In this document: piece after piece, positions 1 to 37,492 of the stretch
Position numbering within the stretch: position 1 is the first letter of the stretch
Layout of the letters: the number at the start of each line of letters is the position of its first letter
Origin: Acidobacteriaceae bacterium
Lineage (GTDB): Bacteria; Acidobacteriota; Terriglobia; Terriglobales; Acidobacteriaceae
Assembly: GCA_025360645.1 (NCBI GenBank)
Contig: JANYBT010000004.1
Location: forward strand, 1-37,492
Length of the DNA: 37,492 nt
Reading direction: 5' to 3'
The notes under the pieces: generated by a model
Told to the model about the DNA's origin: nothing
Database searches by the model: none
Seen by the model: the letters and a program-made list of their open reading frames with translations, nothing else
Program-made: the position numbers and the translations under genes

Positions 1-593
1 TCGGGCATGCGCCCGGTGTACAGATGGTCGCTGATCGCCTGCTCATCAATCTGCAAGTGCTGCAGGCCGCCGTTCCGAGCAGCCGCGTCGGCCAGCGAGC
101 GGAACGCATCCACCAGTTCGGCCCGCGCACTGTAGTTCAGCGCCAGGGTCAGCACCATGCCAGTGTTCTTGCGGGTCGCTTCCCACGCCAGTTCCATTTC
201 TTTCTGCACCGCCTCAGGCAATTCATGGCGGCGGCCAATGTATTCCAGGCGGATGTTGTTCTGGTTCAGCGTCTTCAACTCCGCCTTCAAATACCGGCAC
301 AGCAGGGTCATCAGGAAGTTGACTTCGCTCTTGGGACGCTTCTTCCAGTTCTCTTCGGAAAACGCGTAGAGCGTCAGGTAAGGGATGCACAGGCGGGCGG
401 CGGTCTCGACCACCGAGCGCACCGCCGACACGCCAGCGCGATGGCCGGCTATGCGCGGCAGATGGCGGCGGCGGGCCCAGCGCCCGTTGCCGTCCATGAT
501 AATCGCGATGTGTTGGGGAAGCCGCTGGGGATCAAGCCTCAGAAAAACTTCGGCCTCTTTGCGGTCCAATCCCGCGGGCACCGTGTGTCGCAA
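1..593 (-). CDS. uppS: Isoprenyl transferase (undecaprenyl diphosphate synthase), N-terminal part
   Basis: Cis-prenyltransferase that condenses isopentenyl diphosphate onto farnesyl diphosphate to make the C55 lipid carrier used for peptidoglycan and other envelope glycans; cytosolic, membrane-associated. The signature HIAIIMDGNGRWA sits at residues 28-40, with the family's catalytic Asp at about residue 34, followed by the R-x-x-GH-x-x-G segment and a YAFSEENWKRP-like substrate-binding stretch. The gene runs off the left edge of the window, so the C-terminus is missing. I chose TTG at 593 because a GAGG lies 5 nt before it and an in-frame TAG lies a few codons upstream; GTG at 581 is the alternative. 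It lies 130 bp downstream of hoxH on the same strand and may be partly co-transcribed, but the functions are unrelated. Family identity is sure; the start is less so. Confidence 0.93.
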   Translation of the reverse strand, partial: MRHTVPAGLDRKEAEVFLRLDPQRLPQHIAIIMDGNGRWARRRHLPRIAGHRAGVSAVRSVVETAARLCIPYLTLYAFSEENWKKRPKSEVNFLMTLLCRYLKAELKTLNQNNIRLEYIGRRHELPEAVQKEMELAWEATRKNTGMVLTLALNYSARAELVDAFRSLADAAARNGGLQHLQIDEQAISDHLYTGRMP

Positions 594-632
594 GCGAACC
601 TCGGCTGAATGTCGAAACTACCACATAAACAT

Positions 633-704
633 CTTACAACGCGGGAGGGAGGTTCGCCTTACAACGAGGGATGTGCGGCTTACAACGCGGTGGGATGTGC
701 GGCG
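633..704. repeat. Short imperfect direct repeats between hoxH and uppS
   Basis: CTTACAACG occurs three times (633, 658, 679), and GGGATGTGCGG follows the second and third copies. A fourth degenerate copy (GCACGACGCGG) follows. The repeats fill most of the gap between hoxH and uppS. No gene is visible here. Function unknown; read on the minus strand the core is CGTTGTAAG. Confidence 0.5.
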
Positions 705-724
705 CACGACGCGGTCAGCCCATC

Positions 725-2158
725 CTACCGCCTCAGCTCCTCCACCACTTCCCCGTCCGCCGCCACTACTTGCACCTGCAGCATCATGTGTCCATCGGCG
801 TGGGTGGAACAGCTCAGGCATGGATCATAGGCGCGGATCACCGCTTCCACCCGGTTCAACATGCCTTCCTTCAGCCGGTCGCCGCGGACAAAATGCTTGG
901 CCACCTGCAGGATGCTGCGGTTCATTGCCAACCCGTTGTGCCCGGTTGCGATGATCAGATTGACCCATCGAATCAGTCCTTGCTCATCAATCTTGTAGTG
1001 GTGAATCAAGGTGCCACGCGGGGCTTCCGCCACTCCCACGCCCTCCAGACAGTTGGGCCGCGCGAACGCGCGCACATGTTTATTTAAAATATCAGGGTCG
1101 TCCAACAACTGTTGCATGCGCTCCACGCAATAGAGAATTTCGATCAGCCGCGCGTGGTGGTAGTGAAACGAACTCAGCACGGCGGTACGCTGCAACTCGT
1201 GGAACTCCGCCAACTCCTGGTCGGCGAGCGGAGTGCCGCAGCGATCGGCCAGGTTGAGCCGAGCCAGCGGCCCCACCCGATAAATTCCGTCGGGGTAGCC
1301 CCGCGGCTTGTAATACGTGGACTTCAGGTAACTCCACGGTTCCACTTTTTCGCCGATGTAGTCGTTGTAGGCCGCCGGATCCAGCCCGTTCTCCACCGTG
1401 TTGCCCGCGGCATCAATCACCCGGATCTTACCGTCGTAGAAAGTCAGCCCGCCGTCGTCCTTGACCATGCCGAGAAACAGAGTCGGGAAATTTCCGAATG
1501 ACGCAATCTCCTCGCGAAACTTTTCCATCGAACCCTTGAACCACTCCAACGTGCTCTCGGCGATGGCAAGCACCTCGGGAATGCCGGCAAGGATGGCGTC
1601 GCGGTCCGCCACCGAAAGCGGTGCGCTTACTCCTCCCGGCACCATCCATGCCGGATGGATCCGCTTGCCTCCCAACCGCTCGATGATCTGCTGTCCGAAT
1701 TGACGCAACCGGATGCCGCTGCGCGCAATCTCCGGCTTCACCTGCGCCAGCCCAATCAAATTGCGCGTGGCCGGATCGGAATCCAGTCCCAGCAGAAAAT
1801 CCGGCGAAGACAGGTAGAAAAAACTTAGCGCGTGCGATTGCAACACTTGAGCCAGGCCGAAAATGCGGCGAAGCTTTTCGGCGGTGGGCGGAATGCGGAC
1901 AGCCAACAGCGCATCGCAAGCTTTGGACGACGCGATCAAATGGCTGACCGGACAAATGCCGCAAGTGCGCGCCATCAGCGCCGGCATCTCGGAGAAGGGA
2001 CGCCCTTCGCAAAATTTCTCGAAACCGCGGAACTGCGTCACATGAAAGCGGGCGTCTTCAACTCGGCCCTGCTCGTTCAGGTGCAGAGTGATTTTGGAGT
2101 GGCCCTCGATGCGAGTGACCGGGTCAATAACAATGGTTCGTTTGCCGTTTTCGCTCAC
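725..2158 (-). CDS. hoxH: Group 3d [NiFe] hydrogenase large subunit HoxH
   Basis: Catalytic subunit of the NAD(H)-linked bidirectional hydrogenase. It holds the NiFe(CN)2CO centre, interconverts H2 with protons and electrons, and works in the cytosol with HoxY. The four nickel-ligating cysteines are in place: L1 motif RTCGIC (C66, C69) and L2 motif DPCLSCSTH (C447, C450). The protein continues 24 residues past His453, so it is a precursor that needs a specific endopeptidase (HoxW type) to cut after that His. Length (477 aa) is normal for HoxH. It is the last gene of hoxEFUYH, starting 4 bp after the hoxY stop. The maturation genes (hypABCDEF, hoxW) are not in the window and must lie elsewhere if the enzyme is active. 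The L1 and L2 motifs and the diaphorase neighbours point to group 3d rather than 3b or 3c. Confidence 0.95.
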
Positions 2159-2162
2159 CGCG

Positions 2163-2696
2163 TCATGCTCCGAAGCGCGTTTTTGCGCTCAGTTCAGGCA
2201 TTCGCCCTTCCAGCAATTCGGAAAGCGCGTAGAAAATAGTATCGGCGGAGGGCGGACATCCGGGGATGAATACGTCCACGGTCACGAACTCGTGCACGGG
2301 GCGTGATTTGGCGAGCAGCGGCGGAACCATCTCGCCTGGAATCTGCGGGTCAAGCGTGACGTTCTCCTTGTAAGCCCGGTCGTAGATGGCCTGCAACGGA
2401 AACGGATTGCGCATTCCCGGCACGTTCGAGGTGACCGCGCAATCTCCCAGCGAGACCAAAGTCTTGGTGCGCTCGCGCACCATACGGATTTTGTGCAGGT
2501 CATCTTCGCTGCTGACCGCCCCCTCTACCAGCGTCAGGTCGACATCGAGAGGAAACTCCTTGACGTCCACCAGAGGCGAGTACACCAGATCGACTTTTTC
2601 TGCGATGAGCAGCAGGCGTTCGTCCAGATCCAGAAACGACATGTGGCATCCCGAGCAGCCATCCAGCCACACTGTCGCCATGCGCAGCTTGCTCAC
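2163..2696 (-). CDS. hoxY: [NiFe] hydrogenase small subunit HoxY
   Basis: Electron-transfer small subunit that pairs with HoxH. It carries the proximal [4Fe-4S] cluster and passes electrons to the diaphorase part. At 177 aa it is the short, single-cluster form typical of group 3d enzymes; it lacks the C-terminal domain and Tat signal of uptake hydrogenases. Expected cluster ligands are visible: C14 and C17 in DGCSGCH, C86 in GDCA and C147 in PGCPP. It overlaps the end of hoxU by 4 bp and precedes hoxH by 4 bp, so translational coupling is likely. The absence of a signal peptide agrees with a cytosolic enzyme. Confidence 0.94.
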
Positions 2697-3407
2697 GAGC
2701 GGTCCTCCTCGCGCATCTGCGTGAGATACGGCAAGAACTGGCGGCGCTTCAGCATCTCAGCCACCGACTTGCCTTTCTCGCTCAAGGCTCCGGTGGGGCA
2801 AACATGCACGCACTTGCCGCAACCGGTGCAGGTTTGCGAAGAGCCCCAGGGTTCGTTGAGGTCGGTGATGACTTTGGCGTCGATGCCGCGGCCCATCACG
2901 TCCCAGGTGTGAGCGCCTTCTATTTCTTCGCAGACGCGAACGCAGCGCGTACACAGGATGCAGCGGTTGTGATCCACAATAAAGCGTTCGTGGGAGGCGT
3001 CCACCTCCGCCTCGGGATAGCGGTACGCAAAGTGCACGTGAGTGATTTCGAGTTTCTGCGCCAGGGATTGCAATTCGCAGTGGCCGTTGGAGACGCACAC
3101 CGCACACACGTGGTTGCGTTCGGTGAACAGCAATTCCAGAATGGCGCGGCGATATCCCTGCAGTCGCTCTGAGTTGGTGGTGACTTCCATCGCCTCTTCG
3201 ACGCGCGTGACACAGGCAGGCTGCAAGCGCGCTGTACCCTTCACTTCCACCAGGCAAAGACGGCAAGCGCCCACGTTCGACAGGCCTTTCAGCGTGCACA
3301 GGGTCGGAATGAAAATGCCGTTTTCGCGCGCCACCTCCAGAATTGTTTCGTTCTGGCGGGCACTGACGTCGCGGCCGTCAATCTTCAGCGTCTTGATGTT
3401 GGCGGCC

Positions 3408-3415
<8 letters not shown>
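2693..3415 (-). CDS. hoxU: Diaphorase subunit HoxU (NuoG N-terminal-like ferredoxin protein)
   Basis: Iron-sulfur subunit that relays electrons between HoxY and the flavin subunit HoxF; homologous to the N-terminal part of complex I NuoG. In order: a plant-type [2Fe-2S] site (C40, C51, C54, C68), a His/Cys-ligated [4Fe-4S] site (NHVCAVC...HC), and two [4Fe-4S] ferredoxin motifs ([11 protein letters not shown] and [11 protein letters not shown]). At 240 aa it matches HoxU and lacks the molybdopterin-like domain of full NuoG. I chose ATG at 3415, not the longer frame to 3460, because GAGGAAG sits 6 nt upstream and the extra residues are unlike the family. The start overlaps the hoxF stop by 8 bp. 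Confidence 0.94.
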
Positions 3416-5040
<1,625 letters not shown>

Positions 5041-5051
<11 letters not shown>

Positions 5052-5559
5052 GCGAGTTCCATTTGGCCAGACGGTCGCGCAGCGCCGCTGGAGTGACTTT
5101 GCCGGCAACTTCGTGGTCGTACACCACCGCCGGAGCCAGTCCGCAAGAACCTAGACAACGGGCGGTGAGCAGCGATACTTTGCCGTCGGCGGTGGTTTGC
5201 CCCGGAGTTACGCCTAAGTCCTGCTTCATGGCCGAAACCAGCTGGAGTGCGCCCTTGATGTAGCAGGCGGTGCCCATGCAAACCACGCAAGTATGTTCGC
5301 CGGCGGGTTTGAGGGTGAAGAAATGGTAGAAGGTGGCCACTCCATAAGCGCGACTAAGTGGCACGCGGAGTGAGGATGCAACATAGCGGAGGGCCTCCAC
5401 GTCAAGGTAGCCGAACGCTTCCTGGACGGTGTGCAGCGCCTCGATCAGTCCTCGCTGCTGATTGCCCAGGCGGCGCATGGTGGTATCCACCAACCGCCAG
5501 CGTTTGTCATCGCTAGGATGTGGAGTCTTCGGAAGTTCGAGAACCGCAACCGCTCCCAC
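5041..5559 (-). CDS. hoxE: Diaphorase subunit HoxE (NuoE-like [2Fe-2S] protein)
   Basis: Thioredoxin-like [2Fe-2S] subunit of the hydrogenase diaphorase module, related to NuoE. It may offer an extra electron entry point, for example for ferredoxin. The four ligands are C94-x4-C99 and C135-x3-C139. Length is 172 aa. The start codon is GTG at 5559, preceded by GAGG about 6 nt upstream. It is the first gene of hoxEFUYH, and the five genes overlap or nearly touch, so they form one transcript. Presence of hoxE separates this operon from the four-subunit Cupriavidus-type enzyme and links it to the five-subunit type best known in cyanobacteria. Confidence 0.94.
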
Positions 5560-5617
5560 GTTTTACCTCGCTCCTACGGGAGAGTTGGCGAGCCGGGCAT
5601 TCCGACTTGTCGAAGTT

Positions 5618-5660
5618 AGTGTAAGAGGGATGGGCGGTGGCGGACAGTGACCCGCGTCAC
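5618..5660 (-). promoter_or_regulatory. Candidate hox operon promoter with CRP/FNR-type operator
   Basis: A palindrome GTGAC-CCGC-GTCAC (plus strand, 5647-5660, perfect 5-bp arms, 4-bp spacer) has the half-site layout of CRP/FNR-family operators (GTGA-N6-TCAC). On the minus strand TACACT at 5623-5618 is a passable -10. If so, transcription starts near 5611 and the operator is centred about -42, the classical class II activator position. The 5' leader would be about 50 nt. Inference from sequence only. Confidence 0.5.
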
Positions 5661-6322
5661 CGAAGCTTGTGTCTTGCAACCCAGCAGAATGGTTGCACGT
5701 TGAATGGTTGAAATATGGCTCTGGACGAGGGCCGTGCCCGGCTGGTCGATTCGTTCTCTTTTTGGAAAACGCTGAACGATTTAATACTTTTTATGATATT
5801 TACTGATTCTAAAGGACTTAGGAGAATTCCGGGTGCTGGCGCGACCGAACGGTGCCTCTCAACCTGGAATGGGGGTCGGATGCATGACCTAGGATGCCAT
5901 TTTCGACGCTATACAAGGCTGTGGTGAGGCTACTGGGGTCGAGGTGGCTCCTCAGGGTCATTCCGATCCACCCGGAGCGCCTGAGACCCCTTTAAACGCG
6001 AAATCGGGTTTCAAGCGTAAAACTTCCACGAATCTGCGTATAGCTATCAGAACCGAACGCTCGCCCCAGTCGCCTCAATCTCTGGCCGCGTTTGGTTGAG
6101 TCGGCGACCTCGGTTGTCCTTGGCGGCGTCGGTGTCGTAGGGGGAGAGTCGTCCCCGGCGGATCTTGATCGGTTCCACCTCGGCCTACCCCGAACTTACG
6201 TCCCAGACCAGTAAGTTCCGAAACTGCTGGACTGGGCGTGGCTCGGACGGGGCGCGAACGAATGCCGGCATAGTTCAGCCACGTCTTGGGCTACTCCGAA
6301 GTTACTCCACCCGGCGCTGCAC
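5661..6322. other. Gene-poor interval
   Basis: About 660 bp between the hox promoter region and the stop codon of the 6323 gene. It includes an AT-rich patch (about 5755-5820) in an otherwise GC-rich context. Short frames here show no family-like sequence, and I see no RNA gene. It may contain a decayed gene that I cannot name. Confidence 0.4.
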
Positions 6323-7459
6323 TTACTGGCCCGGAGTGACTCCTGGAATAAAAACCCTGATCCAGCGGGGTATGTAGTCATTAGCGCACACCAGATCGCT
6401 GGCCACCAGAGCGTTCACGTTGTAAGTCATCAGGATCTCGGAGCCGGTGAACTCGGGATGCGCCTTGGCGTTGTAAGTGACCAAGTTGCCCGTCTTGCAT
6501 CCCTTCGCGCCGGCCTCGGGAGCGGTATAGACGGTGGTCTTGTTCGACCACGGGCCCTGCGGCGAGCAGGCGTAGTAGGTAGTCACGTTTTTCCAATTGG
6601 GATAGACGGGATTCAGCGGGTCCATAGTGGTCATCAGGTAGAAGGGGCCGCTGGTGGCAGTCAGCTTATTGACTGTGTACTCCGGGGTGACCGCAGTCAG
6701 GCCGCTCATGGGAGTCGCGCTGGCCTGGCTTGACACCCATGTGTTGCTGGTGGCGCTCCAGTATTGCCATTGCGACGGCAGCGTAAGGTAGCTCACCGAA
6801 GTGGTGCGGGCCAGGTAGGGCGTCTTGGTATTGCTGCCGGGATCTTTCAGTCCGTAGATGTAATAGTAGCCGTCGCTGTCGAGGAAAAGCTTCGAACCCC
6901 AGTCGATCGTCGTGTCGGGGAGGGCGACGGAAACAATCGAGTCCACGGAGAGGCTGGGCCAGGAGAGGGTAGCCACCGAATTTCCCTGGAACGCGAGCAA
7001 CTTATCGAACTCCAGCAGGAAGATGGCGATCTTGTACACCCCGGCCGTAGGCTGGTAGACCACCGAGTCGCCCACCCAGAACCAGTGGTTCTTGTTGGCG
7101 GGCTTGAAGTAGGAACTCTTGTTAGTGGGATAGCCCACCGTAGTCAAGGTGTTGGCCACCTGGTCCTGAATGGTGAGCGAGTTGTGCGCCTGAAATAGGT
7201 AGCCTTTGCGCAGCCGAGTAGTGGAGTTGACGGTGCCGATGTAAGAGTCCGACCACACCCAGAGATTGCGCCCATCGGGAAGAAGCACGGAGTAGGCACT
7301 GTCGCCGCCGGTCCAACCCGGGCCATTCTGCTTGAAGAAGGTGTTGAAGCTGCTGTCGATTGTGCCCACGGAGGGATTGCCGGGAAGAGTGCACTGCGCC
7401 GCACAGAGAGTACAGAACAGAAAATACGCCGCTACAAGCAAGCGTGAAGGAATGCGCAT
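6323..7459 (-). CDS. Secreted beta-propeller-like protein (DUF4185/DUF5005-like)
   Basis: An exported protein of 378 aa. The signal peptide is clear (MRIPSRLLVAAYFLF...CAAQ), and the mature part is rich in Ser, Thr, Tyr and Trp. Segments such as WTGGDSAYSVLLPDGRNLWVWSD, NHWFWVGDSV and GYYYIYGLKD recur in the way blades of a five-bladed, glycosidase-like propeller do; secreted DUF4185/DUF5005 proteins start similarly. The enzymatic role, if any, is unknown. The start is ATG at 7459, with GGAGG 9 nt upstream; an upstream ATG at 7498 would hide the signal peptide. It lies in a run of minus-strand exported proteins ending with an alpha-mannosidase, so a role in polysaccharide use is possible but not shown. 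Confidence 0.6.
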   Translation of the reverse strand: MRIPSRLLVAAYFLFCTLCAAQCTLPGNPSVGTIDSSFNTFFKQNGPGWTGGDSAYSVLLPDGRNLWVWSDSYIGTVNSTTRLRKGYLFQAHNSLTIQDQVANTLTTVGYPTNKSSYFKPANKNHWFWVGDSVVYQPTAGVYKIAIFLLEFDKLLAFQGNSVATLSWPSLSVDSIVSVALPDTTIDWGSKLFLDSDGYYYIYGLKDPGSNTKTPYLARTTSVSYLTLPSQWQYWSATSNTWVSSQASATPMSGLTAVTPEYTVNKLTATSGPFYLMTTMDPLNPVYPNWKNVTTYYACSPQGPWSNKTTVYTAPEAGAKGCKTGNLVTYNAKAHPEFTGSEILMTYNVNALVASDLVCANDYIPRWIRVFIPGVTPGQ

Positions 7460-7600
7460 GATGGATGCCTCCGAGATGGGATGAGTGAAGGATAGCACGG
7501 GGGCTGGCTGCCGGCGATTGCAGCCAACCAGGAAGCTACCGTCAACGTGTTCGCGTTACAACCATCAGCGCAGCGGGCGAAGCCTCCGCCGTCCGCACTC

Positions 7601-7699
7601 AATTCCAAGGGGCACATCTTTTGGTTTCGACGCACGGAGCCCATGCTCAGCGAATATGACGCGAAGGGGAATCTTGTTCAGGCGCTGGGCAAAGGGCTT
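7601..7699 (+). pseudogene. Relic of an NHL-repeat (6-bladed propeller) protein gene
   Basis: On the plus strand, between two minus-strand genes, one frame reads LNSKGHIFWFRR, then LSEYDAKGNLVQALGKGL. This is the repeat pattern of NHL/peptidylglycine-lyase-like propellers (GHIWVFHR...VLEFDxxGxLVxxxGxGLF). No matching sequence continues on either side: the frame soon turns to unrelated residues. It therefore looks like a small remnant of a deleted gene, antisense to the region between the 6323 and 7746 genes. Confidence 0.45.
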
Positions 7700-7745
7700 G
7701 AGAGCTGCTCTTCCACGGCGTTCCAGCGGCAAGGCGCAGCGCCGG

Positions 7746-9059
7746 CTACTTGTGATTGGGGATGCACTTGGCCAGCATCCCGGCCTCGGTGTCGTTGAAG
7801 GCCTGGGTGTCTTGCCAGACGCCTTCATTGGTGCACACCCCGGAATAGCAATTGACATCGGGCGGAGCGTTCTTGGGGACCACCGCGTCGATCAAGAATT
7901 TGGCTTGTCCAGTACTCTCATTCACCGGAAGGGTGACGCATTCAAACCAACTCATTGAGGTCTTGGGGAGAGAGAAGTTGGCATCCGCGTTTACGATGGA
8001 GTCCGCGGACCAACGATTGATGTCGCTCTGGAGCGGATTCGAAGAACCGCAGGACGTGGTGCCCTCCAAATCGTTGATATGTTTGGCCACCGACGCGCTA
8101 TAGGCGTAGATCGCGCTGGTGAGGAGCGGGCAAAGGTTGGGAGGGCCGGCCTTATTGAGAGCACTGTCGCAACCATAATCCAAGCGCGCCACAGCCGGGC
8201 CGCTGGCGACGACGATGTGGTCAAAGTAATCGCCCAAGCCATAGTTGCCTAGAGAGTAGGTGAGCGCGGCGCCGCCCCCACTGATCCCCTGGCCGCAAAA
8301 GCCGGTGCTGCGGCTGCTCGAGTGCACGGTGGTGAAAATATATTGAAAGAGAGTGGCGGGCCGGCAGGCCGCCGTCTTGATGCCGATGCCGCTGGAACTG
8401 GACCACTCGGAGGCCCAGGCAACCTGCACCACATTGAAGCCGTCCTTCACGTAAGCGTCGGGAAAACCGGAATTCAGCAACTGAGTGCCGGAGCCGCCGG
8501 AATGGAAAGTGACCGTGCCTTTAGGCGTACCGGAGGGCACTGCGACGGCGACGGTGACGTTGATGTCGGACAGTCCCGGACAAGCAACCTTAACGTCGGT
8601 GCAGCTCGCCCCCGCGGCTGCGTTGGGGGGACATGAAGTCGCCCCGATCAGGGATGCCGTGCCCAGGGGCAGCGTCCCCGGCGCGACCAGGGTGACCGTC
8701 AAAGGAGCGGTCCCGTTGATAGAGCTCAGGGTAGCTGTAATGGTCGAGGACCCCACGCTGACGGCGGTGACCAGTCCGATGTTGCTGATGGTGGCGACGC
8801 CGGGCGCGGAGGAACTCCAGACCACCGAAGCAGTCAGGCTCTTGGAGCTGCCATTGCTGTAGTTGCCGATGGCGGTCAGTTGCAGCGACGCTTTCACCGC
8901 GATCGAAGGGGTGGTTGGCGTCACCGTGATTGAGTTCAGAGTGGGATTGCCTGGAGCCGAGGGCGAAGAGCTTCCGCATCCCGCGAGTATGCCCAGGGGC
9001 AAAGTCAGAAGGAAGAAAACGATTACGTGCTTTTGGATCGATGCTCGACTTCTGCGCAT
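7746..9059 (-). CDS. Lipoprotein with Big2 domain and alpha/beta-hydrolase-like domain
   Basis: A 437-aa exported lipoprotein. The N-terminus has a basic stretch, a hydrophobic core and a lipobox ending LAGC, followed by a Ser/Pro-rich linker. Next comes a bacterial Ig-like (Big2) domain (SITVTPTTPSIAVKASLQLTA...WSSSAPGVATIS). The larger C-terminal part contains GFCGQGISGGGAALTY, which resembles a G-x-S-x-G nucleophile elbow, and several Cys likely to form disulfides outside the cell. A surface-bound esterase or hydrolase is plausible, but I cannot name a substrate. ATG at 9059 was chosen because it begins the signal sequence. It lies between a secreted propeller-like protein and an alpha-mannosidase, both on the same strand. 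Confidence 0.65.
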   Translation of the reverse strand: MRRSRASIQKHVIVFFLLTLPLGILAGCGSSSPSAPGNPTLNSITVTPTTPSIAVKASLQLTAIGNYSNGSSKSLTASVVWSSSAPGVATISNIGLVTAVSVGSSTITATLSSINGTAPLTVTLVAPGTLPLGTASLIGATSCPPNAAAGASCTDVKVACPGLSDINVTVAVAVPSGTPKGTVTFHSGGSGTQLLNSGFPDAYVKDGFNVVQVAWASEWSSSSGIGIKTAACRPATLFQYIFTTVHSSSRSTGFCGQGISGGGAALTYSLGNYGLGDYFDHIVVASGPAVARLDYGCDSALNKAGPPNLCPLLTSAIYAYSASVAKHINDLEGTTSCGSSNPLQSDINRWSADSIVNADANFSLPKTSMSWFECVTLPVNESTGQAKFLIDAVVPKNAPPDVNCYSGVCTNEGVWQDTQAFNDTEAGMLAKCIPNHK

Positions 9060-9304
9060 GACACTGCTCCATTTCGACTCCTGCCCCAAGATGGGCCGGA
9101 ATCTCGTTTCGTTAGCCAGTGCCAATCAGGGACCTACCAGCGGCTGCTTCCAGCTTATTACGAAACTCCTTTCCCTGCTCGATCAAGGAATCCCTTTTTC
9201 AGATTCGTGGAGGGTTTTGTTTTGACCCGAGCGCTGCGGAGCTGAAGCCGCGGATCTCAAAGGGGTGCGCCACCTCCCCAGTCACCACCGGGTGCGTGCG
9301 CGGT

Positions 9305-12300
9305 TCACTCCGCTCCTCGCACGGCGAACTTCAGCTTCGCGGTTTTGATCTCATATGGCTTGGTGGGGACGGCGAGCTCGACGCCGTGCAGGATTAGCCT
9401 GCCGATGGGGCGCTCCATCAAGTCGGTCTCTTCGGCGGACTTTACGCCGGCGGGCAAATCAAGTTGCACATCGCCAGCCTTGCCCGCCCACTCGTAGAAG
9501 CGCAGGATGACGCCGTCGCCGTCTTCGGCATTCTTGAACGCGGTCATGACGACGTTCTCTGACTTCACCTGCACAAACGCGTGTTCCGTCGGCAGCGCGC
9601 CGGTGTGCTTCTGCACCTGGCGGGCGGTGAGTTTTTCGTTTAACTCATAACCGCGGCGAACGGTTTGCGCCTCGCGCCAAGTTGCGGCGTGAGAGTAGAG
9701 CGCGTAAGTGAACTCGTGGTGGCCTTCGTCGGCGTGGGGGTCAGGCCATTCCGGCGAGCGCAAGAGCGAGAGCCGCAAGACGTTGCCCTTGGCGTCATAG
9801 CCGTACTTGCTGTCGTTGAGCAAACTAAAACCGTGAGCGGAGTCGGAAAGATCGGCCCAGTGCAGCGCCGGCACTTCAAACTTGCCCTGCTCGGCGGGAG
9901 TGCGGCGCGTAGTGGGGCGCTCGATCGAGCCGTAGGGAATTTCGAAGGTCGCGCTGTCGTGGTGCGCGCTCAAGGGGAATGCGACCTTCAGCAGGATGTG
10001 CTTCTCGTGCCACTCGGCTTGCATCTTGACGTCCACCCGAGGCGTGCCGGCGTAGAGCGTGACGTCCTGCAAAAAAGTGGAGTTCTGAAAGTGGGTGGCG
10101 ATGCGAATGACGGCGCGCAGCGGGCCGCTTTCGATGAGCTTGACCGAGTCGGCGTGGTTCAGATCCCAATGCTGGTCTTCAAAATCGGCGTCAATGTTCC
10201 AGGCGTCCCATTGCTTGGGCTTGTCGCGGAAAGTCTGCAGCAGGTTGCCGCAGATGGAATTCTTAGGCCCGCCGGTATCGGTTTCGGCAGGGGCGAGGGC
10301 TTCGGTGTGGGTGCGCTTGTCGAAGAGGCTGGTCATGCAGCCGGTTTGCGGATCAATGGCGACACGGAGAAATTCGTTTTCCAGAGTGGTGGCAGTTGCG
10401 GTGAGGGGATGCGCGTTCTGAATCGCGCGGGCGGCGGGGCGGACGAAATACATGTGGTAGCCCAGGGAAGGAGCATCGGCCAGCACCAGCAGGCGGACCC
10501 GATTGGTTTCGGGGCTGGTGGAAAGCACTTGCGACAGCGTCGGCTTTCCCCCCGCGTCCACCACTTCAAATTGTTTGGCGGCGGTAGGCAATTGGGCGTC
10601 GAGCTCGACCACGTCGGTGCGCGGCCAGGACAGCGAGTTGAAGACCACGACCGGGACGCCGGGGCCCTGCGTGTTGATGCGCGAGGTTATTTCTGTCATC
10701 GCGCCATCCAGGATGTTGTTGCCCATGCGGGCGACGTCTTCCAGATTGCGCTTGGCTTCCAGGTAGTTCACCGCGATGCCCGAGCCGGGCATGATGTCGT
10801 GGAAGTGGTCGAACAGCAGACCCTTCCAGGCGAGGTCAAAATCGTCGTGGGGATAAGGTTGGCCATAGAGCGACGCTACCGTGGAAAACTTTTCGGCGTT
10901 GAGCAGCAGTTCTTCGTCGCGGCGGATGCGGCGCTTGGTTTGAGCCTGGGTGGTCTGGACGCCGCGGTGATATTCAAAATACAGCTCGTCCCGCCACACC
11001 GGCACTTTCATTTCTGGAAGCTTCTTTTCCAGGTCGGCGAAAAAATCCTTGGCGGTGCTGTATTCAAAGCGGGGATAGACGGCGTCAGGCGAGCGCAGGC
11101 GTTCCGCATTGTCGAGCATGGTGCGAGTGGGCCCGCCGCCGTGGTCGCCTACGCCGTAGAGGTGCATCACTTCCGGGCCAATCGCCAAATTCGAACTGTA
11201 GATGGACGGGCCGTATTGCGCGACATCAGCGGCCATGCTGGCAGGGTCAATGCCGAGAGCGTAGTCGTGCGGAAAGTAGGTGAGCATGCGGCTGCCGTCG
11301 GGCGACTCCCACCAAAACAGGCGGTAGGGGAACTTGGTATAGTCCTGCGCCCACAGCAGCTTTTGGGTGACGAAGTAGTCCATGCCAGACTTTTTGTAGA
11401 TTTGAGGAAGCTGCCAGTTGTAGCCGAAGGAGTCGGGATTCCAACCGATCTTCACGTCCACGCCGAATTTTTTCTGGAAGTAACGCTTGCCGACCAGGAT
11501 TTGTCGGACCAGCGATTCGCCGGCGGGCAGGTTGAGGTCGGGCTCCACCCACATGCCGCCAATCACTTCCCATCGGCCTTCTTTCACGCGCTGCTGAATT
11601 TCCTGAAAGAGCTGAGGATATTTTTCTTCCATCCACTCGTAGGTGCGCGCGGAAGACATGGTGAATTTGAAGTCGGGATACTCGCGCATCAGGTCAAGCG
11701 CACTGCGGAAGGTGTTGCGGACCACTTCGACGGTTTCCGTCCAGGGCCAGAGCCAGGCCATGTCAATGTGCGAATTGCCAACAGCGCGAATGCTGAATTG
11801 CTTGAGCCACGGATTGAGGGCCTGCAGATTGGTTTGGGCCTGGCGCAGAGAATTGTCGAAACCGCTTTGGTCGCCGCGATCGAGGAAAGTGAAATCAATG
11901 GCGCGGATGGCGGAGTCGAGTTGCTGCAGGCGAGCGGCTTTGCCATCTGCGTAGGCGTTGATAATGGGGCGGGCCGAGAGAATTTCAGCACGCAGAAAAG
12001 TTGGGTCGGGACGGCTGGCGGGCGGTTCGATGAGCAGTTGCGTGCGGTAGAGCTCGGCTTCAGCCTCGGTGGCATCGGCGCGGACGGCGACGACAAATTT
12101 CTGGCCGGGTTGCGCGTTTTCGGTGAGAGCCAGCAGTTGCTGCTGGTCATCATCACCGCGGAACACCATCGAGCCGTTGGAGAAGACGGTGATCAAGATC
12201 TTGCCCGGGCTGGTGAAGAACAAGTCGAGGGTGAGCCGCGAGCCCTGGGTCGCGTAGCCATTGATAGTGGCCGGGACTTCGATGGTCTTGCGAAACACGC

Positions 12301-12553
12301 GGACGCCATGGGGCCATTTGTCGTGCAGTTTCATGGCGGGCCAGCTTGATTCATCGAGCGCAGCGGCTTCGGGATGGGCGACGTCCTCGTGATAGCGCCA
12401 TTCGGGAAGGGGCTGGGCGGTGAGGGTCGCCAGCCGATCGAGCACTGGGTCGGGAGTCGGGGCGGTTTGAGCGGATGCGGCGCCGGAGAGCAGGGTCAGG
12501 ACGGAAAACAAGAAACAACCACAAATGCACAATCGGAGTGCGGCAGATTTCAT
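9305..12553 (-). CDS. Exported alpha-mannosidase, glycoside hydrolase family 38
   Basis: Retaining exo-mannosidase that removes alpha-linked mannose from glycans, probably in the periplasm or outside. It has 1082 aa with a signal peptide (MKSAALRLCICGCFLFS...AASAQ). An N-terminal jelly-roll-like part (about 50-190) precedes the GH38 catalytic domain, which shows the zinc-binding HIDMAWLWPW (H262, D264) and WNPDSFGYN with the nucleophile at D374. A mid helical domain and C-terminal beta domains follow, as in other bacterial GH38 enzymes. It is transcribed divergently from the GT4-GH130 pair at 12944, so this locus combines mannose-glycan breakdown with GT4 and GH130 functions. Confidence 0.92.
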   Translation of the reverse strand: MKSAALRLCICGCFLFSVLTLLSGAASAQTAPTPDPVLDRLATLTAQPLPEWRYHEDVAHPEAAALDESSWPAMKLHDKWPHGVRVFRKTIEVPATINGYATQGSRLTLDLFFTSPGKILITVFSNGSMVFRGDDDQQQLLALTENAQPGQKFVVAVRADATEAEAELYRTQLLIEPPASRPDPTFLRAEILSARPIINAYADGKAARLQQLDSAIRAIDFTFLDRGDQSGFDNSLRQAQTNLQALNPWLKQFSIRAVGNSHIDMAWLWPWTETVEVVRNTFRSALDLMREYPDFKFTMSSARTYEWMEEKYPQLFQEIQQRVKEGRWEVIGGMWVEPDLNLPAGESLVRQILVGKRYFQKKFGVDVKIGWNPDSFGYNWQLPQIYKKSGMDYFVTQKLLWAQDYTKFPYRLFWWESPDGSRMLTYFPHDYALGIDPASMAADVAQYGPSIYSSNLAIGPEVMHLYGVGDHGGGPTRTMLDNAERLRSPDAVYPRFEYSTAKDFFADLEKKLPEMKVPVWRDELYFEYHRGVQTTQAQTKRRIRRDEELLLNAEKFSTVASLYGQPYPHDDFDLAWKGLLFDHFHDIMPGSGIAVNYLEAKRNLEDVARMGNNILDGAMTEITSRINTQGPGVPVVVFNSLSWPRTDVVELDAQLPTAAKQFEVVDAGGKPTLSQVLSTSPETNRVRLLVLADAPSLGYHMYFVRPAARAIQNAHPLTATATTLENEFLRVAIDPQTGCMTSLFDKRTHTEALAPAETDTGGPKNSICGNLLQTFRDKPKQWDAWNIDADFEDQHWDLNHADSVKLIESGPLRAVIRIATHFQNSTFLQDVTLYAGTPRVDVKMQAEWHEKHILLKVAFPLSAHHDSATFEIPYGSIERPTTRRTPAEQGKFEVPALHWADLSDSAHGFSLLNDSKYGYDAKGNVLRLSLLRSPEWPDPHADEGHHEFTYALYSHAATWREAQTVRRGYELNEKLTARQVQKHTGALPTEHAFVQVKSENVVMTAFKNAEDGDGVILRFYEWAGKAGDVQLDLPAGVKSAEETDLMERPIGRLILHGVELAVPTKPYEIKTAKLKFAVRGAE

Positions 12554-12943
12554 GATGACCTTTGAGAGCAGTGGAGAGGCTGGTTTTGCATGGCAGGCTA
12601 GGCTAAATACTTGCGGCGGAGAAGTCCAGACGATGGGATGGCATCACGAGCAAACCGTAAGGCGGAGCGCAGCATCCAAGATTTGCCGACAAGCAGGAAG
12701 GGTTCGCTGTATTGATAGCTGGCGGCGGCGCTGGCAAGGTGATCGGTTTGGGCGATCGGAATTGGTCACTTTTGACCACTCCTCAAGTTCTGATTGAGAA
12801 GATAATCAAGGAACGCCCATTCGTCCCGTAGACGACACGCTCGACCAGAAGCGAAGGCGACTGGTCGGAGCCGGAAACTCTGGTTTCACCAATGCCGGAG
12901 GACTCACCTCTTCCAAGACGCGACGGCAAGGAATCGAGGAATT
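12554..12943. other. Divergent intergenic region
   Basis: About 390 bp between the start of the GH38 gene (minus) and the GT4 gene (plus). It must hold both promoters. The clearest element is a perfect palindrome at 12763-12778. No coding frame here looks real. Confidence 0.6.
12763..12778. promoter_or_regulatory. Palindrome TGGTCA-N4-TGACCA (copy 1)
   Basis: TGGTCA-CTTT-TGACCA, with perfect 6-bp arms and a 4-bp spacer, lies about 170 bp upstream of the GT4 gene. The same arms and spacer length recur at 24559-24574. Probably an operator for a dimeric regulator; the regulator is unknown. Confidence 0.5.
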
Positions 12944-15373
12944 ATGTCGTACCCCAACACGGACATCTCCCCAGGAAGACTGGAACTCATGGGCCCGCGC
13001 GTCGTGGTGCCGGAAGAGGTTCCAGCGCCCCGCGCATGGTTGCATGCAAAGTTGTCTCTGCCCACACGAATCGCGGTAGTGGGCAATTATCTTCCGCGGC
13101 AGTGCGGAATTGCCACCTTCACGACCGACCTCTGCGCCGCCTTGACCGCGGAGTATGGGACGGCCCGTTTATTGGCGCTGCCGGTGAACGACACGGAAGA
13201 AGGGTACGACTATCCGGCACCGGTGCGCTGGTCTCTCAACCAGGACGAAGTGGAGTCGTATCGGGCGGCCGCAAAATTTCTGAACTTCAATAATATCGAC
13301 ATGGTTTGCCTGCAGCACGAGTATGGCATCTTCGGCGGCCCCGCCGGCAGCCATATCCTGCATCTGCTGCGTGGCCTGAAGATGCCGGTCGTGACCACGT
13401 TGCACACTGTCCTGCGCGAGCCCGACCCGAATCAGCTGATGGTCATGGAACAACTTGCGGAGCTTTCGGATCGCATCATCGTGATGAGCCAGCTTTCCGC
13501 GCAGTTCTTGCAGGAAATTTTCAAAGTACCCGGAAGCAAGATCGACATCGTTCCCCACGGGGTCCCGGACTTGCCCTTCTCAGACCCGAATTTTTACAAG
13601 GACCGCTTCGGTGTGGAAGGAAAGGCGGTGCTGCTTACCTTCGGCCTGCTCTCGCCGAATAAGGGAATCGAAAACGTAATCCGGGCGCTGCCCGACATCC
13701 TGGCGAGGCACAACAATGTGGTTTACATTGTGGCGGGCGCGACCCACCCCCATCTTCTTCGCCGCGAAGGCGACCGATATCGAGCGCAGTTGCAGGCTTT
13801 AGCGAAGGAAATGGGCGTCGAATCGAGCGTAATTTTTCACGACCGCTTCGTCAGTCCAGGCGAGATGGCCGAGTTCATTGGCGCCGCGGATATTTACCTC
13901 ACTCCCTATCGCCATGAAGCGCAAGTGGTTTCCGGTACGCTTGCCAATGCCATGGGTGCGGGGAAGGCCATCATCTCGACTCCGTACTGGCATGCCCTGG
14001 AATTGCTAGACGAGGGACGCGGCGCGCTGGTCCCCTTTCAAGACCCCGGCGCCATCGCCCAAAAGACCATAGAACTTCTGGACACTCCGGCAATACGCCA
14101 TGCCATGCGCAAACGAGCCTACCTGTACTCGCGGGACATGGTCTGGAAAAAAGCCGCGCAGGGTTACATGGGGAGTTTCGAGCAGGCGCGCATTGATCGC
14201 ATGCGGGCGCCGCGGGTGACGTTTGCGGACCGGATTCTGGAAAAGCGACTCAACCAGCTTCCCGCCCTCAAACTGGACCACCTGCATCGTATGACCGACG
14301 ACACCGGTATGCTGCAGCACGCGATTTTTGCCGTTCCCAATTACGACGAAGGGTACACTACCGACGATAACGCCCGCGCGCTTATTCTCGCGGTTCTGCT
14401 GGGACAACTCGAGGCCAGGGAGACTCCCGCGGTGGACCACCTTGCCTCGCGGTATTTGGCGTTTCTGGGGCATGCATTTAACCCCGCCAACGGAAGGTTC
14501 AGAAACTTCCAGAGCTATGAGCGCAAGTGGCTGGAAGCCGAAGGCTCCGAAGACTCTCATGGGAGAGCTCTGCGGGCGCTGGGAACGGTTCTGGGCCGCT
14601 CCAACGATCAGTCTCTGTGCGGTGCCGCGGGACGCATATTCGAGTTTGCCGTCCCAGCCGTGCTTGCCTTCAGCAGTCCGCGGGCTTGGGCCTTTGCACT
14701 GCTGGGGCTTGAGGAATATCTGGCGGCCTTTCCGGGCGACCGCGATGCTCAGAAAATGAGTGCGGCCCTGGCCGGGCGGCTGGTCGATATGTACCATTCC
14801 AACCAATCCCCAGGCTGGTCGTGGTTTGAAGACGTGGTGGCCTACTCGAATGCCAGGCTGCCGCAGGCGGTGTTGATGGCTGGGCATCGCACCTCAGACA
14901 GTGCTATGGTATCGGTTGGTCTGGAAGCCTTGGATTGGCTCAGCTCGCTCCATCGTAGTGACGAGAACAACCACTTCGTGCCGATCGGCTCGCAGGGGTT
15001 TTACCGCAAAGGGAGCGGTCGAGCTCGCTTTGACCAACAACCGGTGGAAGCGGGTGGGGCGGTGTCCGCATCTCTCGCCGCCTATCGCATCACCGGAGAC
15101 GATCGCTGGCGGAAAGAGGCTTGGAGGGCATTCAATTGGTTTCTGGGGAGCAACGACTTGCAGATTCCCCTGTATGATGCCATCACTGGCGGTTGTCGGG
15201 ATGGGCTTCATCCCGAGCGTGTGAACGAAAATCAGGGAGCGGAGTCCACCCTGTCTTTCCTGATGGCGCTAGTCGAAATGCGATTGTTGGGAGAATCCGA
15301 TGGCAGGCAGACGAGCTGGGATCTGTTTAGCACCGGGATGGACGGGACGTTGCTTCCATCACCGGCGTATTAG
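12944..15373 (+). CDS. Family 4 glycosyltransferase with C-terminal helical domain
   Basis: A cytosolic 809-aa protein. The first 420 residues are a GT-B retaining glycosyltransferase of family GT4: the N-terminal RQCGIATFTTDL motif, a second Rossmann half beginning LLTFGLLSPNKGIENVI, and the donor-site region near YRHEAQVVSGTLANAMGAGKA. The remaining 380 residues form a helical domain with DDTGMLQHAIFAVPNYDEGYTTDDNARALI, of the alpha/alpha-toroid type, seen in a set of GT4 proteins that occur beside GH130 genes. GAGG lies 5 nt before the ATG. The GH130 gene follows 30 bp later on the same strand. The pair probably builds and trims or recycles a mannose-containing oligosaccharide; the exact product is unknown. 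Confidence 0.85.
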   Translation: MSYPNTDISPGRLELMGPRVVVPEEVPAPRAWLHAKLSLPTRIAVVGNYLPRQCGIATFTTDLCAALTAEYGTARLLALPVNDTEEGYDYPAPVRWSLNQDEVESYRAAAKFLNFNNIDMVCLQHEYGIFGGPAGSHILHLLRGLKMPVVTTLHTVLREPDPNQLMVMEQLAELSDRIIVMSQLSAQFLQEIFKVPGSKIDIVPHGVPDLPFSDPNFYKDRFGVEGKAVLLTFGLLSPNKGIENVIRALPDILARHNNVVYIVAGATHPHLLRREGDRYRAQLQALAKEMGVESSVIFHDRFVSPGEMAEFIGAADIYLTPYRHEAQVVSGTLANAMGAGKAIISTPYWHALELLDEGRGALVPFQDPGAIAQKTIELLDTPAIRHAMRKRAYLYSRDMVWKKAAQGYMGSFEQARIDRMRAPRVTFADRILEKRLNQLPALKLDHLHRMTDDTGMLQHAIFAVPNYDEGYTTDDNARALILAVLLGQLEARETPAVDHLASRYLAFLGHAFNPANGRFRNFQSYERKWLEAEGSEDSHGRALRALGTVLGRSNDQSLCGAAGRIFEFAVPAVLAFSSPRAWAFALLGLEEYLAAFPGDRDAQKMSAALAGRLVDMYHSNQSPGWSWFEDVVAYSNARLPQAVLMAGHRTSDSAMVSVGLEALDWLSSLHRSDENNHFVPIGSQGFYRKGSGRARFDQQPVEAGGAVSASLAAYRITGDDRWRKEAWRAFNWFLGSNDLQIPLYDAITGGCRDGLHPERVNENQGAESTLSFLMALVEMRLLGESDGRQTSWDLFSTGMDGTLLPSPAY

Positions 15374-15403
15374 AGTTGATTCGGTCTTCGGTACGAAATC
15401 CTT

Positions 15404-16387
15404 ATGAGCCTTGCGACTACAGCGAGCTATGCACCTCTGCTTCTACGGCATCCCGCCAATCCGATCTTAACCGGCAAAGACTGGCCCTATCCCATCAACA
15501 GTGTGTTCAATGCAGGAGCCACGCGGCTGGCGGATGGAACGACGCTTCTGCTTTGCCGCGTGGAAGACCGACGCGGCTTGTCCCACTTGTGCGCGGCACG
15601 CTCGCAAAACGGCGTGGATGGATGGCAAATCGACCCGGAGCCCACTTTGAGGCCCGAGCCGAAAGACCACCCTGAGGAGATCTGGGGCATTGAAGACCCC
15701 CGCATCACTTTTGTCCCCGAGCTGGAGCAATACGTGGTGACCTACACTTCTTATTCGCGCGGCGGTCCCGGAGTCTCTTTGGCTCTCACCAAGGATTTCA
15801 GGACATTTGAGCGGTACGGAGTCATCATGCCTCCCGATGACAAAGACTCCGCAGTGCTGCCGCGGAAGATCGACGGGTACTGGGCGCTGATTCATCGCCC
15901 GATGACGCCGCTCGGCGCCCACATGTGGATTTCTTATTCGCCGGACCTGCGGCATTGGGGCAGGCATCGGCTTATTCTGGAGGCGCGTCGCGGCGCCTGG
16001 TGGGACGCAAACAAGATTGGTCTGTCGACCCCACCCATCGAGACCCCGCGGGGGTGGCTGATGCTTTACCATGGAGTTCGCCAGACGCCTTCTGGCTGCT
16101 TGTACCGATTGGGGCTGGCCCTGTTCGACCTCGAGAATCCACAAAAGTGTTCACTGCGGGGAGACTCCTGGATGTTTGGGCCGGAAGCCGATTACGAGCG
16201 ACATGGCGATGTGAATGACGTCGTATTCCCATGCGGGTACACAATCGACCCCGATGGCGACACCATCAATATTTATTACGGAGCGGCGGACTCGGCGATT
16301 GCTTTGGCCCGAAGCAGCATCCGCGCCATGCTGGACTGGCTGGATGCCAACGCCAAAATTGAACGACGGCGGTCTGAAGATCTCTAA
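15404..16387 (+). CDS. GH130 beta-mannoside phosphorylase/hydrolase
   Basis: A five-bladed propeller enzyme of family GH130 that acts on beta-1,2- or beta-1,4-linked mannosides, using phosphate (phosphorylases) or water (hydrolases). At 327 aa it is a typical single-domain member without a signal peptide, so it acts in the cytosol. Visible family segments are NSVFNAGATRL, CRVEDRRG, WGIEDPRIT (with the conserved catalytic Asp), KDSAVLPRKIDGYWALIHRP, the late DVVFPCG and IYYGAADS. I cannot assign phosphorylase or hydrolase from the sequence alone. It follows the GT4 gene by 30 bp and is almost certainly co-transcribed. Confidence 0.9.
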   Translation: MSLATTASYAPLLLRHPANPILTGKDWPYPINSVFNAGATRLADGTTLLLCRVEDRRGLSHLCAARSQNGVDGWQIDPEPTLRPEPKDHPEEIWGIEDPRITFVPELEQYVVTYTSYSRGGPGVSLALTKDFRTFERYGVIMPPDDKDSAVLPRKIDGYWALIHRPMTPLGAHMWISYSPDLRHWGRHRLILEARRGAWWDANKIGLSTPPIETPRGWLMLYHGVRQTPSGCLYRLGLALFDLENPQKCSLRGDSWMFGPEADYERHGDVNDVVFPCGYTIDPDGDTINIYYGAADSAIALARSSIRAMLDWLDANAKIERRRSEDL

Positions 16388-16408
16388 CACCGCCACTCGG
16401 GATTCCCG

Positions 16409-16440
16409 CCAGTCGTCCCTAAACAAGCGAGGGCGACTGG
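16409..16440. terminator. Hairpin between convergent genes
   Basis: CCAGTCG-(T)-CCCT pairs with AGGG-CGACTGG around a 9-nt loop: 11 bp with one bulged T. It lies between the GH130 stop (plus) and the DUF3309 stop (minus), where a shared terminator would be expected. There is no long T-tract, so the termination mode is uncertain. Confidence 0.5.
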
Positions 16441-16466
16441 GCGGTTCTGCAAGGTTGGCGGGTGGT

Positions 16467-16622
16467 TCAAAGGCGACCGAGAAGCAGAAGAATGACCACG
16501 ATGATGAGGACCAATCCCAAACCGCCGGTAGGAGCATAGCCCCAACTGCGGCTGTGCGACCACCTGGGCAATGCACCGACGAGTGCCAGAATCAAAACCA
16601 CAATCAAGATAGTTCCAAGCAT
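16467..16622 (-). CDS. DUF3309 family small membrane protein
   Basis: A 51-aa protein, MLGTILIVVLILALVGALP then W-S-H-S-R-S-W-G-Y, then a second hydrophobic segment ending LLLLGRL. Two membrane spans flanking a conserved Trp/Gly-Tyr-Gly-like centre (SRSWGYAPTGGLGL) are the hallmark of DUF3309. The function is unknown; such proteins are often found beside other very short membrane proteins, as here. The start is ATG at 16622 with GGAG upstream (GGAGCCTATC). It converges with the GH130 gene. The family match is clear despite the small size. Confidence 0.85.
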   Translation of the reverse strand: MLGTILIVVLILALVGALPRWSHSRSWGYAPTGGLGLVLIIVVILLLLGRL

Positions 16623-16661
16623 GATAGGCTCCTTTTCCGTGTGCTCCGAATGTGAGAGCTT

Positions 16662-16689
16662 CTCGAGCCCAAGAAAAATTGGGCCCGAG
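16662..16689 (-). terminator. Strong hairpin between the OmpA-like gene and the DUF3309 gene
   Basis: CTCGAGCCCAA pairs with TTGGGCCCGAG (10 of 11 pairs) around the loop GAAAAA. It lies 27 bp after the OmpA-like stop and 40 bp before the DUF3309 start. It could be a terminator without a T-run, a transcript-stabilising hairpin, or an operator for the DUF3309 gene. Confidence 0.4.
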
Positions 16690-16715
16690 CAAACTCAGGT
16701 CAGAATCTTGTCGGC

Positions 16716-18272
16716 TTACCGGGAGTTTCCCGGGTTGACCGTGCTGCCGATGGCTTCGCCCGATACCACCAGCTCCACCCTTCGGTTCTGCTGTCGCCCG
16801 GCAGAGTTGTCGTTGGAGGCCACCGGCAGGGTATTGCCCAGCCCTCTCGCGGTAACCGAATTGGTTGCGACGCCCTGTTGTACCAGATAATCGCGGACCG
16901 CGCCAGCGCGATGCTCAGACAACTGCTGGTTCATTTCATCGCCGCCCACGTTGTCGGTGTAGCCGTCGACCTCGATGTTGAGTCCGGGGTAAGCCAACAG
17001 GATGCCAGCGACTTTGGCAAGCTTCTCGCGCGCTCCCGGTTTCAACGAGTATTTACCGGTGTCAAATAAGACGTCGGACATGCTGACAATGAGGCCGCGT
17101 GCGCTGTCGCGGGTCTGGAGAATCGAATTCAATTGCTCCGATAACCGCAGGCGCATGGCGGCTTTGTCGGTTTCCGCTTGTTGCGCACTCATCTGGGCTT
17201 GCTGTGCGGCCAAACGGGATTGTTCGGCCTCGGACTGAGCCGCGGCGACCGCACTCGCTGAAGCCGCCTGACTTGCAGCCATTTCTGACTTCGCCTGCGC
17301 CGCATCGGATTGTGCTTTGGCTGCATCCGCCTCAGCTTGCTGCTTCTGCCGGGTGGCTGCGTCGGCCTGCGCTTGCGACTGGGCCTGCGCGTCCGCCGAA
17401 GCTTGGCGCTCGTTGGCCAGGCGCTGCTCGTCTATCTTTTTGACTGCGATGGCGCGAGCATCTTCGGCAGTCTGCACTGCCTCCCTTGCCACCGCAATCA
17501 GCGGCTTCTTTTGAACATTCTTGCTGATGGCGTAACCATCGGCAGTGTTCATCAATTTCACCGCGCGTTGATAGCTGTCGCTGGCGTAGGTTTCGGCGCC
17601 TTCGGATTGCGCGATGCGGAGAGCATTGCGGGCCTCGAAGAATTCCAATGGCAACCTGGCATTCAACACCACCGGGTCGAACTTGTAGCCGGTGGGAATA
17701 TATCCACCGCGTTCCAGAAGCTCAAACTTGGCGTTCACCGCCTCGGAGGTTCCTTTGGTGTCGGCGCGAACCACGTTCTCGAGCACCACCACATTGCTGG
17801 GCTGCCGCACCGCATAGTAAGGTTCCGCGGTCACGATCAGAGCGAAGGCCTGCAGGTCGGTGGTCACGTCCAACTTGCTGCGGTTGTTTCCGCCCACCAG
17901 CACCTCGCCAAGATTCGACGCTCTGCCCTCGGGTGAAATCGCCCACAGAATATAAGTTAAATATTCATTGCCAAAAGTCGTGGGCTTCTGCAGGTTCTCG
18001 AATTCCACAGTGATTCCGATGGATCCGCGCTTGCTGTCCACTTTGGCTTGGCCCTTGGCGGCTGGCATCAGGTCGGTGCCTGCGAAATCCAACTTCGTAG
18101 CTCCACTGCGATGTTGATAGTTGACAGCCTTGACGGTGCGGCTGATTACGATCACGCGGAATGTGGGCGTCAGGGTCATAGGCTCGCCATTCATGGCGGG
18201 GTGAGGATTGGTCTGCGCCAAGGCAGCCCAGCTCAATAGAATCGGGAGTGTGAACAACAGTTTGATTTTCAT
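16716..18272 (-). CDS. OmpA-family protein with DUF4398 and long coiled coil
   Basis: An exported 518-aa envelope protein. In order: a signal peptide (MKIKLLFTLPILLSWAALAQ); a beta-rich region of about 150 residues; a DUF4398-like segment (LEFFEARNALRIAQSEGAETYASDSYQRAVKLM); an Ala/Gln-rich coiled coil (about 270-375); and a C-terminal OmpA peptidoglycan-binding domain (VLFDTGKYSLKPGAREKL...VDGYTDNVG, then QQNRRVELVV). It likely tethers the outer membrane or a periplasmic complex to peptidoglycan. GGAG lies about 7 nt before the ATG. A 16-bp palindrome directly precedes that ribosome-binding site. Confidence 0.88.
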   Translation of the reverse strand: MKIKLLFTLPILLSWAALAQTNPHPAMNGEPMTLTPTFRVIVISRTVKAVNYQHRSGATKLDFAGTDLMPAAKGQAKVDSKRGSIGITVEFENLQKPTTFGNEYLTYILWAISPEGRASNLGEVLVGGNNRSKLDVTTDLQAFALIVTAEPYYAVRQPSNVVVLENVVRADTKGTSEAVNAKFELLERGGYIPTGYKFDPVVLNARLPLEFFEARNALRIAQSEGAETYASDSYQRAVKLMNTADGYAISKNVQKKPLIAVAREAVQTAEDARAIAVKKIDEQRLANERQASADAQAQSQAQADAATRQKQQAEADAAKAQSDAAQAKSEMAASQAASASAVAAAQSEAEQSRLAAQQAQMSAQQAETDKAAMRLRLSEQLNSILQTRDSARGLIVSMSDVLFDTGKYSLKPGAREKLAKVAGILLAYPGLNIEVDGYTDNVGGDEMNQQLSEHRAGAVRDYLVQQGVATNSVTARGLGNTLPVASNDNSAGRQQNRRVELVVSGEAIGSTVNPGNSR

Positions 18273-18284
18273 TGTGTCTCCTTG

Positions 18285-18300
18285 CGGCAGAGATCTGCCG
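18285..18300. promoter_or_regulatory. Palindrome upstream of the OmpA-like gene
   Basis: CGGCAGAGATCTGCCG has perfect 7-bp arms around GA. It ends 12 bp upstream of the OmpA-like start codon and touches the ribosome-binding site. It could be an operator or a leader hairpin affecting translation. Confidence 0.4.
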
Positions 18301-18362
18301 GGTTCCTGCGAAATCGTGATCTCGGGTTGAGCTGCGGGTATCGCACAACGGCTTCTCTCAAC

Positions 18363-18557
18363 TCAGCCTTTGCCAACGTGAATCCTGGAAAGGGAGGAAA
18401 ACAAACCAAACACATTCAGGAGCCAGAGAACGACCGCGATCACGACCACACCATTCAAGATTGACTTGATGGATGCCTGCATCGGGATAAAGCGATTGAC
18501 CAGCCACAGTAGAACACCTACCACAATGAGAACTTCCAGGAGCTGAATGAGAGGCAT
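18363..18557 (-). CDS. Thivi_2564-type small membrane protein
   Basis: A 64-aa protein beginning MPLIQLLEVLIVVGVLLWLV, then NRFIPMQASIKSILNGVVVI and a second hydrophobic segment (VLWLLNVFGLF). The pattern of two spans linked by an N-x-x-I-P-M-x-x-x-I-K segment is that of the Thivi_2564 family of short membrane proteins, whose function is unknown. I chose ATG at 18557 (AGG about 9 nt upstream) over an earlier start, because homologues begin MPLIQL. It lies between the OmpA-like gene and the SYLF gene, all on the minus strand. Confidence 0.8.
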   Translation of the reverse strand: MPLIQLLEVLIVVGVLLWLVNRFIPMQASIKSILNGVVVIAVVLWLLNVFGLFSSLSRIHVGKG

Positions 18558-18655
18558 GAGATTTGACCTTTCTGAGTTGCGGGCCAACGCCTCTGGGTTC
18601 CGAGGTATTGCCCACTTTTTGTATTCCAGAGATTTTGGTATTGACCGTGCCCGGC

Positions 18656-19378
18656 TTACTTCTGGTCTTCGCTTTTCTTCATTTCCTCGACGCGAGCATG
18701 CTGGCCGGCATCCGCAACCGCTTTCATGAAGGCATCGGCACTGCTTGGGGTCGCCACCTTCCCCGAGAGGATGTTTCGGAACTCCATATGCTTGCCATAG
18801 ATGGCGCGGGTGGAATCGTCATCCTGTTGCACCACCGCACCTTCGAGGGTGAGGCCGGCGAATACCCCTTTGGAGCGGGAGTAAGTCAACACTTCCGTGT
18901 TCATTTTCCAATCGGTTCCGGCAGAAGCGTGACGACCCACCGGTCCCGCGGCCACCGATCCTTCTCCCGTAAGTTCGAATTTGCTGGAGAGCAAATGCTG
19001 CAGGCCCTGGTCGTTCATGACAAGCATGATCAAGTCCACGTCTTCCACGCCGATTTGCAGTCCCCAGCTTCCACCTCCCACGGATACGAAGGCAGGCGCG
19101 CTCCACCCAGTGGTAGTACGGCAGGAGGCGATACCCCGTCCGTGCTTGCCGCCGACGATGAAGCCGCCTTTTATCAGATCTGGGACGACGACGATGCACT
19201 TCGCACTTGCCAACACTTCGTCGGGGATTCCTTTGTCGGGCGCACTCATAACGGCGTGCAGCACATCGACAGACGATTGCAAGCGCGCGACTGAGTCTTG
19301 GCTGGAAGAGCCCGCCCAAGCCATCGTTCCAAATAAGCCAACGAGGGCCATTAGCGATACGGAAATTGCTTTTTTCAT
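18656..19378 (-). CDS. Exported SYLF-domain (Ysc84-like) lipid-binding protein
   Basis: 240 aa with a signal peptide (MKKAISVSLMALVGLFGTMAWA). The SYLF domain follows: IPDEVLASAKCIVVVPDLIKGGFIVGGKHGRGIASCR near residues 50-85, then GWSAPAFVSVGGGSWGLQIG, DLIMLVMN, the AAGPVGRHASAGTD region and a late YSRSKGVFAGLTLEGA. In eukaryotes SYLF binds phosphoinositides; in bacteria it appears in periplasmic or outer-membrane proteins of unclear role. It sits in a cluster of envelope genes. The start is ATG at 19378 with AGG in the leader. Confidence 0.9.
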   Translation of the reverse strand: MKKAISVSLMALVGLFGTMAWAGSSSQDSVARLQSSVDVLHAVMSAPDKGIPDEVLASAKCIVVVPDLIKGGFIVGGKHGRGIASCRTTTGWSAPAFVSVGGGSWGLQIGVEDVDLIMLVMNDQGLQHLLSSKFELTGEGSVAAGPVGRHASAGTDWKMNTEVLTYSRSKGVFAGLTLEGAVVQQDDDSTRAIYGKHMEFRNILSGKVATPSSADAFMKAVADAGQHARVEEMKKSEDQK

Positions 19379-19766
19379 AGAGGTTCCTTAAACTGCTGCG
19401 AGACTAAGAGGAAACAACTTCAGATGCGCTGCCTTAGCTCAGGAAACCTGAAAGAGAGAAAAGACCTTCTCGCTCTGCTTTGATGATCGCATCGGCCCCA
19501 CGCAATAGATGTTCTGAATTGCTCACTCTGGCTTTCCCCTCGCCTCCTGCAAGACCACGACCTCGAGCGGATTCTTTCGTGAATGTGAGCAATCCTGCAC
19601 AGTCTCCCGGCCCTGCTCCTGTCATCCTCATAGGGCTGGAGCGATACAATCATTGGGTTCTCAAGCATTTGGGTTCTCAAGCAATGGGTTCTCAAGCTCG
19701 CTCCCGCACCACGTTCATTTTCAGCCCAGGGTGTAGCGCTTGGGAGAAAGAGCGGAAGGCCACTGG
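19379..19766. other. Divergent intergenic region with short tandem repeats
   Basis: About 390 bp between the SYLF gene (minus) and the zinc-ribbon gene (plus). It contains a small palindrome TCAGG-AAA-CCTGA at 19439-19451, about 60 bp upstream of the SYLF start, and the tandem repeats at 19654-19697. No gene is visible. Confidence 0.5.
19654..19697. repeat. Three tandem copies of TGGGTTCTCAAGC
   Basis: The 13-mer TGGGTTCTCAAGC starts at 19654, 19670 and 19685 (periods of 16 and 15 bp), with similar linkers (ATT, AA). It lies 70-110 bp upstream of the zinc-ribbon gene. It may be a short slippage repeat or a multi-copy regulator site. Confidence 0.6.
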
Positions 19767-19970
19767 ATGCAACCTCGTTTTCGTTCGCTGCGCAGACTGT
19801 TCGCCGCTGTCGGCGAGGGTTTCAGCAGGGTTCTTGGAGGACTGAAGCCGTCAGCCAGCCGCTTCAAGGCGCAGCGGATGTGTCCCTCTTGTGGCATGAT
19901 CACCCCGCGCAGCAATTTATTGTGTCTGGAGTGCGGCCACACTCTCACCCAGAAGGCTCCCATCCCGTGA
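19767..19970 (+). CDS. Small zinc-ribbon protein
   Basis: A 67-aa protein with a basic N-terminal half (MQPRFRSLRRLFAAVGEGF) and a C-terminal zinc ribbon, CPSCG-x10-CLECG, near residues 38-57. The four cysteines in C-x2-C...C-x2-C spacing would bind one Zn ion. No catalytic domain is present; it may bind nucleic acid or protein. ATG at 19767 has GGAAGG about 8 nt upstream; TTG at 19740 in the same frame is an alternative. It is one of only two plus-strand genes in this minus-strand block. Confidence 0.6.
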   Translation: MQPRFRSLRRLFAAVGEGFSRVLGGLKPSASRFKAQRMCPSCGMITPRSNLLCLECGHTLTQKAPIP

Positions 19971-20126
19971 GAAGAGTACAATTTTTCGAAGTTTGCAATC
20001 CGGTTCAGCATCGCGGACGCGACCGGGACAGACTTCAAAAAGCAGCATCCTTACTGGTTCTTCGGGATCGCTCTCGCTGAGACCGGAACCCTTGAAGATC
20101 CTCACATTTTGCACAGGAGAATAAAC

Positions 20127-20273
20127 ATGCTTTGGACGATCGTCGTGGTTCTTGCCATTTTGTGGCTTCTGGGTTTTAGCATGCATGTGGGTGGAGGCCT
20201 TATCCACCTTCTGCTCGTCATCGCCCTGGTGGTGGTCGTGATCAACTTGTTGAGCGGTCGCCGGGCAGTCTAG
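20127..20273 (+). CDS. lmo0937-family small membrane protein
   Basis: A 48-aa protein: MLWTIVVVLAILWLLGF, a short polar turn (SMHVGGG), then LIHLLLVIALVVVVINLLSGRR. The two spans, the LWLLG motif and the ending INLLSGRR are those of the lmo0937 family, a group of unknown function. AGGAG lies about 8 nt upstream of the ATG. A strong terminator follows 110 bp downstream. Confidence 0.85.
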   Translation: MLWTIVVVLAILWLLGFSMHVGGGLIHLLLVIALVVVVINLLSGRRAV

Positions 20274-20382
20274 GTCATACCGCGTCAGACAAGTTGCATC
20301 TGGTGGAGCGGTAGAATTTTATGGATTCTCCCGGGCCATCGCTGTCCGTCGCTCTCCCAATCACAAAGCGATTGAAATAGTG

Positions 20383-20419
20383 AAGCCCCGTTCATGCGGT
20401 TGAACGGGGCTTAATTTTT
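20383..20419 (+). terminator. Rho-independent terminator
   Basis: AAGCCCCGTTC pairs perfectly with GAACGGGGCTT (11 bp) around an 8-nt loop, followed by AATTTTT. It ends the transcript of the lmo0937-type gene, whose stop is at 20273. The A-run preceding the stem on the other strand is weak, so it acts mainly on the plus strand. Confidence 0.85.
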
Positions 20420-20654
20420 GTGGGGCTGTGGCTGGTAGGGGTGGCGGCCTGCTCAGATCGATATCGGCCGCGGGATCAAAATTTGATCGTTCCGTTCCGG
20501 ACGCTCTGCCATACTTCTGCTGAGAATGGGCTCGCTTTGCCGTAGGGTACGGGTGCAAGCTCTGCCGATCGGTGGCCTTCTCTACCCTCACGTGTCGCGC
20601 CCGGGCGAGGTGCTTGCCTGGGTCGACCACTGACCCTTGCATTGGCACCCGACG

Positions 20655-21008
20655 GTCCATTGGAATTAAGTAGAAAGTGAACGGCGGCCCACACGAAATG
20701 CGGACCGTCAGAGGTCCGCTACCATAACGTCCACGGACTTCAGTGCGTCTTCCGGCAATTCCAAAGGGTCCGCCACCATGACGATGGGAATTTTCGATAG
20801 GATTTGTTTAATCTCAGACGCGGACAAATGCGCCGTCAAGCAAACCCAATTGGTACTCCAGAACAATTGCATCCACGCTCTGGGACGAGAGCAGCCGAAG
20901 ACCTTCGTAGCCGGTGCTGGCGGTCAAGAATCGGTATCCGTGTTCCCTCAACAGGCTCAACTGAGCCGGGTCCCGGCGAATGCAAAGTAGTGTGCTGTTC
21001 GTCGCCAT
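20655..21008 (-). pseudogene. Frameshifted response-regulator receiver domain gene
   Basis: The first part reads MATNSTLLCIRRDPAQLSLL and continues through LTASTGYEGLRLL and VDAIVLEYQLGLLDGA, a CheY-like receiver fold in which the usual phospho-Asp region is altered (VLEYQLG). After A-F-V the frame breaks near 20819-20824 (one extra C). The next frame continues SEIKQILSKIPIVMVADPLELPEDALKSVDVMVAD. A second one-base shift near 20713-20716 leads to SDGPHFVWAAVHFLLNSN, the usual end of this receiver family. Three frames thus add up to one normal 115-120 aa protein. Two separate shifts argue for a true pseudogene rather than one sequencing error. The second shift lies inside a perfect 7-bp inverted repeat (GCGGACC/GGTCCGC). 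Confidence 0.75.
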
Positions 21009-21071
21009 GGCCTCAGGTGTGCAACTAGCCGTCCTATGAGTGCCGTTCAACAACATTGTTAGTCACGAATG

Positions 21072-21131
21072 AAAAACGCCCCGGGCGCCAAGCTCCACAG
21101 ATCGGTTGATCTGCGGAACGTTGGCGCGCCC
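21072..21131 (-). terminator. Terminator of the Gln-rich protein gene
   Basis: A long imperfect hairpin: the outer arms GGGCGCCAA and TTGGCGCGCCC, the inner CAGATC-GGTT-GATCTG. Read on the minus strand it starts 20 bp after the 21152 stop and ends in a run of five T (21076-21072). Confidence 0.7.
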
Positions 21132-21151
21132 ACGGGTACCACCCTCACTCT

Positions 21152-22117
21152 CTAGCGAAGCGATTCGAAGTTCAGAATCTGACCCAAGATCCCACCGAGA
21201 ATGCTATACGAGCCGTTGGAATAGCGACCATATCGATAGCGGCTCTCAAAGCCGTCTTGATACCCGCGCTGAAAGCCTTCGCGGAAGTAGTAGTTGTATT
21301 CATTTTGGTCCACGTAATACCCGGTGTAGCCATAGTTCGCGTCCTGATAGGCATACGCATCGCGGTAGTTGGAACGCCAGTGATCCTGCCGGTCCGCCTG
21401 TCCGGTGCGGAAACCTTCTGCGTAGCCGTAGTTCACGGCCCGACGGAGCAAGTCAGCCCGGTACTCATTCGCCTCATAGTAGTTGCCGCCACGATAGTAC
21501 CGGTAGATCGGAGCGGTGTAGAAATACGGATCATTTTCGTAATCGTGTTCACGGTCCTCGTCGAAGCGTGCTTGCTGCTGCCGCATGCGCTCCAGGTAAT
21601 CTTCCTGGAAGCGATACTGGGCTTGGCGATGTTCTTGCTGCAGCCGCGCCGCTTGCTGCTGGGCCGCCTGCTGCCGCTGCTGCTGATCACCCTCGTGTTG
21701 GCGGTACTGCGCTACCCGCTGTTTCTGCTGCGCTATGAGCTCCTGCTGACGCTCCTTGGACAACCGTTGTTGCTGTTGCGCCTGCGCGTTTTGTTGCTGG
21801 TGCTGTTTGTTCAAGTCTTGCTGTTGCTGTTGTTTTCGCTCGGCCTGCTGTTGCTGCTGATCCTTTTGCTTCTGACTCTGGTCCTGTTTTTGCTGCTGAG
21901 CGCGATCTTGCTGTTGTTGCTCCTTCTGTTGTCGTGCGCGCTCCTGCTGTTGTGAATCGGGCTTAGCCTGCTTTTCGCCCTTCTGCTCCTCGGGCTTGGC
22001 TTGCTCTTCGCGCTTGGTCTGGGGCTCCTGCGGGTCCTGCTGCGCATAGGCAGGAACGATGGTGATTGCAATCAGACACAACAAGACTGCGGTGCCGGTG
22101 ACTCCAAATGTCTTCAT
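21152..22117 (-). CDS. Exported glutamine-rich protein of unknown function
   Basis: 321 aa with a signal peptide (MKTFGVTGTAVLLCLIAITI...AYAQ). Residues 25-180 are almost entirely Gln, Lys, Glu, Arg and Ala, with runs of up to five Gln, probably extended or coiled-coil. The C-terminal 130 residues are rich in Tyr, Asn, Arg, Asp and Gly, with YGYAEGFRTGQADR and YYFREGFQRGYQDGFESRYRYG, which resemble the repeating YxxGxxxGxxD segments of exported soil-bacterial proteins. I recognise no named family. The low-complexity codons (CAG/CAA) make this stretch prone to length change. It is followed by a good terminator. Confidence 0.7.
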   Translation of the reverse strand: MKTFGVTGTAVLLCLIAITIVPAYAQQDPQEPQTKREEQAKPEEQKGEKQAKPDSQQQERARQQKEQQQQDRAQQQKQDQSQKQKDQQQQQAERKQQQQQDLNKQHQQQNAQAQQQQRLSKERQQELIAQQKQRVAQYRQHEGDQQQRQQAAQQQAARLQQEHRQAQYRFQEDYLERMRQQQARFDEDREHDYENDPYFYTAPIYRYYRGGNYYEANEYRADLLRRAVNYGYAEGFRTGQADRQDHWRSNYRDAYAYQDANYGYTGYYVDQNEYNYYFREGFQRGYQDGFESRYRYGRYSNGSYSILGGILGQILNFESLR

Positions 22118-22298
22118 AATAGTATTGCCTCACATTTCAGAGTAAGCGGGTTGGGAGTTGCTTGACTGTCTCCTTTTGACCACTTTCAACAAGGGAAGAA
22201 GTCGCGGCAGTACCTCCGATTGGGGCATTTTCGCGATCTTGCCTCAAACGAATTTTACGTCGAAACCTTTGGCATCGGCTAGCGATTGTCGAGTAACT

Positions 22299-22526
22299 TC
22301 AGCCTTTCAACCCTCCGCTGCGCCCACCGGCGATGCTCAGCGCGATGCCGCCCACAATCAGCACGGCGCTAATCACCGGCGACACCCGTTCGCTGTGGGT
22401 GGTCTGCACTCCGAGGTTAACGCCTCCAGCTCGAATTCCCTCGGTCTGGGTACGGGGAATCGGCACCACCAAAGACAAGACTCCAAGCGAGATTAGCAGC
22501 AGGCCTGCAAGTAGCAGCATTTTCAT
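22299..22526 (-). CDS. Small two-span membrane protein
   Basis: 75 aa: an N-terminal hydrophobic segment (MKMLLLAGLLLISLGVLSLVV), a polar middle (PIPRTQTEGIRAGGVNLGVQTTHSER), and a second span (VISAVLIVGGIALSIAGGR). The layout resembles DUF3185-type small membrane proteins, but I am not certain of the family. ATG at 22526 has AAGGA about 8 nt upstream; the frame extends to 22559 without a good start. It lies in the same strand and cluster as the other short envelope proteins. Confidence 0.65.
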   Translation of the reverse strand: MKMLLLAGLLLISLGVLSLVVPIPRTQTEGIRAGGVNLGVQTTHSERVSPVISAVLIVGGIALSIAGGRSGGLKG

Positions 22527-22764
22527 AGCGAGTCCTTGCGACGGCGTTCCTGCCGTCATGTTTTATTCTGAACACTTGCGCCCAGAAAACTTTGCACAAT
22601 TGCTCAGTCGACCCTTCGGGCAGATTCCAACAACTTAAGAAGCTCACCGGCTGCCAGCTTGGGCGTGCTCGGGTCAGCAGCCGTGAGCCACCGTTCTCCT
22701 TACTCAGTTGCTAATTTCAGGAGTAAAGGTTTTCACGATGATCCAACTTGCGAAAGCGGAAAAC

Positions 22765-22780
22765 TGTTCAACATTGAACA
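22765..22780. promoter_or_regulatory. Palindrome TGTTCAA-N2-TTGAACA
   Basis: TGTTCAACATTGAACA: perfect 7-bp arms around CA. A near-identical element stands at 23230-23247, and half-matches at 23031-23050 and possibly 22590-22607. All are in non-coding DNA around small membrane protein genes and the CRP/FNR gene. Probably sites for one regulator. Confidence 0.55.
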
Positions 22781-22822
22781 CTATTCCTGCCGTTCGAGTT
22801 TCCCTGAACCGCTGCACCGCGT

Positions 22823-22963
22823 TCAACCTGTGCTCAGCAGCCTCATTGTCAGTCTTATTAATTCTACCCACAAGAAGACGCTGACGGCGAAAGCCCCGCT
22901 GATTCCTGCGAGTTTGCTCAACGACCACACACCGTCTTCCACGATGAGTTCTCGATTCCCCAT
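22823..22963 (-). CDS. Possible 46-aa single-span membrane protein
   Basis: MGNRELIVEDGVWSLSKLAG, then one hydrophobic span (ISGAFAVSVFLWVELIRL) and a short end (TMRLLSTG). The frame opens upstream to 23014, but ATG at 22963 has a purine-rich GGAAGGCAAGGGG just before it. No family is recognised. Support comes from the membrane span, the ribosome-binding site and the setting among similar short genes; the evidence is thin. A candidate operator half-match lies about 70-85 bp upstream. Confidence 0.4.
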   Translation of the reverse strand: MGNRELIVEDGVWSLSKLAGISGAFAVSVFLWVELIRLTMRLLSTG

Positions 22964-23030
22964 GGCCCCTTGCCTTCCTACTGACCAAAAACATCTTCCC
23001 ATTCCCATTTTCAATAGCCAGACACGGAAA

Positions 23031-23050
23031 GCTGTTCAATACTGCTCAGC
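23031..23050. promoter_or_regulatory. Degenerate copy of the TGTTCAA palindrome
   Basis: Read on the minus strand, CTGAGCAG-TA-TTGAACAG: the right arm equals that of the sites at 22765 and 23230, and the left arm is degenerate. It is placed 68-87 bp upstream of the putative 46-aa gene. Confidence 0.35.
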
Positions 23051-23146
23051 CCTGGCTTTTTTATGAGCCGATCGGGATTGAAGGTAGAAGCCGGCCAACG
23101 GCGGAGGAGATTTCTTGACCGCACGTCCCCGCTACTTTGCGGCAAC

Positions 23147-23175
23147 AAAAAAGCCGCCTGTTGAGGTCGGGCGGC
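23147..23175 (-). terminator. Rho-independent terminator downstream of the CRP/FNR gene
   Basis: On the minus strand GCCGCC, an 11-nt loop, GGCGGC, then six T. It is 117 bp after the regulator stop codon at 23292. It would end that transcript, or a short RNA starting near 23230. Confidence 0.75.
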
Positions 23176-23229
23176 ACGACGGATGATGGGATGAACCTGA
23201 TTTGATTATCAACAATCGAACTGAGAAAG

Positions 23230-23247
23230 CTGCTCAAAATTGAACAG
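23230..23247. promoter_or_regulatory. Palindrome CTG(C)TCAA-N2-TTGAACAG
   Basis: CTGCTCAA-AA-TTGAACAG: 7 of 8 arm positions pair. It lies between the regulator stop (23292) and the terminator at 23147-23175, an unusual place for an operator of a known gene. Confidence 0.5.
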
Positions 23248-23291
23248 TCCGTGATTTTTATTTACACCCGCTTACTCTTGAAGGAAGGGGG

Positions 23292-23990
23292 CTAAGCGCT
23301 CTCGTTATCGGGATTCACATCGTGGAGGACGACGTTCAGCAGCGAGCTGTGAACTTCCAACGAACCGTTGTAGTGAATGAAACCCAATTTTCGAAACCGG
23401 TTCATGAAGAAGCTGACCCGCGAACGCGTTGTGCCTACCATTTCGGCCAGGGTCTCCTGACTGACCTTGGTGACCACCTTCTCCGGCACTCCGTCCTTGC
23501 CAAAGTGAGCCAGCAGCAGCAAGATACGGGCCAGTCTCTTTTCGCTGGAGTTGAACAGGTGATCGACCAGGTCCTCTTCGTAACGGATGTTCCGCGCCAG
23601 CAAGTAGGCAACGAAGAGATCGGAAAACGTATGCTCGCGATGCAGCGCATCCATCATCGCCCTCTTCTCGATGCGCATCAGTTGACAATCTGTCATTGCG
23701 GATGCGGACCCCATCCGAAGAAGCTGCCCTGCCAGCGCCCCTTCTCCAAAAAAGTCTCCCTCGCCCAAAATGCCGATGGTGGCACCTTTACCCGCCTTGG
23801 ACACGACGGTGAGCCTGATCTTGCCTTTTTGGATGTAGAAAAGGGAGTCCGCCAAATCCCCTTGGCCATAGACCCCTTTCCGCTTGGAAACGGCGAGCTG
23901 CCTCCTGCCGTCACCAATGGTGGCCAGGAAGGCGTTAGGGTCGAACTCGCGGATTTTTGGGACCGCCTTGAGGGGCGTCATAGCGTTCAT
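23292..23990 (-). CDS. CRP/FNR-family transcriptional regulator
   Basis: 232 aa. Residues about 20-140 form a cyclic-nucleotide-binding-like beta barrel (FYIQKGKIRLTVVSKAGKGA, then ILGEGDFFGEGALAG), followed by the dimer helix and a winged helix-turn-helix with SQETLAEMVGTTRSRVSFFMN at about 177-197. No N-terminal FNR cysteines are seen, so it is not an iron-sulfur oxygen sensor. In the recognition helix the Arg of CRP is kept, but the Glu that reads the core G:C pair is Ser. Its target therefore probably differs from TGTGA or TTGAT. ATG at 23990 has GGGAG upstream. It is the only DNA-binding regulator in the window and sits next to the unusual palindromes. Confidence 0.92.
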   Translation of the reverse strand: MNAMTPLKAVPKIREFDPNAFLATIGDGRRQLAVSKRKGVYGQGDLADSLFYIQKGKIRLTVVSKAGKGATIGILGEGDFFGEGALAGQLLRMGSASAMTDCQLMRIEKRAMMDALHREHTFSDLFVAYLLARNIRYEEDLVDHLFNSSEKRLARILLLLAHFGKDGVPEKVVTKVSQETLAEMVGTTRSRVSFFMNRFRKLGFIHYNGSLEVHSSLLNVVLHDVNPDNESA

Positions 23991-24339
23991 GGCATACTCC
24001 CAGTTTCCAATCGGCGCAATTTAATAATAGAGCAGAAAAGTTCGCTCCTCCAGTGCCGGGATCTGGCACAGAGTATTTTTGCCCTATTCACTCGATCGCT
24101 TATGAAATGGCGGCTCGGAAGTTTCTGTTGCCGTCGCTTCTATTTTCCAGCTTAAACTTCATGCGTTTCAGGGCGAAATAGGGGGAAACCTGTATTTTTA
24201 GTAGCCGTGTGCGGTACGACAACGGGAGCCGATTTCGGGCGAAAGGCAAGAGGCTGCGGTTGCAGGACGTTGTGCTCAAACGCAGGAAAGGCACCCTGCT
24301 CCGGTGTGCCAAAAGGTGGGCTGGCGTCCCTCCATGCGA
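23991..24339. other. Intergenic region
   Basis: About 350 bp between the small zinc-finger gene and the regulator start. It must carry the regulator promoter. I see no clear gene, repeat or RNA. Confidence 0.5.
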
Positions 24340-24492
24340 TCATCGTTTTCGACTGGAGGGACTAGCCGGTTCGCTCGCCTCGTCCGGCCCAACCAAGCGC
24401 CGGTCTCGATGAGGATCAGTTCGCGTTTGGCCGGTGCCGAGTTCACATTTCTCGCCAGGCTTAGCCCCGCAGGTGGGACAACGAATCGACAT
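24340..24492 (-). CDS. Small zinc-finger protein (CPxCGAxPGxxC...PHxDR)
   Basis: 50 aa: MSIRCPTCGAKPGEKCELGT, then GQTRTDPHRDRRLVGPDEAS. The C-P-x-C-G-A-x-P-G-x-x-C motif plus the later P-H-x-x-R is a small zinc-binding module found alone or inside actinobacterial and phage proteins; its job is unknown. ATG at 24492 follows AGAGAAG. Two copies of a TGGTCA-N4-TGAC palindrome lie upstream, at 24501-24516 (next to the start) and 24559-24574. This suggests the gene is tightly regulated. Confidence 0.65.
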   Translation of the reverse strand: MSIRCPTCGAKPGEKCELGTGQTRTDPHRDRRLVGPDEASEPASPSSRKR

Positions 24493-24500
24493 CGCTTCTC

Positions 24501-24516
24501 TGGTCATGGGTGACAT
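24501..24516. promoter_or_regulatory. Degenerate TGGTCA-N4-TGACCA palindrome (copy 2)
   Basis: TGGTCA-TGGG-TGACAT, 4 of 6 bases of the right arm kept. It is 9 bp upstream of the zinc-finger start and overlaps its ribosome-binding region, so binding there would block expression. Confidence 0.35.
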
Positions 24517-24558
24517 GGGTGCCATGCGATCATGGTGCGTCTTTGCTCAACAGAAAGC

Positions 24559-24574
24559 TGGTCAATTGTGACCA
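24559..24574. promoter_or_regulatory. Palindrome TGGTCA-N4-TGACCA (copy 3)
   Basis: TGGTCA-ATTG-TGACCA: perfect 6-bp arms and the same 4-bp spacer as the site at 12763-12778. It stands 67-82 bp upstream of the zinc-finger gene. Confidence 0.5.
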
Positions 24575-24608
24575 AGCGACGCAAATCATGGGAATCGCTG
24601 CACGCAGA

Positions 24609-24661
24609 GAAAAGAATGGCTCCTCAGGTAGGACTCGGACCGACAACCCTCCGGTTAACAG
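24609..24661 (-). repeat. Relic copy of the tRNA-Asn 3' half (att-like)
   Basis: These 53 bp match 26621-26673 at 51 positions. They cover the tRNA-Asn from the anticodon loop to the CCA end plus about 8 bp beyond. The two differences fall in the T-arm and break one T-stem pair. The 5' half of the tRNA is absent. Same orientation as the intact gene, 2.0 kb away. This is the layout left by an element that integrated at a tRNA 3' end. Confidence 0.75.
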
Positions 24662-24905
24662 TTGCAGGCTAGCCGGATTTTTACCGATGACTGCGGTTGT
24701 ATCACGCGTGCTCGTAAGGGGCGTTTATCAGACGTCCCACATGCCATCCCAGTGCGCCCGTTTACTTCTGTTTGCTGCTCAAGGGTCCCCGGTATTTTCC
24801 CCCGGGTATCGTTCTCGCCGGATTTGGCGCGTTCAGGCACTTTCTGTATGGGGAACGGAAAGTCCTTTATTCCCCTTCGCGCTGATTTCGACGGTAGAGA
24901 GTCTG
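24662..24905. other. Intergenic region next to the tRNA relic
   Basis: No gene is visible. It contains TTTATTCCCCTTCGCGCTG at 24866-24884, repeated with one mismatch at 25786-25804, so the pair brackets the GloVer-repeat gene. Confidence 0.5.
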
Positions 24906-25619
24906 TTACAGCGTGGCGAGGGTGCCGGCGGGCGTGATCTGGAACACCGTGCCAGAATTGCCGGTCCCTCCGCTGGTCGTCGTGCCATAGAAGTTGCCGT
25001 CAGAGCCTTGCACCAGCCCGGCATAGGGATTAGACCCGTCGGTTCCGGTGAAGCGGTACAGCGTGGTGAGAACGCCGGCGGGCGTGATCTGGAACACGGT
25101 GCCGGATTGTGCGGTCCCTCCGTAGAACGTCGTCCCATAGAAATTGCCGTCGGAGCCTTGCACCAGCCCGGAATACGGTCGAGATCCGTGGGTTCCGCCG
25201 GTGAAGCTGTACATCGTAGCGATAGTACCGGCGGGCGTGATTTGGAAAGCGGTGCCAGAATTGCTGGTCCCTCCTAGAACCGTCGTGCCATAGAAGTTGC
25301 CGTCCGAGGCTTGCACCAGACTGCCATAGGGTTTAGCCCCGTCGGTTCCACCGGTGAAAGTGTACAGCGTGGTAAGAACGCTATCGGGGGTGATCTGGAA
25401 CACGGTGCCGGATTGTGTGGTGGTCCCTCCGTAGGTCGTGCCATAGAAGTTGCCGTCAGAGCCTTGCACCAGTCCGGCAACGGGAGTATCCCCGTCGGTT
25501 CCTCCGGTGAAGCCGTACAGCGTGGTGAGGGTTTGGGCGGGCGAGGTGATGGCTAAAGCCAGAAGCAAAACTATGGCCGCGCAAATCATCCGTAGAGTGC
25601 GAACGCTCGAAATATGCAT
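24906..25619 (-). CDS. Short exported GloVer-repeat protein
   Basis: 237 aa with a signal peptide (MHISSVRTLRMICAAIVLLL...SPAQ). The mature part is four tandem repeats of 50-51 residues, each with the pattern LTTLYxFTGGTDGxxPxxGL, VQGSDGNFYGTT, GG, SGTVFQITPAG. These are GloVer choice-of-anchor repeats and probably build propeller blades. The protein stops four residues into a fifth repeat (LATL), with no anchor domain, so it is shorter than most relatives and may be truncated. ATG at 25619 follows GGAGG at 5 nt; the frame continues upstream to 25772 without a signal peptide. The repeats are also similar at DNA level. It lies inside the tRNA-flanked segment. Confidence 0.8.
   Translation of the reverse strand: MHISSVRTLRMICAAIVLLLALAITSPAQTLTTLYGFTGGTDGDTPVAGLVQGSDGNFYGTTYGGTTTQSGTVFQITPDSVLTTLYTFTGGTDGAKPYGSLVQASDGNFYGTTVLGGTSNSGTAFQITPAGTIATMYSFTGGTHGSRPYSGLVQGSDGNFYGTTFYGGTAQSGTVFQITPAGVLTTLYRFTGTDGSNPYAGLVQGSDGNFYGTTTSGGTGNSGTVFQITPAGTLATL
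24910..25530 (-). repeat. Four tandem 150-153 bp repeats in the GloVer gene
   Basis: Phrases such as GTGCCATAGAAGTTGCCGTC and TTGCACCAG recur at about 153-bp spacing (150 bp once). The DNA similarity between units suggests recent duplication or gene conversion. Confidence 0.75.
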
Positions 25620-26001
25620 AAGTCCTCCAGTAAGGTCGCGGGAGCATGGGCTCCACTTGGGATCTCTCAACAAATCCGAAGCCTCGGCGGGGGATGTCGC
25701 TGACGAAGGAGCGATCCCGAGTGAAGGCGTCCCTAGCGTTCGGCGGTTACCACATCCTACAGTAGTTAACAAAATTTAAACTAAATTTATTTCCCTTCGC
25801 GCTGGGACATCGTGGGAAGGGTTAGACTCTGCAACGGGATGCGAGAGTGATAAACAAGTGGCACCGTTAGGACCGCACCCGCTGGCATATCCCCGCTAGT
25901 TCGGGAGGGCCCTTTCCCGGCACCCAGCCCGCGCGTCCGGCAATCGCTTTCTAAGTTCCGCCGCTCGTTTCGTTGTCTTTCGCTTGTGCGAATTCATTGG
26001 C
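25620..26001. other. Intergenic region between the GloVer gene and the peroxiredoxin-like gene
   Basis: About 380 bp. It includes an AT-rich patch (25765-25795) and the second copy of the 19-bp repeat at 25786-25804. The AT-rich patch could hold the GloVer gene promoter. No gene is visible. Confidence 0.5.
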
Positions 26002-26553
26002 CTAACTTTGAAAGTGATTCCGAATCGCCGTGATCCACTCCGACAACATGGGGATGTGAACTCTGCGTCGAATCGGCCGCGCATTGGCAGCACTTTGTAG
26101 CGAGTGGACAATCTCGAGGGCTGGAACGCGGGTCGCGACCGAGTCCACCGAAGCGTAACGGACTACCTGGTTGGGATCAATGACGAAGACGGCCGGTTTG
26201 GCGATGCCGCCTCTTTCTCGCGAGTTGTAGATATCCCAGTCCTTGACAACCCGTCGTTCGGTATCGCACAAAATCGGAAACGGCAAAGAGAGCTGAGTTC
26301 GCAAGGCCTCCGATGATTCGCACGGATCCACCGAAACAGCCACCAGGCTCGCGCCCGCCGACCTGATTTCCGAATAGTGTTCGCGATAATCCGCCAACTG
26401 GCGGAGGCAAAACGGTCACCAATTGCCGCGATAGAAGAGCAGAACCAGGCACCCCTCCTGGGAGACCAACTCGGACAAGCGCCTTGGCGCGCGTGTCGAG
26501 TCCAGCAACTCGAAGCCCCTCGCAATTTCCCCAGCGACAGGAACTTTTGGCAT
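26002..26553 (-). CDS. Predicted selenocysteine-containing peroxiredoxin-like protein (UxxC)
   Basis: Thiol/selenol peroxidase-like protein of the AhpC/TSA, Prx-like2 type; cytosolic, no signal peptide. The frame begins MPKVPVAGEIARGFELLDST and runs 183 codons to TAG at 26002, interrupted only by TGA at 26418-26416 (codon 46). The context is LVLLFYRGNW-[TGA]-PFCLRQLADYR; relatives have Cys there (W-C-P-F-C), the peroxidatic or redox Cys of the CxxC motif. Later segments are normal for the family: LVAVSVDPCESSEALR, FPILCDTERRVVKDW, KPAVFVIDPNQVVRYA. No frameshift is needed on either side. A SECIS-like hairpin follows at the right distance. The main alternative is a Cys-to-stop mutation (TGC to TGA) with translation of only a 45-aa stub. 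The ribosome-binding site before ATG 26553 is weak. The gene lies inside the tRNA-Asn-flanked segment, so it may have been acquired. Confidence 0.75.
26390..26405 (-). promoter_or_regulatory. Putative bacterial SECIS hairpin
   Basis: Read on the minus strand, TCCGCC-AGTT-GGCGGA: six perfect pairs, tetraloop AGTT with G at position 2. Sixteen nucleotides separate the TGA from the loop, at the short end of the 16-37 nt range described for bacterial SECIS elements and close to the spacing in E. coli fdhF. It lies within the coding region, as expected in bacteria. The stem also encodes residues R51-A54, so coding constraint alone could create part of it. Confidence 0.6.
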
Positions 26554-26628
26554 GGAATCATTCTACCCGCGAGATGGAGAGCCTGAGGATCAAGGGAGCG
26601 AGGGAACGCGCCAACTGACTGAAAAGAA

Positions 26629-26703
<75 letters not shown>

Positions 26704-26792
26704 GTGCGGTGGAGGAAACGCAGATTCGCGTTTTCGGATTCCACTACCAAAATCATACCATCCGCTGCGCTTCTTGAAAACACCGCGACCGG

Positions 26793-29438
26793 CTACTTTG
26801 GGGCTGGCGAACCAGCATGCTGGCTGAGCCACGCGGCCAACTGCGGCGTCTGCTGCGCCTTCAAGTCGATGCAAGCGCCGATTCTCTCAATCGACTGCTG
26901 CATGGTGCGCTCCGCCTGCGCCGGCTTGTGCTCGGTGAAGAAGCTCTTCACTTCCTCTCGTTTTTCCGCGTCGCAAAACACCGAGGTGGACTGGACGATG
27001 GCCGCCCCGGTAAACGGACCAGCATTTTTCTCCACCTCGCTCCAATGAGCGCGGACAAAGTTCCAGGCGGTCTCGCTGGTCGAGCGGTTTTGCATCACCT
27101 CGCTGAGCAGTCGCAGCTTGTCCTGCACTCGCACGTCATCGGTAAGAGCGAATTTGAGCGTGCGGTCCGCGAGCGCCGCGTCGGAGAACTGCGGCAGCGC
27201 ATCCAGATAAAGGTAGTATTCTTCCGGCGTGGCCGCTTTCTTCATGCGGTCGAGCATGCGATTGTACAAAGCCGCGTCGCCGTGCGTGGCGGCCAGTCCG
27301 AAAGCCGTTCCCACCAGAGTTGAATCGACCGAGCCCGGCTTCTCCAACGCCTGGTCGGTGAGTTGCTGCGCTTGTTTGAGCGCCTCAGGATCGTGGCCCA
27401 CGGCTCCCATGGTGTACATTATCTGCCCACGCAGAGAGCGGTTCTCATCGCTTTCGCCCGGCTTGGACTGCCAGCCCAAATCCTTTGCCGCGGGCGCCAG
27501 CATCTGACGCACCCAGCTGCGGAAGGCGTCGCGGTCGGCTTCGGTGGTCAGGTAGTCAGCCAGAAATTCCATTTGCTCCAGGTATTCGGCGAGCACCGGC
27601 CGACTGCGCTCCGGACGCAACCCTTCGCCCAACGCCAGATAGTCGCCGACGCTTTGCCGCCCGACCCGCACCGAAGCCCACGTGTCACCGATCAGGATAA
27701 TGCGCTCCGCCGGCGTCAGGTCGGTCTCGATCACCGCGGCGATGGCATTGATGTCATCCGCCTCATAGCCGGAGCGGTAGAACCCGCTCGCGCCGGCATT
27801 TGAAAACACCCAGGGAGCGCAACCCTTGAAGGGGAGCGTCGCCTGCTTTTCGGTCAGCAGGTCGCAAGAGGTCGTCGGTTTCTCGCCCTGCTTCACCGCC
27901 CCGCGCTTCACGCACACTGGGATCTGCCACAGCTCGCTTGATTTATCGGCATTGAACTGTTCCCGGTCGTACACATAGCGCTGCTGCGCGAGCGTGACCG
28001 TGGACTTCTTTTTCTTTACGTCGCACTCGCTTTTCACTGCCACAAACGGGGTGCCGGGCTGGTTCACAAACGTCGGCATGATCTTATCCACCGGGCGCTG
28101 CGAGACTCTGGCCAGGGTGCTCCAGAAATCTTCGGCAGTCGCATTGCCATAGGCGTGCTGTTTCAGATACTCGTTCACCCCGGCGCGAAAGGTCTCTGGC
28201 CCCAGGTAGGCTTCCAACATCCGCAGCACCGCCGCCGTCTTGCCGTAAGCGATCCCGTCAAAGAGTTCGATGATTTGCGCTGGAGTGTCGGCGGCTTGAT
28301 GAATGGGCCGTGTGTTCAATAGCGAGTCCACCCGCAAAGAGGCATTGGTGCCGGCAACATCATCGAGTTCCACGTTCCACTCCGGTTTCCATGCCGCCAC
28401 CGGCTTGGACTCCATCCAGGTCGCGAAGCCTTCGTTCAGCCAGATGTCGTCCCACCATTTCATGGTCACCAGATCGCCAAACCACTGATGCGCCATCTCA
28501 TGGGCCAAAACGCCCGCCACCGCTTTGTGCAGGCCCACCGACCCGTGCTCGTCGTCAATCTGCAGAATCACTTCCCGGAACGTGATGCAGGCGGTGTTTT
28601 CCATGGCGCCGGCGGCGAAGTCGGGCAGGCCGATCAAGTCCAATTTCTCAAACGGATACTTGATTCCAAAATAGCGGTTGTAATATTTCAGGATGTACTC
28701 GGCGGAGTTCAGCGCGAAGCGGTCCATCTCTTTCTTGCCAGGGGTGGCCCACACCCGGATGGGAATACCGTCGGCCTCGCCTTGTATGTATTCAAACTCG
28801 CCCACGGCCACGGCCACCAGGTAAGACGACATGCGCGGCGAGGTGGAAAGGGTTACGGTATGCTTCCCTTCCCCGGGCCCGGGCTTGTCGGCGATGACTT
28901 TGCCGTTGGAGATGACGGCATGTTTTTTGTCGGCGATGACGGTGATGTCGAAGGTGGCCTTGAAGGCGGGCTCATCAAACGAAGGGAATGCGCGCCGGGC
29001 ATCGGTCGCCTCAAATTGAGTGACGGCATACTTGCGGCCCTTTTCGTCCTTGCCCAAATAGAATCCGCGCAACTCGTTGTTGAGAATTCCGGAGTAGTGA
29101 ATCTGGACCGTCACGCCACCCTCGGCCAAAGGCTTCGGAACGCTCAGGGTCGCCATCTCTTTGTCTTTGTCGAGCGTCACTTTGGCGGTCTGGGTTTCGC
29201 CATTGCTGGTGATGGTCACGGTCTGGAAGTCAATGTCCACCGCATTGAGCACGATTTCCGTCGACGGCTTCAGCAGGTTGATTGCAATGATCTCGTCGCC
29301 GGTGAACTTGTCATGCTCAAAATCTGGCGCGAAGGTCAGCTTGTAGTTCTGGGGAACCGCGGTCTGCGGCAAGCGTTGGGCCGCTGAGAAAGTTGCGGCA
29401 AGGCAAAGCGCCGCCAGAAAAACAAGAATGAGTTTCAT
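26793..29438 (-). CDS. Exported M1-family zinc aminopeptidase
   Basis: Zinc metallopeptidase that removes N-terminal residues from peptides; exported by a signal peptide (MKLILVFLAALCLAATFSAAQ). It has 881 aa: an N-terminal beta domain, then the catalytic domain with the substrate-binding GAMEN at 277-281 and HEMAHQWFGDLVTMKWWDDI with zinc ligands H313, H317 and E336 and catalytic E314. A C-terminal ERAP1-like helical domain follows. ATG at 29438 has AAGGAG upstream; the frame extends to 29507 but would place 23 residues before the signal. It probably takes part in peptide scavenging. The tRNA-Asn gene lies 90 bp after its stop. Confidence 0.93.
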   Translation of the reverse strand: MKLILVFLAALCLAATFSAAQRLPQTAVPQNYKLTFAPDFEHDKFTGDEIIAINLLKPSTEIVLNAVDIDFQTVTITSNGETQTAKVTLDKDKEMATLSVPKPLAEGGVTVQIHYSGILNNELRGFYLGKDEKGRKYAVTQFEATDARRAFPSFDEPAFKATFDITVIADKKHAVISNGKVIADKPGPGEGKHTVTLSTSPRMSSYLVAVAVGEFEYIQGEADGIPIRVWATPGKKEMDRFALNSAEYILKYYNRYFGIKYPFEKLDLIGLPDFAAGAMENTACITFREVILQIDDEHGSVGLHKAVAGVLAHEMAHQWFGDLVTMKWWDDIWLNEGFATWMESKPVAAWKPEWNVELDDVAGTNASLRVDSLLNTRPIHQAADTPAQIIELFDGIAYGKTAAVLRMLEAYLGPETFRAGVNEYLKQHAYGNATAEDFWSTLARVSQRPVDKIMPTFVNQPGTPFVAVKSECDVKKKKSTVTLAQQRYVYDREQFNADKSSELWQIPVCVKRGAVKQGEKPTTSCDLLTEKQATLPFKGCAPWVFSNAGASGFYRSGYEADDINAIAAVIETDLTPAERIILIGDTWASVRVGRQSVGDYLALGEGLRPERSRPVLAEYLEQMEFLADYLTTEADRDAFRSWVRQMLAPAAKDLGWQSKPGESDENRSLRGQIMYTMGAVGHDPEALKQAQQLTDQALEKPGSVDSTLVGTAFGLAATHGDAALYNRMLDRMKKAATPEEYYLYLDALPQFSDAALADRTLKFALTDDVRVQDKLRLLSEVMQNRSTSETAWNFVRAHWSEVEKNAGPFTGAAIVQSTSVFCDAEKREEVKSFFTEHKPAQAERTMQQSIERIGACIDLKAQQTPQLAAWLSQHAGSPAPK

Positions 29439-29525
29439 GATTCTCCTTGATGATGGACGATGGACCACGATGATCAACAATAATCGGAACTCGAGCCGCA
29501 GGCTCACTTGCCCGGCGAACCGGAT

Positions 29526-30812
29526 TCAGCGCATCTGCCCGCTGTCTGCCACCACCATGCCATTGGCAATGGTGAGCACACACCGGTTCACCCCGAACCA
29601 GTAGGCTATCTCACGATAATCCCTGACATCGAAAACTGCCAAATCCGCGTCCTTGCCCGGCTCGAGGCTTCCCTTGCGATCGGCGACCCGCAAGGACCAC
29701 GCCCCGTTGATGGTCGCGGCGGCAATTGCTTCCGCTGGCGTCATCTTCATGTGGGTGCAGGCCAGCGACATCGCCATCGGGATGCTCAGCGTGGGCGAAG
29801 TGCCGGGGTTGTAGTCCGACGCTAACGCCACCGGCACTCCGGCGTCAATGAACTTGCGTGCCGGCGGATACTCCTTGAGGCCGAGGAAATAATTTGCGCC
29901 GGGCACCAGCGTTGCGACCGTATTGCCGGCTGCGAGCGCTCGGATGTCCGGGTTGGCCACGTGATCCATATGATCGAACGAGGCCGGGTCGAAACGGAGG
30001 AACGGCGCCAGCCGGGTCTCGCTCAACTGGCCCATGTGGGCTCGCGTGTTGAGTCCGTGGGCGGTGGCGGCGGCGAATATTCTCTCCGTCTCGGCCGCAG
30101 TGAAGGCGCCCTGGTCGCAGAATACGTCCACGAATTGCGCGAGCTTCTTTTTCGCGGTCTGCGGGATCATTTCATTACAGACGAGCTCGACATACTTTCG
30201 TGAGCGGCCTTGGTATTCCGGCGGGACCACATGCGCACCCAGCAGCGTCGCCACCACGGATCCCGGCCATGCCCGCGCCGCGGCCCGAATCGCCTGCAGC
30301 GACTTCATTTCCGACTCCAAGCTCAGCCCATAGCCAGATTTGGCTTCGACCGTAGTGGTGCCGTGCGCGGCCATGGCTTCCAAGGCTTCGGTGACGCGCT
30401 GGACCAGGAATGGCTTGGTGGCTTTGCGCACTGCGGCGATGCTCGATCGAATGCCGCCACCGGCTTCGGCGATCTCTTCATAAGTGGCGCCGGTGATGCG
30501 TTTTTCAAAATCCACCAACCGCGGCGCCGCAAATACGGGATGGGTATGCGAATCCACGAACCCGGGCAGAACCACCATGCGGGAACAATCAATCTTTGCG
30601 ATCTGCTTGCGATTTTGCTTCACCCAAGGGTCGCGCAGAGCATCTTTGGTAGCGCCGACCGAAACGATCTTGCCGCCCAGGCACAGAACCGCGGCGTCTT
30701 CGAGAATCGCGAGATCGGAAAGGTCGCGGCCACGGCGGGGGCCGGCGTGCGCTGAGCGTAGAGTGAGGAGCTGGGGGATGTTGAGCAGTAGCAGTGGTAA
30801 GGCCGTTCCCAT
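29526..30812 (-). CDS. hutI: Imidazolonepropionase
   Basis: Hydrolyses 4-imidazolone-5-propionate to N-formimino-L-glutamate, the third step of histidine breakdown. A metal-dependent amidohydrolase of about 428 aa: GFVDSHTHPVF supplies the first metal-binding His pair, then EAKSGYGLSLESEMK, the TLLGAHVVPPEY segment and DYNPGTSPTLSIPMAM, all typical of HutI. No other hut genes are here, so the pathway is dispersed. The start is uncertain: ATG at 30812 has a poor ribosome-binding site, and a TTG nine nt upstream or the longer frame to 30872 is possible. Confidence 0.92.
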   Translation of the reverse strand: MGTALPLLLLNIPQLLTLRSAHAGPRRGRDLSDLAILEDAAVLCLGGKIVSVGATKDALRDPWVKQNRKQIAKIDCSRMVVLPGFVDSHTHPVFAAPRLVDFEKRITGATYEEIAEAGGGIRSSIAAVRKATKPFLVQRVTEALEAMAAHGTTTVEAKSGYGLSLESEMKSLQAIRAAARAWPGSVVATLLGAHVVPPEYQGRSRKYVELVCNEMIPQTAKKKLAQFVDVFCDQGAFTAAETERIFAAATAHGLNTRAHMGQLSETRLAPFLRFDPASFDHMDHVANPDIRALAAGNTVATLVPGANYFLGLKEYPPARKFIDAGVPVALASDYNPGTSPTLSIPMAMSLACTHMKMTPAEAIAAATINGAWSLRVADRKGSLEPGKDADLAVFDVRDYREIAYWFGVNRCVLTIANGMVVADSGQMR

Positions 30813-30935
30813 TTTCGCCAAAACTGTTGCCCTCGCTACCCTATGATAATCCGCTTCTCCGAAGAGCAACACCGCAACGTGACCGTGGGGCGGCTGCCGA
30901 TCATTCCTGCTTGAGCGAACCTGCAGAGCGCCGAA

Positions 30936-31361
30936 CTAATTTTGCGGCAGGGGCGCCAGATCCGGGTCCACCCATTGAGTCTTCGCGAGATCTGACATGA
31001 CGTGTTCGCGGGAGTAATGCTGGAACAGCAAGTTCTTGTCGCCGTGCAAGCGCACCAGTTCGTTGATGCGCGCCGGCAAACTGTCAGAGGGATGGCTTTT
31101 CAGAAATATCCAGGTAGTCACCAGCCAGAAGCGCGTGATGGTTTCGTGGTACGCCGTCACCCTGTAGTGCTCGGTGAAGCGCAGCAGGCTTGCTCGCATG
31201 TGGTCGAGAGCGTCCGCTGGCGGGTATTGCGTCAGGTACCACGCGGCCACCGTCAGATGGTGTGCGTGGGTAAATTCGTTGGCGGAGTATTCGCAGTCCG
31301 CAAACTTGCGAACCACTTCAGCGATTTCCGCGACAGTTTGGTAGCCGGCAAATTCCTGCAT
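30936..31361 (-). CDS. Conserved hypothetical protein with His-rich motifs
   Basis: 141 aa, cytosolic, mostly helical. Visible motifs are FTHAHHLTVAAWYLTQYP (about 30-47) and the later AYHETITRFW. The pattern H-x-x-H-H ... Y-H-E-T occurs in a family of small unnamed proteins in several soil bacteria. The paired His and Glu residues could bind metal, but no activity is known to me. It begins 25 bp after the stop of the YncE-like gene on the same strand, so the two may be co-transcribed. The ribosome-binding site is weak. Confidence 0.65.
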   Translation of the reverse strand: MQEFAGYQTVAEIAEVVRKFADCEYSANEFTHAHHLTVAAWYLTQYPPADALDHMRASLLRFTEHYRVTAYHETITRFWLVTTWIFLKSHPSDSLPARINELVRLHGDKNLLFQHYSREHVMSDLAKTQWVDPDLAPLPQN

Positions 31362-31386
31362 CGGACTTTCAGGGTGCCGTCTCTGG

Positions 31387-32544
31387 TTATTTCTCCGCAG
31401 CCTTGGTCAGAACGAACGCCTTCACCGCGACCTGATTGGGTTGCATGCCGGCGGGGATGATGGTGAGCAGAGAGTATTCGGACGGGTCCAGCTTCTTGGG
31501 CTGGCGTTTTTGAATCACCGTCACTTCCCCCGACCCGGAATTGAGCACCAGCAAATAGTTCTGGCTTTGCGAGAGCGCGACCGCGTCTGGTCCGGCGCCC
31601 ACCGGAAGCACAGCAATCACTTTGCCGATATCCACGTCATACACCGCCACGCTCTGGGAGCCGAGGTTGCTGACATAGAGCCGCGAATTGTCGGCGGAGA
31701 CGACTGCTCGCGTGGGCCGGGTGCCGATCAGAAATGAGCCAGAGACTTCATTGGAAGTGGTCTCGATGGTGGAGACGCTATCGGAGTCGAAGTTACACAC
31801 GAAGAGCTCTCCGCCATCGGGTTTCAAAGCCAAGCTGATGGGAGAGCGGCCCACATCCAGCAGCGCGAGCACTGCGGCGCGCTTCAGGTCAATCGCGGCC
31901 ACCTGGTTCGAGCCCGAACAAGCAACGAAGGCTTTGCTGGAGTCGGGCAGGATGGCGATGTCGGTGGGCTGATGGCAGACGGTGATGGTGGACCGCACCG
32001 CGAGTTTGGCGGTGCTAATCAGCGTGACCGAGTCGCCGTTGCGGTTAGACACGACGACCGTCTGGTTGTCTGGCGCGATCCGGGCCAGGCCGGGAGAGGC
32101 TCCGACGCGAATGGTGGCGACGACGCTGCGCCGGACGAGATCGAGCGCAGAGACATTGTCAGATCCGGAGTTGGCGACGTAGGCGCGCAAGCCGTCGGGC
32201 GAGACGTCCAGAAAGTACGGATGCCCGTGCACTCCGATGGTGGCGACCAGTTGGTTGCGCTCGGCGTCAATCACGCTGACGTTGTTTGACGCGGAATTGA
32301 CCACGTAGATTTCATTCTTCTTCGGGTTGGCGGCGACGCCAGTGGGACCGCTGCCGACGGGGATGGTGCGCGCCAGTTGATACGAGCGCAGGTCAATCAC
32401 GCTGACCGAGTTGGCCTTGCCATTGGTGATGTAGGCGAACTCGCGGTACAGCGCGGCGTCGGCGGGGATGCGATGTTGGTAGAACCACCAACCGAGCGCG
32501 ATGCCAGCCACCGCGACCAAGACCGGGATGAAGATTCTTTTCAA
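31387..32544 (-). CDS. Membrane-anchored YncE-like (YVTN) beta-propeller protein
   Basis: 385 aa. A single N-terminal hydrophobic segment (KRIFIPVLVAVAGIALGWWF) acts as signal or anchor. The rest is a run of about seven propeller blades of the YVTN/YncE type, for example FAYITNGKANSVSVIDLRSY, IYVVNSASNNVSVIDAERNQ, AYVANSGSDNVSALDLVRRS and LYVSNLGSQSVAVYDVDIGK. Such proteins act as periplasmic or surface scaffolds or binding proteins; no catalytic residues are evident. It lies upstream of the His-rich hypothetical gene. Confidence 0.88.
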   Translation of the reverse strand: MKRIFIPVLVAVAGIALGWWFYQHRIPADAALYREFAYITNGKANSVSVIDLRSYQLARTIPVGSGPTGVAANPKKNEIYVVNSASNNVSVIDAERNQLVATIGVHGHPYFLDVSPDGLRAYVANSGSDNVSALDLVRRSVVATIRVGASPGLARIAPDNQTVVVSNRNGDSVTLISTAKLAVRSTITVCHQPTDIAILPDSSKAFVACSGSNQVAAIDLKRAAVLALLDVGRSPISLALKPDGGELFVCNFDSDSVSTIETTSNEVSGSFLIGTRPTRAVVSADNSRLYVSNLGSQSVAVYDVDIGKVIAVLPVGAGPDAVALSQSQNYLLVLNSGSGEVTVIQKRQPKKLDPSEYSLLTIIPAGMQPNQVAVKAFVLTKAAEK

Positions 32545-32602
32545 TCGAGTGAACCGTGGGCAGTGACTTAATTTGGACTAAGGGTAGTGGGCGGCTTTGG
32601 AA

Positions 32603-33025
32603 TTATGATCGGTAAAGGCGTTCTAGCTCAAGTCGGAGTTCCGTCGGATCGAAGACAATCTTGAAATTCTCGAAGAATCCACTCATCCCCAACAGTCCCG
32701 CGATCGGAAGTTGGTCGGAAAAACCAGCGCGAGTCGCGATAATGCCGCCCAGAGCATACAGGGATATATCGTGAAGAAAAATCTTCGTCGCTCCCGCCGC
32801 GCCTAGCGTTTCAGCTTCTTCCCCCTGCTCAATGTCCAAACCAATTGCCCGCCCGATGTCCGCATGGAAGAGGCATAGCGATGCCCCCGAATCAACAATC
32901 GCGTCGAATCGCTTGGATCGTGGGGCATTCTTCTCGGGACTGGCGATGTTCACCGGAATCGAAGCGGCGTAATAAAAGCCGCCGGGCGCTTGCGGGGCAG
33001 GGTACTTCTTGTAAGGTATTTTCAG
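32603..33025 (-). CDS. Retropepsin-like aspartic protease, start uncertain
   Basis: Small cytosolic aspartic protease-like protein. The catalytic motif FDAIVDSGASLCLF carries the D-S/T-G signature, followed by the flap and hydrophobic ILGM-like segment (IAGLLGMSGFF), as in single-lobe, dimerising retropepsin-like bacterial proteins. A GTG at 32953 gives 116 aa, but the family-like sequence extends upstream (LKIPYKKYPAPQAPGGFYYA) as far as an in-frame TAA at 33029. The only codons before it are ATC and CTG. I propose CTG at 33025, coupled to the stop of the preceding gene; this gives 140 aa. If GTG 32953 is right, the upstream similarity has to be explained otherwise. Confidence 0.6.
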   Translation of the reverse strand: MKIPYKKYPAPQAPGGFYYAASIPVNIASPEKNAPRSKRFDAIVDSGASLCLFHADIGRAIGLDIEQGEEAETLGAAGATKIFLHDISLYALGGIIATRAGFSDQLPIAGLLGMSGFFENFKIVFDPTELRLELERLYRS

Positions 33026-33028
33026 GAT

Positions 33029-33220
33029 TTACACCGAAATGGGCATCCATTTTTTAGGTGTCTTCACTAAGACAGGATCAGAGACGCCCGCGCTTTCACT
33101 TTTTTTCACGACGTCCTCGTACGAATTGCCCACTGCGATTAAAGTGGTCTCATCTTCTGATAGCGCGATCCAGCTATCCAGCGGAGCGGATTTCAGAACT
33201 TCAAAACGAAGGTCGTTCAT
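33029..33220 (-). CDS. DUF5678-like small protein
   Basis: 63 aa: MNDLRFEVLKSAPLDSWIAL, then SEDETTLIAVGNSYEDVVKKSESAGVSDPVLVKTPKKW. The order 'trp-x-ala-leu, short hairpin, val-x-val-gly, helix with glu, asp-pro-val-leu' fits DUF5678, small proteins often encoded just before retropepsin-like aspartic proteases. The pairing may be functional (regulator, substrate or partner), but this is inference. GAG lies 6 nt before the ATG. Its stop TAA is in the same frame as, and directly adjacent to, the protease sequence. Confidence 0.6.
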   Translation of the reverse strand: MNDLRFEVLKSAPLDSWIALSEDETTLIAVGNSYEDVVKKSESAGVSDPVLVKTPKKWMPISV

Positions 33221-33312
33221 AATTGTCTCTGCCTTTTATTAGACCCTTCACAGTAGCTTAGGGTTGCAACCGCGTCAACAGAGCCAAAGTTTCGGTAGTG
33301 GCTGCGGTGGCG

Positions 33313-34386
33313 CTAAAGCGTGACGACGGCTTCTGTCCGCGGCAGCCCAGAACTTTGAGCGGCTGCAGGCATGGTGCGTCCGACGATGGCCGCGATCTGG
33401 CGTACTTGCGTCATCAAGTCCTCAAACTGCTGAGGATAGAGCGACTGCATGCCATCGGAAAGCGCCTGGCCCGGGCGATGGTGCACCTCGACCATCAAGC
33501 CATCGGCCCCGACTGCGGCTGCGGCACGGGCCAGCGGCGTGACCTTGCTGCGTTGGCCGGTGCCGTGGCTGGGATCGACCAGGATGGGCAAGTGGCTGAG
33601 CCGCTGCACCGCCGGGACCACCGCGAGATCCAGAGTGTTGCGGGTGTGATCGGAAAACGTCCGCACCCCGCGCTCGCACAGGATGACGTTGTGGTTGCCC
33701 TCGCTCATCAGGTACTCGGCAGCCATCAGGAATTCTTCCAGCGTGGCCGACATGCCGCGTTTCAGGAGCACTGGCTTGCGGGCACGACCGGCCCGCTTGA
33801 GTAGCGAAAAATTCTGCATGTTGCGCGCACCGATCTGGATGACGTCGGCGCACTCCTCGACCAGGTCGAGCGATTCGGTGTCCATGGCCTCAGTGACGAT
33901 GAGGAGGCCGAAGTGTCGGCGGACCTCGGCCAGGATGCGCAGGCCGTCTTCCCCCAGACCTTGAAACGAGTAAGGGGAAGTGCGGGGCTTGTAAGCGCCG
34001 CCGCGAAAGAACTGCACTCCGGCGCGTTGCACGCACTCAGCGATGGCGAAGGCTTGCTCGCGGCTCTCAATGGCGCAGGGACCGGCGATGACGGTGAACT
34101 CGCTGCCGCCGATGGTGGCGATGCTTCCGGGGAAGCTGATGACCGTATTCTCGCGCTTGGCGATGCGGCTGACCAGTTTGTAGGGCTTGGTGACGCGGAC
34201 CGTTTCCTGCACGCCGGGCATTTCTTCGAGCGCGCCGGACTCCACCTCACCCGTGTTGCCAGTGATGGCGATGGCAGTGTGCTTCGCGCCCGGGATGGGA
34301 TGGGCGCGGTAGCCGAGCGACTCGATTTTCTGGCAGACGGCGCGGATTTGTTCTTCAGAAGCGCGCGGCTGCATGACCACCAGCAT
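33313..34386 (-). CDS. aroF: 3-deoxy-7-phosphoheptulonate synthase (DAHP synthase, class I-beta)
   Basis: Joins phosphoenolpyruvate and erythrose 4-phosphate in the first step of the shikimate pathway. An N-terminal ferredoxin-like (ACT-like) regulatory domain ([20 protein letters not shown]...) precedes the TIM barrel. Family segments are [70 protein letters not shown] and the late [12 protein letters not shown], with [14 protein letters not shown]. These identify the I-beta/KDO8P-synthase-like form. Length is 357 aa. ATG at 34386 has AGGA about 8 nt upstream. Confidence 0.93.
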
Positions 34387-34487
34387 GGTGAATGTCCTGA
34401 AGAACAAGTTTAGCGTTCGGTGGGGAATGGGGCAAACCCGGGCAGCCTGTGGCTTGACGACTCGGGGGTGACGCCACCGTTTCGCCG

Positions 34488-37187
34488 CTAGTTCTTGAGA
34501 CCAGCCTGCCAGTTGGCGATCACAGTGATTTCCTGACCGTTCACTTCGGGGGGAGTGTTGATGATGATTTTTTTCCCGTCGCCTGCTACATCGATGGGAG
34601 AGAACTGGTAGGCGCCGGTCTCGGCCGCCGTCTTGAATAAGAGGCGGGTCTTGCCGATCACGAAGTCATTCCCCTTCGCTTCCACCTCGGTCTCCATCAC
34701 GCTGCTGAAATCTGCCGTCAGATAAACAATGGCCTTTCCGTCTTTGCGCCACATCGGGTTCAAGCCGGAGGAAGAGGAAAGCTGTTTGGGACTGCCCGGT
34801 CCGGGGAAGGGGACCACGAAAACCTGCTGCGGCCCGGCCACCCGGGAACCGAACGCCACCCAACGGCCGTCGGGAGAGAAGCGGCCCGCGTTGTCGTAGA
34901 GAGGGGATTGCACCACTGGCAGGGGCTTGGCCTCGCCGTGCAAAGGAAGCGCCATCAAAGCCCCTCGCACGGCGCCGTTCGCGGTCAGCCCTTCCACTTG
35001 ACCGTAGAGCAGGTATTGCCCATCGGGAGACCAGTCCATGACGAATTTGTCCAACGGCGATTGCAGCAGGACCTCTTCGCTTTGCGAGCTGCCCGATGGC
35101 TTCTTGAAAATGTCCACAACTCCGTTCTGACGGTTGGAGGAAAAGGCCAGAAATTTTCCGTCGGGTGACCAGACCGGCATGGTGTTAATAAAGGATCCGA
35201 AGGTCAACTGCGATTTGGTATTTTGTTTCAAATCGAAGACCCACAAATCCGAGCCGTTCTGCACCATCTCCACCGCCAGCTGCCGCCCGTCGGGAGACAA
35301 GCGCAAGGTTTTGTAATCTCCCGGCTCGCCCACCGTACTAAGCTGACGCCCGCTGCTGTCGAACCACCGCAACTGATTCTTGGAGTTCGCGCTGCCCGGA
35401 GCAAATGCCAGAATGCCGTTTTGCGATACCGTGAAAACGCTGTGCCACCACCCAGCATCTGTTTTCACGTTCTCGGCCACTGTGTGCGCTTCCCCCGTGA
35501 GCTGCAAGCGGCGAAGGTCGAAGGGCTGGGCCATCAGGGTCGATTCGCGAACATAGAGCAAATATCCGTTGGCATAAGCGGCGTCGGAATGCAGCCGCAA
35601 AACAAGCTTGTTTTCCTTGCCATCAAGCGAGGCCGCGTAGACCCCGTCGCGCCCACGGCCGATGTCCGGGTGCGACGCGGCAAAATATAAAAAGTGTTTG
35701 CCATCGGGCAGGAAATAGGGCCAGCGATGAGTCGTGTCCCGGGTCGACGGGTCTATCATGCTGACCGGCACCGGAGTGCCGCCCGTCGCCGGCACGCTGT
35801 AGATCCCGCCATTGACAAAAGGGGTAAACAAGATCACGCCATCCTGGTTCCAGCTACCTCCGCGTGCGACCTCCACCTGGCACAGGTTGAGAATGGGTCC
35901 GCCGGAAGCATCCACCCGGCGCAATTGCTTGTTGGCGAAGAACCCCAGCGACTGGCTGTCGGGGGACCAAAAAGGATTCGAGGCGCCATCGGACCCCGCC
36001 AGGGCCTGGGCATTGAGTGCATCGAGAGCACGCACCCAGAGACGCGTCTGGCCGGATTCATCGCTGGCGACGAAAGCGATGCGATGCCCATCGGGCGAGA
36101 TCGCGATCCTTCCGGGAGCATCCACGGTGGCATGAAAAGAATTCTTCTCAGGAGCCCGAACCGTCCAGCGGACGCGATTGGGGAAACTGGCCGTCGGCGC
36201 GAAATATGTTCGCGTGACCAAGAAAGTCGCGGCCGCGATCACCGCCATCGCACCCAGCCAGTACCACGGTACCGCCCGGCTGCGCTGGGGACTGTTGGGC
36301 ACGGCAAGCGCATTCAGCGCACTGGAGGAGCCCGAACCAATCCATTTCAGCTCACTCGCCAGGTCGCTGGCGCTCTGCCAGCGTTCGTCCGGATCCTTCG
36401 CCAGACACTTGGCCACGACGCGCTCCAGCGCCACCGGTGTGATGGGCTGCAATTGAGTGATGGGCGGAGGCTCGGTGGTCAAAATCGCCGCGATCAAACT
36501 TGCCCGGCTTTTCCCGGTGAAGGCGAGCTTGCCCGTCGCCATCTCGTAGATCACTTCGCCCAGTTGAAAAATGTCAGTGCGCGCATCCGCCTCTTTCCCC
36601 TCCAGCTGTTCGGGCGCCATGTACTGAAACGTGCCCACGATCATGCCCTGGCTGGTCAGTTTCGCATGCTCCGCAGTCATTTCGGTGAGAGCGTCGGGCA
36701 GCGGCGACCGTCCCGAAGCCTTGGCCAGGCCAAAGTCCATCAGCTTGGCCCCACTCTTGGTCAGCATGATGTTCGCCGGCTTCAGGTCGCGATGCGTGAT
36801 CCCCAGCTTGTGCGCTTTGCCCAACCCGTCCGCCACCTGTGCCGCATAGCGCAGCGTCTGCTCCGGCGGCAACGGACCCTTGCGCAGGCGCTGCTCCAGG
36901 GTTTCGCCCTCCAGGTATTCCATGACCAGAAAATCAACGCCGTCCTGATGGCCAATGTCGTGCAGGGTGCAGATGTGGGGATGCGAGAGTTTGGAAACCG
37001 CTTTGGCTTCGCGCTCCAGTCGCTGCTTCAGCTCAGGGTCGGACGAAAGATGTGCAGGCAGCACCTTGATCGCAACCGTTCGCTCCAGGCGAGTATCGAG
37101 GGCGCGATACACTTCGCCCATGCCGCCCGCGCCCAACGGCGCAAGAATTTCATAAGGACCGAGTTTGGTACCGAGGGCGAGTGGCAT
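34488..37187 (-). CDS. Membrane Ser/Thr protein kinase with PD40 propeller
   Basis: 899 aa. Residues 12-280 are a Hanks-type kinase: P-loop [13 protein letters not shown]-binding K41, catalytic loop [10 protein letters not shown] with D134, and DFGLAK with D151. A single transmembrane segment ([17 protein letters not shown]) near residue 310-325 is followed by a TolB/PD40-type propeller (repeats such as [62 protein letters not shown]). The propeller should lie in the periplasm and sense a ligand or envelope state, with the kinase in the cytosol. The architecture is common in Acidobacteria. ATG at 37187 was chosen for the family-like N-terminus. It is divergent from leuS. Confidence 0.92.
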
Positions 37188-37218
37188 CCGTGAGCGCAAT
37201 TATAGCTGGTGCATCGGG

Positions 37219-37248
37219 TTGCAGAGGAGTGGTCCTTCCCGTTGTAAA
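37219..37248 (+). promoter_or_regulatory. Candidate leuS promoter
   Basis: TTGCAG (37219-37224), an 18-bp spacer and TGTAAA (37243-37248) stand about 35 bp before the leuS start, in the short gap between the divergent kinase and leuS genes. It is a weak match to the sigma-70 consensus. Confidence 0.35.
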
Positions 37249-37283
37249 ATCAAAGACTATTCGTTATCGCGCCATCCTTGCCT

Positions 37284-37492
37284 ATGCCACTGGAAGACCA
37301 ATCTATCCCCATCCCCCTCGACGACCGCTACGATCCGCAGCGGGTCGAGAACAAGTGGGCCGAACGCTGGCAGAGCGACGCCTCGCTCTACGCCGCTGAA
37401 CCGAACTCCACCAAGCCCAAGTACTACGTGCTGGAAATGCTGCCCTATCCCTCAGGCGCGCTGCACATGGGGCATGTGCGCAACTACGCCAT
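37284..37492 (+). CDS. leuS: Leucyl-tRNA synthetase, N-terminal fragment
   Basis: Class I aminoacyl-tRNA synthetase that charges tRNA-Leu. Only the first 69 codons are in the window; the gene runs off the right edge. The N-terminus MPLEDQSIPIPLDDRYDPQR is followed by VENKWAERWQSD, and the ATP-binding HIGH-type motif appears in MLPYPSGALHMGHVRNY, the exact form used by bacterial LeuRS. ATG at 37284 is the first in-frame start. It is transcribed away from the Ser/Thr kinase gene. Confidence 0.95.
   Translation, partial: MPLEDQSIPIPLDDRYDPQRVENKWAERWQSDASLYAAEPNSTKPKYYVLEMLPYPSGALHMGHVRNYA

Follow-up and report, generated by a model that had tools for sequence, protein, structure and literature searches.

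The locus analysed here holds copies of the palindrome TGTTCAA-N2-TTGAACA among small genes, beside a gene for a Crp/Fnr-type regulator, which raises the question of what the palindromes are and whether they belong to that regulator. By the window we mean the whole stretch of 37,492 nucleotides that was analysed; its source genome comprises 3.82 Mb in 158 contigs.

Palindromes and regulator in the window

Four copies of the palindrome were listed in a preliminary description, and all were recovered. The perfect copy was exact at 22765-22780 (TGTTCAANNTTGAACA); the near-perfect copy, given as 23230-23247, lies at 23231-23246 with one mismatch; the one-arm copy, given as 23031-23050, lies at 23033-23048 with three; and the weak copy, given as 22590-22607, lies at 22591-22606, has more than three mismatches to the string and scored 16.4 with a matrix trained without the window. 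All four lie outside called genes, as had been described, and the reported consistent spacing to start codons was also found (22591 is 64 bp upstream of ATG 22526, and 23033 is 69 bp upstream of ATG 22963). The window contained six matches to TGTTCAANNTTGAACA with up to three mismatches, vs a mean of 1.05 and a largest value of 4 in 100 shuffles. With the matrix, from whose training the window was held out, eight sites scoring at least 14 were detected, vs a mean of 0.14 and a maximum of 1 in 100 dinucleotide shuffles; those at 24559, 19510, 19586 and 12763 were absent from the earlier list. The eight candidate operators and the regulator gene are:

12763..12778 (.), candidate operator TGGTCACTTTTGACCA, score 21.3
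19510..19525 (.), candidate operator, score 20.0; GATCAT 22 bp past it, toward the Ysc84 gene (hexamer by eye)
19586..19601 (.), candidate operator between the Ysc84 and lmo0937-family genes, score 24.1
22591..22606 (.), weak candidate operator, score 16.4
22765..22780 (.), candidate operator, perfect TGTTCAACATTGAACA, score 26.8
23033..23048 (.), candidate operator, score 24.8
23231..23246 (.), candidate operator 45 bp past the regulator stop codon, score 25.9
24559..24574 (.), candidate operator TGGTCAATTGTGACCA before a small zinc-ribbon ORF, score 15.9
23292..23990 (-), Crp/Fnr-family regulator of 232 aa with recognition helix GTTRSRVSFFMNRFRK; Pfam cNMP_binding 1.5e-16, HTH_Crp_2 5.1e-11

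An Rfam and tRNA search of the window returned one tRNA-Asn at 26629-26703 and nothing else at gathering level, and an identity of the palindromes with an Rfam element or tRNA was rejected.

A degenerate putative operator motif

A single genome scan of GTDB with six peptide patterns, among them the helix peptide FFMNRFRK, yielded 536 loci encoding proteins related to the neighbouring Crp/Fnr regulator. The best 80 of the 536 (465 kb), which are mutually related and include several from one assembly, were used to refine a symmetric matrix, with the window excluded. The matrix reads TGNKCA-N4-TGMNCA with A-rich and T-rich edges, of which TGTTCAA-N2-TTGAACA is one form. In the same 465 kb the string itself had 1, 9 and 53 matches at zero, one and two mismatches, that is, 63 vs none for five rearranged palindromes. 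The matrix found 250 in-sample sites scoring at least 14, vs 1-2 for each of five column-permuted controls, and 241 of the 250 fell outside called genes, 64% of the bases being coding; genes were called with a codon-usage script that missed short genes, the 46-aa gene of the window included.

From 203 distinct sites scoring at least 18, 66 were aligned, one from each locus that had such a site (14 of the 80 loci had none), and the G and C of each half were invariant. The half-sites varied, 510 of them including TGAGCA (129), TGGTCA (89), TGTTCA (67) and TGTGCA (54). A motif-free count of dyads upstream of 81 regulators ranked CTG-N8-TGA first (47 vs 10.6 expected), and this top dyad is the operator motif.

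A genome-wide scan for the string, which had been proposed as a check, returned only two matches with zero or one mismatch in the 3.82 Mb, both in the window; 16 further places matched with two mismatches, and a reversed control pattern had six in all. The exact scan was discarded as a test for a regulon, since alone it suggests none; the string is one form of a degenerate operator. Relaxed patterns gave 10 matches vs 2 for the control (TGNNCAANNTTGNNCA) and 29 vs 3 (TGNKCANNNNTGMNCA) in the same genome.

Association of the predicted operator with the regulator across genomes

The proposed tie between the palindrome and the neighbouring regulator gained strong support from the presence of the same predicted operator beside relatives with the same helix, from the avoidance of coding DNA and from a relation to copy number. 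Among 150 genomes of the family, the regulator was present in 85 (E up to 1e-40), in up to 11 copies, and pattern hits averaged 8.15 in these genomes vs 2.09 in the 65 genomes lacking it. The mean rose from 2.09 at zero copies to 4.34, 7.25, 10.48 and 15.75 at 1, 2, 3-4 and 5-11 copies (Spearman rho = 0.75, vs a weak 0.17 for a reversed control pattern). A residual excess was seen in genomes without a close relative (2.09 vs 0.45 for the control). At the phylum level the relation was weaker, with means of 3.5 in 18 genomes with the regulator and 1.24 in 177 without it; four genomes with only a remote relative, set apart, averaged 3.0, and two genomes of the phylum set (G061 and G153) had the regulator and no pattern hits.

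Sites clustered around the regulator in six of eight regulator-bearing genomes that were chosen (G084, G171, G095, G147, G103 and G113); G019 and G153 showed no such cluster with the pattern, and the matrix nonetheless found a site beside both regulators. Six acidobacterial relatives of 57-64% identity (L118-L123), obtained by a whole-genome protein search, were held out, and five of them carried a site scoring at least 16 within 3.6 kb; relatives in L122, L129 and L131 had no site of 14 or more. Of five loci of other Crp paralogues in the source genome, one had a site (16.1) and four had none scoring 10 or more.

Regulator relatives also occurred on plasmids of peat and root alphaproteobacteria. 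Eight of nine plasmid records with a relative were analysed, the ninth (35.7% identity) being left out, and in these held-out loci 11 sites scored at least 14, vs a mean of 0.35 and a maximum of 2 in 40 controls. Sites were found in three of the four plasmid loci with a one-frame regulator (Bradyrhizobium, Methylocapsa or Methylocystis) and in two of three acidobacterial plasmid loci. When 22290-24050 was compared with plasmids at the DNA level (6 records), similarity was confined to the regulator gene. The Bradyrhizobium sp. CB82 plasmid locus (L127) carried a broken regulator copy, no annotated gene and no operator scoring at least 14 within 4 kb, which is consistent with a joint loss of regulator and sites.

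Two genomes from a single family (G123 and G165) contained several copies of a different exact palindrome, TGCGCACTTTTGCGCA, and a close relative of the window regulator was not found in either.

Promoter geometry

The distance from each site to -10-like hexamers was counted for 255 of 258 sites, those omitted being near-duplicates or lying less than 120 bp from the end of a locus. Over both orientations, hexamer starts were most frequent 22 bp (75 of 510) and 23 bp (46 of 510) beyond the site, against a background of about 5, and at the 122 sites with one divergent neighbour only, the corresponding counts toward the gene were 30 and 17, the best count away from it being 9. A hexamer at 21-24 bp past the edge was present for 128 of 255 sites, vs 10-30 in other 4-bp bins, and the share with a match climbed with site score from 4/15 to 8/10; the other 127 sites had no match at the expected place. 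Among regulators with upstream sites, considering the first site only, 19 of 56 had a match and 6 had one at a control distance. The spacing puts the centre of the operator close to -41.5, where CRP and FNR bind as class II activators, and matrix and spacing together agree with a two-fold Crp/Fnr operator in class II position. All four sites of the preliminary description had a minus-strand -10-like hexamer 21-22 bp away, on the side that faces the small genes; these, together with two further features, are:

12801-12806 (+), GATAAT, 23 bp past the 12763 operator, toward the GT4 glycosyltransferase gene (by eye)
22565..22570 (-), -10-like CAGAAT, 21 bp past the 22591 operator (by eye)
22738..22743 (-), -10-like GATCAT, 22 bp past the 22765 operator (by eye)
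23007..23012 (-), -10-like GAAAAT, 21 bp past the 23033 operator (also scored separately)
23147..23175 (-), intrinsic-terminator-like hairpin and T run after the 23231 operator (sequence, folding)
23205..23210 (-), -10-like GATAAT, 21 bp past the 23231 operator (also scored separately)

The 23231 operator and its GATAAT sit between the regulator stop codon and the terminator-like hairpin (window 23145-23198, minus strand). Transcription from this putative promoter might give an RNA some 50 nt long, or continue beyond the hairpin into the 46-aa gene. Of 96 regulators, that of the window among them, 24 had an operator no more than 250 bp beyond the stop codon; upstream of the window regulator's own gene, no site was closer than 569 bp.

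Predicted target genes

The genes next to the window sites were the following:

12944..15373 (+), GT4-type glycosyltransferase gene, then GH130 phosphorylase gene; predicted target (Pfam)
18656..19378 (-), Ysc84-domain gene; predicted target (Pfam 2.1e-37)
20127..20273 (+), lmo0937-family small membrane protein gene; possible target (NCBIfam NF033488 2.7e-15)
22299..22526 (-), gene for a 75-aa small protein, membrane-like by eye, ORF and gene call, no Pfam family; predicted target
22823..22963 (-), 46-aa gene, one hydrophobic stretch by eye, ORF missed by the gene script; predicted target
24340..24525 (-), 61-aa zinc-ribbon-like ORF; predicted target (Pfam Phage_zn_bind_8 4e-10)

The 46-aa protein, queried without its first Met, had a weak NCBIfam YmiC match below the cut-off. 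When genes within 400 bp of sites were tallied over 81 sources (the best 80 of 536 loci and the window), the recurrent neighbours were the regulator itself, in a cluster of 59 of 215 genes, a receiver-domain protein (26), Ysc84 (20), GT4 (15) and lmo0937-like proteins (8). Other neighbours included CsbD, BON, PRC-like, Hsp20-like, peptidoglycan-binding and ice-binding proteins (PRC and Hsp20 by eye), and plasmid neighbours were annotated by others as CsbD, 'general stress protein' and AI-2E transporter. A common theme of envelope, osmotic, cold or drying stress would fit these genes.

The suggestion of a compact regulon held in part: six of the 29 relaxed-consensus matches lie in one 12-kb stretch of the window, but high-scoring sites occur elsewhere too. 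Beyond the window, sites scoring 18.9-25.2 were found in the source genome before a BON-domain gene (contig C3), before an aquaporin gene (C26), between a DUF6600 gene and a divergent glucan phosphorylase gene (C144), and before an ice-binding-like gene (C114; by eye; its relative in L050 matches PF11999). A further site (C32) stands before an unnamed 453-aa gene. A sequence-only model (R1), with which 150 of 752 candidates were scored, gave at least 22 matches at 13 places in the same genome. Random scatter in coding DNA, which had been named as the adverse outcome, does not describe the 241 of 250 locus sites, but several other relaxed matches in the source genome lie within called genes and are chance-like.

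In many related loci an operator precedes the receiver-domain gene. By eye, the window copy (20708-21056, minus strand) is divided over two frames, and no operator lies a short distance upstream of it; it is either a decayed copy or an assembly error. A 321-aa glutamine-rich, secreted-looking protein is encoded at 21152-22117 (minus strand), with a weak operator-like sequence (11.8) at 22167, 50 bp upstream of its start. Genes resembling a soluble NAD-linked [NiFe] hydrogenase cluster (by eye) occupy 725-5559 (minus strand).

Recognition helix and sensor domain of the regulator

Pfam domains of the Crp/Fnr superfamily (PF00027, 60.6 bits, cut-off 27.5; PF13545, 42.8 bits, cut-off 27) and an alignment of the helix upheld the earlier reading of a CRP/FNR-type regulator with a non-standard recognition helix. 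Of 99 related reading frames, including that of the window, 97 carried GTTRSRVSFFMNRFRK or a close variant, a conservation that is partly selected for because FFMNRFRK was among the six scan patterns; of the other two frames, one was cut by a contig end and one was a broken copy. Among the matches listed, the closest relatives were in Terriglobia/Acidobacteriaceae assemblies.

In the alignment, GASRETVNK of PDB 3h3u, which we take to be the CRP of M. tuberculosis, faces GTTRSRVSF of the window protein. The first Arg of CRP is kept, and Ser, Arg and Phe stand at the places of its Glu, Thr and Arg (presumably Glu181, Thr182 and Arg185). This change would match the change of the operator from TGTGA to TGNKCA: the Arg that reads the outer G in CRP is kept, likewise the outer G, and the new Arg may read the G opposite the conserved C. 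A structure prediction too poor to count as evidence (mean pLDDT 48.3, residues about 150-220 better, sensor domain failed) has a helix at 189-202 that begins at the Arg of TTRSR.

The Arg column of the phosphate-binding cassette was R in 90 of 94 relatives, and the column after it was Met in 85 of 94. CRP has Ser/Thr in that column, and with Met there, cAMP is therefore not to be assumed as the ligand. The NCBIfam profile search of the window protein gave 11 matches, none of which passed its cut-off.

Probable class II activation and competing explanations

Motif, subfamily association, non-coding location, -10 spacing and gene content all come from the computation itself, and they make it probable that the 23292-23990 protein and its subfamily are class II activators of an envelope and stress regulon that often includes their own gene, with the palindromes as their operators. 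A dimer would bind TGNKCA-N4-TGMNCA, with the near-invariant G of each half-site 7 bases and the near-invariant C 4 bases from the centre. From a position some 41.5 bp ahead of the transcription start, it would replace the -35 element and activate, rather than repress, promoters having a -10 box. Targets would be small membrane proteins, Ysc84, BON, CsbD and ice-binding-like proteins, aquaporin and storage-sugar enzymes, with the regulator's own gene very often among them.

Were the regulator mainly a repressor or dual in action, the -10 spacing would reflect competition with RNA polymerase at -35. The site does cover the -35 region, half of the sites are without a -10 match at the class II distance, and a match is less common (19/56) among regulators that have upstream sites, as would be expected of negative autoregulation; but repressor sites usually scatter across a promoter, and the single fixed spacing of -41.5/-42.5 (75 and 46 of 510 vs about 5) is an activator arrangement, so that we regard this reading as unlikely. 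Binding by another factor, for example a second Crp/Fnr protein regulating this regulator, appears very unlikely: the motif excess that persists where a genome lacks a close relative and the site at one paralogue locus of the source genome speak for it, but the number of operators depends on regulator copy number, the same motif stands beside the same recognition helix in two phyla, and 4/5 paralogue loci have no site scoring at least 10. Several copies within 660 bp with CTTTC-like flanks in common could also be copies of a mobile or structural DNA repeat, a chance that we put close to nil, since conservation falls on the positions expected of a two-fold protein site, and the bases between them are degenerate; a repeat or transposable element was ruled out by the fixed spacing to the -10 box, which already contradicts it, together with the variable half-sites.

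Significance of the predicted regulon

The regulator is a little-studied CRP/FNR relative and seems to turn on small genes for envelope and stress functions in many bacteria of the soil. Acidobacteriota abound in soils, and few of their transcription circuits have been worked out. The operator matrix, the promoter geometry and the regulator-to-helix code make the targets of an uncharacterised Crp/Fnr subfamily readable from genomes, and unnamed small membrane proteins gain a shared regulatory context. The binding prediction can be checked with one protein and one oligonucleotide.

In all 33 within-assembly paralogue pairs the HTH domain was better kept (mean identity 88.7%) than the sensor domain (75.4%), though all 4371 pairs showed the same trend (85.3% and 69.3%). 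We tentatively put forward a network of 'many sensors, one operator', which we hold to be somewhat less than an even chance; the shared operator does multiply with paralogue number in the 150 genomes of the family. Such a network, if true, might take the place of a general-stress sigma factor in this phylum, the Acidobacteriota.

Comparison with known systems

With E. coli CRP the regulator shares its domain plan, and the predicted operator shares the 16-bp two-fold core with T and G at -8 and -7 and the class II position at -41.5. Its half-site is TGNKCA, unlike the TGTGA of CRP, and Met follows the cassette Arg. The combination that marks CRP proper, a helix R-E-x-x-x-R/K with TGTGA-N6-TCACA, was not found in the window protein and its operator, nor was the cassette Arg-Ser/Thr (Met in 85/94), and the CRP equivalog NF008732 reached 46.4 bits vs a cut-off of 266. 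FNR and FixK belong to the same superfamily and have the class II activator geometry, but their operator, TTGAT-N4-ATCAA, differs from the learnt matrix, and the window protein has no Cys in its first 100 residues, where FNR has its N-terminal Fe-S cysteines.

The best NCBIfam match of the window protein was Thermus TTHB099, which we take to be LdrP (NF052518, 54.3 bits vs a cut-off of 300). Its operator is likewise a 16-bp TG...CA palindrome, but of a different consensus, TGT(A/g)...(T/c)ACA (PMC7662524). The literature searched contained no description of this operator, helix or subfamily, so that we have here a Crp/Fnr subfamily with an operator not found described there; the RhizoBindingSites database (PMC7674921, cited in PMC10454721) may hold the Bradyrhizobium motif under another label. 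The operators of HcpR (TTGTGAnnnnnnTCACAA and atTTGAccnnggTCAAat) differ from those predicted here, as do its targets, and HcpR resembles the window regulator as an orphan Crp/Fnr regulon from comparative genomics in which a change of the helix accompanies a change of the operator (PMC545781).
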